64,000 nucleotides of DNA from contig JAKADX010000016.1 in NCBI GenBank assembly GCA_021818505.1, forward strand, positions 1-64,000, given 5' to 3'. The position numbers and the translations under genes were made by a program. The stretch comes from Pseudomonadota bacterium (GTDB lineage: Bacteria; Pseudomonadota; Alphaproteobacteria; Acetobacterales; Acetobacteraceae). Shown here piece by piece: positions 1 to 64,000 of the stretch; positions within the stretch are counted from its first letter, which is position 1, and each line of letters starts with the position of its first letter. The notes beneath the pieces are model-generated. The model ran no database searches, had not been told where the DNA came from, and saw only the letters and a list, made by a program, of their open reading frames with translations.

Positions 1-564
<564 letters not shown>

Positions 565-593
565 GGCCGCGCGCCCGGTTTCGCCGATCAGGT

Positions 594-623
594 CGGCCCT
601 CTCCCGCAGTCGGAAGAGGGCCG
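594..623. terminator. Hairpin between convergent glmS and DUF4440 gene
   Basis: CGGCCCTCT pairs perfectly with AGAGGGCCG around a 12-base loop, 30 bases after the glmS stop and just before the end of the convergent gene. There is no clear U-run, so it may act as a bidirectional structural terminator. It also resembles the ACCCTCTCC...GGAGAGGGT palindrome seen at 15364. Confidence 0.45.
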
Positions 624-648
624 GCATCCGCAGGGGACGTGCCGCCGA

Positions 649-1107
649 CTATTTTTCGGCCGGCGTCGCCATGTTCCACGTATCGGCCAGATATCGCCAC
701 TCTCCGCCGTCGCGGACGACGATAGCGAGATACGTGCCACCCATGCGCGTCGCGGCTGCGCCGTTCTCGCCAGGGATATCCCCGGTCCAGCTTCCCACAT
801 CGAGGACCATGTCCGAGCCGATCATTTTTGCGTCCGACATCGACATTTGCAGATTCGTCGCCTTGTTCTTCACAAATTCTTCGTAGAATTTTCGGATATT
901 TCCTTCACCCTTAATCGGCTGTGTGGCCCCTTGCGGAAGAAATGCGGCGTCCTTCAGGTAGAGTTTGGTCAGGGCAGCGGCATCGCCTGCATCGTAGGCC
1001 GCCTTCCATTTCTGGGTGACTTCCTGGGAGACGGACCGCGCGTCGTCGGCGAAGGCCGGCAGGGAAAAGGCAACCGCGAGGGCGGCGGCCATCATTGACG
1101 TTTTCAT
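649..1107 (-). CDS. Exported DUF4440/SnoaL-like (NTF2 fold) protein
   Basis: A 152-residue protein. The first ~20 residues (MKTSMMAAALAVAFSLPAFA) form a signal peptide with an AFA cleavage site, so the product is probably periplasmic. The rest fits the small NTF2-like DUF4440/SgcJ family: WKAAYDAGDAAALTKLYLKDA near the N-terminus, a central IKGEGNIRKFYEEF segment, and a C-terminal GEWRYLADTWN strand. The track start at 1188 is too early. The ATG at 1107 is preceded by AGAGGA at good spacing and begins the signal peptide. Members range from enzymes to ligand binders, so no reaction is assigned. It converges on glmS and diverges from the semialdehyde dehydrogenase gene. Confidence 0.8.
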   Translation of the reverse strand: MKTSMMAAALAVAFSLPAFADDARSVSQEVTQKWKAAYDAGDAAALTKLYLKDAAFLPQGATQPIKGEGNIRKFYEEFVKNKATNLQMSMSDAKMIGSDMVLDVGSWTGDIPGENGAAATRMGGTYLAIVVRDGGEWRYLADTWNMATPAEK

Positions 1108-1429
1108 GGGCTTCCTCTTTTGCTGATTATTGGCTGACAGAACATTCAATTCCCGGTTCCAAATCGGGAATCTGCTCATACAACCCACTCGTACAGATTA
1201 GTTCATGTAGAAGCCCGCCATGAAATGTCCACGATTAAACATCCAATACACGGAATTCTGAGAGCATGATTTGCATTGCCATCTGTCACGCCCAGATGAC
1301 CCGCGAATACGATCTCTGGACGCCGGGCCGATTTGTGCGCCCGCGAGGCAAGGTCATGGTCCGCTCCGCCGGCTGACAGCCGCCCTGTGCTGGCCTATCT
1401 GTGGCGGGAACCGTCAGAGGAGGTCCGCC
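1108..1429. other. Intergenic region between divergent genes
   Basis: 322 bases separate the start of the exported DUF4440 gene from the succinate-semialdehyde dehydrogenase start. The stretch from about 1180 to 1275 is AT-richer than its surroundings and is the likely place for both promoters. I could not identify a convincing promoter pair, operator or RNA. The in-frame extension to 1271 in the ORF track is not supported because a strong AGAGGAGG sits just before 1430. Confidence 0.5.
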
Positions 1430-2908
1430 ATGCTGACCCAAGCCGCCCCGTTGCCCCTGCATGATGCCAGCCTGTTCCGTCAGACGAACTGCATCGACGG
1501 CAAATGGGTCGAGGCTGACAGCGGCCGCACCCTCACGGTGGTGAACCCGGCCACCGGCGAGGCGCTCGGCACGGTTCCCGCCATGTCGGCCGCGGAAACC
1601 CGCCGCGCCATCGAGGCCGCCAACCGCGCCCTGCCGGAGTGGCGTGCCCGCACGGCCAAGGAGCGTGCGGCAGTCCTGCGCAAGCTCTACGACCTGATGC
1701 TGGCCAACCAGGACGATCTCGCCGTCATCATGACCGCCGAGCAGGGCAAGCCGTTGGCCGAGAGCCGTGGCGAGATTCTCTACGCGGCCAGCTTCATCGA
1801 GTGGTTCGCCGAGGAGGGCAAGCGCGTCTATGGCGACGTGATCCCGCAGAACGCGCGCGGCCGGCGCATCATCGTGCAGAAGCAGCCGATCGGCGTGTTC
1901 GCCGCGATCACGCCGTGGAACTTCCCCGCCGCCATGATCACGCGCAAGACCGGCCCCGGCTGGGCCGCCGGCTGCACCGGCGTGATTCGACCCGCGAGCC
2001 AGACACCGTTTTCAGCCCTCGCGATCGCCGTGCTGGCCGAGCGCGCCGGGATGCCGCCGGGCGTGTGCAACGTCATCACCGGCCCATCGGGCGAGGTCGG
2101 CGGCGAACTCACCTCCAACCCGATCGTGCGCAAGCTGACCTTCACCGGCTCGACCGAGGTGGGTGCCAAGCTGCTCGCCCAATGCGCGCCGACCATCAAG
2201 AAGACCAGCATGGAACTGGGCGGCAACGCGCCGTTCATCGTGTTCGATGACGCCGATCTCGACGCGGCGGTGCAGGGCGCGATGTTGAGCAAGTACCGCA
2301 ACGCCGGCCAGACCTGCGTGTGCGCCAACCGCATCCTGGTGCAGGACGGCGTGTACGACGCCTTCGCCGACAAGCTGCTCGCCGCCGTCGCCAAGCTGAC
2401 GGTCGGCAACGGCATGCAGGACGGCGTGACGCAGGGGCCGCTGATCAATGCCGACGCGGTCCGCAAGGTCGAGGAGCACATCGCCGATGCGCAGGCCAAA
2501 GGCGCCAGGGTGATCGCCGGCGGCAAGCGCCATGCGCTCGGCGGCACGTTCTTCGAGCCGACAGTCCTGGTCAACGTGCCGCGCGACGCCGCGATCTTCC
2601 ACGAGGAGACGTTCGGCCCGGTGGCGCCGCTGTTCCGCTTCAAGACCGAGGAGGAGGCGGTGCGCATGGCCAACGACACCGAGTTCGGGCTTGCCGCCTA
2701 TTTCTACGCCCGCGACGTGGGGCGAATCTTCCGCGTCGCCGAGGCGCTGGAATACGGCATCGTCGGCATCAACGAGGGCATCATCTCCACCGAGGTGGCG
2801 CCGTTCGGCGGCGTGAAATCCTCTGGTCTCGGCCGCGAGGGATCGAAATACGGCATCGAGGACTATCTGGAGATCAAATACATGGCGCTCGGCGGCATCG
2901 GCACCTGA
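1430..2908 (+). CDS. gabD: NAD(P)-dependent succinate-semialdehyde dehydrogenase
   Basis: A 492-residue aldehyde dehydrogenase of the GabD type, expected to oxidise succinate semialdehyde to succinate in GABA/4-aminobutyrate breakdown. Visible family elements are PWNFPAAMITRKTGP, FTGSTEVG, the general-base Glu in MELGGNAPF (about residue 262) and the catalytic Cys in NAGQTCVCANR (about 295). The C-terminus has FGGVKSSGLGREGS and GIEDYLEIKYM, typical of SSADH. The start is ATG 1430 after AGAGGAGG; the track ORF begins upstream. The usually invariant Lys of the (V/I)xKPA cofactor motif reads Arg here (GVIRPASQTP, residue ~187). Glutathione reductase follows 2 bases after the stop, suggesting co-transcription. 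Confidence 0.9.
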   Translation: MLTQAAPLPLHDASLFRQTNCIDGKWVEADSGRTLTVVNPATGEALGTVPAMSAAETRRAIEAANRALPEWRARTAKERAAVLRKLYDLMLANQDDLAVIMTAEQGKPLAESRGEILYAASFIEWFAEEGKRVYGDVIPQNARGRRIIVQKQPIGVFAAITPWNFPAAMITRKTGPGWAAGCTGVIRPASQTPFSALAIAVLAERAGMPPGVCNVITGPSGEVGGELTSNPIVRKLTFTGSTEVGAKLLAQCAPTIKKTSMELGGNAPFIVFDDADLDAAVQGAMLSKYRNAGQTCVCANRILVQDGVYDAFADKLLAAVAKLTVGNGMQDGVTQGPLINADAVRKVEEHIADAQAKGARVIAGGKRHALGGTFFEPTVLVNVPRDAAIFHEETFGPVAPLFRFKTEEEAVRMANDTEFGLAAYFYARDVGRIFRVAEALEYGIVGINEGIISTEVAPFGGVKSSGLGREGSKYGIEDYLEIKYMALGGIGT

Positions 2909-2910
2909 GC

Positions 2911-4344
2911 GTGGCTTACGACTTCGATCTGTTCGTGATCGGCGGCGGCAGCGCGGGCGTGCGATGCGCCCGCATCGCCGCCGGCCACGGCGCGCGCGTC
3001 GGCATCGCGGAGGCGCGGTTCTGGGGCGGCACCTGCGTCAATGTCGGCTGCGTGCCGAAGAAACTGCTGGTGATGGCGGCGGAGTACGGCGCGACGGCGC
3101 AGGACGCGCGCGGCTTCGGCTGGGAGTTTCCGCCGCCGTCGCATGACTGGCCGACGCTGCTGGCCAACAAGGACCGCGAAATCGCGCGGCTCAACAGCAT
3201 CTATCGCCGCCTGCTCGACGGCGCGGGTGCCACTGTGTTCGAGGCGGCGGCGCGCTTCGTCGATCCGCACACGCTCGATGTCGGTGGCCTGCGCGTCAGT
3301 GCCGAGCGCATCGTCATCGCGGTCGGCGGCCGGCCGGTCGTGCCGGACTTTCCGGGCGGCGAGCTGTGCGTGATCTCCGACGAGGCCTTCTTCCTGCCCG
3401 AACGGCCGCGGCGCGTGACCATGATCGGCGGCGGCTACATTGCCGTCGAGTTCGCCGGCATCTTCGCCGGCCTGGGCAGCGAGGTCGATATCGTGCTGCG
3501 CCAGGACCTGCCGCTGCGCGGGTTCGATGAAGATCTGCGCGAGGCGATGGCCGAGGCGCTGGAGTCGGAGGGAATCCGCCTGCATCGCCGCTGCCATGTC
3601 CGCGCCGTGACGGCCGAGGGCGACGCGCGGCGCGTGCGGCTCGATGACGGGACGGAGATCGCGAGCGATCTGGTGTTCGCCGCGATCGGCCGCATTCCGA
3701 ACACCGACGGACTGGGACTGGCGCAGGCCGGGGTTGCCGTCAACGGCTTCGGCGCGGTCACGGTGGATGCCGCGCAGCGGACCAGCGTGCCGCAGATCTA
3801 CGCGATCGGCGACGTGACCGACCGGCTGAACCTGACGCCGGTGGCCACCGCCGAGGGCCACGCGCTCGCCGACGCGCTGTTCGGCCCGGGACCGCGGCAA
3901 TGGGCGATGGACCGGGTGGCGACGGCGGTGTTCTCCTCCCCCCCGCTGGCGACCGTGGGGCTGACCGAGCACGAAGCGGCGGCACGCGGGCCGGCGGACA
4001 TCTACCTCACGCGCTTCACGCCCATGCGCCACGCGCTGACCGGCCGTGCGCGGCGGACGTTGATGAAGCTGGTGGTCGATCAGCAGACCCAGGCGGTGCT
4101 CGGCGCGCACATGCTGGGCGATGATGCGCCCGAGATCATCCAGGGCCTGTCCATCGCCATCAACTGCGGTGCCACCAAGGCGGATTTCGACCGCACCGTC
4201 GGCATCCACCCGACCGCGGCGGAGGAGTTTGTCACGTTGCGCGCCCGCACCCGCGTCGCCGAAGGCCCGATGCCGGCAGCGCCGGCGGAGACCGTGATGA
4301 CGCCGGCCGAGATCGGCGCCGCCGAGGCCGGGGTGGGCGGCTGA
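2911..4344 (+). CDS. gor: Glutathione-disulfide reductase
   Basis: A 477-residue FAD/NADPH pyridine nucleotide-disulfide oxidoreductase. The N-terminal FAD motif is VIGGGSAGVRCARIA. The redox pair is in GGTCVNVGCVPKK (Cys ~42 and ~47); this CVNVGCVPKK form is characteristic of glutathione reductase rather than dihydrolipoamide dehydrogenase. A second dinucleotide site (MIGGGYIAVEFAGIFAGLG) binds NADPH, and the C-terminal VGIHPTAAEEF carries the active-site His (~433) and Glu. It regenerates GSH in the cytosol. The start is GTG 2911, directly after the gabD stop. The track ORF merges it with an out-of-frame shadow from 2320. The C-terminus extends slightly past the usual end. Confidence 0.92.
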   Translation: MAYDFDLFVIGGGSAGVRCARIAAGHGARVGIAEARFWGGTCVNVGCVPKKLLVMAAEYGATAQDARGFGWEFPPPSHDWPTLLANKDREIARLNSIYRRLLDGAGATVFEAAARFVDPHTLDVGGLRVSAERIVIAVGGRPVVPDFPGGELCVISDEAFFLPERPRRVTMIGGGYIAVEFAGIFAGLGSEVDIVLRQDLPLRGFDEDLREAMAEALESEGIRLHRRCHVRAVTAEGDARRVRLDDGTEIASDLVFAAIGRIPNTDGLGLAQAGVAVNGFGAVTVDAAQRTSVPQIYAIGDVTDRLNLTPVATAEGHALADALFGPGPRQWAMDRVATAVFSSPPLATVGLTEHEAAARGPADIYLTRFTPMRHALTGRARRTLMKLVVDQQTQAVLGAHMLGDDAPEIIQGLSIAINCGATKADFDRTVGIHPTAAEEFVTLRARTRVAEGPMPAAPAETVMTPAEIGAAEAGVGG

Positions 4345-4412
4345 GGCGCCGTGGTAGCCAACCGGCCGAAATCGGGGGATAAGGCGCGACCCTCTGACCC
4401 CTTGAGCACAGC

Positions 4413-5804
4413 GTGATGATGTCTGCCCCCTGGACCCCCGACTCCTGGCGCGCCCGCCCGATCTCCCAGGTGCCTGCCTATCCCGATCCGGCGCGGCTGG
4501 CGGCGGTGGAGGCGAAGCTGCGGCGTTATCCGCCGCTGGTGTTCGCCGGCGAGGCGCGGCGGCTCAAGGCCGCGCTGGCGCAGGTCGCCGACGGCCGCGC
4601 CTTCATCCTGCAGGGCGGAGACTGCGCCGAGAGTTTCGGCGACTTCACCGCCAACATTATCCGCGATACCTTTCGCGTGCTGCTGCAGATGGCCGTCGTG
4701 CTGACCTTCGGCGCCAGCGTGCCGGTGGTGAAGATGGGCCGCATGGCCGGGCAGTTCGCCAAGCCGCGTTCCTCCGACAGCGAGACGCAGGACGGCGAGA
4801 CGCTGCCGAGCTATCGCGGCGACATCATCAATGGGCCGGAATTCACGTCGGAGGCGCGCATCCCCGATCCGGCGCGCATGGAGACGGCGTATTTCCAGTC
4901 CGCCGGCACGCTCAACCTGCTCCGCGCGTTCGCCACCGGCGGCTACGCCGATCTGCACGAGGTGCATCGCTGGAACCTCGGATTCATCGCACGCTCGCCG
5001 ATGGCCGACCGCTATCGCGACCTCGCCGCGCGCATCGACGAGACGCTGGGCTTCATGGCCGCCTGCGGCATGACCAGCGCCACCACGCCGCAGATCCGCG
5101 AGACCGATTTCTTCACCAGCCACGAGGCGTTGCTGCTGCCCTATGAGCAGGCGCTGACGCGCGTCGATTCGACGACCGGCGACTGGTACGCCTGCTCGGC
5201 GCATTTCCTCTGGATCGGCGATCGCACCCGCCAGCCGGACGGCGCGCATGTCGAGTTCCTGCGCGGCGTGAACAACCCGATCGGGCTGAAGGTCGGACCG
5301 AGCACGAGTGCCGATGACCTGCTGCGCCTGATCGACGCGCTCAACCCGCAGGACGAGCCGGGGCGGCTGACACTCATCAGCCGCATGGGGGCCGACAAGG
5401 TTGGCCGCCTGCTGCCGCCGCTGCTGCGCGCGGTGCGCCGCGAGGGGCGGCGCGTGCTGTGGCTGTGCGACCCGATGCACGGCAACACCATCTCCACCGC
5501 CGCGCGGCTCAAGACGCGCAGCTTCGATGCGATTCTCGCCGAGGTGCGCGGGTTCTTCGACGCCCATGCCGAGGAAGGCACCTGGGCCGGCGGCGTGCAT
5601 GTCGAGATGACCGGGCGCGACGTGACCGAATGTGTCGGCGGCGCGCACCGGCTGACGGAGGCCGATCTCGCGCGCAGCTATGAGACCTTCTGCGACCCGC
5701 GGCTGAATGCCGAGCAGTCGCTGGAACTCGCGTTCCTGGTTGCCGAGGAATTGAAGGCGCGGCGGCAGCCCGCGCACGAGATGCCGGCGGTGGCGGCGCA
5801 GTAG
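4413..5804 (+). CDS. aroG: Class II 3-deoxy-7-phosphoheptulonate (DAHP) synthase
   Basis: A protein of about 460 residues catalysing the first step of the shikimate pathway (PEP + erythrose-4-phosphate). The plant/mycobacterial class II signatures are clear: [10 protein letters not shown] (metal-binding Cys), the RMGADKV substrate loop, [11 protein letters not shown] (metal-binding His) and [15 protein letters not shown] (metal-binding Glu). The start could be GTG 4413 or the following ATG 4416 or 4419. No strong ribosome site separates them. It is followed after 2 bases by the nicotinate phosphoribosyltransferase gene, so the two are probably co-transcribed. No fused regulatory domain is seen beyond the family's own N-terminal extension. 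Confidence 0.93.
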
Positions 5805-5806
5805 CG

Positions 5807-6967
5807 ATGAGCGGGAGTGACGCCGCGTCCGACGATCTCGGCCGCGACATCGCCGCCCGCACCGACGTGTATTTCAACCGCACGCGTCAGGTGGTGATGC
5901 GCTTCGGCGACAAGCGCGTCACTTACGCCGTATTCCTCCGCCGCCCCGTCATCTCCGCCCCGCGCCTGGCGCTGGAGTGGCTCCAGCGCGTCGCGGCCGC
6001 GCGTGCGACCGAATTCGACATCGACCTGGTGCAGCCGGAGGGGGTGTGGACCGGCGCCGGCGAGCCGATTGCCTACATCACCGGCAGCCTGATGCACCTG
6101 GCGGACCTGGAAACCATCCTGCTGCAAAAGCTCGGTCCGGCCTGTGTCGCCGCGCACAACGCCTACCAGATGTCGATGGCGCTGCCGAAGATCGCCTTTC
6201 TGGCGATGGACGCGCGCCACTGCGCCGGGGCGGAGATGCAGGACATGATGGCCTATGCCGCCAGCGTCGGCAGTGCTGCGGCGCAGCGGGAGGGCGCGGT
6301 CGGCTTCGTCGGCAACGCCAATGACGGCACGGCGCACTGGTTCGGCGCCGCGGCCGGGCGCGGCACCATGCCGCACGCGCTCATTGGCTATGCGGGATCG
6401 ACGGTCCGCGCCGCCGAGATGTTCCGGGAGACTTTCCCGGACGAGCCGCTCACGGTGCTGACAGACTATTTCGGGCGCGAGATCGGCGATGGGCTGGCCG
6501 TCTGCCGCCGCTTTCCCGACCTCGCGGCGTCCGGGCGGCTCTCGGTGCGCCTCGATACGCATGGCGGGCGGTTCCTGGAGGGGCTGGATCCGGCGGAGAG
6601 CTACGCGGTGCTGGAGCGGCACGCGCCGGGCGCCATCCGCCGCTACCGCAGTGAGACCGAGCTTCGCTACCTGGTGGGCACCGGCGTCTCCGCCGCCGCA
6701 ATCTGGCGCATGCGCGAGGTGCTGGACGAGGCCGGATTTTCCACCGTGCGGATCGTGGTGAGTTCAGGTTTCAACGTCGAGAAATGCCGTGTCATGGCCG
6801 ATGCCCGCGCGCCCATCGACCTGGTCGGCACCGGCAGCTTCCTGCCTGATCTGTGGAGCGAAACCTACGCCACCGCCGACATCGTCGCCTATGACGGGAT
6901 GCCGATGGTCAAGGTCGGGCGCGAGTTCCTGCTGCGGCGCAACGGCGAGCGGCGGCGCGGCGGCTGA
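5807..6967 (+). CDS. pncB: Nicotinate phosphoribosyltransferase
   Basis: 386 residues. It converts nicotinate, PRPP and ATP to nicotinate mononucleotide in the NAD salvage (Preiss-Handler) pathway. Recognisable segments are ARTDVYFNRTRQVV at the N-terminus, EGVWTGAGEPIAYITGS, KLGPACVAAHNAYQMS, GTMPHALIGY, RLDTHGGRFLEG and VVSSGFNVEKC, with a phosphate-binding LVGTGSFLPDL near the C-terminus. This is the shorter alphaproteobacterial NAPRTase type. It starts 2 bases after the DAHP synthase stop. A second NAD gene, nadE, lies 3 kb downstream but is separated by minus-strand genes, so they are not one operon. A perfect GC-rich hairpin follows the gene. Confidence 0.88.
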   Translation: MSGSDAASDDLGRDIAARTDVYFNRTRQVVMRFGDKRVTYAVFLRRPVISAPRLALEWLQRVAAARATEFDIDLVQPEGVWTGAGEPIAYITGSLMHLADLETILLQKLGPACVAAHNAYQMSMALPKIAFLAMDARHCAGAEMQDMMAYAASVGSAAAQREGAVGFVGNANDGTAHWFGAAAGRGTMPHALIGYAGSTVRAAEMFRETFPDEPLTVLTDYFGREIGDGLAVCRRFPDLAASGRLSVRLDTHGGRFLEGLDPAESYAVLERHAPGAIRRYRSETELRYLVGTGVSAAAIWRMREVLDEAGFSTVRIVVSSGFNVEKCRVMADARAPIDLVGTGSFLPDLWSETYATADIVAYDGMPMVKVGREFLLRRNGERRRGG

Positions 6968-6988
6968 TTGCGCGGCGCGTACAGCAAA

Positions 6989-7015
6989 GCGCCGGACGGG
7001 AAACCCGTCCGGCGC
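6989..7015. terminator. Perfect 12-bp stem hairpin between convergent genes
   Basis: GCGCCGGACGGG and CCCGTCCGGCGC pair perfectly around an AAA loop, 22 bases after the pncB stop and 35 bases before the end of the convergent repeat-protein gene. No U-run follows on either strand, so it is a structure-only or bidirectional terminator candidate. Confidence 0.6.
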
Positions 7016-7049
7016 GGTGAGTCTGAGCCGTCGGCGTGATCGCCCGCGA

Positions 7050-7973
7050 TCACTCGCAAGCGGAGGCCGCGGCGAACTGCGGAGCCAGCGCGGCACCGCT
7101 GTCGCTGCCACGGGCGGCAAGCTGAGCCGTGGCGGCCGCGCCGCTGACCTGGCCACGCGCGGCGAGCTGCGCGTCGGTGGATTCGCCGGTGACCTGACCG
7201 CGCGCGGCGAGCTGCGCGTCAGTGGATTCGCCGGTGACCTGACCGCGCGCCGCGAGCTGCGCGTCGGTCGATTCGCCGGTGACCTGACCGCGTGCCGCGA
7301 GCTGCGCGTCGGTGGACTCACCGGTGACCTGACCGCGTGCCGCGAGCTGGGCCGCGCCGGTGTCCTGACCACGGGCGGCAAGCTGGGCCGCGCCGGCGGC
7401 GTTGCCACGCGCGGCGAGCTGTGCCTCGGTGGATTCGCCGGTGACCTGGCCGCGTGCGGCGAGCTGCGCGTCGGTCGATTCGCCGGTGACCTGGCCGCGC
7501 GCCGCGAGCTGCGCGTCGGTGGACTCACCGGTGACCTGACCGCGTGCGGCGAGCTGCGCGTCGGTGGATTCGCCGGTGACCTGGCCGCGTGCCGCGAGCT
7601 GGGCTGCGCCGGTGTCCTGACCACGGGCGGCAAGCTGGGCCGCGCCGGCGGCGTTGCCGCGTGCGGCGAGCTGGGCCTCGGTCGATTGGCCGGTGACCTG
7701 GCCGCGTGCGGCAAGCTGGGCCGCGCCGGTGTCCTTGCCACGTGCGGCAAGCTGCGCCGCGCCGGCGGCGTTACCGCGTGCGGCGAGCTGCGCCTCAGTG
7801 GACTGGCCGGTGACTTGGCCGCGTGCGGCAAGCTCGGCCGCGCCGCTGGCATTGCCGCGCGCCGCCTGTTGCATCGGCGTGCAGGGCTTCAGGCCGCTGG
7901 CGTCCTGCGCGAACGCGCCGGCAGACACCAGCAGCGCGGCGGCGGCGCTTGCGGCCAGGAAACTGAGCTTCAT
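7050..7973 (-). CDS. Exported protein made of tandem 12/15-residue AQLAARG repeats
   Basis: A 307-residue protein with no family I recognise. Residues 1-22 are a signal peptide (ending GAFA|QD). Residues ~34-294 are 19 tandem units, each opening with A(Q/E)LAARG or a variant. They are 15 residues long (AQLAARGQVTGESTD type) or 12 residues long (AQLAARGNAAGA, AQLAARGQDTGA). Long and short units are arranged in a higher-order pattern. The mature chain has only two cysteines, Cys31 just before and Cys306 just after the array. GGAGAA precedes the ATG. The signal peptide and ribosome site make this strand the coding one; the 406-aa ORF opposite is a by-product of repeat lengths divisible by three. 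Function unknown; structural or surface roles are guesses. Confidence 0.8.
   Translation of the reverse strand: MKLSFLAASAAAALLVSAGAFAQDASGLKPCTPMQQAARGNASGAAELAARGQVTGQSTEAQLAARGNAAGAAQLAARGKDTGAAQLAARGQVTGQSTEAQLAARGNAAGAAQLAARGQDTGAAQLAARGQVTGESTDAQLAARGQVTGESTDAQLAARGQVTGESTDAQLAARGQVTGESTEAQLAARGNAAGAAQLAARGQDTGAAQLAARGQVTGESTDAQLAARGQVTGESTDAQLAARGQVTGESTDAQLAARGQVTGESTDAQLAARGQVSGAAATAQLAARGSDSGAALAPQFAAASACE
7092..7838 (-). repeat. In-frame tandem minisatellite (36/45-bp units) inside the repeat protein
   Basis: Eighteen near-identical units of 45 or 36 bases lie end to end. Reading along the coding strand, the order by peptide tail is: QVTGQSTE, NAAGA, KDTGA; QVTGQSTE, NAAGA, QDTGA; QVTGESTD x3; QVTGESTE, NAAGA, QDTGA; QVTGESTD x4; QVSGAAAT; SDSGA. 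The 117-bp trio (15+12+12 residues) appears three times, so the array grew partly by duplication of multi-unit blocks. Unit lengths keep the frame, so copy-number change would lengthen or shorten the protein without breaking it. Confidence 0.92.
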
Positions 7974-8220
7974 GGTGACGTTCTCCGTGGGGATGAGTAT
8001 GCGCTTTAGGTTCGACGTGCCGGCCCAGCTTTCAAGCCCCGACCCCCCGGCCGTTCATCCGGGGTGAGGGGTGAGCCGATGCACAAGGGTCTCGGCACCA
8101 ACAACAGCGTTACGCAGCAGGGCGTTGTCTGGATGCAGCCGCACCCGACGCAGAGCGGACATGCACGTTTCCCGCGCCCGTCGGTGACGCTGCCACGCCG
8201 GCATTCCCGTGGGCGGCGCC

Positions 8221-9705
8221 TCAGCCCGGCGAGACGCGCAGCGCGATCCACTTCGGACCAGGAAACTTGCTGCCCTTTTCCGCCGCGCTTTTCGGCAGAA
8301 TCAGAAACATCGCGAACTTGCGGTGCGCCGCGCGCGCCCGGTCGATCTGTTCCTGGAGATCCGAGGCGCTGGCGATCGACCGATCATCGATTCGCAGGAT
8401 CAAATCACCCGCCTGCAGCCCGCGCCGCGCCGCCTCGGCGTCCTTGCGGATGCTGTTGACCATGACAGCCTGCATGTCTTTTGTGTTAGCAGGAAATGAA
8501 TTCTTTGACAGGAAATCGGCGGGCGGCGGTTGCACGCTGATGCCCAGGTCAGGCGGGATGACCCAGCGAGGCTCGGCCGCTTTGGTCGGCGCATCCCTCT
8601 CCTCCCACTGCATTTTCGGCCATTCGGCGAGCGTCACGGGCAGATCGAGCTGCTGGCCGTCGCGCAGCAGCGTGATCGTGGTCTTCTCGCCCGGCGGACT
8701 GGCCGCGATCAGGCGCAGCAGGGCGCGATCGTCGCTGGGGACCTGCTCGCCGAAGCGCAGGATCACATCGCCGATCCGCACGCCGGCGGCGGCGGCCGGG
8801 CCGCCCGCCACCACCCAGGCGACGATCGAGCCGTCGGGCTGCGCCATGCCCAGTGCCGCTGCCATCTCCGGGGTCAGGGATTGAATTTTCACGCCGAGCC
8901 ATGCGGGGCGCACCCAGCCGTAATGCAGCAGCCGCTCGATGGCGAAATGCGCGTCGTTGGAGGGAATGGCGAAGCCCAGGCCGGCCGAGGCGCTTGTGGG
9001 CGAGATCAGGGCGGTGTTGATGCCGATCACCTCGCCCTTGAGGTTGAACAGCGGCCCGCCGGAGTTGCCGTGGTTGATCGGCGCGTCGGTCTGGATGAAA
9101 TCGTCGTAGGGCGTGTCCATCAGATTGCGATTGAGCGCGCTGACGATCCCCGCCGTCACCGACAGGCCGACGCCGAGCGGGTTGCCGATCGCCAGCACCG
9201 GATCGCCGATCTGCACCTTGCCGCTGTTGCCCCACCGGACGGCGACGAGCGGATGGCCGGTATTGACCTTCAGGATGGCGATGTCGATGAGCCGCGCGGC
9301 GTTCAGCACCTCGGCGCTCGCGCGCGAGCCGTCGGCGAAGGTCACGAAGATTTCGTAGGCGCCATCGACGACATGCCAGTTGGTGACGATGACGCCGTCC
9401 GGCTGCACGACGAATCCCGACCCGGCATTCACGCGGATCTGGAATTGCTGACGCTCGTCAGCGGCCGCGGTGTCCATCGCATCGGAGGTCGGAGCGGGGA
9501 CCTGCGCGCGGGCGGTGATGTTGACGACGCTGGGGAGCAGGTTTTTCACCAGGTCAGCCTGGCTGAACATCATGCTCTGCATCATCATCATCGGCGCCGG
9601 CTGCTGCGCGCGCGCCGAGAGCGTCCCGGCCAGCACCACCCCTGCCAGCAGTGCCGCTGCCGCGGCGATCCTGCCGCAAGCAGCCGATAGCCTGACGTTG
9701 CGCAT
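8221..9705 (-). CDS. Periplasmic Do-like (HtrA/DegP family) serine protease with two PDZ domains
   Basis: 494 residues: a signal peptide to about residue 33 (SARA|QQ), a trypsin-like domain (~50-270) and two PDZ modules (~290-380 and ~415-490). The triad is visible: His111 in VTNWHVVDG, Asp141 in LIDIAILKV, Ser215 in INHGNSGGPL. The PDZ carboxylate-binding loops are AWLGVKIQSL and, in the second domain, DLGISVQPP. It should degrade or refold damaged envelope proteins. A methionine-rich stretch (PMMMMQSMMF) follows the signal peptide directly, which is unusual. The start is ATG 9705 with GGAGGAG in front; the track start at 9783 is too early. It is divergent from nadE. Confidence 0.9.
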   Translation of the reverse strand: MRNVRLSAACGRIAAAAALLAGVVLAGTLSARAQQPAPMMMMQSMMFSQADLVKNLLPSVVNITARAQVPAPTSDAMDTAAADERQQFQIRVNAGSGFVVQPDGVIVTNWHVVDGAYEIFVTFADGSRASAEVLNAARLIDIAILKVNTGHPLVAVRWGNSGKVQIGDPVLAIGNPLGVGLSVTAGIVSALNRNLMDTPYDDFIQTDAPINHGNSGGPLFNLKGEVIGINTALISPTSASAGLGFAIPSNDAHFAIERLLHYGWVRPAWLGVKIQSLTPEMAAALGMAQPDGSIVAWVVAGGPAAAAGVRIGDVILRFGEQVPSDDRALLRLIAASPPGEKTTITLLRDGQQLDLPVTLAEWPKMQWEERDAPTKAAEPRWVIPPDLGISVQPPPADFLSKNSFPANTKDMQAVMVNSIRKDAEAARRGLQAGDLILRIDDRSIASASDLQEQIDRARAAHRKFAMFLILPKSAAEKGSKFPGPKWIALRVSPG

Positions 9706-9851
9706 GACTCCTCCAACCGTGCCTGGATGCGGCATATGGTTCCGCAGCAGCCAAGGATAAATGCCAAGTTGCCGGACCGCCACCGGGCGGGCGTCCAGGG
9801 GGCCGGCCGGGCAAGATTGATCGGCCCGGCCTCTGCCCCTAGCTTCGCGGC

Positions 9852-11516
9852 ATGTCCGACACGTTGCGCATCGCGCTGGCCCAGATCAACCCCGAGGTCG
9901 GCGCGGTGCGCCGCAATGTCGAGATCATTCGCCGTGCCCGCGCCGAGGGGGCGCGGCTTGGCGCCGATCTCGTCGTCACGCCGGAGTTTGCCATCGGCGG
10001 CTATCCGCCCGAGGATCTGGTGCGCAAGCCCGTCTTCGTCGCCGCCTGCGAGGCGGCCATCGCCGAACTGGCAGCCGACACCGCGGACGGCGGGCCGGGG
10101 CTGATCGTCGGCGGTCCCTGGCAGGACGGCCCACGTCTGCACAACGCGGCCTATGTGCTCGATGCCGGCCGCGTCCTGGCGCGCCGGGCCAAGCACGAGT
10201 TGCCGAACTACGGTGTGTTCGACGAAAAGCGCGTGTTCGATCCCGGTCCGGCCCCGGGTCCGGTCGCTTTCCGCGGCTTCCGCCTCGGCGTGATGGTCTG
10301 CGAGGACTGGTGGCTGCCGGCGGTGTCCGAGACGCTGGCCGAAAGCGGGGCGGAACTGCTGCTGTCGATCAACGGCAGCCCTTACGAGGTGGACAAGCAG
10401 GAGCACCGCATCCAGCTCGCCGTCCGCCGTGTGGTCGAGACCGGACTGCCCTTCGTCTTCGCCGCCCTGTTCGGCGGCCAGGACGAGCTGGTGTTCGAGG
10501 GGGCGAGCTTCGTCCTCAACGCCGACCGCAGCCTCGCTGTGCAGATGCCGTTCTTCGCCGAGGCGGTGACGCTGACCGAATGGCGCCGCCAGGGCGAGCA
10601 TCTGGTCTGCGCGCCGCTGCCGCTGGCGGCGGAGCCGGAGCGGCTGGAGCTGATCTACCGCAGCCTGATGACCGGGCTTGCCGACTACGTGCGCAAGAAC
10701 CGCTTTCCCGGCGTCATCCTCGGCCTCTCGGGCGGCATCGACAGCGCGCTGTCGGCCGCCATTGCCGTCGATGCGCTGGGTCCGGCCCGGGTGCGCAGCT
10801 TCATGCTGCCCAGCCCCTATACCAGCCGCGACAGCCTGGAGGACGCGGCGGACTGCGCGCGCCTGCTGGGCATGCGCTGTGACACGGTGCCGATCACGCC
10901 GGCGATGGAGGCGTTCGGGGCGGCGCTTGGCCCGCTGTTCGCCGGCCGCCCGCCCGACATCACCGAGGAGAACATCCAGTCCCGCTCGCGCGGGCTGATC
11001 CTGATGGCGATTTCCAACAAGTTCGGCGACATGCTGCTGACCACCGGCAACAAGAGCGAGATGTCGGTGGGCTACGCGACACTCTACGGCGACATGTGCG
11101 GCGGCTACTCGGTGCTCAAGGATGTCTACAAAACCACCGTGTTCGCGCTCGCCCGCTGGCGCAACGCGCATGTGCCGCAAGGCGCGCTGGGACCGGCCGG
11201 GCCGGTCATGCCCGGGCGCGTCATCACCAAGCCGCCAACCGCGGAACTCAAGCCCAACCAGACCGACCAGGACACGTTGCCGCCGTATGATGTGCTGGAC
11301 GCGATCCTGGCCGGGCTGGTCGAGGGCGAGCAGAGCGTCGATGCGCTGGTCGCCGCCGGCCATGACCGGGAGACGGTGTTGCGGGTGTGGCGGATGCTCG
11401 ACCGCGCCGAATACAAGCGCCGGCAGGCGCCGCCGGGGGTCAAGATCACGCCGCGCGCCTTCGGCCGCGACCGCCGCTACCCGATCACCAACGGCTTCAC
11501 CGCGCTGATCGCATGA
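9852..11516 (+). CDS. nadE: Glutamine-dependent NAD+ synthetase
   Basis: 554 residues in two domains. The N-terminal nitrilase-type amidase (~1-265) has Glu45 (VTPEFAIGG), Lys114 (RRAKHELPNYGVFDEKR) and Cys150 (GVMVCEDWW) and releases ammonia from glutamine. The C-terminal ATP-pyrophosphatase domain has the PP-loop LGLSGGIDSALSA (~295) and later TTGNKSEMSVGYATLYGD. It amidates nicotinate adenine dinucleotide, the last step of NAD synthesis. The length is normal for the two-domain bacterial form. The stop overlaps the next gene's ATG (ATGA), so nadE, the small unknown gene and gltX form a translationally coupled trio. Confidence 0.95.
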   Translation: MSDTLRIALAQINPEVGAVRRNVEIIRRARAEGARLGADLVVTPEFAIGGYPPEDLVRKPVFVAACEAAIAELAADTADGGPGLIVGGPWQDGPRLHNAAYVLDAGRVLARRAKHELPNYGVFDEKRVFDPGPAPGPVAFRGFRLGVMVCEDWWLPAVSETLAESGAELLLSINGSPYEVDKQEHRIQLAVRRVVETGLPFVFAALFGGQDELVFEGASFVLNADRSLAVQMPFFAEAVTLTEWRRQGEHLVCAPLPLAAEPERLELIYRSLMTGLADYVRKNRFPGVILGLSGGIDSALSAAIAVDALGPARVRSFMLPSPYTSRDSLEDAADCARLLGMRCDTVPITPAMEAFGAALGPLFAGRPPDITEENIQSRSRGLILMAISNKFGDMLLTTGNKSEMSVGYATLYGDMCGGYSVLKDVYKTTVFALARWRNAHVPQGALGPAGPVMPGRVITKPPTAELKPNQTDQDTLPPYDVLDAILAGLVEGEQSVDALVAAGHDRETVLRVWRMLDRAEYKRRQAPPGVKITPRAFGRDRRYPITNGFTALIA

Positions 11517-11887
11517 GCGGCTTCGGCGCCGACACCCTGTTCGCGCCGGCGGGCGGCTGGCGCGTGCGCATCCTCGACCTCTCGGGCGGGGCCGAGGGCA
11601 ACGTGGTCGAAGAGGTGGGCGGCTTTCCCACGCTGATGCAGGCCAATGCCTTCGCCCGGCGCTACGTGCGCGACAGCGTCGAACGGTGCCGCGCGCCGGG
11701 CCTGAGTTCGCGCGAGGTGCTGGACGCCTGGTTCGCCTTCGGCGAGGACGCCGAGGTGGTCGATGCCGGCGGGGGTGGCTGGCGCAGCGGCACCGAACTG
11801 GCCGATTTCGCCGACCGCCCGGCGGGTGGGGAGGAGCGGGACTGGCGCGCCCTCGATCCCCGCCGCGACCCTGGAGCGGAGGAGTGA
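11513..11887 (+). CDS. Hypothetical protein coupled to nadE and gltX
   Basis: 124 residues, not recognised. There is no signal peptide or membrane segment. The N-terminal half (GGWRVRILDLSGGAEGNVVEEVGGFPTLMQANAFARRYVRDSVERCR) looks like a compact alpha/beta domain. The middle has SSREVLDAWFAFGEDAEVVD, and the tail is acidic and charged. The start is ATG 11513, which overlaps the nadE stop in ATGA. Its own stop overlaps the GTG of gltX in GTGA. Coupling at both ends suggests stoichiometric co-expression with the two enzymes, but says nothing definite about function. The longer track ORF (from 11387) reads into nadE out of frame. Confidence 0.7.
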   Translation: MSGFGADTLFAPAGGWRVRILDLSGGAEGNVVEEVGGFPTLMQANAFARRYVRDSVERCRAPGLSSREVLDAWFAFGEDAEVVDAGGGGWRSGTELADFADRPAGGEERDWRALDPRRDPGAEE

Positions 11888-13230
11888 CCGGCCCCGTCAT
11901 GCGGGTGCGGTTCGCGCCCTCGCCCACCGGCTATCTGCATGTCGGCAACGCGCGGCTGGCGCTGATCAACTTCCTGTGCGCGCGCCGTCACGGCGGGCGC
12001 TTCCTGCTGCGGCTGGACGATACCGACGCCGCCCGCAGCACCGAGGCGTATGCCGAGGCGATCGGGCAGGATCTGCAATGGCTCGGCCTGGAATGGGATG
12101 AGACCTTCCGCCAGTCCGCCCGGCTCGACCGCTACGCCGAGGCGGCCGAGACGCTCAAGCGCGCCGGCCGGCTCTATCCCTGCTTCGAGAGCGAGGAGGA
12201 ACTGCGCGCCAAGCGCGAACAGCGGCTCAAGCGCGGCCAGGCGCCGGTCTATGACCGGGCGATGCTGAAGCTGACCGCCGAGCAGCGCGCAGCGGCCGAA
12301 GCCGGCGGCAAGCGGCCCTATTGGCGGTTCCGCCTGTCGGATGGCGCGGTCGCGTGGGACGACCTGGTGCTCGGCCGGCGGCAGGTGAAGCTCGGTGCGG
12401 TATCAGACCCGGTGCTGATCCGCGCCGACGGGACGCCGCTCTACAGCTTCTGCTCCGTGGTCGATGACCTCGACAGCGCGGTGACGCATGTGATCCGCGG
12501 TGAGGATCACGTCACCAATACCGGCGTGCAGCTGGACCTGCTGGCGGCGCTCGGGGGCGACCCGGCGCGGCTGCGTTTCGCCCACTTGCCGCTGCTGTTG
12601 GACGAGAAGGGCGAAAAACTGTCCAAGCGATTAGATGGGCTGTCATTGCGCCGGCTGCGCACCGACGGGGTCGAGCCGGCGGCGATCACCGCCTATCTCG
12701 CCCGCCTCGGCTCGGCGCGCGATCCCGTGCCGGCGCGGCTGGACGAACTGATCGCCGACTTCGACTTCGCCCATTTCTCGACCGCCCCGGCGAGGTTCGA
12801 CATCGCGCAGTTGCAGGCGCTGAACCGGCGCGTGCTGCACGGTCTGGGCTTCGCCGAGGTCGCCTCCCGCCTGCCGCCTGGCGCGACCGAGGCATTCTGG
12901 CGCGCGGTGCGGGGCAATCTCGACCTGCTCGGCGAGGCGCGCGGCTGGTGGGAGGTGGTGGCCGGCACCATCGTGCCGCCGGTGATCGAGGGCGAAGGCG
13001 AATTCCTGCGCGTGGCGCTGGAAACGCTGCCCCTGGAGCCCTGGGACGCCGAGGTCTGGACCACCTGGACCGAGGCGCTGAAGCTGCGCACCGGCCGGCG
13101 CGGGCGGGCGCTGTTCCAGCCGCTGCGGCTGGCGCTGACCGGGGAGGACCACGGGCCGGACCTCAGGACGCTGCTGCCGCTGATCGGGCGGGCGCGGGCG
13201 GCGCAGCGGTTGCAGGTCGCCGCGGCCTGA
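11884..13230 (+). CDS. gltX: Glutamate--tRNA ligase
   Basis: About 448 residues, a class I aminoacyl-tRNA synthetase. It shows RFAPSPTGYLHVGNARLAL (HIGH-type signature), LLRLDDTDAARS, PLYSFCSVVDDLDSAVTHVIRGEDH and the KMSKS-equivalent GEKLSKRLDGLSL. The C-terminal helical anticodon-binding region is present. I chose GTG 11884 because it overlaps the previous stop (GTGA) and GGAGCGGAG lies at usable distance; ATG 11899 is the alternative. Many alphaproteobacteria carry two GltX paralogues, and a separate glutamyl-Q synthetase is also present at 37594. Whether this copy charges tRNA(Glu), tRNA(Gln) or both cannot be read from the sequence by eye. Confidence 0.92.
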   Translation: MTGPVMRVRFAPSPTGYLHVGNARLALINFLCARRHGGRFLLRLDDTDAARSTEAYAEAIGQDLQWLGLEWDETFRQSARLDRYAEAAETLKRAGRLYPCFESEEELRAKREQRLKRGQAPVYDRAMLKLTAEQRAAAEAGGKRPYWRFRLSDGAVAWDDLVLGRRQVKLGAVSDPVLIRADGTPLYSFCSVVDDLDSAVTHVIRGEDHVTNTGVQLDLLAALGGDPARLRFAHLPLLLDEKGEKLSKRLDGLSLRRLRTDGVEPAAITAYLARLGSARDPVPARLDELIADFDFAHFSTAPARFDIAQLQALNRRVLHGLGFAEVASRLPPGATEAFWRAVRGNLDLLGEARGWWEVVAGTIVPPVIEGEGEFLRVALETLPLEPWDAEVWTTWTEALKLRTGRRGRALFQPLRLALTGEDHGPDLRTLLPLIGRARAAQRLQVAAA

Positions 13231-13232
13231 CG

Positions 13233-13394
13233 TCACCGCCGCAGAGCGGCGTAAGCGATCGTGAGCACGATCAGGATCAGGAACAGCGCGAATAACTGCT
13301 GCGCCAGGCCGACCGCGACAGTGACGATGCCGGCGAAGCCGACCACGCCCGCGGCCACCGCCAGCACGACCAGCAGCACGATCCAGCCGAGCAT
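13233..13394 (-). CDS. Small DUF1328 (YtjA-like) inner-membrane protein
   Basis: Too short for the ORF track. Reading the minus strand from ATG 13394 gives a 53-residue protein, MLGWIVLLVVLAVAAGVVGF followed by AGIVTVAVGLAQQLFALFLILI and a C-terminal AALRR. Two hydrophobic helices with a Gly-Phe-Ala-Gly turn match the DUF1328 family of small membrane proteins, which is widespread and of unknown function. The gene begins 3 bases after the stop of the MFS transporter on the same strand, so it is probably the second gene of that operon. Its stop lies 3 bases from the gltX stop. Confidence 0.82.
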   Translation of the reverse strand: MLGWIVLLVVLAVAAGVVGFAGIVTVAVGLAQQLFALFLILIVLTIAYAALRR

Positions 13395-13397
13395 GTC

Positions 13398-14702
13398 TCA
13401 GGCCGGCGCCGCGGCGCCCCCGGCGGCCGGGCGTCGCGGCACCGCGCTGCCGGGGCGCACCGCCAGCGCGGCCAGTGCCGCCAGCAGGCAGAACGCGCCG
13501 GAGGCCATGAAGGCCGGCACATAGCTCGACAGCAGGTCGCGCGACACGCCGCCGCCCAGCGCCGCCACCGCCGCGCCGAGCTGATGGCCGGCGAACACCC
13601 AGCCGAACACGAGGGCCGCCCGCTCCCGCCCGAACAGTTGCGCGGACAGCCGCACCGTCGGCGGCACGGTCGCGATCCAGTCCAGGCCGTAGAACACCGC
13701 GAAGATCGTCAGCCCATAGACGGAGAAGGTCGAGAACGGCAGCGCCAGCAAGGAGAGGCCGCGCAGGCCGTAATAGGCGAACAGCAGCCTGCGCCCGTCG
13801 AAACGGTCCGACAGAATCCCAGAGCCGATGGTGCCAACGAAGTCGAATGCGCCCATCATCGCCAGCACGCTGGCCGCCGCCACCTCCGCCATCCCGAAAT
13901 CCTGGCAGAGCGGGATGAAATGCGTGCCGACCAGACCGTTGGTGGACAGGCCGCAGACGAAGAAGGTGAAGAACAGCAGCCAGAACGACGGCACGCGCCC
14001 GGCCTCGGCCAGCGTGCCGAGCGCGAGTCGCGCGGCGCCGGCGGCACGCGGCGGCGGCGGGTTGGCGATCCGCTCCCCGAAGGCCGGCAGGCCGAGTTCG
14101 CCCGGATGATCGCGGCCGAACAGCAGCATCAAGGCGCCCGCGGCAAGGCAGGCCAGGATCGCCGGCAGCAGCGCCATCCGCCAGCCATCATGCGCGGCGA
14201 GCCAGGCGGCGAGCGGCAGGAAGGCGAGCGCGCCGGTGGCGCTGCTGGCCGTCAGCATCCCGACGACGAGGCCGCGCCGCGCGGTGAACCAGCGTGTCGC
14301 GACGGTGGCGCCGAGCACCATCGCGGTCATGCCGGTGCCCAGCCCCACCAGCAGCCCCCAGCACAGCCAAAGCTGCCACAGCGCCGTCATCCGGGTCGCC
14401 AGCCCCAGCCCGGCGACGATCAGCAGCATCGCCGCCAGCACCGTCGCGCGTAGCCCGTGGCGCTGCAGCAGCGCCGCCGCGAACGGCGCCATCGCGCCAT
14501 ACAGCACCAGCCGCAGCGCCAGTGCGCCGGAGATGTCGCCGGTGCTCCAGCCGAACTCGGCGGAGAGCGGGCGGATCAGCACGCCCGGCATCCCCATCGC
14601 CGCCGCGGTCGCCAGCATCACCAGGAAGGTCGCTGCCGCCACCGCCCAGCCGTAATGGACGCCGCGGCGGGCGAAGGCGGGGGCGAGCATCTTGGCGAGC
14701 AT
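13398..14702 (-). CDS. Major facilitator superfamily transporter
   Basis: 434 residues with about 12 hydrophobic helices. It opens with GVHYGWAVAAATFLVMLATAA, the N-terminal pattern of the oxalate/formate and monocarboxylate (OFA/MCT-like) MFS branch. The cytoplasmic loop RWFTARRGLVVGM (between helices 4 and 5 region) and the second-half GSGILSDRFDGRRLLFAYYGLRG are MFS signatures. The substrate is likely a small carboxylate, but this is inferred only from branch resemblance. The C-terminus is a short Pro/Ala-rich tail. A DUF1328 gene follows 3 bases later. The first codons (MLAKMLAPAF) offer two ATG starts. Confidence 0.85.
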   Translation of the reverse strand: MLAKMLAPAFARRGVHYGWAVAAATFLVMLATAAAMGMPGVLIRPLSAEFGWSTGDISGALALRLVLYGAMAPFAAALLQRHGLRATVLAAMLLIVAGLGLATRMTALWQLWLCWGLLVGLGTGMTAMVLGATVATRWFTARRGLVVGMLTASSATGALAFLPLAAWLAAHDGWRMALLPAILACLAAGALMLLFGRDHPGELGLPAFGERIANPPPPRAAGAARLALGTLAEAGRVPSFWLLFFTFFVCGLSTNGLVGTHFIPLCQDFGMAEVAAASVLAMMGAFDFVGTIGSGILSDRFDGRRLLFAYYGLRGLSLLALPFSTFSVYGLTIFAVFYGLDWIATVPPTVRLSAQLFGRERAALVFGWVFAGHQLGAAVAALGGGVSRDLLSSYVPAFMASGAFCLLAALAALAVRPGSAVPRRPAAGGAAAPA

Positions 14703-14844
14703 GACCGATCCTTCATCCGGGACCCGGGACGATGGGTGCGCAAGGCGCGATCGACAACCTCCGGAATTTCAGCGCAGCCGCGCAACCGCGCGGCGGTTGC
14801 CTCCGTTCGGTGACCGCCACCCCATGCGTGGAGGAGACGGGGCG

Positions 14845-15345
14845 ATGAAGACGATGAACGATGCCTGCCTGAACATGCTGCAGGACATCTATTATGCCGA
14901 GCGGCAGATCCTGAAGGCGCTGCCGAAGATGGCGAAGGCGGCCGAGAGCGAGAAACTCCGGCAGAGCTTCCTCAAGCACCGCGAGGAAACCGAGCACCAG
15001 GTCGAGCGCCTGCAACAGGTGTTCGAGCACATGGGCAAGCGCGCCCGCGGCCAGACCTGCGAGGCGATCAACGGCATCATCGAGGAAGGCGAGGAATTCG
15101 CGAGCGATTACGAGAAAGGCCCGGTGCTGGACGCGGCCCTGGCCGCCAACGCGCAGGCGGTCGAGCACTACGAGATGGCGCGCTACGGCACGCTGATCGC
15201 GTGGTTCAGGGCCACCGGCATGACCGAGCCCGTGCGCCTGCTGGAGCAGACGTTGGCGGAGGAGAAGCAGGCCGACCACCTGCTGACCGAGATCGCCACC
15301 GCCGAGTTGAACCAGAAGGCCGCGCAGGTCGCCAAGGCGGCCTGA
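14845..15345 (+). CDS. DUF892 (YciE/YciF) ferritin-like protein
   Basis: 166 residues, all helical. The start is ATG 14845 with GGAGGAG about 9 bases upstream. It opens with NDACLNMLQDIYYAERQILKALPKM and has repeated Glu/His positions characteristic of the DUF892 ferritin-like four-helix fold: LKHREETEHQVERL, VEHYEMARYGTLIAW, LAEEKQADHLLTEIA. The ExxH-type pairs suggest a di-metal site. In other bacteria the family is tied to osmotic and general stress; the biochemical role is not settled. The longer track ORF (from 14692) includes a non-coding leader. A clear terminator hairpin follows at 15364. Confidence 0.88.
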   Translation: MKTMNDACLNMLQDIYYAERQILKALPKMAKAAESEKLRQSFLKHREETEHQVERLQQVFEHMGKRARGQTCEAINGIIEEGEEFASDYEKGPVLDAALAANAQAVEHYEMARYGTLIAWFRATGMTEPVRLLEQTLAEEKQADHLLTEIATAELNQKAAQVAKAA

Positions 15346-15363
15346 GGCCGATCGCGACTCACG

Positions 15364-15396
15364 ACCCTCTCCTGCGTCGCGGGAGAGGGTGCCTTT
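15364..15396 (+). terminator. Rho-independent-type terminator after DUF892 gene
   Basis: ACCCTCTCC and GGAGAGGGT pair perfectly (9 bp) around a TGCGTCGCG loop, followed by GCCTTTCT. It lies 19 bases after the stop. This stem sequence recurs widely in alphaproteobacteria and resembles the hairpin at 594. Confidence 0.65.
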
Positions 15397-15435
15397 CTCG
15401 ATCTGGCCGGACGCGTGCCATTCCATTCCGATATT

Positions 15436-15464
15436 GTCATGGCCGGGCTTGACCCGGCCATGAC
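15436..15464. repeat. Dispersed palindrome GTCATGGCCGGG-N5-CCCGGCCATGAC
   Basis: A perfect 12-bp inverted repeat with a CTTGA loop. A shorter copy with the same core (ATGGCCGGG...CCCGGCCAT) occurs at 21214. Palindromes with this core are common extragenic repeats in alphaproteobacterial genomes. The two copies bracket the accessory region. Confidence 0.75.
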
Positions 15465-15541
15465 GATGATGCCGGCGGCATGGTCCAGATCAGATTCGTT
15501 GTTTAATCGCAACATTAAGGTCGTGCGCCGGCACCTTGCGC

Positions 15542-16165
15542 TCACGCTGCAACGACGGGCGGGCCGCAGGCGCGGGGTGGGCAGAGCGGCGTGGGTTCGG
15601 CGCGGCGCAGCGGCGGCGGTGCCGGGGGGTGCGGGAAGCCGGCCGAGGGGCGGGTACTCGTGCCCGGTTTGGCGGGACGTGGCGGCAGGGCCAGCGCGGC
15701 GGGCGGGCGGACCCCGAGCATCCGGCAGAGGGGCCGCAGCAGCCGGCGCATCTGTGGGGCCGCATCGACCAGCGCGGCAAACTCCGGCTCCGCCAGCAGG
15801 TGCTGCAACTGCGACCCGTAGCCGGCGGCCTGCGGCACCAGCGCCACCAGCCAGGCGGGGCCGTGCGGCAGCGCGCGGTGGGGCGCGCGCCGCGGCGCCG
15901 CGCGCGGCGGCCGGCGGGCGGGATAGCGCCGCTGTCGCCCGGCGGCGATGCGGGCGGCGAGAGCGGCCACCTGGGCGGCGATCCGGCGCAGGTGCCGCCA
16001 GATCAGGATGACCAGCGGCCCGGCCAGCCGGTCCCTGCCGCCGCCGCGCGCGGCGACCGCGCTGCACAGCCCGTCGAGGATACGGACGAAGCGCTCGGCA
16101 GGGGCGGGGGTGGCGACGGGAAGGGTCACGACAGAGTAACTAACAAACTGCGCCGGATTGGGCAA
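15542..16165 (-). CDS. Hypothetical Arg/Ala/Pro-rich protein
   Basis: About 207 residues if the TTG at 16165 is the start; AGGTGA lies about 7 bases upstream. A GTG at 16129 is the alternative. The N-terminal third has ERFVRILDGLCSAVAARGG and a moderately hydrophobic LAGPLVILIWRHLRRIAAQVAALAARI that could be a membrane-proximal helix. The middle is a basic, Pro-rich linker, followed by GPAWLVALVPQAAGYGSQLQHLLAEPEFAALVDAAPQMRRLLRPLCRMLG, which looks folded. The C-terminus is Pro-rich and low-complexity. I do not recognise the family. A ~50-base piece of this gene is repeated at 17929, suggesting past duplication in this region. Confidence 0.6.
   Translation of the reverse strand: MPNPAQFVSYSVVTLPVATPAPAERFVRILDGLCSAVAARGGGRDRLAGPLVILIWRHLRRIAAQVAALAARIAAGRQRRYPARRPPRAAPRRAPHRALPHGPAWLVALVPQAAGYGSQLQHLLAEPEFAALVDAAPQMRRLLRPLCRMLGVRPPAALALPPRPAKPGTSTRPSAGFPHPPAPPPLRRAEPTPLCPPRACGPPVVAA
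16001..16052. repeat. Segment of the hypothetical gene duplicated at 17929
   Basis: GATCAGGATGACCAGCGGCC and the following ~30 bases closely match 17929-17979. Both encode (R)LAGPL(V/L)ILI(W/R) on the minus strand. Confidence 0.6.
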
Positions 16166-16261
16166 GGGATTTCACCTGTCGGGCGGTGGGTGCGATCGCG
16201 GGACCGTGGGATCGTCGGTTCGGCCGATCCAGGTGCGCCCGGTTCCAGCCTGTGCTATCGG

Positions 16262-16289
16262 GGTTCCGAATTGGAGCAGATTCGGAACC
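16262..16289. promoter_or_regulatory. Operator-like perfect palindrome directly before vapB
   Basis: GGTTCCGAAT and ATTCGGAACC form a perfect 10-bp inverted repeat with an 8-base spacer (TGGAGCAG). It ends one base before the antitoxin ATG at 16291. Ribbon-helix-helix antitoxins of the VapB/FitA type bind inverted repeats in their own promoters, so this is a strong candidate for the autoregulatory operator. The only Shine-Dalgarno-like GGAG lies in the spacer, so an RNA hairpin here could also affect translation. Confidence 0.72.
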
Positions 16290-16290
16290 G

Positions 16291-16527
16291 ATGCCCGTCA
16301 ACCTGTCGATCAAGAACGCCCCTGACGAGGTGGTCCGGCGCCTGCGGCTGCGGGCGGAGCGGCATCACCGCTCGCTGCAAGGCGAACTGCTCGCCATCAT
16401 CGAGGAGGCGGTCCAGCCCGAACGCGAACTGACCCCGGCCGAGTTGCTGGCGGAAGTCCGGCGCCTCGGCTTGCGTACGCCGGCCGAGTCGGCCGCCATC
16501 ATCCGGGCCGACCGTGACCGGCGTTAA
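16291..16527 (+). CDS. vapB: VapB/FitA-like ribbon-helix-helix antitoxin
   Basis: 78 residues. The N-terminal 45 residues (MPVNLSIKNAPDEVVRRLRL... HHRSLQGELLAIIEEAV) are a classic Arc/MetJ-type ribbon-helix-helix DNA-binding unit of the FitA subtype: a short beta strand, helix, then the SLQGELL turn. The C-terminal half (ELTPAELLAEVRRLGLRTPAESAAIIRADRDR) is the toxin-neutralising tail. It overlaps the PIN toxin gene by 14 bases. The start is ATG 16291, just after the palindromic operator; the upstream extension in the ORF track is not coding. It should bind and inhibit the partner RNase and repress the operon. Confidence 0.87.
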   Translation: MPVNLSIKNAPDEVVRRLRLRAERHHRSLQGELLAIIEEAVQPERELTPAELLAEVRRLGLRTPAESAAIIRADRDRR

Positions 16528-16888
16528 GGTGGTGGACGCCTCGGCGCTCGCCGCCCTGCTGTTCGCCGAGCCGGAGGCGGAGGCGATCGCGCAGCGGCTG
16601 GAGGGTGCGCGTCTGGCGGCACCGTCCCTGCTCGGCTTCGAACTGGCCAATGTCTGCCTCACCAAGCTGCGCCGCCATCCGGCGCAGCGCGACAGCCTGC
16701 GCGCCGCCTTCCGCCTCGCCGGCCGGCTGGCGGTGGAGACGGTCGCGGTCGATCACGCGGCGACGCTCGACCTCGCCGAGGCGACGGGGCTGACCGCCTA
16801 TGATGCGTGCTACCTGTGGCTCGCCCGTGCGCTTGGCGGCGAACTGGTGACGCTCGACCGGAAGCTGGCGGCGGCCACATCACGTTAG
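16514..16888 (+). CDS. vapC: VapC-like PIN-domain ribonuclease toxin
   Basis: 124 residues starting at GTG 16514, overlapping vapB. The PIN acidic quartet is complete: Asp8 (VVDASAL), Glu43 (GFELANV), Asp97 (TAYDACYLWLA) and Asp115 (VTLDRKLA). VapC toxins are Mg-dependent RNases, usually cleaving tRNA or rRNA. With the adjacent ribbon-helix-helix antitoxin this is a full type II toxin-antitoxin module. All catalytic residues are present, so it looks functional. It sits at the left end of an accessory region with repeats and gene remnants. Confidence 0.88.
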   Translation: MTGVKVVDASALAALLFAEPEAEAIAQRLEGARLAAPSLLGFELANVCLTKLRRHPAQRDSLRAAFRLAGRLAVETVAVDHAATLDLAEATGLTAYDACYLWLARALGGELVTLDRKLAAATSR

Positions 16889-16895
16889 ACGTGCG

Positions 16896-16972
16896 ACGGG
16901 GCGGGAGGGGAAGCGGAGACGCGAGCGCAATGAGAAAAGGCCGGCGCGACCTGGACAAGGGCTCTTTGGCGG
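16896..16972. repeat. Dispersed imperfect repeat, copy 1
   Basis: This ~77-bp stretch aligns with 18024-18103. The best part is GGGAGGGGAAGCGGAGACGCGAGCG versus GGGAAGGGGAAGCGGGGACGCGAACG, and similarity continues into GACCTGGACAAGG versus GACCTGGGCAAAG. It starts directly after vapC. No protein is convincingly encoded. Confidence 0.6.
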
Positions 16973-17059
16973 CCTGACGCTTCGTGTCGCTCTCGCCGGA
17001 GCTATTGCGCTCCAGAGACGATCGGCCGACAATGCGCGCCGAAACCCGGCGGAAATGCA

Positions 17060-17611
17060 GTGAAATCGCCCGCGAAGGCAAGCCCGACCAGCCCGAAACA
17101 CGTCGCGGAAGCGCTCGCCCGGCTGCCGAATCAGTCGAGCGGATCAATCAAGGCGACGCTGGAAAATGCGCGTCGCGCCAGGCTCGACGAGCTTGTGGTG
17201 GCCTGCGAGCAGGAATTGCGCGTCCGTGGGTCACTGAATCTGAGCGCCAATGACGCGGCACACGCAGCCAGTGTCAACGCAGCCGTCGCCGGCAAATCCT
17301 TGCAGGAGGTCATCGGGATCGCGTTCCGCGACGTGCCCGCGAGGCCGGAGGAAGTGCTGATCATCCGATGGATCGCGCAGCATCCCGGCACGTCCTATCG
17401 CGAGGTTCGGGCGGTTTACGGGAAGGCCGATCTGTCGCTGGTCATCGGGCACCTGATCTACCACCGGTTCGGTCACTTTCGGCACATGCTCGGCGATGGC
17501 GCCCAATCCGATCTGCTGCTGCACCGTGACAGCACGGCGCAGAGCGTCCGATACACGCTTCGCCCCGAGGCGATCGCGGCTTTTGCGGCGATTGGTCTGC
17601 TGGATGCGTGA
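17060..17611 (+). CDS. Hypothetical protein, possible winged-helix-like C-terminal half
   Basis: 183 residues, no recognised family, no signal peptide or membrane helix. Residues 1-30 are polar and Pro/Ser-rich. A helical part follows (SIKATLENARRARLDELVVACEQELRVRG...SANDAAHAASVNAAVAGKSLQEVIGIAFRDV). The second half (EEVLIIRWIAQHPGTSYREVRAVYGKADLSLVIGHLIYHRFGHF ... STAQSVRYTLRPEAIAAFAAIGLL) has the layout of a small helix-turn-helix/winged-helix unit with a two-stranded wing, which would suit DNA binding. That is inference from the pattern only. The next small gene begins about 15 bases after the stop, so they may be co-transcribed. Confidence 0.65.
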   Translation: MKSPAKASPTSPKHVAEALARLPNQSSGSIKATLENARRARLDELVVACEQELRVRGSLNLSANDAAHAASVNAAVAGKSLQEVIGIAFRDVPARPEEVLIIRWIAQHPGTSYREVRAVYGKADLSLVIGHLIYHRFGHFRHMLGDGAQSDLLLHRDSTAQSVRYTLRPEAIAAFAAIGLLDA

Positions 17612-17626
17612 CGGCTGACGGTGCCG

Positions 17627-17917
17627 ATGCCCCGACGACGCCCTGAACCATCCACGTCGATGCTCGACGCCATCGCCAACGTGATCGCAGAGACTGATGG
17701 GCGGGCGGTGGCCGATGATCCGGCACGCTATCGCCGGATGGCACTGGCAGCCCTCAAGCCGCTCCTGCGCCCGACCGAGGCCATGATCGACGCGGCGCAT
17801 GAAGCGGTCTGGTTCGACAATTACTGGGCGATCAACAGCCGCGCGGATTTCCGAAAGGCCGTGCGCGCGATGATCAAGGCGGCGATGGCGGGCGATGCCC
17901 GGCCGCAAGACGGCTGA
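17627..17917 (+). CDS. Small hypothetical protein
   Basis: 96 residues from ATG 17627; GTG 17621 and ATG 17660 are alternatives. It reads MLDAIANVIAETDGRAV, then YRRMALAALKPLLRPTEAMIDAAHEAVWFD and INSRADFRKAVRAMIKAAMAG. The pattern (A)LKPLLRPTEAMIDAA...W...AMI resembles short proteins often found in alphaproteobacterial prophages and genomic islands; the resemblance is from memory and the function is unknown. It is helical, with no export signal. It probably forms an operon with the gene before it. A fragment of the 15542 gene is copied right after its stop. Confidence 0.6.
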   Translation: MPRRRPEPSTSMLDAIANVIAETDGRAVADDPARYRRMALAALKPLLRPTEAMIDAAHEAVWFDNYWAINSRADFRKAVRAMIKAAMAGDARPQDG

Positions 17918-17928
17918 ATCCCTGTCCG

Positions 17929-17979
17929 GATCAGGATGAGCAGCGGCCCGGCGAGCCGGCCCCCCGCCGCGCGCGCCCC
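17929..17979 (-). pseudogene. Remnant copy of part of the 15542-16165 hypothetical gene
   Basis: The minus strand here encodes GGRLAGPLLILIR, matching DRLAGPLVILIWR of the upstream hypothetical gene. At DNA level ~50 bases match 16001-16052. No long frame continues on either side, so it is a truncated duplicate. Confidence 0.55.
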
Positions 17980-18023
17980 CACCCCTGCGGCACAGTAGGC
18001 TGATGATGGCGGCGAACCGCAGG

Positions 18024-18103
18024 TCGGGGTGGGAAGGGGAAGCGGGGACGCGAACGAAAAGAGAACACATCCGGCTTGACCTGGGCAAAGACGATCTTTC
18101 GGT
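18024..18103. repeat. Dispersed imperfect repeat, copy 2
   Basis: This copy pairs with 16896-16972 in the same orientation. It lies between the gene remnant at 17929 and the AT-rich gene at 18274, marking a likely rearrangement joint. Confidence 0.6.
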
Positions 18104-18273
18104 GGGTGGGTCTCGGTATGAAATTTCCCGGTATGCGGTAGCACCGGCCGCAAGCGGCACGCCGCACCGGTCGCCAGATTTCGTGGTTGGGAGTCGGCGG
18201 GAAGCGCTTGTTCGTCGCGAGAGCGTGAGTTTCCCCGTAGCGGGCGCTGGGGAGTCTGCATACGCTGGTCGGT

Positions 18274-19110
18274 ATGGCCCCCAACCATCGACGAGCGGCA
18301 CGAGAGGCAGCGCTTAGACCGTCAGAGACAGAGACTCTCGAACGTGGGCGCGTTGCGCATTGGCTCCGCTGGGATCACCTCAATTGGTGGGTTGCATTCA
18401 TTCCTGGCGTCCCCGGAGCAGTTCTAATGGCCGCTGGGGAATATGGCTTAGGCGAGATTAGCCTCGGGATAGCGTCGCTGATATTCAGTGTCAGTGTATT
18501 AACGTGGAAAGTGAATGGGTTAGTTAAGTTATGGATCATCATAGGATTGTTTGTGGCCAGTTTGTTTGTGATCGCCACAGTAGACTATGACCGATATCAG
18601 CAGAAACTTGCGGCATATGAGGGAGACCTGATTGCGGCAGATGAGCCAGATCCGCCTACTCACTGTCCAAGTTATTACACTGGAAAATATAGAATTTATA
18701 TGGGGGACAGCGCAATAATAACAGATATCGCGCAAACGGCATTGGTAGTGATAAAAGGAAAGGTAATGCTTTCCATATCTAAGAATAGATCTAATAGTGC
18801 GTTGCAGATATCGCTAAAAATATTCGATCCGTCATTGCATATATTAGCAGAAATCGAGAATAATCATTACACTATTTCATCTGGTATCTTCCGCAAAAAA
18901 CAGAACGATCTGAGTGGATTTACCTTGACAGACCAGTATGATCATGAAGTATTGCGTATTAGATACCTCAATCAGCACTCATTCATGTTGACCGGCAGTC
19001 TCATGTACATGGCCGGAATTGAAATAACGGATGGGCATATGTTCATATTTCCCAACCGACTTGATATATCTCAATTTTGCTCCGCTGGCGGAAAGATCGT
19101 AATCAATTAA
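18274..19110 (+). CDS. AT-rich, probably acquired membrane-anchored hypothetical protein
   Basis: 278 residues. Residues ~37-60 and ~66-100 are hydrophobic (WWVAFIPGVPGAVLMAAGEYG; ISLGIASLIFSVSVLTW; LWIIIGLFVASLFVIATVDY), giving two to three membrane helices near the N-terminus. The remaining ~170 residues form a soluble beta-rich domain (GKYRIYMGDSAIITDIAQTALVVIKG; LKIFDPSLHILAEIENNHY; HEVLRIRYLNQHSFMLTGSL). That domain resembles one I have seen in other bacterial hypothetical proteins but cannot name. From about 18400 the gene is strikingly AT-rich (AAT, ATA, TTA codons) against a GC-rich background, a sign of recent transfer. Function unknown. Confidence 0.75.
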   Translation: MAPNHRRAAREAALRPSETETLERGRVAHWLRWDHLNWWVAFIPGVPGAVLMAAGEYGLGEISLGIASLIFSVSVLTWKVNGLVKLWIIIGLFVASLFVIATVDYDRYQQKLAAYEGDLIAADEPDPPTHCPSYYTGKYRIYMGDSAIITDIAQTALVVIKGKVMLSISKNRSNSALQISLKIFDPSLHILAEIENNHYTISSGIFRKKQNDLSGFTLTDQYDHEVLRIRYLNQHSFMLTGSLMYMAGIEITDGHMFIFPNRLDISQFCSAGGKIVIN

Positions 19111-19256
19111 AGGTCTTCCAGCCGCATCCTCTCCATTTCCAGCGAAGTTAGCACTGCGAGAAAGCCATGCGTACGGCGGGAAAAGGGCAGCGCATTCCAC
19201 CACGTTCTCGCGCCCGTTTGCCTGTGCCGGTTGGTTCGGCACCGTGCCGGCGCCAG

Positions 19257-19373
19257 ACGCGCATGGCGCACTGCGTCCACGTGGGTGATGAGCAGCCGGG
19301 AGCGGCGGTCGGGCAGGTTCACGGTGAAGAAGGAGGTCCCGCCAGGGACACGATTGCGCCGGTCGTGGGCGTG
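19257..19373 (-). pseudogene. Remnant of a REP-associated tyrosine transposase (RAYT)
   Basis: The minus strand encodes HDRRNRVPGGTSFFTVNL and then DRRSRLLITHVDAVRHAR. This is the N-terminal signature of the Y1/RAYT transposase family (RRNRxPGGTYFFTVNL...LLxxHID). The catalytic HxH and Tyr region that should follow is absent; downstream codons do not match the family. It is a truncated remnant and cannot be active. Dispersed palindromes of the kind RAYTs can mobilise lie at 15436 and 21214. The assignment rests on remembered family consensus. Confidence 0.65.
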
Positions 19374-19506
19374 CGCGGAGACGCTGTCGTCTTGGAGTGC
19401 GGCGGAATGCGCGGCGCTCTTCCGCCCGCTGATTCCGGGAGAAGTGGGGCGTAACAAGGCAGGGAGCGGGAAATATCAGCACCGCATGGTAAAAGCTTTG
19501 GCGACA

Positions 19507-20133
19507 TCATGGTGAATCGTCTAAGTGCCGATAGCCTCGTTCCCCGGATTCAACGCCTACAGCAAGTTCAGTAGGTTTAATAGGGTTAGAGGAAAGTTGA
19601 TTGACCGCGCTCTTGGTAACCGGCAGGTTAAGGATGGGCTCGATTCTCGGTCTTTCCACTGGCCGCCTCAGTGTCCGGTGCGTTCCCCTCTCTCGTTCGC
19701 TCTTTGTTGCCCGATAAGATGGCAGTATACCTGCCCCAGGAAGCGGAAACTCACCGGCGTCACGACGTAGTTTCGCGATCTCAAGTCGTAGTTTTTCTTC
19801 CTGCAAGGGCCAGAGTTTTACCTTCTCGACAATTTGCAACGTCGTCCACACGGCTCCTATCCCGGCAAATACGGTGCCGAGAATCAAAAGCCCTGGTGAC
19901 GCGAACCGGATACGCGGGATGCGGAGTTGGTATGCCTTCGGAACCCGGAAACTGTTCCGCCCATAGCCACCGTAGCTTGCCTCATCCAGTTCGTAGGGGT
20001 CCTGCTCAACCTTGAAGGCAACGGCGTAGAGCCGGTTGATGTCAAAAAGGAAAGCAGAAAGGTCGAGAACAGCAATTGGCTGCGCCTCTGCAAACCAAAG
20101 GGTGAGCGTTACTCTCTTGTCCTCGGATGGCAT
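19507..20133 (-). CDS. Hypothetical protein with one membrane helix and coiled coil
   Basis: 208 residues from ATG 20133 (GGGGGA upstream); the track start at 20271 is too early. The N-terminal ~90 residues are a soluble domain (RVTLTLWFAEAQPIAVLDLSAFLFDINRLYAVAF; YGRNSFRVPKAYQLRIPRIRF). A hydrophobic helix follows (PGLLILGTVFAGIGAVWTTL), then a short Leu/Glu/Lys heptad-like stretch (LWPLQEEKLRLEIAKLRRD) and a polar tail. This order (small alpha/beta domain, single membrane helix, coiled coil) suggests a membrane-tethered sensor or adaptor. I recall similar bacterial hypotheticals but no named family. Its base composition is more AT-rich than core genes, and it lies in the accessory region. 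Confidence 0.72.
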   Translation of the reverse strand: MPSEDKRVTLTLWFAEAQPIAVLDLSAFLFDINRLYAVAFKVEQDPYELDEASYGGYGRNSFRVPKAYQLRIPRIRFASPGLLILGTVFAGIGAVWTTLQIVEKVKLWPLQEEKLRLEIAKLRRDAGEFPLPGAGILPSYRATKSERERGTHRTLRRPVERPRIEPILNLPVTKSAVNQLSSNPIKPTELAVGVESGERGYRHLDDSP

Positions 20134-20305
20134 TGGTTCCCCCGACGCATCGCAGGCGGACCGGACCACAAGCGCAAGGAGGGTCGCAAGAGGGGATGTA
20201 TGCCAGCAAGCGCGGCAAGCGTAACCCGGATTCCCGGCACGCCGGCGGGCAGGCGCAACCCGCCGACGCAACTTGCCGCTTGCGCACCACGACGTCGTTC
20301 CGCCC

Positions 20306-20344
20306 CGTCGCCGGCCGGCTTACCAAGGCGGATTGCATCCGGCC
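20306..20344. repeat. 39-bp direct repeat, left copy flanking cytochrome b561 gene
   Basis: The sequence runs CGTCGCCGG...GCGGATTGCATCCGGCC. It matches 20993-21031 at 33 of 39 positions in the same orientation, with the last 17 bases identical. The pair brackets the cytochrome b561 gene with its promoter. Confidence 0.7.
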
Positions 20345-20378
20345 CACGCTTGCTGCGGCTTTCCCGCCGTGCGCCTGC

Positions 20379-20418
20379 TTGATCGAGGTCAAGGCACGGA
20401 GAACGCGGTCCCTATAGT
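20379..20418 (+). promoter_or_regulatory. FNR/FixK-type box and -10 element driving cytochrome b561 gene
   Basis: TTGATCGAGGTCAA (20379-20392) matches the FNR/Anr/FixK palindrome TTGAT-N4-ATCAA with one change. A TATAGT -10-like hexamer lies at 20413-20418. The box centre is about 40 bases before the expected start of transcription, the class II activator position. This predicts oxygen- or redox-controlled activation of the downstream cytochrome. Confidence 0.6.
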
Positions 20419-20447
20419 TTGCATTGTTCTTTCCGAAGGAGCCGGAG

Positions 20448-20990
20448 ATGGGAAATCAACAACCTGTCCATTCGGGCACCGCTCACTATGATCGGACGAC
20501 GGTCTGGCTGCATTGGACCACGGTGGGCCTCATCGTCGTCCTGTGGGTGATCGGTCAAACCGCCGACGCATTGCCGCGCGGGCCATTTCGGTCGGGCGTA
20601 TGGTCGGTTCATGTGCTGCTCGGAATCGCCACCGGCTTCGTTCTCGTGACCCGGATCGCATGGCGGGCAACCTTTGGGCGCGTGCTTCCGCCGGCCAATA
20701 CGGGCATCCTGTACGCGATCGCGAAAGCCACGCACCTTGCCCTGTACGTCCTGCTCGCCGTGGTCGTCGCCCTGGGAGTCGCGGATGCGCTGTACCGCGG
20801 CTTCAATCTGTTCGGCCTGTGGTCGCTGCCGCAGGTCGGGACAGGCGATGCCGCGACGCGGCACAGCATCAACGACTGGCACGGACTCGCGGCCAATCTC
20901 ACGGTGCTGGTCGCGGCGTTTCACGGACTGGCGGCCGTCCTGCACCAGTATGTCTGGCGGGACCATCTGATCGCGCGCATGGCTCCGTAG
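20448..20990 (+). CDS. cybB: Cytochrome b561-type membrane protein
   Basis: 180 residues with four hydrophobic helices and conserved His heme ligands: VWLHWTTVGLIVVLWVIG, WSVHVLLGIATGFVLVTRIAW, the loop NDWHGLAANLTVLVAAFHGLAAVLHQYVWRD. This layout is that of bacterial diheme cytochrome b561, which passes electrons between the quinone pool and acceptors such as superoxide or partner redox proteins. The start is ATG 20448, with GAAGGAGCCGGAG before it. An FNR-type box lies at the right distance upstream. It is a single-gene unit flanked by 39-bp direct repeats, so it may have moved as a cassette. Confidence 0.88.
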   Translation: MGNQQPVHSGTAHYDRTTVWLHWTTVGLIVVLWVIGQTADALPRGPFRSGVWSVHVLLGIATGFVLVTRIAWRATFGRVLPPANTGILYAIAKATHLALYVLLAVVVALGVADALYRGFNLFGLWSLPQVGTGDAATRHSINDWHGLAANLTVLVAAFHGLAAVLHQYVWRDHLIARMAP

Positions 20991-20992
20991 CG

Positions 20993-21031
20993 CGTCGCCG
21001 GGTGGCTTGCGATCGCGGATTGCATCCGGCC
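20993..21031. repeat. 39-bp direct repeat, right copy
   Basis: Begins two bases after the cytochrome b561 stop; partner of 20306-20344. Confidence 0.7.
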
Positions 21032-21142
21032 TTTGTCGTCTTTGCGCATTTCGATCGCGCGCCGGACGCTGCCGTCGAGGCCGGCGTAGTACAGGCCGGA
21101 CGGATCAGGCAGCGCGCCGCCCTTGGCGAAGGTGAGTTTCAC
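21029..21142 (-). pseudogene. C-terminal remnant of a DUF1801 protein
   Basis: The minus strand encodes VKLTFAKGGALPDPSGLYYA and then GLDGSVRRAIEMRKDDKG. This matches the C-terminal half of DUF1801 (YdhG-like) proteins, VKLTFAKGAAL.DPxGLFNxSLxGxxRRAIDxxEGD. Upstream codons do not continue the family, and downstream the frame enters the 39-bp repeat. It is a truncated remnant, inferred from the remembered family pattern. Confidence 0.6.
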
Positions 21143-21213
21143 GCGGCACCGGGCGTTCCGGGCCGGGTCGGCGCTGCCACCCGGCCAAGGCTCGTGCGGG
21201 TTGGACCGCGTGG

Positions 21214-21236
21214 ATGGCCGGGTCAGGCCCGGCCAT
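21214..21236. repeat. Second dispersed palindrome ATGGCCGGG-N5-CCCGGCCAT
   Basis: A perfect 9-bp inverted repeat sharing its core with 15436-15464. It lies just beyond the thiG stop and could also act as that gene's terminator. Confidence 0.72.
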
Positions 21237-21253
21237 GACGGTCGCGCCGGATC

Positions 21254-22069
21254 CTAGCGGATCAGGCCGGTCAGCGGGCTGGAGGGGTCCGCGCCCATCC
21301 GCCGCGGCATCCGCCCCGCCAGATGCGCGAGACGGCCCGCCTGCACCGCGTGCTTCATGGCGCGGGCCATGCGCACCGGGTCGCCGGCATGGGCGATGGC
21401 GGAGTTCAGCAGCACCGCGTCGCAGCCGATCTCCATGGCGATGGCGGCATCCGAGGCGGTGCCGACGCCGGCATCGACCAGCACGGGCACCCGCGCCTGC
21501 GCGATCAGGATCGACAGCATGGCCGGGTTCTGCAGGCCGAGGCCCGAGCCGATCGGGGCGCCGAGCGGCATGATGGCGACGCAGCCCAGCTCCTCCAGCC
21601 GCTTCGCCGCCACCGGGTCGTCGGCGCAATAGACCATCACCTCGAACCCATCGCGGATCAGCGCCTCGGCGGCCTCGAAGGTCGCGGTCATGTCGGGGTA
21701 GAGATGCGGCGGCGGGCCGAGCACTTCCAGCTTGACCAAATTCCACCCGCCGGCCTCGCGGGCCAGCCGCAGCGTGCGCACGGCGTCCTTGGCCGTGTGG
21801 CAGCCGGCGGTGTTGGGCAGGTAGGTGTAGCGGCGCGGATCGACGAAATCCTGCAGCATCGGCGCGTTGGGATCGGAGAGGTTCACGCGCCGCACCGCGA
21901 CCGTCACCATCTCCGCCCCGCTCGCCTCGATGGCGGCGGCGGTTTCCTCCAGGCTTTTGTACTTGCCCGTGCCGACGACGAGGCGCGAGCGGAACTGGCG
22001 GCCGGCGACCGTCCAGGGGTCGTCGGTCTCCGCCGGTCGGGTCCCGCCCGGAGGCGGGGTGGTATCCAT
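21254..22069 (-). CDS. thiG: Thiazole synthase
   Basis: 271 residues, a TIM-barrel enzyme that builds the thiazole phosphate of thiamine from deoxyxylulose-5-phosphate, dehydroglycine/iminoacetate and ThiS-thiocarboxylate. Recognisable pieces are [46 protein letters not shown], the Schiff-base Lys in [25 protein letters not shown] and [37 protein letters not shown] 22069 has GGAGG 8 bases upstream; the GTG in the track is less likely. It starts one base after the thiS stop, so the pair is one operon. No thiO, thiE or thiC is in the window. Confidence 0.95.
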
Positions 22070-22070
22070 G

Positions 22071-22271
22071 TCAGCCACCTCCGATGAAATGCACGATCTC
22101 CAGCGCGTCGCCGCCGGCGAGGCGGGTCGCGGCGTAGGCGGAGCGCGGCACGATCTCCTCGTTGCGCTCGACCGCGACCTTGCGCGCGTCGAGCCCGATC
22201 TGCGCCAGCAGCCCGGCCACCGTGGCCGGCGCCGTCAGCTCAAACCGCTCACCGTTGAGCAGGATGGTCAT
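22071..22271 (-). CDS. thiS: Sulfur carrier protein ThiS
   Basis: 66 residues from ATG 22271; ATG 22283 is an alternative. It has the ubiquitin-like ThiS pattern: [58 protein letters not shown]. The C-terminal Gly-Gly is adenylated by ThiF and thiocarboxylated to donate sulfur to ThiG, which follows at once. The ORF-track start at 22340 reads into the leader. I saw no thiamine pyrophosphate riboswitch in the upstream 140 bases. Confidence 0.92.
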
Positions 22272-22413
22272 CGCCTCGTCCATGCCCGGCAGTATGGGGA
22301 GGCGGCCGGGGCGCGACAAGCACGGGCGCGGCGGCCACACCTGCCGCCCGGCTCCTCGGCGTTCACGGTGCTGGCGATTGTCGCGGCGCCGCCCGGCGTG
22401 CTACGGCGCGCCC

Positions 22414-22890
22414 ATGCAGCAATCCGTGCGCCTGCCGCTGGTCGCGATCCTGAACGGCCCCAACCTGAACATGCTGGGGCTGCGCCAGCCGGAGATCTAT
22501 GGCCGCGCCACGCTGGACGACGTGGAGACGATGTGCGCGGACTTCGCCGAGCGGCTGGGACTGGCGATCGACTTCCGCCAGACCAACGCCGAGGGCGAGC
22601 TGATCTCCTGGGTCCACGAATGCCGCGACCGCGCCGCCGGCATCATCATCAACCCGGCCGGCTACACCCACACCTCAATCGCGCTGCTGGACGCGCTGAA
22701 AGCCGTGGAGCTGCCGGTGATCGAGGTGCATATTTCTAACATCCACCAGCGCGAGCCGTACCGGAACCATTCCTACGTCTCGCTGGCGGCGGTGGGCGTG
22801 ATCTGCGGGCTGGGCATCCGCGGCTATACGCTGGCGCTGACGGCGATGGCCGATCTGCTGGCCGATGGCCCGCAACAGGAGGGCGGATAA
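22414..22890 (+). CDS. aroQ: Type II 3-dehydroquinate dehydratase
   Basis: 158 residues. Hallmarks are AILNGPNLNMLGLRQPEIYG (catalytic Tyr on the lid), FRQTNAEGELISWVHE, GIIINPAGYTHTSIALLDAL, and EVHISNIHQREPYRNHSYVS carrying the catalytic His and lid residues. It performs the third shikimate step, dehydrating 3-dehydroquinate. The gene is the first of aroQ-accB-accC; its TAA overlaps the accB ATG by one base (TAATG). This adjacency is common in proteobacteria, although the pathways are not linked biochemically. Confidence 0.95.
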   Translation: MQQSVRLPLVAILNGPNLNMLGLRQPEIYGRATLDDVETMCADFAERLGLAIDFRQTNAEGELISWVHECRDRAAGIIINPAGYTHTSIALLDALKAVELPVIEVHISNIHQREPYRNHSYVSLAAVGVICGLGIRGYTLALTAMADLLADGPQQEGG

Positions 22891-23351
22891 TGGCCGTGCC
22901 GTTCGACCCGGCGGCGGTCCGCGCGCTCGCCACCATCCTGGCCGATACCGGGCTGACCGAAATCGAGATCGAGGGCAAGGAGGGCCGCATCCGCGTCGCC
23001 CGTGCCCCCGCGCAAGTGACCGCCTATGCCGCCCCGGCGCCGCCTGCCGCGGTGCTGCCGGCGGCGAGCCATGCCGCCCCGGCCCCGGCGCCGGCCGTCG
23101 AGGATCTGTCGCGCCATCCCGGCGCGGTGCTCAGCCCGATGGTCGGCATCGCCTATCTGGCGCCCGAGCCGGGGGCGACGCCGTTCATCACCCAGGGCCA
23201 GGCGGTCGCGGCCGGCCAGACGCTGCTGCTGATCGAGGCGATGAAGACGTTCAACCAGATCAAGGCCCCGAAAGCGGGCACCGTGGTGCGCATCCTGGTC
23301 ACGTCGGGCGCGCCGGTGGAGTATGGCGAGCCGCTGCTGATCCTGGAGTAG
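22890..23351 (+). CDS. accB: Biotin carboxyl carrier protein of acetyl-CoA carboxylase
   Basis: 153 residues. The N-terminal segment (AVRALATILADTGLTEIEIEGKEGRIRVAR) is the usual dimerisation/BC-binding part. An Ala/Pro-rich linker follows, then the biotinyl domain (VLSPMVGIAYLAPEPGATPFITQGQAVAAGQTLLLIEAMKTFNQIKAP). The biotinylated Lys is in EAMKTFN; the family more often has EAMK(L/M)MN. It overlaps the aroQ stop by one base and is followed after 8 bases by accC. It carries the carboxyl group between biotin carboxylase and the carboxyltransferase in fatty-acid synthesis. Confidence 0.95.
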   Translation: MAVPFDPAAVRALATILADTGLTEIEIEGKEGRIRVARAPAQVTAYAAPAPPAAVLPAASHAAPAPAPAVEDLSRHPGAVLSPMVGIAYLAPEPGATPFITQGQAVAAGQTLLLIEAMKTFNQIKAPKAGTVVRILVTSGAPVEYGEPLLILE

Positions 23352-23359
23352 CGGGGATC

Positions 23360-24709
23360 ATGGCCGGCCTGTTCCAGAAGGTGCTGATCGCCAATCGCGG
23401 CGAGATCGCGCTGCGCATCCAGCGTGCCTGCCGCGACATGGGCATCCCCTCGGTCGCGGTGCATTCCACCGCCGATGCACAGGCGATGCATGTCCGCCTC
23501 GCCGACGAGAGCGTGTGCATCGGCCCGCCGGCGGCACGCGAGAGCTACCTGAACGCCGCCAGCATCCTCTCCGCCGCGATCGTCACCGGGGCGGATGCGA
23601 TCCATCCCGGCTACGGCTTTCTTGCCGAGAACGCCGAGTTCGCCGAGATGGTGGAGGCGCATGGCCTGACCTTCATCGGCCCCTCGCCCGCGCATATCCG
23701 CATGATGGGCGACAAGATCGCGGCCAAGGCGGCGATGGCCACGCTGGGCGTGCCGCTGGTGCCCGGCTCGGACGGCGAGGTGACGCGCATCGAGCAGGCA
23801 CGCGCGGTCGCCGCGCGCATCGGCTATCCGGTGCTGATCAAGGCGGCGGCGGGCGGCGGCGGGCGGGGGATGAAGGTGGCGCACGACGCCGAGGGGCTGG
23901 AGGAAGCCTGGCGCGTCGCCCGCGCCGAGGCCCGCGCGGCGTTCGGCAACGAGGCCGTCTATGTCGAGAAATATCTCGACCGGCCACGCCATATCGAATT
24001 GCAGGTGTTTGCCGATGCCACGGGGAACGTCGTGCATTTCGGCGAGCGCGATTGCAGCCTGCAGCGCCGCCATCAGAAGCTGCTGGAGGAGGCCGGTTCA
24101 CCGGCGCTGACGGCGGAGGCACGGGCGCGGCTGGGGACGACCGCGACGGCGGCGTTGGCGCGGCTCGGCTACCGCAACGCCGGCACGCTGGAGTTTCTGT
24201 ATCAGGACGGGCAGTTCGCGTTCATCGAGATGAACACGCGATTGCAGGTCGAGCATCCGGTGACCGAGATGCTGTGCGGCATCGATCTGGTGCGCGAGCA
24301 GATCCGCATCGCCGCGGGCGAGACGCTCGGCTACGGCCAGGAGGACATCGCGTTTTCCGGCCACGCGATCGAGTGCCGCATCAATGCCGAGGACCCGGAG
24401 AATTTCACGCCGACGCCGGGACTGGTGGAGGCATATCACGCGCCCGGCGGCCTGGGCGTGCGCGTCGATTCGGCGCTGTATGCCGGCTACAAGGTGCCGC
24501 CGTTCTACGACAGCCTGGTGGCCAAGCTGATCGTGCATGGTCCCACACGCGCGCAGGCGATCGCGCGGCTGGCGCGCAGCCTCGCCGAGTTCGCGGTGAT
24601 CGGCATCAAGACCACGCTGCCGCTGCATCAGCGCATCGTCGCCGACCAGCGGTTCCAGGCCGGCGACTACGACATCCACTGGCTCGAACGCTTCGTCGCC
24701 GGCACGTAA
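23360..24709 (+). CDS. accC: Biotin carboxylase subunit of acetyl-CoA carboxylase
   Basis: 449 residues. The three-part ATP-grasp layout is clear: FQKVLIANRGEIALRIQRACRDMG at the N-terminus, IHPGYGFLAENAEFAE, the Gly-rich ATP loop IKAAAGGGGRGMK, ERDCSLQRRHQKLLEEAGSP, and the catalytic FIEMNTRLQVEHPVTEM. It ends in a biotin carboxylase C-terminal domain (HAIECRINAEDP...DSLVAKLIVHG). It carboxylates AccB-biotin with bicarbonate and ATP. The start is ATG 23360; the track ORF from 22865 includes an accB shadow. No biotinyl domain is fused, which separates it from propionyl- or pyruvate carboxylases. Confidence 0.96.
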   Translation: MAGLFQKVLIANRGEIALRIQRACRDMGIPSVAVHSTADAQAMHVRLADESVCIGPPAARESYLNAASILSAAIVTGADAIHPGYGFLAENAEFAEMVEAHGLTFIGPSPAHIRMMGDKIAAKAAMATLGVPLVPGSDGEVTRIEQARAVAARIGYPVLIKAAAGGGGRGMKVAHDAEGLEEAWRVARAEARAAFGNEAVYVEKYLDRPRHIELQVFADATGNVVHFGERDCSLQRRHQKLLEEAGSPALTAEARARLGTTATAALARLGYRNAGTLEFLYQDGQFAFIEMNTRLQVEHPVTEMLCGIDLVREQIRIAAGETLGYGQEDIAFSGHAIECRINAEDPENFTPTPGLVEAYHAPGGLGVRVDSALYAGYKVPPFYDSLVAKLIVHGPTRAQAIARLARSLAEFAVIGIKTTLPLHQRIVADQRFQAGDYDIHWLERFVAGT

Positions 24710-24728
24710 CGCGCCACGCCACGCCGCA

Positions 24729-24742
24729 TTGATTCAGGTCAA
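24729..24742 (+). promoter_or_regulatory. FNR/FixK-type box upstream of the outer-membrane porin gene
   Basis: TTGATTCAGGTCAA fits TTGAT-N4-(A/G)TCAA with one change, as at 20379. It lies 144 bases before the porin ATG and 20 bases after the accC stop. I see no clear -10 at a fixed distance, so the call is weaker than for cytochrome b561. Confidence 0.4.
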
Positions 24743-24885
24743 TGCCGTGTGGCGCCGATCACATCGAAGTTGGCGTCACGCATTGGTGATCGGGGACGTA
24801 CGCCGGTCACGGCAAGCGCGATGCGCGTGCGCCGTGAACGCTCCGCCGCCCTCCGGCCTGCGCATGAGGCACTGGGGGGAACGGA

Positions 24886-26406
24886 ATGCAGCCGGAGAGC
24901 TTGGGGTCGCGCGCGCTGCTCGCGTGCGCGGCGGTGATCTGCGTGTGCGGCTCTGTGCCGAGCGCGCGGGCGGAATCTTCGGAAGTCTCGCTCGGCACAT
25001 TCGGCCCTGGAACAGTTTTCATCACCGGCGACGGATATGTGGCGGCGCCGGCCGAGCAATGGTACACGCCGACGCCGTCGCATGGGGTGCAGACGGCGAA
25101 CGCCTATATCTTCGAGCAGGGCGTGGTCCGGCTGGGCGTCGGGTATCACTCCGATATCGGCGTGACGGCCTATGTGCAGGCGATCGGCACCACCCTGCTC
25201 AATCTGCCAACCAATGCGAAGGCGCCCTATCCGCAGGGCGAAAGCGGACTCGGTGCGACGTATTTCGCGGCCAACAACCAGCGCGACGGCGCGGCGGTAT
25301 TTCTCAGGCAGGCGTACATCGCGCTCGATCCGGCGAAGTTCGGCGGCTTCGGCTTCGTCGGCGGACGCTACGAATTCAATGACGGCACCGAGATCATACC
25401 CGATGATCCCGGTCTGCGCTGGCTGGTGGAGAACCGCATCCAGCAGCGGCTGATCGGCTCGCGCTACGTGCTGGTCGGCGGACGCTCGCTGGACGGGGCA
25501 AAGGCCAGCTACGGCAACTCCGACTACAACGTCACCGCGCTCTATGCCATCCCGACCGAAGGCGCCTATCTGCTCAACGGCAACGACCAGATCAACGGCG
25601 TCAATCTCGGCTATGTGTCGCTCAGTGCGGCACCCGGCGCGCTGCCGGGCGCGCTGGGGCAGGATGCGCTCGGCCGGCTGTTCGCGATCCAGTACGACGA
25701 CACGCGCGGCCTGCTGCTGCCCGGCAACCAGAGCCTCGCGCAGCGCGAAGCCAACAACGGGCCGGTGCGCATCACCACGATCGGCGGCGACTATGTGAAG
25801 GAGTTCAAGACGGGGCCAGGTGAGTTCGACGCGCTGCTGTGGGGCGCATACCAGTTCGGCCAATGGGGCGCGCTGGCGCAGCGCGCCTATTCCTACAGCG
25901 TCGAGGGCGGATATCACTGGACATCGGGGCCGTGGCAGCCGTGGCTGCGCGTCGGCTACACCGTCGGATCGGGCGACAAGAATCCCAACAACGGCACGCA
26001 CGGCACATTCTTCCAGGTGCTGCCGACGCCCTGGTACTTCGCCAACTTCGCGTTCTACGACATGGAGAACATCGAGGACGCGATGGTCGAGCTGCTCACC
26101 TTCCCGACCGAGACGCTGCAATGGCGGGTCGATCTGCACGCGCTGTGGCTGAACTCCAGCCGCGATCTGTGGTACGCCGGCGGCGGCGCGTGGAACGACA
26201 CGCTGTTCGGCTATCAACCGCGCCCGAGCTACGGCCAGAGCTATCTGGCCACCGTGCTGCAGACATTCGTGAGCTGGCACGTCAGCCCGCATGTGACGTT
26301 GAGCGCCTATGTCGGACACAGCTTCGGCGGCGATGTCGTGGCGGCGAACTACCCGCTGGGCAAGGAGGCGAATTTCGCGTTCCTGATGGCGATGTGGCAC
26401 CTTTGA
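24886..26406 (+). CDS. Outer-membrane beta-barrel protein, alginate-export/porin-like
   Basis: 506 residues. The signal peptide ends about residue 29 (SVPSARA|ES). The mature chain is rich in alternating aromatic/Gly strands (RLGVGYHSDIGVTAYVQ; FGFVGGRYEFNDG; ITTIGGDYVKEFKTG; WQPWLRVGYTVGSGDKNPNNGTHGTFFQVLP; VTLSAYVGHSFGGD), as in 16-18-strand outer-membrane barrels of the alginate-export family. The RYEFNDG and GSGDKNPNNGTHGTFF segments are the best family hints. The substrate is unknown; uptake or release of an acidic glycan or small organic solute is possible. GGGGGGAACGGA precedes the ATG. An FNR-type box lies upstream. Its 3' end overlaps the convergent protease-Hint gene by 58 bases. 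Confidence 0.75.
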   Translation: MQPESLGSRALLACAAVICVCGSVPSARAESSEVSLGTFGPGTVFITGDGYVAAPAEQWYTPTPSHGVQTANAYIFEQGVVRLGVGYHSDIGVTAYVQAIGTTLLNLPTNAKAPYPQGESGLGATYFAANNQRDGAAVFLRQAYIALDPAKFGGFGFVGGRYEFNDGTEIIPDDPGLRWLVENRIQQRLIGSRYVLVGGRSLDGAKASYGNSDYNVTALYAIPTEGAYLLNGNDQINGVNLGYVSLSAAPGALPGALGQDALGRLFAIQYDDTRGLLLPGNQSLAQREANNGPVRITTIGGDYVKEFKTGPGEFDALLWGAYQFGQWGALAQRAYSYSVEGGYHWTSGPWQPWLRVGYTVGSGDKNPNNGTHGTFFQVLPTPWYFANFAFYDMENIEDAMVELLTFPTETLQWRVDLHALWLNSSRDLWYAGGGAWNDTLFGYQPRPSYGQSYLATVLQTFVSWHVSPHVTLSAYVGHSFGGDVVAANYPLGKEANFAFLMAMWHL

Positions 26407-28007
26407 GCCGACGCCGCGTGCGGCTGCCGCGCGACGGGCGGCAGCCAGTAGCAGCCGGTCATCGCCAGCTCGAACGCAACACTGCGCGCGCCGTCGAGCG
26501 GCAGCACCGCCTCGCCGTCGGTCCAGCGCCACCGCGCTTCGGGCGCGTGCCAGCCGCAATCGAGCCGCGGGCTGTCGAGCCCGATCGCGCGCCCGTCGAG
26601 CCAGAGCCGCCCGATCGCAACGCCGAGCCGGCGCGGGTCCGTCCCCGCCGGTTGGTTATGTGCCGGCACCCAGCGGCGTGACAGCAGCCGAAGCTGCGTG
26701 CAGCCTGCCGGCACGGTGACGTGCCAGCGGCGTGCCCGCGCGCCGACGGCAAGTTCGTGCGCGCCGTCGAGCAGCTTCAGCGCCGGCTGTATCGTCAATC
26801 GATGACCGAGAGCCTGCGCGCGCGCGTGCAGCCGCTCGCGGATCGCGACCAGCCGCTCCCCTGCCTGCAGCAATTCCGCGCAGGCGGAGGTGCGCCATGT
26901 GTGCGCGCCGAAATCGGGATGCAGCGTGACGCTGGGGCCACCGTTGTCGAAGCTGGCGCGGTTGCCGGTGTCGAGATAGCTCTCCACCGCGAGACCCTCG
27001 GCGAAGATCACGTCATGACGCGGGAGTTCGACGTGCCAGTAGGTGACGGCATCGACCGGTTCGCGCCGGATGGTCGCGCCGTTCACCAGATGATGCACCG
27101 GGACAAGCACGCCGCCGAGGAAGATGGCGTGGTCGGGAGACAGCAGCAGGTCGCGCGACGGCTGGCCGTGCCCCAAGGCGTGCCGTGTGACGCGAACCGG
27201 CCAGATGCGCGCCGGGTCGGGGTGGCGCGCGCAGGCGACGCGGCGGTGGCCGATCCAGACGATCCGGGTCGGTCCGGCAAAGTGCGTGGGAACCGTGTCG
27301 CCCACTCGCAGTTCCTCGACCGGGACGGCGCCGCGCGAGGTCGCGATGCGCGTGCCCGAGGCAAAACAGGCAGCCTCGTCCAACGCGACCCAGGATTCGA
27401 TCGTATCGAGCGCAGACGGCGTGATCTGGGCGAAGATGCCGGTGGTGTCCGTTGCGGAGGAGACGAGGCCGACCACCGACGGCCCGCTCGCACCGTTGAT
27501 CCAGACCGGCCCGCCGCTCGACCCCGGTCCGAGCGGCGTTCCCTGATAGACGCTGTAGACCGCCGCTCTGGCGAAGTACTGGGAGATGGACACCTGGTTG
27601 CCGCCGGCGGACGCGGGATAGCCGGTCAGGTTCGCCGCACCTCCCACCCAGTTTGCCTGCAGCCCCATCGTACCGAGACTGAAGGAGTGCGCCAGATGGA
27701 TCACCGCGTAGTCGTACTGCGATTGCTGCAGCGTGATCTGGCCGCCGGCGTCATTGACCGGCTCGTAATGGATGCGGGTGCCGATCGCGGAACCGTATGC
27801 AGCGTGGCCCGCGCTGTAGCCGGGGGAGACCACGATGTTGGATGCGGTGCCGACATCGGACTGATAGACCACGTGCGCCGCGGTCAACACTTCGTTGGGC
27901 GCGATCAGTACGCCGGAGGCCTGGTAGGTGATGCCGCCGATGCGATCCGTTATGTAGGTAACGGTGTCGTAGGGAAAGGCGGCCGGGTCATAGGCCATTC
28001 CGCTCAC
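26349..28007 (-). CDS. Trypsin-like serine protease fused to a Hint (Hedgehog/intein-type) domain
   Basis: 552 residues. Residues ~15-205 are a chymotrypsin-fold protease: His45 (VLTAAHVVY), Asp99 (QYDYAVIHL) and Ser164 in GPGSSGGPVW. Residues ~213-350 are a Hint module: the nucleophile-position Cys214 (EAACFASGTRI), VPVEELRVGDTV, the WIGHR strand, and LLLSPDHAIFLGGVLVPV with His293, ending FAEGLAVESYLDTGNRASF. The last ~200 residues (ERLVAIRERLHARAQALGHRL; RLGVAIGRLWLDGR) match the tail seen on acetobacterial Hint proteins. No N-terminal signal peptide is visible. GTG 28007 overlaps the stop of the DUF482 gene (GTGA); ATG 27998 is the alternative. The protease-Hint combination suggests self-processing, not demonstrated here. 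Confidence 0.82.
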   Translation of the reverse strand: MSGMAYDPAAFPYDTVTYITDRIGGITYQASGVLIAPNEVLTAAHVVYQSDVGTASNIVVSPGYSAGHAAYGSAIGTRIHYEPVNDAGGQITLQQSQYDYAVIHLAHSFSLGTMGLQANWVGGAANLTGYPASAGGNQVSISQYFARAAVYSVYQGTPLGPGSSGGPVWINGASGPSVVGLVSSATDTTGIFAQITPSALDTIESWVALDEAACFASGTRIATSRGAVPVEELRVGDTVPTHFAGPTRIVWIGHRRVACARHPDPARIWPVRVTRHALGHGQPSRDLLLSPDHAIFLGGVLVPVHHLVNGATIRREPVDAVTYWHVELPRHDVIFAEGLAVESYLDTGNRASFDNGGPSVTLHPDFGAHTWRTSACAELLQAGERLVAIRERLHARAQALGHRLTIQPALKLLDGAHELAVGARARRWHVTVPAGCTQLRLLSRRWVPAHNQPAGTDPRRLGVAIGRLWLDGRAIGLDSPRLDCGWHAPEARWRWTDGEAVLPLDGARSVAFELAMTGCYWLPPVARQPHAASAQRCHIAIRNAKFASLPSG

Positions 28008-29167
28008 TCCGCATCGGCGTTCTTCCGATACGGAGAAAACTGGGACAGCTCGGCCATCTCGGCCAGACGCGCCCGCCGTTCCTGCTCTAAAAACTCGGCG
28101 ATCGCCTCCCGCAGTCCCGGATGCGCGACCCAGTGTGCCGAAAACGTCGGCACCGGACGGTAGCCGCGCTGGATCTTGTGTTCGCCCTGCGCGCCGGCCT
28201 CGACGCGCCGCAGACCGTGCGCGATGGCGAAGTCGATGGCGCGGTAGTAGCAGAGTTCGAAGTGCAGGAACGGAAACTCACCACGCACGCCCCAGTTGCG
28301 GCCGTACAGCGTGTCGGTTCCCATGAGGTTCAGTGCGCCGGCGACCGGCGTGCCATGCCTGCGCGCCAGCATCAGCACCACACGCTCGCCCAGGCGTTCG
28401 CCGAGCAGCGGGAAGAACTGCTTGGTCAGATACGCGCTGCCCCATTTGCGATCGACGGTGGAAGTGTAGAAGTCATAGAAGGCTTTCCACTCGCGCCGCC
28501 CGATCTCCGGCCCGCGTAGTGCCAGGAATTCCAGACCGACGGCATTGGCATCGCGCCGCTCGCGCCGGATCGTCTTGCGTTTACGTGAGGCGAGATCGGC
28601 AAGGAAATCGTCGAACGTGGCGTAACCGGCATTCTCCCAATGGAACTGCATGCCGATGCGCCTGAGCCAACCCGCGTCCTCCAGCGCCTCCGCCTCCGCC
28701 GCGGTACAGAACGTCGTGTGGACCGACGACAGCTTGAGTTCGCGGCACGCCTGCGTCAGCGCGCGGCCGAATGCCGCCGGTGCCACGCCGGAATCGGGAC
28801 GCAGCAGTAGGCGTGGGCCGGGAACCGGGCTGAACGGCACCGCCACCTGCAACTTGGGATAGTAGCGTCCGCCGGCGCGTTGGAAGGCGTGCGCCCAGCC
28901 GTGGTCGAAGACGTATTCGCCATAGCTGTGCGACTTGGCGTACATCGGCGCGACGCCGACGATCCCGCCGGCTGCATCGCGCAGCATGGCGTGCTGCGGC
29001 AGCCAGCCGGTGCGTGCGCCGGCCGAGCCGCTGTCCTCGATCGCGGAGAGGAAGGCGTGACTGACGAACGGGTTGTCCGGGCCGGCGCAACGATCCCAGT
29101 CGGAGGCGGGAATCTCCGCGATCGCTGCGTGCAGCGAAAGTGTCAGGAGCGGCGAACCGTCGGGCAT
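28004..29167 (-). CDS. FemAB/GNAT-like protein of the DUF482 (COG3146) family
   Basis: 387 residues. Family landmarks are DNPFVSHAFLSAIEDSG near the N-terminus, MYAKSHSYGEYVFDHGWAHAF, SRKRKTIRRERRDA in the middle, and LMGTDTLYGRNWGVRGEFPFLHFELCYYRAIDFAI followed by GAQGEHKIQRGY in the second half. These define the COG3146 group of acyltransferase-like proteins built from two GNAT folds, related to FemAB peptidoglycan aminoacyl transferases. The true substrate is unknown. It is widespread in alphaproteobacteria and often sits next to a RidA gene, as here (26-base gap). Its stop overlaps the next start, so the four genes 31144 to 26349 look like one operon. Confidence 0.88.
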   Translation of the reverse strand: MPDGSPLLTLSLHAAIAEIPASDWDRCAGPDNPFVSHAFLSAIEDSGSAGARTGWLPQHAMLRDAAGGIVGVAPMYAKSHSYGEYVFDHGWAHAFQRAGGRYYPKLQVAVPFSPVPGPRLLLRPDSGVAPAAFGRALTQACRELKLSSVHTTFCTAAEAEALEDAGWLRRIGMQFHWENAGYATFDDFLADLASRKRKTIRRERRDANAVGLEFLALRGPEIGRREWKAFYDFYTSTVDRKWGSAYLTKQFFPLLGERLGERVVLMLARRHGTPVAGALNLMGTDTLYGRNWGVRGEFPFLHFELCYYRAIDFAIAHGLRRVEAGAQGEHKIQRGYRPVPTFSAHWVAHPGLREAIAEFLEQERRARLAEMAELSQFSPYRKNADAE

Positions 29168-29193
29168 GAAGTCAACGTAGGTGCCCCGGCGGT

Positions 29194-29661
29194 TCAGGCA
29201 ATGAGGAACATGCCCTCGACCTCCACTGCGCAGTCGAGCGGCAGTGAGGGTACGCCGACGGTCGTGCGGGCGTGCCGGCCCGCGTCGCCGAACACCGCCA
29301 CGGCGAGATCGCTCGCCCCGTTCATGACAGTCGCGTGCTGCGTGAATTCCGCCGGTGCCGCAATGAACCCGCCGAGGCGCACGACTCGCGTCACACGGTC
29401 AAGGTCACCGTCGCAGGCCGCGCGCAACTGCGCCAGCAGGTTGATGAAGCACTGGCGCGCCGCGCGCACACCGTCCTCGACGCTGACGCCGGCACCGACC
29501 TTGCCGCTCCAGCCGACCTTGCCGTCGATGACCGGCACCTGGCCCGAGATCACGACAAGATTGCCGGCGACGACATAGGGCACGTAATTGGCGACGGGCC
29601 GCGCCGGCTCAGGCAGCGCGATTCCGAGGTCGGCGAGGCGGGCATCAATATGTCCGGGCAT
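29194..29661 (-). CDS. RidA (YjgF/YER057c) family protein
   Basis: 155 residues. It has VPYVVAGNLVVISGQVPVIDG, VRAARQCFINLLAQLRAACDGDLDRVTRVVRLGGFI and the signature end RTTVGVPSLPLDCAVEVEGMFLIA, with the Arg and Glu of the deaminase pocket. RidA enzymes hydrolyse reactive enamine/imine intermediates released by PLP enzymes. This longer form (about 155 residues, starting HIDARLADLGIALPEPARPVANYVPY) is the alphaproteobacterial subgroup rather than the ~128-residue archetype. It starts 10 bases after the ribonucleotide-reductase-like gene and precedes the DUF482 gene, so it is probably co-transcribed with both. Confidence 0.92.
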   Translation of the reverse strand: MPGHIDARLADLGIALPEPARPVANYVPYVVAGNLVVISGQVPVIDGKVGWSGKVGAGVSVEDGVRAARQCFINLLAQLRAACDGDLDRVTRVVRLGGFIAAPAEFTQHATVMNGASDLAVAVFGDAGRHARTTVGVPSLPLDCAVEVEGMFLIA

Positions 29662-29671
29662 GTCCGATCTC

Positions 29672-31144
29672 CTATTTCACCACGCGCAGCCGCCGCTGCC
29701 TGGCCTCGCCGCGCGGCAGGTCGAGCGGCAGCGACGGCTCGGGCAGCGCGTCGTCGTCGGGCGCCGCCTCGGCGAGATCGGTACGACCGAGATAATGTGC
29801 GGCAAGGCTGCGGAAAGCGTAGTCGAGGAGGGAAGTGGCGCGTGCCACGTGCGGATCGCCCTCGACCGCGCCGGCGGGGCCGAAGCGGGTGAGGGTGAAC
29901 GCATCGACGAACTCCTCCAGCCGCACACCGTGTTGCAGGCCGAGGCTGACCGCCAGCGCGAAGGCGTCCATCAGGCCGCGGAACGCGGCACTTTCCTTGG
30001 GCAGTCCGATCGCCAGTTCGCCGAGCGTGCCGTCGGCGTATTCGCCGGTGCGCAGATAGATGCGATGGCCGCCGACGGAGGCCCGCTGCGCCAGTCCGGC
30101 ATGGCGTGCCGGCAGGTCGCGCCGCCCCCCCGAAGCGGGGGCAGGGAGCGGCAGCGCCACGGGACGCGGCGGCATTGCGTCGAAGAACGGCGCGAGGGCG
30201 TCGTGCATGGCGACGTGCGCGGCCGTGTCGGCGCGAGGGAACGGAGAAGCGCCGGCGAGGGTGGCGGCAAGGGCCGCCTCCGCCGTCATTCCCCGCGCGG
30301 CGAGCCAGGCGCGCGCCGCGCGCGTCAGATGGCCAGAGTCGTCGAGCGGGCCGAAGCTCGGCGCGACGCCGCCGGTCTCGGCGCCGAGCAGCGCCTCGGT
30401 CGCATCTGGCGGGGCGAGCAACGTCAAGGCTGCGTGGCGCCGCCGGGGCTGTGCCGCCGCTCGGTGCTGCGCCGCCGCGGCGGCCTCGGCAAGGCCGGGC
30501 ACCACGGTCGCGCGCGGAGCGGACGGTGCGGCCGGCGCCTGCGCACGCGCTCCGTCGCGGGCAGCGAGTGCCGCGGAAGCCGCCTCGGTGGTGCCACGCA
30601 ACAGGGCGGCCAGCGCGACCGCCACCGCGCGCGCGGCGTCGCTGTCATAGGCGACGCCGAGGGCGGCCAGCAGCCCGGCAAGGTCGGCAAACCCGACGCC
30701 GAGGGTCGCCGCGGTCGGATCGTACGCAGCCAGCGCCCGCGTCGCGATGTCCGCCGCGTCGGCGAAGCCGGCCACGTCGAACCCGGCCTCCGGGTCGAGG
30801 AAGGCCGGCAGGTTCAGCACGAATCGCGGCACCGCCGCCGGTCGGCCCTGCCACAGCGACGCGCCGGGCGCGCCACGCCGCGCGCGCAACAACGCGTGCA
30901 GCCCCGCGGGCAGTTCCGGACCGCCGCGTGCGGCGACCGGGTCGATCCACGCGGACGCCGCGCTCTCCAGGACGACCGGGCGGTGCCCTGGCACCAGCGA
31001 GGCGAGGGCGGCGGCGGCACGATCGTCCCAGGTGGCGGGCAGGAGGACCTGCCGCACTGGCTCGTCCGGTCCGGGAGCGGCGAGGGCACGTCGCAGGCGC
31101 ACGCCGCGCCAGAACGGACCAGGAATGTGCTTGCGTGGTTTCAT
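29672..31144 (-). CDS. Cysteine-free homologue of the C-terminal half of B12-dependent ribonucleotide reductase (NrdJ-like, probably non-catalytic)
   Basis: 490 residues from ATG 31144; an ATG at 31186 is possible. Two blocks match class II reductases in the right order: [20 protein letters not shown] with [27 protein letters not shown] (NrdJ: GLGYANLGALLMxxGLPYDSD), then [11 protein letters not shown], and [20 protein letters not shown]...[18 protein letters not shown]...[16 protein letters not shown]...[17 protein letters not shown], which closely follows the NrdJ C-terminus. The N-terminal half of the barrel is missing. There is no cysteine anywhere, so the radical Cys and redox Cys pairs needed for reduction are absent. 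The internal ~200-290 linker is Ala-rich and diverged. It heads the RidA/DUF482/protease-Hint operon. A pseudoenzyme or regulatory partner of the true reductase is plausible; the family match is by eye. Confidence 0.8.
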
Positions 31145-31209
31145 GGCGGCGAATCTAAGGGCAGTGCGCAGCACGCGGAAGCGCATTTTGGGGTCCATGC
31201 AGGTTCGCG

Positions 31210-31225
31210 CCACAAAATCCTGTGG
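31210..31225 (-). promoter_or_regulatory. NrdR-box-like 16-bp palindrome upstream of the NrdJ-like gene
   Basis: CCACAAAATCCTGTGG is a 16-bp imperfect palindrome agreeing with the NrdR consensus (acaCwAtATaTwGtgt) at most of the conserved outer and several inner positions. It lies 66 bases before the NrdJ-like start. NrdR boxes normally come in pairs about 31 bases apart, and I do not find a good second box, so this is tentative. Confidence 0.3.
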
Positions 31226-31329
31226 AGGGTTCTGTTGAGCACCCTGTGGACAACGCGCTGCCCGCTGTGGACAGACATCGCGTCGCAACCGGCATGGACC
31301 GCGCCGCCCGCGGCTCGTATATGAGGCCC

Positions 31330-31695
31330 ATGACCCTGGGCACACGCATATTCACCTGGCTGAACGGCCGCGAGATCGGCCGCGATGCCGGCGGCAATAT
31401 CTATTACGAGGAAAAGCGGGCGCGGCGCGGCGCGCGGCCGCGGCGCTGGGTGATCTATGCCGGTGCCGCGGAGGCCTCGGCGGTGCCGCCGGAATGGCAC
31501 GCCTGGCTGCACTACACCACGGACGCGCCGATCGCGGTGCCCCGGCAGTTGCCGTGGGTGAAGCCGCACCGGCCCAACATGACCGGCACGGCCATGAGCT
31601 ACCGCCCGCCTGGACATGATTATCAGGGCGGCCAGCGGGCCGCGGCGTCCGGCGACTACGAGGCCTGGACGCCGGACGCGCCGGCCGGGGCCTGA
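31330..31695 (+). CDS. NDUFA12-type accessory subunit of NADH:ubiquinone oxidoreductase
   Basis: 121 residues. It matches the 17.2-kDa complex I subunit family: [54 protein letters not shown] and a C-terminal [22 protein letters not shown]. The Gly-(N)-x-YYE and WVxY...VPxxWHxWLHx motifs are diagnostic. It is found in mitochondria and alphaproteobacteria. ATG 31330 or ATG 31321 may start translation. It is followed closely by mlaD, a small gene and a DUF2155 gene, a common alphaproteobacterial neighbourhood. It is divergent from the NrdJ-like operon. Confidence 0.93.
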
Positions 31696-31702
31696 GCGGA
31701 GG

Positions 31703-32197
31703 ATGCCGCAACGCAGCGCGGCGGAGCTGGTGGCCGGTGCCGTCGTGCTGGTGGCAGCGCTCGGCTTTCTTGGCTACGCGGTCGCCAATTCCGGCAAGGT
31801 GACCCTGGGCGGCTATGAGCTGCACGCAAGGTTCACCGCCGTGGACGGCCTCGCGGCCGGCTCCGACGTGCGGCTCGCGGGGGTGAAGGTCGGCAGCGTG
31901 CTGGGGATGCGTCTCGATCCGCAGACCTATCAGGCGGTGGTCGATTTCACCGTCGCCAACGACGTGAAGCTGCCGAAGGACAGCAGCGCCGCCGTCACCA
32001 GCGACGGGCTGCTCGGCGGCAAGTATCTGGGCCTGCAGCCGGGCGGCGACACGCAGATGATCGCGCCGGGCGGGCAGGTGACGATCACCCAGTCCTCGAT
32101 CAGTATCGAGCAGTTGCTGGGCAAGTTCATCTTCAGCATGGGCAACCTGTCGGGCGGGCAGAAGCCGGGCCAGCCGCAGGGAGGGGAGCTGAAATGA
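31703..32197 (+). CDS. mlaD: MlaD-type MCE-domain lipid transport protein
   Basis: 164 residues. One N-terminal membrane helix (ELVAGAVVLVAALGFLGYAVA) is followed by a single MCE/MlaD domain: YELHARFTAVDGLAAGSDVRLAGVKVGSVLGM, LPKDSSAAVTSDGLLGGKYLGLQPGG. The Gly-Ser-Asp-Val-Arg-Leu-Ala-Gly segment is the MCE core. The tail (SISIEQLLGKFIFSMGNLSG) is the hydrophobic helix lining the hexamer channel. It is the inner-membrane substrate-binding subunit that moves phospholipids between membranes with MlaE/F. The ABC partners are not nearby, which is typical for this alphaproteobacterial locus. Its stop overlaps the next gene (ATGA). Confidence 0.92.
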   Translation: MPQRSAAELVAGAVVLVAALGFLGYAVANSGKVTLGGYELHARFTAVDGLAAGSDVRLAGVKVGSVLGMRLDPQTYQAVVDFTVANDVKLPKDSSAAVTSDGLLGGKYLGLQPGGDTQMIAPGGQVTITQSSISIEQLLGKFIFSMGNLSGGQKPGQPQGGELK

Positions 32198-32421
32198 CCA
32201 TTCGCCCTCCCGCTAACTGGGCGCAGCCGGACGGCGCGCCGGTGTCGTGCCGCGAGAAGCTGAAGGTGCTGGCCAAGAACCACGCCGAACTGGCCCAGAC
32301 CATGCAGGACGTGTTCGACGACGCGGTGCTGATGGGCGTGGACGAAGCGGCGATGCGCGGCATCATCGACGACATGGTGCGCCATCTGGCGAGCCCCCGG
32401 CGTGGCCGGTTGACGGAATGA
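32194..32421 (+). CDS. Small hypothetical protein between mlaD and DUF2155 gene
   Basis: 75 residues, with four-base ATGA overlaps at both ends. It reads CREKLKVLAKNHAELAQTMQDVFDDAVLMGVDEAAMRGIIDDMVRHL, an amphipathic helical protein with no cysteine-rich or membrane segment. I do not recognise a named family. Tight overlap with mlaD and the DUF2155 gene makes it a real gene. A cytoplasmic role linked to the lipid or envelope genes is only a context-based guess. Confidence 0.75.
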   Translation: MTIRPPANWAQPDGAPVSCREKLKVLAKNHAELAQTMQDVFDDAVLMGVDEAAMRGIIDDMVRHLASPRRGRLTE

Positions 32422-32864
32422 GACACCGCATGGCGGCGCTGCTGCCGCCCCTGGTGTTGCTGGGCACCCTGGCAGGGGCGGCGGCGCAGGAGGCGCCGCC
32501 CGCACCCGCGCCTGCCCAACCGGCCGAGCCGGGGCAGGAGCAGGCGCCGGCTGCACCCCCTGCACCGGCTTGGCTGCCGCAGCCGGCGGCGAGGCTGATC
32601 CTGCTCGACAAGATCGCCGCCCAGCCGCACACCGTGACGGTGAAGGTGGGCGAGCAGGTGGTGTTCGGCTCGCTGACCATCGCGGTGCGCGCCTGCGATG
32701 TCCGCCCGCCGGATGTCGCCGCCGATGCCGCCGCTTTCCTCGCCATCACCGACCGAAATCCCGGAATGCCCGGCTTCAACGGCTGGATGCTGGCCGACGA
32801 GCCGGCGGTATCGATGTTGCAGCACCCGGTGTACGACGTCCGGCTCGTGGGCTGCTCCGGCTGA
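32418..32864 (+). CDS. Exported DUF2155 protein
   Basis: 148 residues. The signal peptide ends about residue 23 (LAGAAAQ), followed by a Pro/Ala/Glu-rich linker and the DUF2155 domain: ARLILLDKIAAQPHTVTVKVGEQVVFGSLTIAVRACDVRPP, FLAITDRN, FNGWMLADEPAVSMLQHPVYDVRLVGC. The RLxxLDKxxAxxxxxxxxVGexxxFGxLxIxxxxC core is characteristic. Two cysteines, in RACDVRP and LVGCSG, probably form the conserved disulfide. It is periplasmic, of unknown function, and conserved beside NDUFA12 and mlaD in alphaproteobacteria. It starts at ATG 32418 inside the previous stop. Confidence 0.9.
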   Translation: MRHRMAALLPPLVLLGTLAGAAAQEAPPAPAPAQPAEPGQEQAPAAPPAPAWLPQPAARLILLDKIAAQPHTVTVKVGEQVVFGSLTIAVRACDVRPPDVAADAAAFLAITDRNPGMPGFNGWMLADEPAVSMLQHPVYDVRLVGCSG

Positions 32865-32923
32865 ATGCGCAGACGGGGGACGGACTGGACGCAACTTCAT
32901 GCGGCGGTCATGGTTGATCCGTC

Positions 32924-33655
32924 ATGACGGGCGGAACCCTGGCCGCGCTCGCCCTGCCGGAGCGCGCGGCGCTGCTGCTTGATCTGGATGGCACGCTGCT
33001 CGACATCGCGCCGACGCCGGCCGCGGTGCGGGTGCCCGAGGAGCTGCCCGCCACGCTGCGCCGGCTGCGGGCGCGGCTGGACGATGCGCTCGCGATCGTG
33101 AGCGGCCGGCCGGCCGAGCAGGTGGACGCGCTGCTGCCCGGCATCGCCTACGCGGTTGCCGGGGAGCATGGCGGAGCGATGCGGTTCGCGCCCGGCGCGG
33201 CGGTCGCGCGCGCGCCCCTGCCGCCGGTGCCTCCGGCCTGGCTCAGCGAAGCCGAGGCGCTGATCGCCGCCCATCCCGGCACGCTGCTGGAGCACAAGGC
33301 GCGCGGCTTCGTCCTGCATTACCGGCTCGCGCCGGCGGCCGGCCCAGCGCTGGAGCGGGGGTTGCTGGCGCTGCTCGACGGCCAGGCGACGCACGTGCTG
33401 ATGCCCGCGCACATGGCCTTCGAAGTGAAGCCGCGCGGCGCCGACAAGGGCTCCGCGGTGGCGGCGCTGCTCGACCGCGCCCCGTTCGCCGGCCGCGTGC
33501 CGGTGTATATCGGGGATGACGTGACCGACGAGGACGCGATCCGCGTCGCCCGCGCGCGCGGCGGCCTCGGCCTGCGGGTGGCCGAGGCGTTCGGCGATGC
33601 CGCCGGGGTCCGCGCCTGGCTCTGGCGGCTGGCAAGCGCGGAGGTTGCGGCGTGA
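32924..33655 (+). CDS. otsB: Trehalose-6-phosphate phosphatase
   Basis: 243 residues, a HAD-family phosphatase. Motif I is LLLDLDGTLLDIAP, motif II AIVSGRP, the GEHGGAMRF cap segment follows, motif III is centred on the Lys in FEVKPRGADKGSAV, and motif IV is YIGDDVTDEDAI. These match OtsB. It dephosphorylates trehalose-6-phosphate made by OtsA, encoded immediately downstream with a GTGA overlap. The pair supplies trehalose for osmotic and desiccation protection. About 60 bases of leader separate it from the DUF2155 gene. Confidence 0.94.
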   Translation: MTGGTLAALALPERAALLLDLDGTLLDIAPTPAAVRVPEELPATLRRLRARLDDALAIVSGRPAEQVDALLPGIAYAVAGEHGGAMRFAPGAAVARAPLPPVPPAWLSEAEALIAAHPGTLLEHKARGFVLHYRLAPAAGPALERGLLALLDGQATHVLMPAHMAFEVKPRGADKGSAVAALLDRAPFAGRVPVYIGDDVTDEDAIRVARARGGLGLRVAEAFGDAAGVRAWLWRLASAEVAA

Positions 33656-34992
33656 GCCGGCTGATCATCGTCAGCAACCGCGTGCCGCCGCCGCGCGAGC
33701 GCGCGAATCTGGCGGGCGGCCTTGCCGTCGCCCTGCGCGAGGCGCTGGCCGGACGCGACGCACTGTGGTTCGGCTGGTCCGGCAGCAACCACGCGCCCGA
33801 AGCGCCGGCGCGGGTCACCCGCATCGGCCGCCTCGGCTTCGCGACGATCGACCTGCCGCCGGTCGATTTCGCCGGCTACTACCGCGGCTTCTCCAACGGC
33901 ATGTTGTGGCCGCTGCTGCATCACCGCATGGGACTGGCGGAGTTCCGGCGCGAGGATCTCGCCGCCTACCGCCGTGTCAACGAAACTTTCGCGGCGGCGC
34001 TGACGCCTCTGCTGCGGCCGGGCGATCTGGTGTGGGTGCATGACTACCACCTGATCCCGCTCGGCGCCGGGTTGCGCCGCCGCGGGTTCGCTGGACGGAT
34101 CGGTTTTTTCCTGCACGTCCCGTTCCCGCCGCGCGCGATCTTCGGCGCGCTCCCGCAGGGCGAGGGACTGGTCGCCGATCTCGGCGCCTATGACGTGATC
34201 GGCGTGCAGACCAGGGAGGACGTCGCCAATCTCGACGAGGTGCTGGCGGCGGTCGGCCTCACGGTGCGCGCCGGCTGCTACCCGATCGGCATTGACCCGG
34301 AGGCCTTCGCCGCCGAGGCGCGCGCCGCCGCCGCGGGACCGGAAGGCGAACGGCTGCGCAGCAGCCTGGGCGACCGCGCGCTGATCCTCGGCGTGGACCG
34401 GCTCGACTACAGCAAGGGTATCCCGCACCGCTTCCGCGGCTTCGCTCAGTTGCTGAAGCGGTTCCCCGAGCACCGCAATCGTGTCACGCTGCTGCAGGTC
34501 GCCCCGGTCTCGCGCGGCGACGTGGCGCAGTATCGGGCGCTGCGCCGGGAACTGGACGAACTGGTCGGCCGCATCAATGGCGAGCACGCGGAGTTCGACT
34601 GGGTGCCGCTGCGCTATCTGACGCAGACCGTGCCGCGCGCGACGCTGGCCGGATTCCAGCGCATTGCGTCGATAGGATTGGTCACGCCGCTGCGCGACGG
34701 CATGAACCTGGTGGCCAAGGAATTCGTCGCCGCCCAGGACCCCGACCATCCCGGCGCGCTGGTGCTGAGCCGCTTCGCCGGCGCTGCCGCGGCACTCGAC
34801 GGCGCGATCCTCGTCAATCCCCACGACCCCGACGAGACCGCCGAGGCGCTGCACATCGCCTTGACCATGCCGGAGGCGGAGCGCCGCGCGCGCTGGGAGC
34901 GGATGTGGCAGGAAGTCAGGCGCCACACGGCGGCAAGCTGGGCGCGCAGCTTCCTGGCCAGCCTGGACGTGGCGGCGGCGCGGGCGGCCTAG
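33652..34992 (+). CDS. otsA: Trehalose-6-phosphate synthase
   Basis: 446 residues, a GT-B (GT20) glycosyltransferase starting at GTG 33652 inside the otsB stop. Signatures are LIIVSNRVPPPRERANLAGGL, LWFGWSGSN, WVHDYHLIPLGAGLRRRGF, IGFFLHVPFPP, LILGVDRLDYSKGIPHRFRGF and LVTPLRDGMNLVAKEFVAAQD. It joins UDP-glucose (or another NDP-glucose) and glucose-6-phosphate. The order otsB-otsA with overlap implies tightly balanced expression. Confidence 0.95.
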   Translation: MSRLIIVSNRVPPPRERANLAGGLAVALREALAGRDALWFGWSGSNHAPEAPARVTRIGRLGFATIDLPPVDFAGYYRGFSNGMLWPLLHHRMGLAEFRREDLAAYRRVNETFAAALTPLLRPGDLVWVHDYHLIPLGAGLRRRGFAGRIGFFLHVPFPPRAIFGALPQGEGLVADLGAYDVIGVQTREDVANLDEVLAAVGLTVRAGCYPIGIDPEAFAAEARAAAAGPEGERLRSSLGDRALILGVDRLDYSKGIPHRFRGFAQLLKRFPEHRNRVTLLQVAPVSRGDVAQYRALRRELDELVGRINGEHAEFDWVPLRYLTQTVPRATLAGFQRIASIGLVTPLRDGMNLVAKEFVAAQDPDHPGALVLSRFAGAAAALDGAILVNPHDPDETAEALHIALTMPEAERRARWERMWQEVRRHTAASWARSFLASLDVAAARAA

Positions 34993-35023
34993 GGTCGCGG
35001 CGCGGTCGCGCAGGGCGGCCGGT

Positions 35024-35647
35024 TCAGCTCGGCGTCACCGCCGCATGCCGCCGGTACGCCGGGCGTGCCAGCAGCCGCTCATACCACGCGTGCAGATGCG
35101 GGCTGTCGGGCCGCGCGATCGGCATGACGAACCAGCGGTGGGCGTGCACGCCGAAGGCGATGTCGGCAAGCGTCAGGCCGTCGCCGGCAATGAAGGGTCG
35201 GCTTTCCAGCCGCGTGTCGAGGATGCCCCAGATGCGCCCGGCCTCGGTCACGCCGGCGGAGATCGCTTCGTTGTCGCGCTGTTCCGGCGGCGTGCGGACC
35301 AGCCCGGCGAACACGACCGATTGCGGGCGGTTCAGCGCGGTCTGCTGGAAGTCGAGCCAGGCGTCCACCGTGCCGCGCGCGCGCGGCTCCGCCGGGTAGA
35401 AAGAGTTGCCCGGCGCGTGGGCGTTGCACAGGTAGCGCAGGATGGCGTTGCTCTCGAACAGCGCGAACCCGTCGTCCTCCAGCGTCGGCACCAGGCCGAG
35501 CGGGTTCATGGCGCGGTATTCCGCCGTTCCGGTCCGGCCGAAGGCGCCCCCGGCGTCGATGCGCTCGACGGCCAGGCCGAGCTCGTCGAGCAGCCAGAGC
35601 ACTTTCATCACGTTCGACGAGTTGGTGCGTCCCCAGACCCGCAGCAT
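35024..35647 (-). CDS. Glutathione S-transferase family protein
   Basis: 207 residues. The thioredoxin-fold N-terminus (LRVWGRTNSSNVMKVLWLLDELGLAVERID...NPLGLVPTLEDDGFALFESNAILRYLC) has Ser/Asn at the active-site turn and the VPTL cis-Pro and ESNAI glutathione-binding motifs. The helical C-terminal domain holds the N-capping box GDGLTLADIAFG. ATG 35647 has GGAGGG 5 bases upstream and fits the family start; ATG 35659 and the much longer track ORF are less likely. Substrate unknown. It is divergent from dsbB. Confidence 0.9.
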   Translation of the reverse strand: MLRVWGRTNSSNVMKVLWLLDELGLAVERIDAGGAFGRTGTAEYRAMNPLGLVPTLEDDGFALFESNAILRYLCNAHAPGNSFYPAEPRARGTVDAWLDFQQTALNRPQSVVFAGLVRTPPEQRDNEAISAGVTEAGRIWGILDTRLESRPFIAGDGLTLADIAFGVHAHRWFVMPIARPDSPHLHAWYERLLARPAYRRHAAVTPS

Positions 35648-35742
35648 GTCGCCCTCCATGCGCCGAACGAAACGGCAATCTAGCCCGCTGCATTGAGGGA
35701 TCGCAACTTGCCGCGGCCGGCGGCGGCGGTCATATCGCGGCC

Positions 35743-36240
35743 ATGAAGCTCTCGCCGCGTCTGGCACTGTTCTGCTCCGGTCTGGCGGCCGCGCTCGCGC
35801 TCGGTGTGGCGTTCGCGGCGGAGTGGTGGGGCGGGCTGGTACCGTGCCCGCTCTGCCTGCTGGAACGCTGGCCGTACCGGGTCGCGATCGCGGTCGCCGC
35901 ACTCGGCCTGCTGCTGCCGCGGCGGGGCGCGCGGGTGGCGCTGGTCCTGGTGCTGCTGATCGGGCTGGCGGAGGTGGGGCTGGCCGGGCTGCATGTCGGC
36001 GTCGAGTGGCACGCCTGGCCCAGCCCGCTGCCGGAATGCGCCGCGCCGCGCTACCGGGGCGGCAGTATTGCCCAGCGGCTGCGCGCCATGCCGGCGCGCC
36101 CATCGAAATCCTGCGAGGAGGGCGTCTATCCCGTGCCCGGCCTGCCGGTTTCATTCGCCGAACTGAATCTGCTTTATGCTGCGGCGTTTTCCGCCGCCAT
36201 CGGCGCGTCGCTGGTGCGCGCAGGCAGGAGGACCGCATGA
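35743..36240 (+). CDS. dsbB: DsbB-type disulfide bond formation protein
   Basis: 165 residues with four membrane helices. The first periplasmic loop has the redox pair in LVPCPLCLLERWPYR. The second loop has Cys in PECAAPRY and Cys in SKSCEEGVYPV. This four-Cys arrangement is that of DsbB, which re-oxidises DsbA and passes electrons to ubiquinone. The coq7 gene follows with an ATGA overlap, so a quinone-using enzyme and a quinone-making enzyme are co-translated. Confidence 0.88.
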   Translation: MKLSPRLALFCSGLAAALALGVAFAAEWWGGLVPCPLCLLERWPYRVAIAVAALGLLLPRRGARVALVLVLLIGLAEVGLAGLHVGVEWHAWPSPLPECAAPRYRGGSIAQRLRAMPARPSKSCEEGVYPVPGLPVSFAELNLLYAAAFSAAIGASLVRAGRRTA

Positions 36241-36788
36241 ACACACCCCCGACCGCGCCGCTGCCCGGCGATCCGACCGCGCGCAAGCAGGTTGAGCGCA
36301 TGATCCGCGTCGATCACGCCGGCGAATACGGCGCCCGGCGCATTTATGAGGGTCAGCTCGCCGTGCTCGGGCGGCGGGCCGAGGGCGAAATACTGCGCCA
36401 CATGCGCGCGCAGGAGCAGGTGCATCTCGAACGTTTCGCCGCCCTGATCGCCGAGCGCCGCGTGCGCCCGACGGCGCTGCTGCCGCTGTGGCACGTCGCC
36501 GGCTTCGCGCTCGGCGCGGCGACCGCGGCGCTGGGCAGCCGCGCGGCCATGGCCTGCACTGTCGCGGTCGAGGAAACCATCGACGCGCACTACGCCGGCC
36601 AGGCGGCGCGGCTCGGCGCGGACGAGGCGCCGTTGCGCGACACGATCGAAACCTTCCGCGCCGAGGAGTTGGAACACCGCGATATTGGGCTGGCCCACGG
36701 GGCGGAGCAGGCGCCCGCCTATCGCCTGCTGTCGCGCGTCATCCGCGCCGGCTGCCGCGCCGCGATCGCGGCGAGCGAGCGGCTCTGA
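36237..36788 (+). CDS. coq7: Coq7-type 2-polyprenyl-3-methyl-6-methoxy-1,4-benzoquinone hydroxylase
   Basis: 183 residues, a ferritin-like di-iron monooxygenase of ubiquinone synthesis. The metal ligands are visible in RVDHAGEYGARRIYEGQL, RAQEQVHLERFAAL, VAVEETIDAHYAGQ and FRAEELEHRDIGL. The start is ATG 36237 overlapping the dsbB stop. The track ORF from 35823 adds an out-of-frame dsbB shadow. It converges on the HNH gene 12 bases after its stop. Confidence 0.95.
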   Translation: MNTPPTAPLPGDPTARKQVERMIRVDHAGEYGARRIYEGQLAVLGRRAEGEILRHMRAQEQVHLERFAALIAERRVRPTALLPLWHVAGFALGAATAALGSRAAMACTVAVEETIDAHYAGQAARLGADEAPLRDTIETFRAEELEHRDIGLAHGAEQAPAYRLLSRVIRAGCRAAIAASERL

Positions 36789-36799
36789 CGCGCGAGGCT

Positions 36800-37360
36800 T
36801 CAGCTTTCGAGTTCGGCGTCCCAGTAGAGATAGTCGCGCCAGCTCTCGTGCAAGTAGTTGGGCGGAAAGGCGCGCCCGTTCTCCTGCAGTTCCCAGCTCG
36901 ACGGCTGATAGGGGCGCTGACGGGGAAACATATGGCATTCCCGCGGCAGCCGGCTGCCCTTGCGCAGATTGCAGCCGCCGCAGGCCGTGACCACGTTCTC
37001 CCACGTCGTCCGCCCGCCGCGACTGCGCGGTACTACGTGATCGAATGTCAGATCCTGCGCCGGCTGCCGCTCGCCGCAATACTGGCAGGCGAAGGCATCG
37101 CGCAGGAACACGTTGAAGCGGGTGAACGCCGGCTTGCGGGCGGCCGGCACGTAGTCCTTCAGCGCGATCACGCTGGGCAGGCGCATGACCAGGCTGGGCG
37201 AACGAACCTCGGCCTCGTACTCGTTGAGCACGCTGACGCGATCGAGGAACACCGCCTTCACCGCGTCCTGCCACGCCCAGACCGAGAGCGGGAAATACGA
37301 CAGCGGGCGAAAATCCGCGTTAAGCACAAGCGCAGGAAAGTGTTGGCCGCCGTCTGGCAA
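36800..37360 (-). CDS. HNH endonuclease family protein
   Basis: 186 residues if the TTG at 37360 is used (family members start close to ALVLNADFRPLSYFPLS, so the true start is within about 10 codons). The HNH core has CQYCGERQPAQDLTFDHVVPRSRGGRTTWENVVTACGGCNLRKG: two zinc CxxC pairs and the catalytic His/Asn/His set. A distinctive N-terminus (LNADFRPLSYFPLSVWAWQDAVKAVFLDRVSVL) marks a conserved alphaproteobacterial single-copy family. Its cellular role is unknown; nuclease activity is inferred from the motif. It converges on coq7 and is divergent from the glutamyl-Q synthetase gene. Confidence 0.9.
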   Translation of the reverse strand: MPDGGQHFPALVLNADFRPLSYFPLSVWAWQDAVKAVFLDRVSVLNEYEAEVRSPSLVMRLPSVIALKDYVPAARKPAFTRFNVFLRDAFACQYCGERQPAQDLTFDHVVPRSRGGRTTWENVVTACGGCNLRKGSRLPRECHMFPRQRPYQPSSWELQENGRAFPPNYLHESWRDYLYWDAELES

Positions 37361-37466
37361 GCAACGCCCCCGTCGTTCCGCGTCCGTCGCGGCAGAGGCG
37401 ATATCTGCGGCCCACGTGGGCGAACCCGCAGATTTTGTTCGTCACCGCGAACTGCTGCGGCCTTAT

Positions 37467-37487
37467 GGCACCCGCCGGGCGGGTGCC
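37467..37487. repeat. GC-rich hairpin in the leader between the HNH and gluQ genes
   Basis: GGCACCCGC and GCGGGTGCC pair perfectly (9 bp) around a CGG loop, about 107 bases before the gluQ start and upstream of the HNH gene start on the other strand. It is oddly placed for a terminator; a leader structure or an extragenic palindrome is possible. Confidence 0.4.
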
Positions 37488-37593
37488 GCAAGCGGCCCGC
37501 CCCGGTTTCACCGATGCGTCACGATCCGGGAGTTGGCCGAGCTTCCTGCCACGTCGGCGATGCCTGGTCCCGCAAGCCGCCAAAAGCCCGATA

Positions 37594-38433
37594 ATGCCGC
37601 CAACCACCCGATTCGCGCCCAGCCCGACCGGCCTTCTGCATCTCGGCCACGCCTTCGCGGCCCTGACCGCCTGGCGCCGGGCGCGGGAGGCCGGCGGGCG
37701 GTTCCTGTTGCGGCTGGAGGACATCGACACCGGCCGTTGCCGGCCGGACTACGCCGCCGCGATCCTCGAGGACCTGGCCTGGCTCGGCCTGGACTGGGAC
37801 GGCGAAGTGCGGGTCCAGTCCGAGCACCTCGCGGAGTATCGCGCCGTGCTCGACCGGCTTGCCGCGCGCGGGCTGCTCTACCCATGCTTCTGCACTCGCG
37901 CCGAGATAGCCCGCGAGGTTTCCGCCGCCGCCGCCGCGCCGCACGGCCCCGACGGCCCACGCTATCCCGGCACCTGTCGCCGCCTGAGCGCCGACGAGCG
38001 CGCGGCGCGGCTGGCCGCCGGCGTGCCGCACGCGCTGCGGCTCGACATGGCGGCGGCACTCGAAGTGGTGGGGGAAACGCTGACGGTCCACGAGGAAGGC
38101 GAGGGGACCGTGCGCTGCGACCCCGCCGCCTTCGGCGATGTCGTGCTGGGTCGCAAGGACATCCCCGCCAGCTACCACCTCTGCGTGACCCACGATGATG
38201 CCGTGCAGGGGGTCACGCTGGTGACGCGCGGCGCCGACCTGCGTCCGGCGACCGCCGTGCACAGGGTGCTCCAGGCCCTGTTTGGCTGGCCGACGCCGAG
38301 CTACGCCCATCACGATCTGCGGCGCGACGCCGATGGGCAGCGTCTGGCCAAGCGGACCGGCGCCCAAAGTCTCCGCACCCTGCGGGCTGCGGGAATTGCC
38401 GCCGCCGATATTCGCGCGCAACTGCTAGCTTGA
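37594..38433 (+). CDS. gluQ: Glutamyl-Q tRNA(Asp) synthetase
   Basis: 279 residues, a shortened GltX paralogue lacking the anticodon-binding domain. It has TRFAPSPTGLLHLGHAFAAL, LRLEDIDTGRCRPDYAAAI, the zinc-site Cys cluster (LYPCFCTRAEI...YPGTCRR), LGRKDIPASYHLCVTHDDAVQGVTLVTRG and the KMSKS-equivalent RLAKRTGA. It attaches glutamate to the queuosine base of tRNA(Asp) rather than to a tRNA end. Length and motifs separate it from the full GltX at 11884. ATG 37594 has no obvious ribosome site. Confidence 0.93.
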   Translation: MPPTTRFAPSPTGLLHLGHAFAALTAWRRAREAGGRFLLRLEDIDTGRCRPDYAAAILEDLAWLGLDWDGEVRVQSEHLAEYRAVLDRLAARGLLYPCFCTRAEIAREVSAAAAAPHGPDGPRYPGTCRRLSADERAARLAAGVPHALRLDMAAALEVVGETLTVHEEGEGTVRCDPAAFGDVVLGRKDIPASYHLCVTHDDAVQGVTLVTRGADLRPATAVHRVLQALFGWPTPSYAHHDLRRDADGQRLAKRTGAQSLRTLRAAGIAAADIRAQLLA

Positions 38434-38663
38434 GGGGTCATGCGAAATGGTTGTGCAGTCACCCGATAATGTGCGTAAATTCAGTCAGGCAGGCGCGACC
38501 AAGTCGCGGCTGTTCAATCACGAGTGAGCGAACCGGCGGCGACTTCACGCCGCTGCGAACGTTACCGATCCAGGGTTCGGGATGATCCGGCGGCAATGAC
38601 GACTTTGTTTTTCCGCCCGCTTTCGCCGGCCGCCGCGGCTGTTCCGACGGCGCCTTGGCGGGG

Positions 38664-40763
38664 ATGGGGGCGCTGATGCGGCGGCTGATGCGGTCGCTGC
38701 TCGACCGCGTCGCGCGAGGGCGTGCGGACGACGGGACGGACGCGGCGTTGCGCGAGGCGGTCGCATCCGCCGAATCGGCGCGCCGGGCGCTGGCGGAAGC
38801 CGAGGCGCGGCTGCGGCTGTCACTCGCGGCGGTGGATGTCTCGGTCTATGAGATCGACCTTGCCGGGGACCGGGTCTGGTTCGATCACCGTGCCACGACG
38901 TTGAGCCGGGGGTTGCTGCCGTCCGATACCTGGCTGTCGCGTTCCGATCCGCGGTGGTGCGAGTGGCTGGAGCGCATCCATCCCGACGACCGGGAGCAGC
39001 GCCAGACTCAATTGCGGGCGATCCTCGACGGCACCGCCGAATCGTTCGCATTCACCTACCGTTTCCGCGACCCTGACAATGTCTGGCGCTGGCTCGTCCA
39101 TCGCGGCGCCGTAGTGGCGCACGTGCCAGGCACCGGAGGGCCGCTGCGCATCGTCGCGGTGGCGCGCGACGCGACGGAGCAATACGACCGCGCTGCCGCC
39201 CTGGAACGCAAGGTGGCCGAGCGGACGGTGGCCCTGGAAGAGCGCGAACGGCGATATCGCGGCATTTTCGAATCTGCCTTCCAGCTTACCGCGCTGTTGA
39301 GCCGCGACGGCGTGGTCCTGGAGCTGAATCGCGCCGCGCTGCAGTTTCATGGCCTGACGGAATGCGAGGCGATCGGCCGGCCGGCCTGGGAGTTCGGTCC
39401 CTGGGCGCGTTCGCCGCGTGCCGTCGCGGCGTTCAAAGCGCGACTGGCGCGGGCTGCCGCCGGCGAGTTCGTGCGTTACGAGACGTGCCAGCCGGACGCC
39501 TCGGGTCGCAGGCTCAACTTCGACTTCTCGCTCAAGCCGATTTTCGACGAGGCCGGCAAGGTCACGCTGCTGGTCGCCGAGGCGCGCGACATCACCGATC
39601 GGGCGGGGTTGCAGGCGCAACTCGTGCAGGCGCAGAAGATGGAAGTGGTCGGGCAGTTGACCGGCGGCGTCGCGCACGACTTCAACAACCTGTTGCAGGC
39701 GCTGGTCGGCAATCTCGACCTGATCCGCCGGCTCGGCGAGAGCACGGGCGACGAGCGGCTGCAGCACCTGACGGCGAATGCGCAGCGCGCGGCGGCGCGC
39801 GGGACGCGTCTTACCCGCCAGTTGCTGGCGTTCTCGCGGCGCCAGCAGCTGCGGTCGGAACGTGTCGACGTATGCCGCCTGACCGGCGGGATGATCGAGT
39901 TGCTGCGGCGTGCTGCCGGCGAGACGGTAGATCTGGATCTCTCCGTGGCATCTGACGTGTGGCTCTGCCAGATCGACCCGACGCAGTTCGAAACGACACT
40001 GCTCAACCTCGTGATCAATGCCCGCGACGCCATGCCCGAGGGCGGCACGGTGCGCATTGTCGCCGACAAGGCGGAACTGGGCGCGGAGGAGGCCCACAGG
40101 CTCGAGGTGCCGCCGGGCGATTATGTGCGGGTGGACGTGATCGACAGCGGCTGCGGCATCGCTCCGCAGGACCTGGCCCGTTTGTTCGAACCGTTCTTCA
40201 CCACAAAGGAATCGGGCAAGGGCAGCGGACTGGGACTGGCGATGGTACACGGCTTTGCCCGGCAGTCCGGCGGGACGGTCACGGTGACCAGTGAGCCCGG
40301 TTGCGGCACCACGTTCTCGCTGTACCTGCCGCGCGCTGCGGAGCCGGTCGCGCCGGAGCCAACGCGCCCGCAAGCCCCGCCGGCAGTGCGCGCCGAACGT
40401 CACGACGTTCTGGTGGTCGAGGACGACGTCGAAGTGCGTGAGGCCATGCAGTTCGCGCTGTCCGATGCCGGATACAGCGTCCGCACCGCCGGTGAGGCGG
40501 ACGCGGCGCTCGCTGTGCTGATGAGCGATACGCCGCTCGACCTGCTCGTGTGCGACGTGACGCTGCCCGGCAGCATGGACGGACTGGAAATCGCCGCGAT
40601 CGCGCGGCGGCGGCGCCCCGATCTGCGCATCCTGCTCGCCTCCGGCTACGGCGGGGAGGAACTGCACGGCGCCGAGGGCTTCGACATGCTGGCCAAGCCG
40701 TTTTCGCAGGCCGAACTGCTGCTGCGGGTCGCCCAGGCCTGCGCGCGCGTCGCCGCCGGCTGA
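38664..40763 (+). CDS. Hybrid sensor histidine kinase (PAS-PAS-HisKA-HATPase-receiver)
   Basis: About 699 residues, soluble. After a short coiled coil (ESARRALAEAEARLRLSLAAV) come two PAS modules (~45-170 and ~190-325). The first has a PAC-like tail (PLRIVAVARDATEQYDR). The dimerisation/phospho-acceptor box is GGVAHDFNNLLQAL (His ~338), of the HWE/NtrB-like AHDFNN kind. The ATPase domain shows NLVINARDAMP, VIDSGCGI, FFTTKESGKGSGLGLAMV. A C-terminal receiver domain has VVEDDVEVREAM, the phospho-Asp in LLVCDVTLPG (~631) and LAKPF. No output domain or separate regulator lies nearby, so it probably feeds a phosphorelay elsewhere. ATG 38664 or 38676 starts it. Confidence 0.9.
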   Translation: MGALMRRLMRSLLDRVARGRADDGTDAALREAVASAESARRALAEAEARLRLSLAAVDVSVYEIDLAGDRVWFDHRATTLSRGLLPSDTWLSRSDPRWCEWLERIHPDDREQRQTQLRAILDGTAESFAFTYRFRDPDNVWRWLVHRGAVVAHVPGTGGPLRIVAVARDATEQYDRAAALERKVAERTVALEERERRYRGIFESAFQLTALLSRDGVVLELNRAALQFHGLTECEAIGRPAWEFGPWARSPRAVAAFKARLARAAAGEFVRYETCQPDASGRRLNFDFSLKPIFDEAGKVTLLVAEARDITDRAGLQAQLVQAQKMEVVGQLTGGVAHDFNNLLQALVGNLDLIRRLGESTGDERLQHLTANAQRAAARGTRLTRQLLAFSRRQQLRSERVDVCRLTGGMIELLRRAAGETVDLDLSVASDVWLCQIDPTQFETTLLNLVINARDAMPEGGTVRIVADKAELGAEEAHRLEVPPGDYVRVDVIDSGCGIAPQDLARLFEPFFTTKESGKGSGLGLAMVHGFARQSGGTVTVTSEPGCGTTFSLYLPRAAEPVAPEPTRPQAPPAVRAERHDVLVVEDDVEVREAMQFALSDAGYSVRTAGEADAALAVLMSDTPLDLLVCDVTLPGSMDGLEIAAIARRRRPDLRILLASGYGGEELHGAEGFDMLAKPFSQAELLLRVAQACARVAAG

Positions 40764-40833
40764 ACGGTGCCGGCGATCTGGCCCGCCCGGCCCTGCCCGA
40801 CTAAGCTTCCGGCGCAGCGCGGGGGAGGTGACG

Positions 40834-42468
40834 ATGGCGGACGATCCGACGGTCTGGCAGCTTGGGCTGGAAAAGAACGCCGCCAACTTCGTCGCCCTGA
40901 CCCCCTTGTCGTTCCTGGCGCGCACCGCCTCGGTCTATCCGGCCCGACCGGCGATCGTGCATGGCGAGGTGCGGCGAAGCTGGGGCGAGGTCCATGCGCG
41001 CTGCCGGCGGCTCGCTTCGGCGCTGGCGCGGCGCGGGCTGGGACGCGGCGACGTGGTGGCGATCATCGCGCCCAACATCCCGGCGATGGTGGAGGCGCAT
41101 TTCGGCGTGCCGATGGCCGGGTGCGTGCTGAACACGCTGAACACGCGGCTGGATGCCGCGACGCTGCGCTTCATGCTGGAGCATGGCGGAGCGAAGCTGC
41201 TGCTGGTCGATCGGGAATTCGCGCCGGTGATGCGCGCGGCGCTGTCCGGCATGGCCGCACCGCCCGAAGTGGTCGATATCGAGGACGCGGCGACCGCCGG
41301 GACGGCATCGCTGGGCGCGCTCACCTATGAAGCCCTTCTGGAGCAGGGCGACCTCGATTTCGCTTGGCTCGCGCCGCAGGACGAGTGGGACGCGATCTCG
41401 CTCAACTACACGTCCGGCACCACCGGCGATCCCAAGGGCGTCGTGTATCACCATCGCGGCGCGTATCTGAACGCCGTCAGCAACATCCTCGGCTGGAGCG
41501 GGATGGGGCGGCATCCGGTCTATCTGTGGACGCTGCCGCTGTTTCACTGCAACGGCTGGTGCTTCCCCTGGTCGATCGCGGCGGTGGCCGGCGTGAATGT
41601 GTGCCTGCGGCGCGTCGAGGCGGCGGCGATGTGGACGGCGATCAGGCGCGAGCGGGTGACGCATATGTGTGGCGCGCCGATCGTGTACGCGATGCTGGTC
41701 GACGCGCCGGCGGAGATGCGGGCAGGCGTCGATCACGCGATCGCCGGCCAGATCGCCGCCGCCGCACCGCCGCCGGCGCTGATCGAGGGCTGCACGCGCG
41801 CCGGTATCGAGCTGACGCATGTCTATGGGCTCACGGAAACATACGGGCCGGCCAGCGTGTGCGCCTGGCAGGAGGAATGGGCGGATCTGCCGCTGGATGC
41901 GCGCGCCGACCGGCTCAGCCGCCAGGGCGTGACGGCCGTGCTGCAGGAGGCGATGGAAGTGCTCGATCCGGACACGCTGCGTCCGGTGCCGCGCGACGGC
42001 CACACGATGGGCGAGATCATGTTCCGCGGCAACATTACCATGAAGGGCTACCTGAAGAATCCTGCGAGCACGGCGAAGGCGTTCGCCGGCGGCTGGTTCC
42101 GCACCGGTGACCTCGCGGTGGTGCACGCGGACGGCTACGCGAAGATCCAGGATCGCTCGAAGGACATCATCATCTCCGGCGGCGAGAACATCTCCTCGCT
42201 TGAAGTCGAGGAGGCGCTGTATCGCCATCCCGCCGTGATGCACGCCGCCGTGGTGGCGCAGCCGGACGAGAAATGGGGCGAGGTCCCCTGCGCGGTCCTG
42301 GAAATGCGCCCGGGCATGAGCGCGACCGAGGACGAGATCATCGCGTTCTGCCGCGAGCGCATGGCCCGCTACAAGGTGCCCAAGCGCGTACTGTTCCGTG
42401 AGATTCCCAAGACCTCGACGGGCAAGATCCAGAAGCACTTGCTGCGTGAGATGGTCGCCGGGCGGTGA
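40834..42468 (+). CDS. Acyl-CoA synthetase (AMP-forming), medium-chain/DmdB-like group
   Basis: 544 residues, ANL superfamily. The AMP-binding P-loop is LNYTSGTTGDPKGVVYHHRG. Other motifs are YLWTLPLFHCNGWCFPW, VYGLTETYGP, GWFRTGDLAVVHADGYAKIQDRSKDIIISGGENISSLEVEE and the C-terminal catalytic Lys in PKTSTGKIQKHLLRE. The sequence style (LFHCNGWCFPW, ITMKGYLKNPASTAKAF) fits the group of medium-chain fatty-acyl and methylmercaptopropionyl-CoA ligases. GGGGGAGG lies 5 bases before ATG 40834. Its stop overlaps the GTG of the cytochrome P450 gene, so the two products are likely used together, for instance on a fatty acid. Confidence 0.9.
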   Translation: MADDPTVWQLGLEKNAANFVALTPLSFLARTASVYPARPAIVHGEVRRSWGEVHARCRRLASALARRGLGRGDVVAIIAPNIPAMVEAHFGVPMAGCVLNTLNTRLDAATLRFMLEHGGAKLLLVDREFAPVMRAALSGMAAPPEVVDIEDAATAGTASLGALTYEALLEQGDLDFAWLAPQDEWDAISLNYTSGTTGDPKGVVYHHRGAYLNAVSNILGWSGMGRHPVYLWTLPLFHCNGWCFPWSIAAVAGVNVCLRRVEAAAMWTAIRRERVTHMCGAPIVYAMLVDAPAEMRAGVDHAIAGQIAAAAPPPALIEGCTRAGIELTHVYGLTETYGPASVCAWQEEWADLPLDARADRLSRQGVTAVLQEAMEVLDPDTLRPVPRDGHTMGEIMFRGNITMKGYLKNPASTAKAFAGGWFRTGDLAVVHADGYAKIQDRSKDIIISGGENISSLEVEEALYRHPAVMHAAVVAQPDEKWGEVPCAVLEMRPGMSATEDEIIAFCRERMARYKVPKRVLFREIPKTSTGKIQKHLLREMVAGR

Positions 42469-43826
42469 ACGCGCCGTTCGTCCCGCCGCGGCCCCCGGTC
42501 GCCACGGACGATGCCGGGCTGTCGGATTTCCTGCTGGCGGTGCGCACGAACGCGCTGAAGATGTGGCGTGCGGAGGCGTACGAGCAGGACGTGACGATCG
42601 GCCATGCGCTCGGCCAGCCCTGGATGCTGCTGAATGCGCCGGAGGCGATTCAGCATGTGCTGGTGGACAATCCCACCGGCTATCGCCGCACAGCCGCGTC
42701 TATCCGCATCCTCTGGCCCATCACTGGCCGCGGGCTGCTGCTCGCCGAGGGGAACGAGTGGCGCTGGCAGCGCCGCACGACGGCGCCGGCGCTGGCGCCG
42801 CGCATGATGCCGCTGCTGCTGCCCCACATGGCGCACGCGGCGCGGGCGGCGCTGCCGGGACTGCGGGACGCGGCGGCCGCGGGTCCGGTCGATCTGCTGG
42901 CGGCGATGCAGCGCGTCACCCTCGATGTCGCGGCGCGGGCGATGTTCTCGCTGGATGCGGAGGGATTCGCCGCGCGCCTGCGCAGCGAACTCGCGGGATT
43001 CGCCGAGCGGCTGGCGCGTCCGACCCCGCTCGACCTGCTGTTGCCGCCCGGCCTGCCCTCGCCGCGCGACGTGGCGCGATGGCGGTTCCGCCGCCGCTGG
43101 GTGCGGCTGATGGACGCGATCGTGGCGGCGCGCGCGGCCGCGCCCCCGGGCGCCGGGCCGCGCGACGTCTATGACCTGCTGCGCGCCGCCCGCGACCCGG
43201 AGCGCGGCGCCGGTTTCACCCCGGCGCAGTTGCGCGACCAGATCGCCACCCTGATCGTCGCCGGCCACGAAACCACGGCGCTCGCCCTGTTCTGGTCGCT
43301 TTATTTGTTAGCCAAGGCGCCGGTGACGCAGCAGCGCGTGGCCGATGAGGTGGCCGGGCTCGATCTCGGCCCCGACGGTGCGGCGGCGGCGCTGCCGCGC
43401 CTGCCGTTCACCGCCGCCGTCATCAATGAGGCGCTGCGGCTGTTCCCGCCGGCCTTCACCCTGGTCCGGCAGGCGCGCACGGCCGATCGGGCCGGCGGGG
43501 TGGCGATCCCGCGCGGGGCGGTGGTGATGATTGCACCCTGGGTCCTGCACCGCCACCGCCGCCTGTGGAACGAGCCGGACGCATTCCTGCCGGAGCGGTT
43601 TCTGCCGGGGGCGCCGACGCCGCCGCGCTACGCGTATCTGCCGTTCGGTGCCGGGCCGCGGGTCTGCGTGGGCGCGCAGTTCGCGCTTGCCGAGGCGACG
43701 CTGGTCCTGGCGACGCTGGTGCAGGCGTTCCGCATCACGCTGACGGGGACGCGCCCGGTTCTGCCCGCCCCCGTAATCACGACCCAGCCGGATCATGCGC
43801 CGGGCTTCCTGCTCACGGCGACGTGA
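42465..43826 (+). CDS. Cytochrome P450
   Basis: 453 residues starting at GTG 42465 within the previous stop (GTGA). The I-helix oxygen-activation motif is IVAGHETTALALFW, the ExxR is in VINEALRLFPPAF, the PERF-like segment is FLPERFLPG, and the heme loop is YLPFGAGPRVCVGAQFALAEATL with the thiolate Cys about residue 400. The pattern resembles bacterial fatty-acid/alkane-type P450s (CYP4-like length and ERF context). It is soluble, with no membrane anchor. No ferredoxin gene is adjacent. Coupling to an acyl-CoA synthetase points to oxidation of a carboxylic acid or its precursor. Confidence 0.93.
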   Translation: MNAPFVPPRPPVATDDAGLSDFLLAVRTNALKMWRAEAYEQDVTIGHALGQPWMLLNAPEAIQHVLVDNPTGYRRTAASIRILWPITGRGLLLAEGNEWRWQRRTTAPALAPRMMPLLLPHMAHAARAALPGLRDAAAAGPVDLLAAMQRVTLDVAARAMFSLDAEGFAARLRSELAGFAERLARPTPLDLLLPPGLPSPRDVARWRFRRRWVRLMDAIVAARAAAPPGAGPRDVYDLLRAARDPERGAGFTPAQLRDQIATLIVAGHETTALALFWSLYLLAKAPVTQQRVADEVAGLDLGPDGAAAALPRLPFTAAVINEALRLFPPAFTLVRQARTADRAGGVAIPRGAVVMIAPWVLHRHRRLWNEPDAFLPERFLPGAPTPPRYAYLPFGAGPRVCVGAQFALAEATLVLATLVQAFRITLTGTRPVLPAPVITTQPDHAPGFLLTAT

Positions 43827-43961
43827 GAGCAGAAGCCGATGCGCAAAAAAATTCGCTTTCCTTTCCCGGCAGGCATGACTATCGGGTAATTCGGTCCCGA
43901 GGCGGGCGGCGCATGGGCGTGCGCGTGCTGGCGGGCGCCAAGAACACTTGGGAGGACGTCG

Positions 43962-45677
43962 ATGCTAACGAGGAAGCAGGCGGTTATCGCCGGCGCGGCA
44001 ATTGTGCTCGGCCTGGCGTTCGGTCCGGCGCGGGCGCAGCCGGTGGACACGGCACGGATCGCCGCCGCAAATCCGAACGACTGGCTGACCTATCACGGCT
44101 CCTATAACAGCTGGAGCTACAGCGGGCTCGACCAGATCAATTCCAATAACGTCAAGGATCTGTCGGTTGCCTGGATCCATGTCCCCGGTAGGTCTACGCG
44201 CGGCCTGCAGTCGATGCCGCTGGTGGCCGATGGCATTCTGTACTACACCGGCTCCTACAGCCGCACGTTCGCGCTCGACGGTGCGACCGGCAAGCTGATC
44301 TGGTCGTATTTCCCCGAACTCGACGACGCGCTGGTCGCTCGGCAGACGCACTCGCCGTACAACCGCGGCGTTGCCCTCGGCGAGGGGAAGGTGTTTGTCG
44401 GCACCGTCGATGGCCGCCTGATCGCGCTCGACATGAAGACCGGCAAGCCGGTCTGGGACAAGAAGTTGCAGGATTCGGCCAAGCTGACGGTCGGGTTCAC
44501 CGGAGCGCCGCTCTATGCCAACGGCACGGTGGTGATCGGCAGCCAGGGCGGCGAGTGGCCGGGCCGCGGCCCGATCTATGGGGTCGATGCCGCGACCGGC
44601 AACGTCAAGTGGACGTTCCTGACGGTCGCCCCCGACGAGGAGACGAAGAAGACCTGGGGCAACGATTCCTGGCGCACCGGCGGCGGTGGCGGCTGGATGC
44701 CGGGCGGCTATGACGCGGCAAGCAACACGATCTACTGGGGCACCGCCAACCCGGCACCGCTGTATGACTGGGCCGGCAAGGACTGGATGACGACCGGCGC
44801 GCGCCCTGGCACGAACCTCTACACCACGTCGGTCCTTCGCCTGGACCTCGCGACCGGCAAGCTTGTCAGCTATCATCAGGAACTGCCGCACGACGAATGG
44901 GACTTCGACAGTGCGCCCGGCGAGTTCGTGATGCTCAATCGTGGCGGCAAGACCTACATCGTGCATCCGAACAAGAGCGGGTTCATCTTCGTCTATGACG
45001 AGAACCTGAAGGTTCAGAACGTCTACCCGCTGATCAAGAACTACAATTTCGTCAAGGGGATCGATCCCAAGACGGGCGAACTGATCGGGCGTCGCGCCAT
45101 GACGGCCGGCAAGCAGAGCGAGCCGCTGTGCCCGGCGATTGACGGCGGCATCAGCTGGAACCACGGCAGCTACAATCCCAAGACCGGCCTTTACTACAAG
45201 ATCGGCAACGAGTGGTGCATCGATCTGGAGATCGTCAAGACCACCCCGGTGACGCAGCCGGTGGTGCAGCTCAACATCGGGGCGAACTTCCACGAAGTGC
45301 CGCCTCCGGGTGGCCAGATCTACGGCCATCTTGACGCCATCGACCCGATCACCGGCGTCAAGAGCTGGGAGGTGCGCTTCCCCGAACCGCCGATGGCGAG
45401 CGTGCTGTCCACCGGCGGCAACCTGGTGTTCGTGCCCGACAGCCGCGGCATCATCCATGCATATGATGCGCGGACCGGTGCGGAACTGTGGAACCACAGC
45501 GACGGCACCGGCCACCAGGGCGGCATCGTCAGCTACATGGCGGGTGGCAAGCAGTACGTCGCCGTCACCGCCGGGTTCGGCGGCATGGTGAGCGACGGCT
45601 TCGGTGCCATGTTCGGCGAGCCGTACAAGAGCATGCCGCGTGACGAAGGGCTGCTGATCGTCTATTCGCTGAAGTAG
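43962..45677 (+). CDS. Periplasmic PQQ-dependent alcohol dehydrogenase with lanthanide-type metal site
   Basis: 571 residues. Signal peptide to ~25 (GPARA|QP), then an eight-bladed quinoprotein propeller with repeated Trp motifs (LDGATGKLIWSYFP; LDMKTGKPVWDKKL; VDAATGNVKWTFL; YDARTGAELWNHS). Metal/PQQ ligands line up with methanol dehydrogenases: Glu198 (SQGGEWPG), Asn263 (GTANPAPL), catalytic Asp314 and an extra Asp316 in HDEWDFD. The second Asp is the mark of lanthanide-dependent (XoxF-type) enzymes; calcium MxaF has Ala there. The vicinal Cys-Cys before NRG(V/L)A is absent (RQTHSPYNRGVA). GGGAGGA precedes the ATG. A cytochrome c and an XoxJ-like gene follow. Substrate unknown. Confidence 0.9.
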   Translation: MLTRKQAVIAGAAIVLGLAFGPARAQPVDTARIAAANPNDWLTYHGSYNSWSYSGLDQINSNNVKDLSVAWIHVPGRSTRGLQSMPLVADGILYYTGSYSRTFALDGATGKLIWSYFPELDDALVARQTHSPYNRGVALGEGKVFVGTVDGRLIALDMKTGKPVWDKKLQDSAKLTVGFTGAPLYANGTVVIGSQGGEWPGRGPIYGVDAATGNVKWTFLTVAPDEETKKTWGNDSWRTGGGGGWMPGGYDAASNTIYWGTANPAPLYDWAGKDWMTTGARPGTNLYTTSVLRLDLATGKLVSYHQELPHDEWDFDSAPGEFVMLNRGGKTYIVHPNKSGFIFVYDENLKVQNVYPLIKNYNFVKGIDPKTGELIGRRAMTAGKQSEPLCPAIDGGISWNHGSYNPKTGLYYKIGNEWCIDLEIVKTTPVTQPVVQLNIGANFHEVPPPGGQIYGHLDAIDPITGVKSWEVRFPEPPMASVLSTGGNLVFVPDSRGIIHAYDARTGAELWNHSDGTGHQGGIVSYMAGGKQYVAVTAGFGGMVSDGFGAMFGEPYKSMPRDEGLLIVYSLK

Positions 45678-45686
45678 CATGTGAAC

Positions 45687-45720
45687 ACCCGGGGGCGGCG
45701 CCGCCGCTCCCGGGTTTCTT
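45687..45720 (+). terminator. Strong hairpin between the PQQ dehydrogenase and cytochrome c genes
   Basis: ACCCGGGGGCGGC pairs with GCCGCTCCCGGGT (13 positions, one G-T wobble) around a GCC loop and is followed by TTCTT. It lies 10 bases after the stop, so it may end most transcripts and leave the cytochrome and binding-protein genes at lower levels. Confidence 0.7.
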
Positions 45721-45749
45721 CGCGGCCTGGATTTTTCAGAGCGAGTAGT

Positions 45750-46088
45750 ATGAAATTCCGCGTGACGAGAGTGATCGCGTCGGCGCTTGCCGTGACGCTG
45801 TGGTCTGTTGCGGCGATGGCGCAAACGCGTGAGGAGCCGGAGCCGAGATCGAACCTGAACGTGGAGGAACTGTTTTCCTCCACATGCGGCTTCTGCCATA
45901 TCGATGGCGGTCGGGAGGCCGGCCGCGGGCCGCAGTTGATGGATACGAAGCGCAGCGACGACTTCATCCGCAACCGGATCAAGAATGGCAAACCGGGCGC
46001 GATGCCGGCGTTCGGCGCGAGTTTCAGCGACGAAGACATCAACGCCATCATCTACTATATTCGTCACCTCAAGCCGGAGAAGGGATGA
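45750..46088 (+). CDS. Exported c-type cytochrome, probable electron acceptor of the PQQ dehydrogenase
   Basis: 112 residues from ATG 45750. Signal peptide ends about residue 24 (AAMA|QT). One heme site: Cys46-x-x-Cys49-His50 in STCGFCHIDGG. The distal ligand is probably Met85 in KPGAMPAFGASFS. The domain finishes SDEDINAIIYYIRHL, the usual class I cytochrome c helix. It lies between the dehydrogenase and an XoxJ-like protein, the position of cytochrome cL/XoxG in methanol-oxidation clusters, so electron transfer from the quinoprotein is the likely job. Its stop overlaps the next ATG. Confidence 0.88.
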   Translation: MKFRVTRVIASALAVTLWSVAAMAQTREEPEPRSNLNVEELFSSTCGFCHIDGGREAGRGPQLMDTKRSDDFIRNRIKNGKPGAMPAFGASFSDEDINAIIYYIRHLKPEKG

Positions 46089-46873
46089 CCCTGATGATGC
46101 CACACCGCCAGCTTCGTGCGCTGCTCGTTGGTGCGGTGCTGGCCGTGCTGGCCGTGGGCGCGGCGGATGCGCGAACCCTCGAACAGATTCGCGCCAGCGG
46201 CTCGATCGGGCTGTGCGTCCATCCCAATTCGCTGCCGTACGCCAGCAAGACCGCTGACCCTCCGGGGTTCCAGATCGAGATGGGCCGGGCGCTGGCCAAG
46301 CAGCTCGGGGTGTCGATGACCCCGGACTGGATCCTGATCGCCTATCAGGTGCCGCGCGCCGAGTGCGACATCCTGCTCGATATGATACACGAGCCGGAGG
46401 CGATGGATTTCGGCATCAAACTGACCAAGCCCTATTATCACAGCGGCGTCGGGCTGGCGGTGCCGGCGGACAGCAAGATCGCGTCGTTCCATGACCTCGA
46501 TGCCCATACCAAGGTGGCTGTGCAGACCGGGTCGCTCGTGGCGATGACATTGAGCAAGCGCCACATCCCGATCTCGGTCTTCGGTTTCGAGGACGACATG
46601 CTGGCGGCGCTCGCCACGCATGAGGTGGATGCCGCGGCAGTGACGCCGATTTCGATCGAGTACTACAATTTGCGCCATCCGGACGCGAAGCTGAAGGTTG
46701 TTCAGCCCGACGAGAGCGAGCATGACCTGGTGTGGAACATCGCCGTCGGCATGCGCCGTCCCGATGCGGCGTTGCGCGGCGCCATCGAGGCGGCGCTCGA
46801 CCGCCTGCGGGCCGATGGTACCATGGCCGCCATCTACGCCCGGTATGGCGTGACCCTGACGCCACCTAAATAA
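46085..46873 (+). CDS. XoxJ/MxaJ-like periplasmic binding protein associated with quinoprotein dehydrogenases
   Basis: 262 residues starting at ATG 46085 in the previous stop (ATGA). Signal peptide ends about residue 29 (GAADA|RT). It is a type II solute-binding fold: LEQIRASGSIGLCVHPNSLPYASK, GFQIEMGRALAKQLGVS, DFGIKLTKPYYHSGVGLAVP, KVAVQTGSLVAMTLSKR, then a C-terminal lobe ending RADGTMAAIYARYGVTL. Proteins of this group sit next to mxaF/xoxF dehydrogenases and help their maturation or activation rather than feed an ABC transporter. No ABC genes lie nearby, which agrees. Confidence 0.85.
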   Translation: MTLMMPHRQLRALLVGAVLAVLAVGAADARTLEQIRASGSIGLCVHPNSLPYASKTADPPGFQIEMGRALAKQLGVSMTPDWILIAYQVPRAECDILLDMIHEPEAMDFGIKLTKPYYHSGVGLAVPADSKIASFHDLDAHTKVAVQTGSLVAMTLSKRHIPISVFGFEDDMLAALATHEVDAAAVTPISIEYYNLRHPDAKLKVVQPDESEHDLVWNIAVGMRRPDAALRGAIEAALDRLRADGTMAAIYARYGVTLTPPK

Positions 46874-46888
46874 GCATTGCGCGGCGCG

Positions 46889-47548
46889 CTAGACTGGCAA
46901 GAGCAGGTCGGCGCCGTCGTTACGCACGTTGTTGACGCGCGTCGAGACCGGCCAGATGCGCAGGGCCGCCCGCGAGGTCCGCAGCAGTGCCGGGGCGTCG
47001 CCCGCGGTTTCGCCCAGCCACAGCGGCCAATCGGTCGGCTCGATCACCGCCGGCATCCGATCGTGCAGCGCGCGCACAACGTCGTTCGCCTCCGTGGTCA
47101 GGATGACGAAGCTGCGCAACACTTCGCCGTCCGGCGCACGCCAGCTGTCCCATAGACCGGCCAGCGCCAGCATGTCGCCATCGGCGCGGGCGATGGCATG
47201 TGGGCGTTTGCCCTGCGGGGTCGCCTGCCACTCATAAAAGGCGTCCGCCGGCACGAGGCAGCGCCGCCGCGCCAGCGCGTCACGGAACAGCGGCGATGTG
47301 GCGGCGGTCTCGCTGCGCGCGTTGATCGGCTGGCGGGCCGATTTCAGGTCGCGTGCCCAGTGCGGCACCAGCCCCCAGCGCAGCAGATCAAGATGACGCT
47401 GGCGTGTGTCGGGATGCAGGCGCACGACCGGAGCGAGCCGGGTCGGCGCCATGTTCCAGCTCGGCGCCACGTTGGGCGGCGGGTTGGTCGTGCCGAAGAT
47501 GGCACGCATCTCGTCGATCGGGCGGGAGAACACGAAGCGGCCACACAT
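46889..47548 (-). CDS. SRAP (SOS response-associated peptidase) family protein, YedK/HMCES-like
   Basis: 219 residues from ATG 47548; the track ORF starts far upstream. The catalytic Cys2 follows the initiator Met (MCGRFVF). Other landmarks are PSWNMAPT, LLRWGLVPHWA, PINARSETAATSPLFRDALARRRCLVPADAFYEW and LHDRMPAVI with the active-site His. These proteins crosslink to abasic sites in single-stranded DNA to shield them. The gene starts 10 bases after the YccF gene stop, so the two are probably co-transcribed. Confidence 0.94.
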   Translation of the reverse strand: MCGRFVFSRPIDEMRAIFGTTNPPPNVAPSWNMAPTRLAPVVRLHPDTRQRHLDLLRWGLVPHWARDLKSARQPINARSETAATSPLFRDALARRRCLVPADAFYEWQATPQGKRPHAIARADGDMLALAGLWDSWRAPDGEVLRSFVILTTEANDVVRALHDRMPAVIEPTDWPLWLGETAGDAPALLRTSRAALRIWPVSTRVNNVRNDGADLLLPV

Positions 47549-47558
47549 GGCGCCGTCC

Positions 47559-47987
47559 TCACCGCCACAGCCCACGCGGCCCGTCCGCCGGCACCACCAT
47601 CCGCCCGATTGGCCACACGGCCAGCCCCGCCAGCTTGAGATGCGCCCAGGCGAACGGGATACCGATGATGGTGACGGCCAGCAGGACCGCGGTCGCCAGA
47701 TGGCCCAGTGCCAGCCACCAGCCGGCAAGCACCAACCAGATGATGTTGCCCAGCGTGCCGAGCGGGCCGCTGCCCAGGTCCTCATGCCCGGTGTACTCGG
47801 CGCGCGACACCACGCGGTAGCCGAACGGCAGCAGCGTATAGGCGGCGATGTTGAAGGCGGCCCGCGCCCAGGGCAGGCCGATGATGGTGATCGCCAGGAC
47901 GAGGCCGGCAACCACCCAGCCGACGGCCATCCAGAAGCCGCCGGTCACGATCCACAGGACATTCAGCAGCAGGCTGAGCGGTGACAT
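47559..47987 (-). CDS. yccF: YccF-domain inner-membrane protein
   Basis: 142 residues with two copies of the YccF repeat: LLNVLWIVTGGFWMAVGWVVAGLVLAITIIGLPWARAAFNIA and GNIIWLVLAGWWLALGHLATAVLLAVTIIGIPFAWAHLKLA. Each has the ITIIG(L/I)P turn between hydrophobic helices. The gap carries the polar FGYRVVSRAEYTG. The function is unknown. The start is ATG 47987; the SRAP gene follows. Confidence 0.92.
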   Translation of the reverse strand: MSPLSLLLNVLWIVTGGFWMAVGWVVAGLVLAITIIGLPWARAAFNIAAYTLLPFGYRVVSRAEYTGHEDLGSGPLGTLGNIIWLVLAGWWLALGHLATAVLLAVTIIGIPFAWAHLKLAGLAVWPIGRMVVPADGPRGLWR

Positions 47988-48062
47988 GGCTGTGCACCTC
48001 GCCCGCGCTACATGGCGCCGTGCGGCCCCGGCTGGAAGGTGTGGCGCACCGATGGCGGCCCG

Positions 48063-49784
<1,722 letters not shown>

Positions 49785-49789
49785 TCGCC

Positions 49790-50992
49790 ATGCCGGGATT
49801 CGCTTCCCGCCTGGAGCGCGCGCGCGTTGCCGCCGCGGTGGCGATGACGGTGCGCGCGCGCGAATTGCGCGCCGCCGGCGCGGACGTTATCCAGCTCACC
49901 ATCGGCGAGCCGGATTTTCCCACCCCGCCACACGCGATCGAGGCAGCGCATCAGGCGGCACTGCGCGGGGAGACCAAGTACCCGCCACAGGACGGTACGC
50001 CGGCGCTGAAGACCGCCGTGCAGCGCAAGTACCGCCGCGAGCACGGACTGGACTTCGCGCCTGATCAGATCGTGGTCGGCCACGGCGGCAAGCAGGTGAT
50101 CTTCGATGCGCTGCTCGCAACCGTCGAGCATGGCGACGAGGTGCTGATACCAGCACCTTATTGGTCGGCCTATGCGCTGATGACGCACACCGTCGGCGGC
50201 ACGCCGACCTTCGTGAACTGCCCGCAGAACAACGGATTTCGTCTGCGTCCCGAAGACCTCGACGCCGCGATCACGCCGCGCACACGCTGGCTGTTCCTCA
50301 ACTTCCCGAACAATCCTTCGGGCGCCGCGTGCTCGCGCGCCGAACTGGCCGAGATCGGCCGCGTGATGCTGCGCCATCCGCATGTCTGGATTCTCTCCGA
50401 TGATATGTATGAACACTTGGTCTATGACGGCTTTGAATACGCCACGCTCGCGGCCGTGGAGCCGCGTCTGGCTGATCGCGTGCTGACCGTCTCCGGCGTC
50501 TCCAAGACCTATGCGATGACGGGCTGGCGCATCGGGTTCGGCGTGGGGCCGCGCGACCTGATCCGGGCCATGGCGAACATGCAAGGCCAGGCGACTGCCG
50601 GCGTTTCCACCGTGGGCCAGGCCGCCGCCGCGGCCGCCCTGGATGGACCGCAGGATCTGATCGCCGAGCGCGCAGCCATCTATCGCGCGCGGCGCGATCT
50701 GGTGGTGAACATGTTGAATGCCGTCCCCGGCCTCGCTTGCCACAAGCCCGAAGGCACTTTCTACGTCTTTCCCAACATCGCCGGATGCCTCGGGCGCACG
50801 AGCGCGGGCGGGCGGGGTATTGCGACCGACGAGGATTTCGCCACCGCACTGCTGGAGGAGCAGCACGTCGCAACGGTGCACGGCGCTGCGTTCGGCATGA
50901 GCCCCTACCTGCGCATCTCCTACGCCACCGACACCGCCGCGCTGGAACAGGGCTGCCGGCGCATCGCTGCCTTTGTGGACGGGTTGCACTGA
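49790..50992 (+). CDS. Class I aminotransferase, second of a tandem pair
   Basis: 400 residues, clearly homologous along its length to the preceding gene, with which it shares GGKQVIxxA, QNNGF, DDxYExLVYD, [12 protein letters not shown], HKPEGxFYVFPxIxGC and [13 protein letters not shown]. The PLP Lys lies in [18 protein letters not shown]. The N-terminus differs (FASRLERARVAAAVAMTVRARELRAAGADVIQLTIGEPDFPTP), with a longer gap after the PLP region, so the two may differ in substrate. Tandem duplication followed by divergence is the simple explanation. A double-GNAT gene follows within about 12 bases. Confidence 0.9.
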   Translation: MPGFASRLERARVAAAVAMTVRARELRAAGADVIQLTIGEPDFPTPPHAIEAAHQAALRGETKYPPQDGTPALKTAVQRKYRREHGLDFAPDQIVVGHGGKQVIFDALLATVEHGDEVLIPAPYWSAYALMTHTVGGTPTFVNCPQNNGFRLRPEDLDAAITPRTRWLFLNFPNNPSGAACSRAELAEIGRVMLRHPHVWILSDDMYEHLVYDGFEYATLAAVEPRLADRVLTVSGVSKTYAMTGWRIGFGVGPRDLIRAMANMQGQATAGVSTVGQAAAAAALDGPQDLIAERAAIYRARRDLVVNMLNAVPGLACHKPEGTFYVFPNIAGCLGRTSAGGRGIATDEDFATALLEEQHVATVHGAAFGMSPYLRISYATDTAALEQGCRRIAAFVDGLH

Positions 50993-51003
50993 CTGACGAC
51001 GTG

Positions 51004-52059
51004 ATGCTGCGCGCCGGGCGCGACGACGATGCGGACGAGATCATCCGCCTGATCGGCGATTGCTGGGCGGAGTATCCCGGCTGCGTGATGGACCTTGACG
51101 GCGAGGTGCCGGAGTTGCGTGCGCTGGCGACCTATGCCGCCGGGCGCGGCGGCGCGCTCTGGGTGGCCGAGCAGGACGGGGCGGTAGCGGGCCTGATCTG
51201 CAGTTGGCCGTTGCAGGACGGCGCATGGGAAATCGGCAAGATGTACGTCGCCAAGTCGCATCGCGGCCGGGGCGTCGCGCATGTGCTGGCGGAGGCGGCG
51301 GAGGCGTACGCGCGGGCACGCGGCGCGGAGCGGATGCAGCTCTGGAGCGACACGCGCTTCGACCGCGCGCATCGATTCTACGAAAAGCGCAGCTACGTCC
51401 GCGCAGGTCCGCTGCGCGTGCTCGGCGACAAGTCAAACTCGATCGAATTCGCCTATGCCAAGCCGCTTGTCGGGATCGCGGTCGGCCCGCTCGACGCCGC
51501 TGCTGCCGCTTCCGCCGAACGGCCGCTCGCGCAGACACTGGTTGCCTGCGTCGAGGCCGGCGCCTCGGTATCCTTCCTGTTACCCTTGTCGCTGGACAAG
51601 GCGCGCGCGTTCTGGCGTGACGCGGCGCGCGGGGTGGCGCGGGGCGAGCGGCTCCTGTTCGCCGCCTGGCTGGACGGGGTGATCGTCGGCACCGCGCAGA
51701 TCGCCTTCGCAGTGCAGGAGAACCAGCGGCACCGCGCCGACCTGCAAAAGTTGCTGGTGCATCCCGATGCGCGGCGGCGCGGCATCGCGCGACGTCTGTT
51801 GGCCGCCGCCGAGGCCGGCGCGGCCGCGGCGGATCGCACGCTGCTGGTGCTCGACATCAGCCCGCCCGGCGGCGCGGCGGAGGGGCTGTATCGCTCGGCG
51901 GGCTGGCAGGAGGCGGGCGTCATCCCGGGCTACGCCCTCAACCCCGACGGCACACCCTGCGATACACGATATTTCTATAAGCGGGTGCGAGCCGCTGCCG
52001 GGGCGGACGCGAACGCGGGAGAGGAGCCGCGCCCTGCCCCAGCCCTCCCGTTCAGGTGA
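51004..52059 (+). CDS. Protein with two fused GNAT acetyltransferase domains
   Basis: 351 residues from ATG 51004; GTG 51001 is possible and the track ORF is too long. The first GNAT domain (~1-150) has IGKMYVAKSHRGRGVAHVLAEAAEAYARARG, the acetyl-CoA pyrophosphate loop, and ends DRAHRFYEKRSYVRAG. The second (~165-330) has LQKLLVHPDARRRGIARRLLAAAEAGA and GLYRSAGWQEAGVIPGYA. Both CoA loops (R/H)RGRG(V)A and RRRGIA are intact, so both halves may bind acetyl-CoA. Substrate unknown. It follows the tandem aminotransferases closely and may modify an amino acid made by them. It overlaps the convergent flavoprotein gene by 8 bases. Confidence 0.87.
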   Translation: MLRAGRDDDADEIIRLIGDCWAEYPGCVMDLDGEVPELRALATYAAGRGGALWVAEQDGAVAGLICSWPLQDGAWEIGKMYVAKSHRGRGVAHVLAEAAEAYARARGAERMQLWSDTRFDRAHRFYEKRSYVRAGPLRVLGDKSNSIEFAYAKPLVGIAVGPLDAAAAASAERPLAQTLVACVEAGASVSFLLPLSLDKARAFWRDAARGVARGERLLFAAWLDGVIVGTAQIAFAVQENQRHRADLQKLLVHPDARRRGIARRLLAAAEAGAAAADRTLLVLDISPPGGAAEGLYRSAGWQEAGVIPGYALNPDGTPCDTRYFYKRVRAAAGADANAGEEPRPAPALPFR

Positions 52060-53206
52060 ACAGGGGGGCGTCGGTGATGCCCAGCATGTGCTGGCCGGCC
52101 AGCTCGAAATTGGCGCGGCGGCCCTGGATCTGCTGGGCGACGGCGTGCATGTCACGCAGCCGGCGTTCGAACGGACCGGAGTCGAAAATCGCGGTCGCTC
52201 CGGCCTCGTGGTACGCTGCATCGACGATCGCCAGCGACTCCTGGATTGCATGGGTCGCCGACATGCGGATGTCGAGCGAGTGCGCCGCGCTCAGGTCGTA
52301 GCCTGCCTCCAGATCGGCCCAGATATCGCGCGCGGTGCCGTGCAGGTAGCTTTGGGCGGCCCGCCAGCGCGCCTCCAGATGCCCAAGCACGCCCTGAAGC
52401 GCCGCGTTGTCGCGCAGCCGCCCCGCCCCGCGCGGCGTCTTGTCAGTGGCCAGCGCCATGAGGGCGTCAAGCATGGCTCTCGCGATGCCGAGGCCGACCG
52501 CCCCGAAGGCGATCGGATAGACCTGCCCCAGCGGCACCCGGTACAGCGCACCGGCCTGGGGCACCGGCTGCGTCCGATCGAAGCAATAGGCGTCGGGCAC
52601 GTGCAGATCAGTCACCACGTAGGCATGGCTGCCGGTGCCGCGCAGGCCGATCACCTGCCACTCGCCGGTGAGGGTGGCGGCTGCGCGCGGAAAGATGAAG
52701 GTGCGCACCTCGGCGGGCCGGCCGGCCAGCGGACACTGTCCGCCCAGCATCGTGGCGTGCAGGCCACCGCTGGCGAACAACCACCGCCCGCTGATGCGCC
52801 AGCCTTGCCCGTCACGCACCGCCTCTCCGCTGACCCCGGCGCCCCAGGCGAGGACCGCCCGTCGGTCCCGGCCGAACGCTTCCCACGCGGCCTGCGGCGG
52901 CAGGTGGGCAGCTGCCATCGCACAACCGGCGGCCTGCCCCAGGCACCAGGCGCAGCTCGCATCCCCCTGTGCGATCACCGCGATGACGCGGGCGAGCGTC
53001 AGCAGGTCCGCCTCGGCGCCGCCGAGCGCGCGTGGGATCAGCAGGCGGAAGAGTCCAGCATCGTGAAGCGCGTCGAGCACGTCCGGCGGCAGTTGCCGTC
53101 CCGCCTCGATACGTGGCGCCGCTGCCACAAGCAGCGGTTGCAGTGCACGCGCGCGCTCCAGCAGGGCGGCTGGCGCGAGGTCCGGGTTGGTCGGGGGCCG
53201 ATCCAT
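52052..53206 (-). CDS. Acyl-CoA dehydrogenase-fold flavoprotein (group D monooxygenase/hydroxylase-like)
   Basis: 384 residues from ATG 53206; the track ORF starts upstream of it. It has the N-terminal helical part (LPPDVLDALHDAGLFRLLIPRALGG), a middle beta domain (WRISGRWLFASGGLHATMLGGQ; VIGLRGTGSHAYVVTDLHVPDAYCF) and a C-terminal helical bundle (RLRDMHAVAQQIQGRRANFELAGQHMLG). The tail and SGGxxxAxxxxGQ middle fit the Acyl-CoA_dh_2 type shared by flavin-dependent hydroxylases such as HpaB/DszC relatives, and the usual acyl-CoA dehydrogenase catalytic Glu is not evident. Substrate unknown. No flavin reductase gene is adjacent. Confidence 0.83.
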   Translation of the reverse strand: MDRPPTNPDLAPAALLERARALQPLLVAAAPRIEAGRQLPPDVLDALHDAGLFRLLIPRALGGAEADLLTLARVIAVIAQGDASCAWCLGQAAGCAMAAAHLPPQAAWEAFGRDRRAVLAWGAGVSGEAVRDGQGWRISGRWLFASGGLHATMLGGQCPLAGRPAEVRTFIFPRAAATLTGEWQVIGLRGTGSHAYVVTDLHVPDAYCFDRTQPVPQAGALYRVPLGQVYPIAFGAVGLGIARAMLDALMALATDKTPRGAGRLRDNAALQGVLGHLEARWRAAQSYLHGTARDIWADLEAGYDLSAAHSLDIRMSATHAIQESLAIVDAAYHEAGATAIFDSGPFERRLRDMHAVAQQIQGRRANFELAGQHMLGITDAPLFT

Positions 53207-53232
53207 GATGTGCGCCTGCGGGCTGCGGACCG

Positions 53233-54048
53233 TCAGCGCCGCAGATGCCGGCCAATCAACGACAGGACGGACGGCCCCAGCCGGCCGGAGGCAGTCATCG
53301 CCTGGTGCCAGTGGCGGTCGCGCAGCGGCGGCGCACCGACCGCGTCCAGTCGCACCCGCTCCGACTCGGTGACCGTCAGGTCGGCGGACGCAGATTGTCC
53401 TCGAACGGCGGTTCGGTGTGCGCGCCGATGAGGACCGCACTGCCGGCCGGCCGGGCCAGCAGCCAGGCCAGGGCTACCTGGGCGGCCGACATGCCGCGCG
53501 CCGGCGGCTCGCTGCCGGTCGGTAAGTTGGCGCGACTCGGCGTCCGGCCTGCAGTCACGGCGGTCCGTGCCCGACAGCAGGCCGCCTGCCAGCGGGCCCG
53601 ACACCAGGATGCCCGCCCCCTGGTCGGGCGCGATCGGCACCAAGTCGTGTTCCGCTTCGCGCGCCTGCAACGAGTAGTAACTCTGCTGACTGGCGAAGTG
53701 GGCGGCGCGGTCACGCTTGCTCACTGCCAGCCATTTCATCAAGTGCCGCCCGGAATAATTGGAGGCGCCGACATAGCGCACCTTGCCGGCGGATTGCAGA
53801 TCGTCCAGGGCCCGCGGGGTCTCCTTTAGCGCCGTGCCGACGATCTCCTCGGCGAGGCCGCGGGTGTAGGTGTCGGCGGTGTCGATCAGGGTGACGCCGG
53901 CGCCACGCGCCCAGGCGATCAGGCGTCGGGCGGCGACGAGGCCGAGGCTGCCGGTCTTGGCGAAATTACCCTGCCCGCCGAAGGCCGTGGTGGCGAGCGC
54001 GAGTGCCGGCACGCGCAGCCCGGAGCGGCCAAGTTGCCGGTATTCCAT
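53233..54048 (-). pseudogene. Decayed aldo/keto reductase
   Basis: The minus strand begins a normal aldo/keto reductase (MEYRQLGRSGLRVPALALAT, FGGQGNF, GVTLIDTADTYTRGLAEEIVGTALK). It then jumps directly to ETPRALDDLQSAGKVRYVGASNYSGRHLMKWLAV. About 70 residues that should lie between are deleted, including the catalytic Lys and His of the Asp-Tyr-Lys-His tetrad. After GPLAGGLLSGTD the frame breaks: GMSAAQVALAWLLARPAGSAVLIGAHTEPPFEDNLR continues in another frame and ADLTVTESERVRLDAVGAPP returns to the first. With a deletion plus at least two indels it cannot make the enzyme. Confidence 0.85.
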
Positions 54049-54854
54049 GCGCCTCGTCCTCCGCGACGTGCCGGTTATGGAGTGCGGCGGCCACGGCGGC
54101 AAGGCACCGCCGCAAGGGCACGGCACGATAGGCGCGGCGCGGCCGGCGTTTTGCATGATGGCGCCATCGTGGCACGACGCAGGCACATCGATGCGATGCT
54201 CTGCCGTGGCCGCGGCCATTGCCGCGTGCTCCGAGGCGTCGCGATGGGCCGGCGAGGCCGATTTGCGCTAGTGCGATCCCGCAGGGCGGGCCGGCTGCGA
54301 ATGCACTCCCGTGGCGACGGAATTGTTCCCTCTGCGAACAAAATTAGGCGGGGCGGAGCCGTTGATGATGGTCACGGGCAATACCGCCGGCTGGCCTATG
54401 ACGTTGGATGTGGCCAGACGCCCGTCCGCGCGGGGCGCCGCCGCCGAGGACGGGCAGATCAGCCGGATTTCACTGGACTATGCGCTGCGTTGCTGCAACT
54501 CTCAGTCGAGGCGCACGTGAAAAGTGCGCGCGCGCGCCGACGTGAAGGGCGCAACGAGGCGGCAGGCGAAAACTTGGTAGCGCGGGGGCGTTACCGGGTT
54601 GCATCCTGGCCACAGAGCAAAGACGCATTTCCGAATATCCCGGGAATTAACAACCGGCCATCAAAGATTTTCTCCACTTTTAAATTGGCCCCCGGTTGCT
54701 CATTGATCCATGATTGGTTGCGAGCGCCGGATTCGCCCCAATGGGCGTGGGGAAAGCCCGTGGGAATGGGCGCCGCCGATGCCACCCGAAGTCTGCCGAT
54801 CTGCCGGGCCGAGGGGAGCGGTGTGTGCGTTGTTGACTGACAGGAGAGCTGTGG
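54049..54854. other. Long intergenic region upstream of prkA
   Basis: About 800 bases without a supported gene. The ORFs called here (for example 54034-54840 and 54311-54520) lack family features and ribosome sites. A stretch around 54630-54720 is notably AT-richer than the rest and is the likely promoter area of the prkA operon. A TTGGCCCCCGGTTGCTC motif at about 54683 resembles a sigma-54 -24/-12 element, but the GG-GC spacing is one base short. AGGAGAGCTGTGG precedes the prkA ATG. Confidence 0.5.
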
Positions 54855-56798
54855 ATGCCTCTCGACTCGGTGCGTGATCTTTTCGCCAGGATCTACGAAG
54901 GTCGCCGCGATGCGGAGATGAGCCTGGAGGCGTATCTGCGCCTCTGCCGCGACGAACCCGGCACCTATGCCTCCGCCGCCGAGCGCCTGCTGCGCGCGAT
55001 CGGCGAGCCGGAGATCGTGGACACGGCGAAGGACCCGCGACTCGGCCGCATCTTCGGCAACCGCACCATCGCGCGCTACCCGGCCTTTTCCGAGTTCTAC
55101 GGAATGGAGGAGACGATCGAGCGAATCGTCGGGTTTCTGCGCCATGCCTCGCAGGGGCTGGAGGAGCGGCGGCAGATTCTCTACCTGCTTGGGCCAGTCG
55201 GCGGCGGCAAGTCCTCGCTGGCCGAGCGGATCAAGACACTGATGGAGCGCGAACCGATCTATGTGCTCAAGGCCGGCAAGGAGGTCAGCCCCGTCTATGA
55301 AACCCCGCTCGGCCTGTTCGCGAGCGAGGAGATGTCGGCAGCGCTGACTGCGGAATACGGCATCCCGCCGCGTGCCGTGCGCGGGCCGATGAGCCCATGG
55401 GCGGCCAAGCGGCTGGCGGAGTTCGACGGTGACATCGGCCGTTTCACCGTCGCGCGCATGATGCCCTCGCGCATCAAGCAGGTCGCAATCGCCAAGACCG
55501 AGCCGGGCGACGAGAACAACCAGGACATCTCCTCGCTGGTCGGCAAGGTCGATATCCGCAAGCTGGAGGCGTATTCGCAGAACGACCCCGATGCCTATTC
55601 CTTCTCCGGCGGCCTGAACCGCACCACGCAGGGCGTCCTTGAATTCATCGAGATGTTCAAGGCGCCGATCAAAATGCTGCACCCATTGCTGACCGCGACC
55701 CAGGAGGGCAACTACGTCGGCACCGAGAACATCGGTGCCATGCCGTTCCACGGCGTAATCCTGGCGCACTCGAATGAATCGGAGTGGGTCGCCTTCAAGA
55801 ATAACAAGACCAACGAGGCGTTCATCGACCGGATCTTCGTAGTCAAGGTTCCATACTGCCTGCGCGTGTCGGAGGAGGAGCGCATCTACCGCAAGATGCT
55901 AGAGGCCTCGGAACTGGCGACGGCGCCCTGCGCGCCCGGGACGGTCGAGATGCTGGCCCGCTTTTCGGTATTGTCGCGGCTGAAGGACCATCCGAATTCC
56001 AACCTGTTCTCCAAGATGCGAGTCTATGATGGCGAGAACATCAAGGAGCAGGACCCGCAGGCACGCTCGGCGCAGGAATACCACGACTCCGCCGGCATCG
56101 ATGAGGGCATGGCCGGCATCTCCACCCGCTTTGCGTTCAAGGTGCTCAGCCAGACGTTCAACCACGACCCGTCGGAGGTCGCCGCCGATCCGGTGCATTT
56201 GATGTACGTTTTGGAGAAAGCGCTGCGCCACGAGCAGTTCCCTGACGAAATCGAGCGCCGACTGCTGAACACGCTCAAGACGATGCTGGCGCCGCGCTAC
56301 GCCGAGTTCATCGGCAAGGAGATCCAGAAGGCGTATCTGGAATCCTACAGCGACTACGGTCAGAACGTGTTTGAGCGCTACATCCAGATCGCTGACCGCT
56401 GGATCGAGGACCAGGACTTCAAGGATCCCGACACCGGCATCCTGATGAGTCGCGAGGAGCTGAATGCCGAACTGACCAAGATCGAGAAGCCGGCCGGCAT
56501 CAGCAACCCGAAGGACTTCCGCAACGACGTCGTGAAGCACTGTCTGCGCGTGCAGGCCAGCAATGGCGGACGGATGCCCCGCTGGACCGACTATGCCAAG
56601 ATCCGCGAGGTGATCGAAAAGCGGATGTTCAGCCAGGTCGAGGACCTGCTGCCCGTGATCAGCTTCGCCGCCAAGAAGGACGCGGAGATGGAGCGCAAGC
56701 ATTCTGATTTTGTCGCCCGCATGAAGGAGCGCGGCTATACGGAACGTCAGGTGCGCCGCGCGGTCGAGTGGTACATGCGGGTGCAGAAGGCGGGCTGA
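54855..56798 (+). CDS. prkA: PrkA family serine protein kinase / AAA+ protein (YeaG)
   Basis: 647 residues. The N-terminal AAA-type domain has Walker A GPVGGGKSSLAERI (~113-126) and a pattern of PrkA landmarks: NRTIARYPAFSEFYGMEETIERIV, YETPLGLF, DKEN-type GDENNQDISSLVGKVDIRKLE, LLTATQEGNYVGTENIGAMPFHGVILAHSNESEW and DRIFVVKVPYCLRVSEE. The C-terminal part carries the kinase-like region (FSQVEDLLPVISFAAKKDAEMERKHSDFV...GYTERQVRRAVEWYMR). It is the first gene of prkA-yeaH-spoVR, an operon induced by starvation and stress in many bacteria. The yeaH gene follows with no gap. Confidence 0.95.
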   Translation: MPLDSVRDLFARIYEGRRDAEMSLEAYLRLCRDEPGTYASAAERLLRAIGEPEIVDTAKDPRLGRIFGNRTIARYPAFSEFYGMEETIERIVGFLRHASQGLEERRQILYLLGPVGGGKSSLAERIKTLMEREPIYVLKAGKEVSPVYETPLGLFASEEMSAALTAEYGIPPRAVRGPMSPWAAKRLAEFDGDIGRFTVARMMPSRIKQVAIAKTEPGDENNQDISSLVGKVDIRKLEAYSQNDPDAYSFSGGLNRTTQGVLEFIEMFKAPIKMLHPLLTATQEGNYVGTENIGAMPFHGVILAHSNESEWVAFKNNKTNEAFIDRIFVVKVPYCLRVSEEERIYRKMLEASELATAPCAPGTVEMLARFSVLSRLKDHPNSNLFSKMRVYDGENIKEQDPQARSAQEYHDSAGIDEGMAGISTRFAFKVLSQTFNHDPSEVAADPVHLMYVLEKALRHEQFPDEIERRLLNTLKTMLAPRYAEFIGKEIQKAYLESYSDYGQNVFERYIQIADRWIEDQDFKDPDTGILMSREELNAELTKIEKPAGISNPKDFRNDVVKHCLRVQASNGGRMPRWTDYAKIREVIEKRMFSQVEDLLPVISFAAKKDAEMERKHSDFVARMKERGYTERQVRRAVEWYMRVQKAG

Positions 56799-58106
56799 GT
56801 GGGCAACTTCATGGTCATCGTCGATCGACGGGCCAATCCCCAGGGCAAGAGCCTGGCGAATCGCCAGCGCTTCCTGGAGCGCGTGCGCGGCGATGTGAAG
56901 CGCGCGGTCGCGGACACGATTGCGCGCCGGCGCGTGGCCGATGTCGATACCGAGGAGGAAGTGCGGGTGCGCGTGGACGGCATCGAGGAGCCGGGCTTCG
57001 CCACCACGCCGGAAGGCGAGCACGACTATGTGTTGCCTGGCACCGGAACGCTCAATCGCGGCGATCGCATCCGCAAACCGCAGGGCGGCGGCGGCCGCGG
57101 CAGCGGCCGCAGGGCTGGGCGGGGCAGTGGTGAGGATGCCTTCGAGTTCACGCTGACGCGCGAGGAGTTCCTCAACTATTTCCTCGATGAGCTGGAACTG
57201 CCGAGACTCGCGCGCACAAGCCTGACGCAGGAGCGCATGTCCAAGCCGCAGCGCGCGGGCATCACGCTGTACGGCTATCCCAGCGCCCTGGACGTGCGGC
57301 GCACCATGCGCAACAGCCTAGCCCGCCGCATCGCGCTGGGCCGGCCGGATAAGAGCGTGCTGGAGAGGCTGGAGGCGCGGGTTGCCTCGGCCCGCGAGGC
57401 GGGCGACGAGGATGGGCTGGCGCTAGCCGAGCGTGATCTTGCACAGGCGCGACGGCGGATCGCCCGCATCCCGTATGTCGATCCGATCGACGTGCGTTAT
57501 GCGCGTCACGAGCGTCGCCCGCAGCCGGCGACCGAGGCAGTGATGTTCTGCCTGATGGACGTGTCCGGCTCCATGACCGAGCACATGAAGGATCTGGCCA
57601 AGCGCTTCTTCATGCTGCTGCACCTGTTTCTCGGCCGGCGCTACGATCGCGTACACGTGGTGTTCATCCGCCATACCGAGCGGGCAGCGGAGGTGGATGA
57701 GGAGACATTCTTCCGCTCGCGCGAGACGGGCGGCACGCTGGTGTCGTCGGCGCTGGAAGTGATGCTGGAGGTGCAACGGGCACGCTATCCGCGTGACCGC
57801 TTCAACCTCTATGTCGCGCAGGCGTCCGACGGCGACAACGACAGCGCGGATCGCGGGCGGGTTGCACATCTGATGGAGGATCACATCCTGCCGATCGTGC
57901 GCTACTTCGCCTATGTCGAGACAGGCGGCGACCGCGGCGCTTTCCCCCACCATGCCGGGCGGCGCACCACCGAGTTGTGGGACACCTATGAGTCGCTGGC
58001 GAGTGACTACGATCAGCTTGCGATGCGGCGGCTGAACGACAGCGCGGCCGTGTGGGGCGTGCTGGCCGATCTGTTCGCCAAGTCTTCCGGCCCGGTGCCG
58101 GCGTAG
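56799..58106 (+). CDS. yeaH: YeaH/YhbH (DUF444) protein with a von Willebrand A-like domain
   Basis: 435 residues from GTG 56799, directly after the prkA stop. N-terminal IVDRRANPQGKSLANRQRFLERV and a Gly/Arg-rich loop (PQGGGGRGSGRRAGRGSGED) are typical of DUF444. The C-terminal half has the MIDAS-like FCLMDVSGSMTEHMKDLAKRFF, VVFIRHTERAAEVDEETFF, ETGGTLVSSALEVM and YVAQASDGDND. It works with PrkA and SpoVR, probably as a partner or substrate of the kinase. The exact activity is unknown. Confidence 0.95.
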   Translation: MGNFMVIVDRRANPQGKSLANRQRFLERVRGDVKRAVADTIARRRVADVDTEEEVRVRVDGIEEPGFATTPEGEHDYVLPGTGTLNRGDRIRKPQGGGGRGSGRRAGRGSGEDAFEFTLTREEFLNYFLDELELPRLARTSLTQERMSKPQRAGITLYGYPSALDVRRTMRNSLARRIALGRPDKSVLERLEARVASAREAGDEDGLALAERDLAQARRRIARIPYVDPIDVRYARHERRPQPATEAVMFCLMDVSGSMTEHMKDLAKRFFMLLHLFLGRRYDRVHVVFIRHTERAAEVDEETFFRSRETGGTLVSSALEVMLEVQRARYPRDRFNLYVAQASDGDNDSADRGRVAHLMEDHILPIVRYFAYVETGGDRGAFPHHAGRRTTELWDTYESLASDYDQLAMRRLNDSAAVWGVLADLFAKSSGPVPA

Positions 58107-58123
58107 CACCGACGGAGGCGGTG

Positions 58124-59641
58124 ATGGCGCTGCTGTTCGATGGCGCGGAGTGGGATTTCCAGACGCTCGATGCGATCCACCGTGCCTGCACGGAGATCGC
58201 GGTCGGCGAGTTCGGGCTGGACGTGTTTCCCAACCAGATCGAGGTGATCACGTCCGAGCAGATGCTGGACGCCTATTCATCCAACGGTCTTCCGCTGATG
58301 TACAGCCACTGGAGCTTCGGTAAGCGCTTCGCGCGCGACGAGGCGCTGTACCGGCAGGGCTATCAGGGCCTCGCCTACGAGATCGTCATCAACTCCTCGC
58401 CCTGCATCTCCTACATCATGGAAGAGAACACGGCGACCCTGCAGGCGCTGGTGATCGCGCACGCCTGCTTCGGCCACAATCACTTCTTCCGCAACAACTA
58501 CCTGTTCAGGCAGTGGACCGACGCCGATGCCATCCTCGGCTATCTGGCGTTCGCGAAGGCCTATGTCGCAGAATGCGAGGAACGCCAGGGCCGCGCCGCG
58601 GTCGAGCGCGTGCTGGATGCAGCGCACGCGCTGCGCCCGCAGGGCATCCACCGCTACCCCAAGCGCCGCTGGCGGCTGGCCGAGGAGGCGGAGCGCGTCA
58701 AGGCGCGGCGCGAGCACGCCGAGACCAGCTACGATCCGATGATGCGCACTGTCCCGGGCTTTCGCCTCGGCGGTGCGCCGCCGGAGGCGCGCCAGCAGAT
58801 GGAGACGGAGGCACGCGCACGGCTGCGCCTGCCGGAAGAGAACCTGCTGTATTTCTGCGAGAAGAACTCACCGCGCCTGGCCGGATGGGAACGCGAGCTG
58901 ATCCGCATTGTCCGCGTGCTTGCTCAGTATTTCTATCCGCAGGCGCAGACCAAGGTGGCGAACGAGGGCTGCGCCACCTACTGCCATTATCAGATCATGA
59001 CGCGACTGCACGAAACCGGCCAGATCAACGATGGCGCATTGTTGGAATTCTTGCATTCGCACAGCTCGGTGATCCTGCAACCTGACTTGTCGGATGAGCG
59101 GTTCGCCGGCTGGAACCCGTATGCTCTGGGCTATGCGATCATGAACGACGTGGCGCGGGCGGCGGTCGAGCCGGACGAGGAGGATCGCGCGTGGTTCCCT
59201 GCCTTCGCCGGCAACGGCGACCCTTGGGGCGTGCTGCGGGACGTGTGGGCCAACTATCGTGACGAGGGACTGATCCGGCAGTTCCTGGGACCCAAGGTTA
59301 TCCGTGCGTTCCGCATGGTGCATCTGGCCGACCGCCCGGCCGATCCCGATTACCGGATCAACGACATCCATGACGAGGAAGGCTATCGCCGCATCGCCTC
59401 GCTGCTCGCCGACCAGTACGAGCCGGCCAACCTTGCCCCGCTGATCGAGGTCGCCGACGTGGACCTCTTCGGCAGCCGCACGCTGAAGCTGGTGCATGAG
59501 TCGCACCGCGGCGCACGGCTAGATGGCGACCTCGCCAAGAAGACGCTCCAGCACATGCAGGTGCTGTGGGGCTATCGCGTCTGCCTGCAGGAGCGCGACG
59601 CGGAGACCGGCAGGGTCCTGACCGAATACGCCTCCGCCTAG
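58124..59641 (+). CDS. spoVR: SpoVR family protein (YcgB)
   Basis: 505 residues. ATG 58124 has GACGGAGG upstream; GTG 58121 is the alternative and the track start at 58052 is inside yeaH. Conserved stretches are MYSHWSFGKRFARDE, YEIVINSSPCISYIMEENTATLQALVIAHACFGHNHFFRNNYLF, FCEKNSPRLAGWERELIRIVR, VANEGCATYCHYQIMTRLHE and NPYALGYAIMNDVAR. The His/Glu/Cys-rich pattern suggests a metal site. It completes the prkA-yeaH-spoVR trio; the biochemical role is not known. In spore formers SpoVR affects the spore cortex, but this operon occurs widely in non-spore-forming bacteria. Confidence 0.95.
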   Translation: MALLFDGAEWDFQTLDAIHRACTEIAVGEFGLDVFPNQIEVITSEQMLDAYSSNGLPLMYSHWSFGKRFARDEALYRQGYQGLAYEIVINSSPCISYIMEENTATLQALVIAHACFGHNHFFRNNYLFRQWTDADAILGYLAFAKAYVAECEERQGRAAVERVLDAAHALRPQGIHRYPKRRWRLAEEAERVKARREHAETSYDPMMRTVPGFRLGGAPPEARQQMETEARARLRLPEENLLYFCEKNSPRLAGWERELIRIVRVLAQYFYPQAQTKVANEGCATYCHYQIMTRLHETGQINDGALLEFLHSHSSVILQPDLSDERFAGWNPYALGYAIMNDVARAAVEPDEEDRAWFPAFAGNGDPWGVLRDVWANYRDEGLIRQFLGPKVIRAFRMVHLADRPADPDYRINDIHDEEGYRRIASLLADQYEPANLAPLIEVADVDLFGSRTLKLVHESHRGARLDGDLAKKTLQHMQVLWGYRVCLQERDAETGRVLTEYASA

Positions 59642-59707
59642 GCTTCCCGGCTGTTCAGGTGGGCCGTCACGCGCTACGGTTCCGCAAAACGGGCGGGGAG
59701 GGGGGCA

Positions 59708-60643
59708 ATGCCGGCAAGGATGTGGAAGCGCCGCGCGGTGATGGCCGCCGCCGCGGCATCGGCCGCGCCGGTGCGGGAGGCGTTTGCGCAGGCGGTGAAG
59801 TGGTCGTCAGGGACCGAGCGGGCGAGCCTGCCGGCGCCCACCAATGCCACGGACTGCCATCACCACATCTACGATTCCCGCTTCCCGATTGATCCCAAGG
59901 CGACGCTGCGGCCGGGCGACGCGACGGTGGCCGATTATCGCGCGTTGCAGCGGCGCATCGGCACGACCCGCAACGTGGTCGTGCAGCCGTCCACCTACGG
60001 CACCGACAACCGCTGTATGCTCGATGCGCTGGCGCAGTTCGGTGCGGCGGCCCGTGGCGTCGCGGTGGTGGACACAAGTGTTTCCGACGACGAACTCGCG
60101 CGGCTGAACGCGGCCGGCGTGCGCGGCATCCGCTTCAACCTCGTGCAGACGGGGGCCACGACGGTCGAGATGGTCGCACCGCTTGCCGCGCGGGTGGGTA
60201 AGCTCGGCTGGCACGTGCAGATCCATGCGCTGCCCACGCTGATCGTCGCCAACGCCGCGCTGTGGCGCGGCCTGCCATGCCAAGCGGTGTTCGACCATAT
60301 GGGCCATCCGCACGAGCCGGGGGGCGCGAGCGATCCTGTCGTGGGGCTGCTGTGCGAACTGGCGCGCGACGGACGTGCCTGGGTGAAGCTGTCGGGCGTC
60401 TATATGGACAGCAAGGTAGGACCGCCGACCTATGCCGACTGCACCGCCGTCGCGCGCGCCTATATCGCGGCGGCGCCGGCGCGGATGGTGTGGGGCAGCG
60501 ACTGGCCGCATCCGACCGAAAAGACGACGAAACCGGATGACGCGATCCTGTTTGACCTGCTCGGGCGATGGGCGCCGGACGCCGACGTGCGCACCCGCAT
60601 CCTGGTGGACAATCCGGCCCGGCTCTACGGGTTTGCCGCCTGA
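59708..60643 (+). CDS. Exported amidohydrolase-2 (TIM-barrel metal hydrolase) family protein
   Basis: 311 residues. The N-terminus (MWKRRAVMAAAAASAAPVREAFAQ) looks like a twin-arginine signal peptide. The mature part is an amidohydrolase_2 fold: NATDCHHHIYDSRFPIDP (metal-binding HxH), VVVQPSTYGTDNRCMLDAL, GVRGIRFNLVQTG, VQIHALP, VFDHMGHPHEP, and the C-terminal MVWGSDWPHPTEKT with the catalytic Asp. Relatives hydrolyse lactones such as 2-pyrone-4,6-dicarboxylate or decarboxylate aromatic acids. The precise substrate is unknown. Its end overlaps the convergent FAD-oxidase gene by 19 bases. Confidence 0.87.
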   Translation: MPARMWKRRAVMAAAAASAAPVREAFAQAVKWSSGTERASLPAPTNATDCHHHIYDSRFPIDPKATLRPGDATVADYRALQRRIGTTRNVVVQPSTYGTDNRCMLDALAQFGAAARGVAVVDTSVSDDELARLNAAGVRGIRFNLVQTGATTVEMVAPLAARVGKLGWHVQIHALPTLIVANAALWRGLPCQAVFDHMGHPHEPGGASDPVVGLLCELARDGRAWVKLSGVYMDSKVGPPTYADCTAVARAYIAAAPARMVWGSDWPHPTEKTTKPDDAILFDLLGRWAPDADVRTRILVDNPARLYGFAA

Positions 60644-61998
60644 GCGGCGGAAGCATGCTCGTCCCAGCCGCGCATCTTTCCTGGATTGAGCAGCCCGCGC
60701 GGATCGGCGCGGTGTTTGAACTCGAGCTGCGCGGGGTCGGTCTGCTTCATCCCACCGTCCTCCAGCACATATGTGTGCGGGTCGAAGACAGTACAGCCGC
60801 GCGCCTCCAGGTCGGCGATGATGGCGCGCAGCCGCGGCTCGTCGGTGAAGCGCACCAACGGCAGCGCGGCGCACGCGACCTCGCCGTCCACGCGGATGAA
60901 TTCGAGGTGCATCGGCACCTCGTCGCCGTAATCGGCGATCACGGCCGCGACCGTATCCAATGGCCGCGTGCGCGGAAAGCGGACCTGCAAATACGTGATG
61001 CTGCGGTCCACCTTCAGCGCCAGCAGCGTTGTGTGGTTCCAGGTGAATTCGAAGGCCGGCACCTGACCCTCGGCCTCCGCTTCGGTCAGGCGGCGGCACA
61101 CGCGGCCGCCATGCGCGCGCAGCATCTCCTCGAACGGTTCCTTGCTCTGCACCGCGATCAGGAACAGGCCGACCGATTCGCCCGCCGCGATCGCGTCGCC
61201 GAGGGAGCGGAAATGCGCCGCGGCGCCGGCGGCGACCGCGGTGCACAGGCGCTTGGCGATGCCGTCGGCGCGTGCCACCGCCTCGGTGAAGCGGGCAATC
61301 TGCATGAAATCGGGGAAGCCGACCGCGTAATCGACCCAGTGCTGCGCCGGCGCCATGGCGATTTCGAGTTCGGTGATGATGCCGTTGGTGCCGTAGGCGT
61401 GATGCACGCGATTCACCTCGGCGCCACGCAACGTCAGCACGCGCGGCTCGGCCTCCATCGTGACGACGCGCGCGGCCAACAGCGTGCCGGCCTCGCGCAT
61501 CTGGCCGAAATTGATCGAGCCGACGCCACCCGAGCCGCCGCCGACGAAGCCGCCGATCGTGGCGGTGCGGCGCGTCGAGGGAAACATGCGCAGTTCCCAG
61601 CCCTGCGGCTTGCAGCCCGCTTCGATCTCGCCAAGCTTCGCACCGGCGCCGACGCGCAGGATGCCGTTCTCGACCGGATGGATCGCATTGAGGCCGCTGA
61701 GGTCGAGCACGAGGCCGCCGTGCAACGGCATCGCCTGGCCATAATTGCCGGTGCCGCCGCCGCGTGCCGTCACCGGCACGCGCTCGGCAAAGCAGCGGCG
61801 CAGCACCGCGATCACCTCCGCCTCGTCGCGCGGCATCGCCACGAGATCGCCCGTCACGCTGCGCAACTGCCGCTTCAGCACCGGGCTATACCAGTAGAAG
61901 TCGCGTGACTTCTGCTTCACCAGCGCCGGATCGGTTTCCACTGCGACGCCGCCGAGTGAGGCGGCGAATCCGATCCAGTCGCGTGTGGCGTCGTTCAT
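60625..61998 (-). CDS. FAD-linked oxidase (PCMH-type, GlcD/LDH-like)
   Basis: 457 residues. The FAD-binding PCMH domain shows LVAMPRDEAEVIAVLRRCF, PVTARGGGTGNYGQAMPLHGGLVLDLSGLN, GAKLGEIEAGCKPQGWELRMFPSTRRTATIGGFVGGGSGGVGSI and YGTNGIITELEIAM. The C-terminal half ends with the family's VFDPHTYVLEDGG...HRADPRGLLNPGKMRGW. The Gly-Thr-Gly-Asn loop and LLNPGK are standard for hydroxy-acid oxidases of this group. It is the last gene of a minus-strand cluster and starts inside the stop of the amidohydrolase gene (ATGA). Substrate unknown. Confidence 0.9.
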   Translation of the reverse strand: MNDATRDWIGFAASLGGVAVETDPALVKQKSRDFYWYSPVLKRQLRSVTGDLVAMPRDEAEVIAVLRRCFAERVPVTARGGGTGNYGQAMPLHGGLVLDLSGLNAIHPVENGILRVGAGAKLGEIEAGCKPQGWELRMFPSTRRTATIGGFVGGGSGGVGSINFGQMREAGTLLAARVVTMEAEPRVLTLRGAEVNRVHHAYGTNGIITELEIAMAPAQHWVDYAVGFPDFMQIARFTEAVARADGIAKRLCTAVAAGAAAHFRSLGDAIAAGESVGLFLIAVQSKEPFEEMLRAHGGRVCRRLTEAEAEGQVPAFEFTWNHTTLLALKVDRSITYLQVRFPRTRPLDTVAAVIADYGDEVPMHLEFIRVDGEVACAALPLVRFTDEPRLRAIIADLEARGCTVFDPHTYVLEDGGMKQTDPAQLEFKHRADPRGLLNPGKMRGWDEHASAAQAANP

Positions 61999-63284
61999 CG
62001 TGTCCCCAGCAGTGCATCGAGTTCGCGGTAGTCGGGCAAGGTACGATCGATCGTGCGTCCGGCGCGCAGCACGATGCGATCGGATTGCGGTCGCGACAGC
62101 ATCTCATTGAAACTGCGCGCACGGAACAGCAGCAGATCGGCGGGGGCGCCTTCACTGATGCGGCCGGCGCCGAAACCCGCGATCATCCCCGGCGTGGCGG
62201 CGACGGCGGCGGGCCAGGTGCCGATCGGGTGATCCAGATGCGCGATGCGCGTTGCCTCCCGCCACACCTCGATCATGTCATGATCGCCATAAGCGTAGAA
62301 CGGATCGCGACAGTTATCGCTGGCGACGCTCACGGGAATGCCGCGCGCGCGCATCTCGTGCAGCAGAGTCACGCCGCGCCATCGCGGTGTGCGGCCCGCG
62401 GCGCGGTCCTGCAAATACATGTTGCACATCGGTAGGCTGACCACGGCAAGCCCCGCGCGCGCCACCAGATCAAGCGTGCGGTCCACCTCTTCCGCCGGCT
62501 GCACCGCGATGCTGCAGCAATGGCCGACCACGATGCGACCGGGGAAGCGGCGGCGCAGCGCCGTCTCGGCGATTGCGCGCAGCACCGCGGCGGCCGGATC
62601 GCCGGTCTCATCGACATGGAAGTCCAGATCGAGGCCGCGCTGCTCGGCGGCCGCGAAAACGCGGTCGAGCAGATCGTGCAGTCCCGGCGCCATGTACGGC
62701 ACGCCGCCGAGGATGCCGCCATGCGCCGCGACCAGATCGGCGAGTCGCGGCAGCCACGCGTCATCCTCTACCGCATCGGGATGGAACAGCGCGACCGCCT
62801 GCAAGTCGATCCGCCCGCGCCACTGCGCGCGCAGTTCAGCGAACACCGGCCAGGAAATCTGCGTCTGCTTGCCGATCGAGTCGAGATGCGTGCGGATCGC
62901 GGTCGTGCCGTGAGCATAGGCGCAGCGCAGGCCGAATTCCATGCGCGCGCGCACGTCCGCGGCCGACCAGTTGGCCTCCCGGTCAGTCCCGACGGCGCCG
63001 AGCGCACCGTCGCGCGAGCCGTCGGGATTGGCGGCGCGCGGCCAGACATGGCCCTTGTCGAGATGCGTGTGCAGATCGACCAGGCACGGCCAGACCATGC
63101 CGCGGTCGAGATCGACACCCTCGCCCCCAAGTACGCCCGGCGGCATGATCCGCGCGATGCGGCCTGCATCCAGCGCGATGTCACGGAGCGTGGTCTCACC
63201 CTCGGGCGGGCGATCGAGCAGGGCGCAGGGGATCGTGGCATTGCGCAGGACGAACGCCGGTGCGTCGGGGATTTGCATTCTCAA
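61995..63284 (-). CDS. Cytosine deaminase-like amidohydrolase
   Basis: About 429 residues. TTG 63284 has GGAGG 7 bases upstream and overlaps the ABC gene stop (TTGA); ATG 63278 is the alternative. Metal ligands of the CodA-like amidohydrolase group are visible: LVDLHTHLDKGHVW, HVDETGD, VVGHCCSIAVQP and SVASDNCRDPFYAYGDHDM with the conserved Asp. The closing IAGFGAGRISEGAPADLLLFRARSFNEMLSR is the usual return to the beta-sandwich. It hydrolyses a cyclic amidine or amide (cytosine, isoguanine or a relative). Between an ABC importer ATPase and a FAD oxidase, it suggests uptake and breakdown of an N-containing ring compound. Confidence 0.88.
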   Translation of the reverse strand: MRMQIPDAPAFVLRNATIPCALLDRPPEGETTLRDIALDAGRIARIMPPGVLGGEGVDLDRGMVWPCLVDLHTHLDKGHVWPRAANPDGSRDGALGAVGTDREANWSAADVRARMEFGLRCAYAHGTTAIRTHLDSIGKQTQISWPVFAELRAQWRGRIDLQAVALFHPDAVEDDAWLPRLADLVAAHGGILGGVPYMAPGLHDLLDRVFAAAEQRGLDLDFHVDETGDPAAAVLRAIAETALRRRFPGRIVVGHCCSIAVQPAEEVDRTLDLVARAGLAVVSLPMCNMYLQDRAAGRTPRWRGVTLLHEMRARGIPVSVASDNCRDPFYAYGDHDMIEVWREATRIAHLDHPIGTWPAAVAATPGMIAGFGAGRISEGAPADLLLFRARSFNEMLSRPQSDRIVLRAGRTIDRTLPDYRELDALLGTR

Positions 63285-64000
63285 CCGATGTCCTCCGTTC
63301 CGGCCATTGCCGCGCGCAGCGCCGCCGATGTGCGGCGGCAGATTTCATTGTATGCGGGTGAGGTGCGGAAGGCCTCGTCGCGCGGATAGGGCACATCGAC
63401 GGCGATGATCTCGCGGATGCGCCCCGGCCGTGTGCCCATCACGGCGATGCGGCGCGAGAGATATGCCGACTCATAGACGCTGTGGGTGACGAAGATCACC
63501 GTCCAGCCGCCGGCCGCCCACAACCGCAGCAGGTCGTCGTTCAGCCGCATCCGCGTGATCTCGTCCAGCGCGGCGAAGGGTTCGTCCATCAGCAGCAGCT
63601 TCGGGTGCATCACCATCGCGCGCGCGATCGACACGCGCATCCGCATCCCGCCCGACAACTGTCTCGGATAGGCACGCGCGAAGGCGCCGAGGCCGACATT
63701 GTCGATTGCCTCCTGGACCCGCGACGCGACCGCGCGGCGCCGGTGCCCCGCCAGCCGCAGCGGCAGGTACACGTTTTCGAACACCGTCGCCCAGGGCATC
63801 AGCGTCGGTTCCTGGAACACGAAGCCGACGCTATGGTCCGGCCGTCCGGCGGCATCGAGCGTCGCGCCGGGCCAGTCGATGCGCCCGGCGCTCGGGGCCG
63901 CCAGCCCCGCGATCATGCGCAGCAGCGTCGATTTGCCGCAGCCGGAGGGTCCGAGCAGGCTGAGGAACTCGCCCTCCTGCACTGCAAGGTCGATGCCCTG
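63281..64000 (-). CDS. ABC transporter ATP-binding protein (nitrate/taurine/pyrimidine-type), truncated by window edge
   Basis: The frame is open past base 64000; the visible part begins QGIDLAVQEGEFLSLLGPSGCGKSTLLRMIAGL (Walker A). It continues with the Q-loop GFVFQEPTLMPWATVFENVYLPLRLAG, signature LSGGMRMRVSIARAMVMHPKLLLMDEPFAALDE (Walker B) and the H-loop IFVTHSVYESAYLSRRIAVM. MPWxTVxxNVxLPL and RPGRI are typical of the NitT/TauT family of ATPases (SsuB, TauB, ThiZ). Permease and binding protein would lie to the right, outside the window. The stop overlaps the start of the amidohydrolase. The GTG at 63982 in the track is not the true start. Confidence 0.92.
   Translation of the reverse strand, partial: QGIDLAVQEGEFLSLLGPSGCGKSTLLRMIAGLAAPSAGRIDWPGATLDAAGRPDHSVGFVFQEPTLMPWATVFENVYLPLRLAGHRRRAVASRVQEAIDNVGLGAFARAYPRQLSGGMRMRVSIARAMVMHPKLLLMDEPFAALDEITRMRLNDDLLRLWAAGGWTVIFVTHSVYESAYLSRRIAVMGTRPGRIREIIAVDVPYPRDEAFRTSPAYNEICRRTSAALRAAMAGTEDIG

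Follow-up and report, generated by a model that had tools for sequence, protein, structure and literature searches.

We report that the DNA analysed here, a stretch of 64,000 nucleotides (hereafter the window), encodes a PQQ-dependent dehydrogenase that combines a complete lanthanide-type metal site with the absence of the vicinal Cys-Cys pair, and that this enzyme belongs to a clade which is apparently uncharacterised and widespread. Judged from sequence comparison, we favour with some reserve the reading that it works in the periplasm as a PQQ dehydrogenase and probably uses a lanthanide, that a Thr-His loop would cap its cofactor and that its own cytochrome c would accept the electrons. The features on which the analysis is built are collected in Table 1.

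Table 1. Features of the dehydrogenase and its two downstream partners, with positions in the window.
Feature	Position	Strand	Basis
PQQ-dependent dehydrogenase, 571 aa	43962..45677	+	ORF and translation; Pfam PQQ PF01011, E=6.6e-60
Sec-type signal peptide of the dehydrogenase	cleavage likely after ARA, residue 25	+	translation
Q128-T-H-S-P-Y133, replacing the vicinal Cys-Cys region	44343..44360	+	alignments to PedH, XoxF, MxaF
Glu198, metal ligand	44553..44555	+	sequence; alignment
Asn263, metal ligand	44748..44750	+	sequence; alignment
Asp314-Phe-Asp316 (D-x-D), catalytic Asp and extra lanthanide-type Asp	44901..44909	+	sequence; alignment
Asp314 alone	44901..44903	+	
Asp316 alone	44907..44909	+	
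Cys390, half of the conserved structural cysteine pair	45129..45131	+	alignment; subgroup-A rows
Cys419, partner of Cys390 in that pair	45216..45218	+	alignment; subgroup-A rows
Small periplasmic cytochrome c (CGFCH), probable electron acceptor	45750..46088	+	Pfam Cytochrome_CBB3, E=2.6e-14
Periplasmic solute-binding-type protein, MxaJ/XoxJ-like	46085..46873	+	Pfam SBP_bac_3, E=5.2e-13

Metal site and proposed capping loop

Pfam, the structure model and the fold search agree on the eight-bladed propeller with PQQ repeats that marks the PF01011 superfamily. The AlphaFold model (mean pLDDT 91.1) finds its best solved match in PedH (6zcw; TM 0.86, 34% identity), which has the closest fold of the solved structures and is also one of the closest in sequence, and the protein scores 429.8 bits against TIGR03075, the methanol/ethanol PQQ dehydrogenase subfamily, below the curated cut-off of 480 bits. 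Glu198, Asn263, Asp314 and Asp316 coincide in the alignment with the metal-ligand positions of PedH (6zcv/6zcw), XoxF (6oc5, 6dam) and MxaF (4tqo), the last of which has Ala at the Asp316 position, and the complete lanthanide-type set that a first-pass annotation had read from the sequence is thereby upheld. Arg135, Thr180, the GGGG-W stretch and Lys338 are kept in the alignment as well, so the PQQ contact residues are retained. Measured against the lanthanide-dependent alcohol dehydrogenases XoxF and PedH/ExaF, the protein thus has all four metal ligands and lacks the vicinal Cys-Cys.

The stretch before the NRG motif reads ARQTHSPYNRG in the window protein, RPCCDVINRG in PedH and VMCCDTVNRG in XoxF. 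Since the alignment is ungapped from QTHSPY to NRG, Thr129 and His130 occupy the positions of the two cysteines, as the same annotation had proposed in stating that QTHSPY replaces the pair. It had also asked whether the pair might be shifted rather than absent, and a shift is ruled out because C390 and C419 are the only cysteines of the mature protein. Both align with conserved XoxF/MxaF cysteines, and we take them to correspond to the C386-C415 structural bridge of methanol dehydrogenase. In the window's own subgroup (subgroup A, below), 58 of 58 non-identical proteins carry QTHSPY unchanged; in an alignment with 33% of its columns invariant, no invariant run is longer and only GFTGAP equals it in length. 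The missing pair is thus neither a chance substitution nor a sequencing error. A degenerate pseudogene is likewise ruled out by the intact frame together with the invariant loop. The model is comparatively uncertain around the proposed capping loop, where the block 121-130 has a mean pLDDT of 74.

The clade, its subgroups and their gene neighbourhood

Among the genomes searched from this genus and family, four relatives at 55-85% identity were found, and a single scan of named genomes returned 80 loci from Bradyrhizobium, Acetobacteraceae, Reyranella, Vineibacter, Microvirga, Tistlia, Betaproteobacteria, Rokubacteria and others. Two plasmids of Rhodococcus qingshengii (Actinomycetota) also carry a subgroup-A dehydrogenase, 66% identical to the window protein. 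A 59-row tree places the clade, with 100% support, on a stem of 0.75 changes per column, separate from XoxF/MxaF, PedH, the haem alcohol dehydrogenases and the sorbose types, while a 171-row tree again recovers it as one clade with 100% support, within which subgroups A, B and C each form one group. The window protein therefore groups neither with XoxF nor with PedH/ExaF (type 2b), and the earlier suggestion of a divergent subgroup with a changed PQQ face is borne out by a fully supported, long-stemmed clade in two trees. No description of the clade was found in the open papers searched, and the classification of Keltjens (2014) may already hold it as an unnamed or numbered type.

Among the 87 clade rows, some of which duplicate a gene, every one lacks the Cys pair and keeps D-x-D, counting three in which automatic scoring misread HDVWDFD strings; the Asn ligand is kept in all members and the Glu in all but one (Skermanella, with Asp). 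The position of the second cysteine of the cap always holds a flat ring, namely His in A, Tyr or Phe in B and Phe in C. Subgroup A carries the invariant QTHSPY, and in 59 of 59 rows its only cysteines are C390 and C419. Subgroup B has an extra Cys-Cys right after the metal Glu (GGELSGCCGP; L082-L098, L100 and other B loci), and a model of this subgroup reached a pLDDT of 90.4. Subgroup C has an extra Cys-Ser-Cys just before Thr180 in the FTGAP context (L099, L103-L107), with a CxxC just before the same conserved threonine in a member from a Skermanella plasmid (L127). Judging by their place in the chain, the cysteine pairs of B and C would face PQQ. Together with the even cysteine counts in A, B and C, these pairs might suggest that the capping disulfide has been relocated in the fold rather than lost, a reading that we consider extremely unlikely and that is inapplicable to the window protein, because subgroup A, the window protein included, has the C390/C419 pair only. 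It is conceivable, though on balance doubtful, that the whole clade is of the lanthanide type and has lost the disulfide, with the PQQ environment rebuilt in three ways, by a Thr-His cap (A), a Cys-Cys in the metal-Glu loop (B) and a Cys-x-Cys before Thr180 (C), each with its own cytochrome c.

The cytochrome c gene starts 72 bases 3' of the dehydrogenase stop, and the start of the MxaJ/XoxJ-like gene overlaps the cytochrome stop (ATGA). The binding protein scores 59.9 bits against TIGR03871, below the curated cut-off of 212 bits. Every one of the 52 subgroup-A loci covered by enough sequence has the dehydrogenase, cytochrome c and binding protein together; the profile missed a few of these cytochromes, which were identified by eye. 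These loci span Bradyrhizobium, Acetobacteraceae, Reyranella, Microvirga, Tistlia and a Rhodococcus plasmid. The subgroup-A gene order is a miniature xoxFGJ arrangement. In subgroup B a cytochrome is present in nearly all loci and no binding protein adjoins, so that the Cys-Cys after the metal-ligand Glu is found only in the subgroup lacking the binding-protein gene. In subgroup C, five of six loci encode the binding protein together with a cytochrome whose haem motif is CTGYCH or CTFYCH; this CxxxCH motif, one residue longer than usual, is seen in the cytochrome downstream of the dehydrogenase at L099, L103, L104, L105 and L107.

Outside close relatives, no other neighbour of the clade gene is conserved. 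The upstream genes for a P450 and an acyl-CoA ligase were considered as a clue to the substrate and set aside, as they lie next to the clade gene in one close relative only (L034). A different substrate, as suggested by the first-pass annotation, is possible. A TonB receptor was likewise rejected as a member of the unit, being represented by a truncated copy on a Rhodococcus plasmid and one weak match elsewhere. On that Rhodococcus qingshengii plasmid (L126, 12001-16177; NZ_CP054209.1) the genes for cytochrome c, the binding protein and the truncated TonB receptor come after that of the dehydrogenase, and the unit apparently came from a Gram-negative. Between the window dehydrogenase and the cytochrome c, one terminator-like hairpin was found (45710-45730) where 2.0 were expected, which is not significant. 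Further downstream, the window holds a tandem of two similar aminotransferase genes of class I/II (48417-49784 and 49790-50992).

SoxYZ-like factors have been tied to Cys-Cys PQQ enzymes (PMC12997753). A SoxYZ-like gene lies within about 5 kb of a XoxF gene in three of the four genomes having one, and none lies on a contig that carries the clade gene. The window genome has its own XoxF5-like gene on another contig (C7; L003), and it is this gene, not the window dehydrogenase, that a SoxYZ-like gene and a full-scoring XoxJ adjoin, an arrangement that fits the published tie.

Metal use, cofactor binding and a possible mechanism

The first-pass annotation regarded D-x-D without the Cys pair as an unusual combination for an XoxF/Exa-type enzyme, and this did not survive a wider count. 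In a sample of 109 PQQ dehydrogenases from the 36 clade-bearing genomes, which is not a census of the superfamily, D-x-D is present in 107. The Cys pair is present in 78 (76 with D-x-D and two with D-x-T) and absent in 31, all of which have D-x-D and which fall into several separate groups: 10 belong to the window clade, 17 to a group with HxTxRG and WDWD motifs and four to neither. Parsimony on the 171-row tree gives three changes of Cys-pair state. Escherichia coli Gcd likewise has WDMD, a D-x-D motif, and no Cys-Cys anywhere in its sequence. D-x-D without the Cys pair is thus common at the scale of the superfamily, and the distinctive thing is the window clade. The window's genome holds a second such enzyme, one of the HxTxRG/WDWD group (L002; G000:C38:69860-71446), a group that is widespread in the searched genomes, and on one Rokubacteria contig (G443:C251, 20751 bases) three different PQQ dehydrogenases lie close together.

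A 2025 study (PMC11996626) reported D-x-D for the membrane glucose dehydrogenase (m-GDH), which it called metal-promiscuous, and for most of the members in 14 of 17 families. E. coli Gcd, which works with Mg/Ca (PMC11996626), is not a strict lanthanide enzyme. D-x-D is the default of the superfamily, so it is no proof of lanthanide dependence by itself, and because it is so widespread the main rival to the lanthanide reading is a calcium/magnesium or metal-promiscuous enzyme resembling m-GDH, in which the second Asp would be ancestral and would not dictate lanthanide use. We hold this to be rather unlikely, given that the clade keeps the full PedH/XoxF ligand set (Glu to Asp in Skermanella only), unlike Gcd, and that PedH is the nearest structure.

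The protein could also be an 'empty' quinoprotein which has lost PQQ binding and taken on another role. It matches TIGR04528 (acido-empty-quinoprotein group A) at 270.7 bits, below the cut-off of 650, and it has Ser at the position of the PQQ-neighbouring Asn of methanol dehydrogenase, which we take to be Asn387/394. That it is empty is nonetheless very unlikely, as the metal ligands and the PQQ contact residues named above are retained, TIGR03075 gives the better score and the cytochrome c is always co-encoded in subgroup A. PqqE is found above cut-off in 36 of 36 clade-bearing genomes, compared with 27 of 142 sampled from the class. As proof of PQQ use this co-occurrence is weakened, since every one of the 36 genomes holds other PQQ dehydrogenases, and the PqqE signal is therefore confounded. 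A PQQ-free role is unlikely because the contact residues are kept and PqqE accompanies the clade.

Returning to the reading of a loop-capped, probably lanthanide-using enzyme, PQQ would sit in the usual site, as in PedH, next to a lanthanide ion (or with lanthanide at least favoured over calcium), and Asp314 would act as the base in alcohol or aldehyde oxidation, with Asp316 as the extra metal ligand. The Thr129-His130 loop would cap PQQ in place of the disulfide; His262 of the membrane glucose dehydrogenase has a similar PQQ-capping role. With no disulfide to relay them, electrons from PQQH2 would then be passed to the cytochrome c encoded alongside, and the MxaJ/XoxJ-like binding protein may help maturation, as proposed for MxaJ and XoxJ.

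The role of the vicinal disulfide above PQQ is unsettled: it may be an electron relay to the cytochrome, a clamp on the cofactor, or neither. A clade with a lanthanide-type site and a dedicated cytochrome c, lacking the disulfide and having sister subgroups with cysteine pairs elsewhere, offers a direct comparison, and the three-way rebuilding, if true, would make the disulfide dispensable for lanthanide-PQQ catalysis and electron transfer. The analysis also carries a warning, in that D-x-D is so common among PQQ dehydrogenases as to be weak evidence for lanthanide use by itself.

Comparison with known systems

The sorbose-dehydrogenase type (4cvb, 4mh1, 7wmd, 9m2c) shares 25-28% identity with the window protein and resembles it in the lack of a Cys pair in 9m2c and 7wmd, the two alignments seen; these two have D-x-E rather than D-x-D, and 9m2c is without the Glu and Asn ligands. 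The HxTxRG/WDWD group (L002) comes closer, with no Cys pair, four lanthanide-type ligands and a loop His, but it has a shorter loop and groups with the sorbose-dehydrogenase types, outside the window clade. E. coli Gcd also has D-x-D, no Cys pair and a His in its capping loop (QHVTCRG). Unlike the window protein, it is without the Glu and Asn ligands in the alignment and is anchored in the membrane, and it passes its electrons to ubiquinone.

The XoxF5 methanol dehydrogenase, with XoxG and XoxJ, has the same ligand set and the same order of dehydrogenase, cytochrome c and MoxJ-type binding protein, whereas the window protein is about 33% identical to it, is without the Cys pair and has no SoxYZ-like neighbour; the window cytochrome has only 112 aa and the binding protein is far below the TIGR03871 cut-off. 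PedH/ExaF, the lanthanide-dependent ethanol dehydrogenase (PQQ-ADH type 2b), resembles the window protein in fold, in the Glu-Asn-Asp-x-Asp site and in the Gln at the Glu55 position (RGQQAQP / RGLQSMP), whereas the window protein lacks the vicinal cysteines, lies outside the PedH clade and is encoded with its own cytochrome c and MxaJ/XoxJ-like gene.
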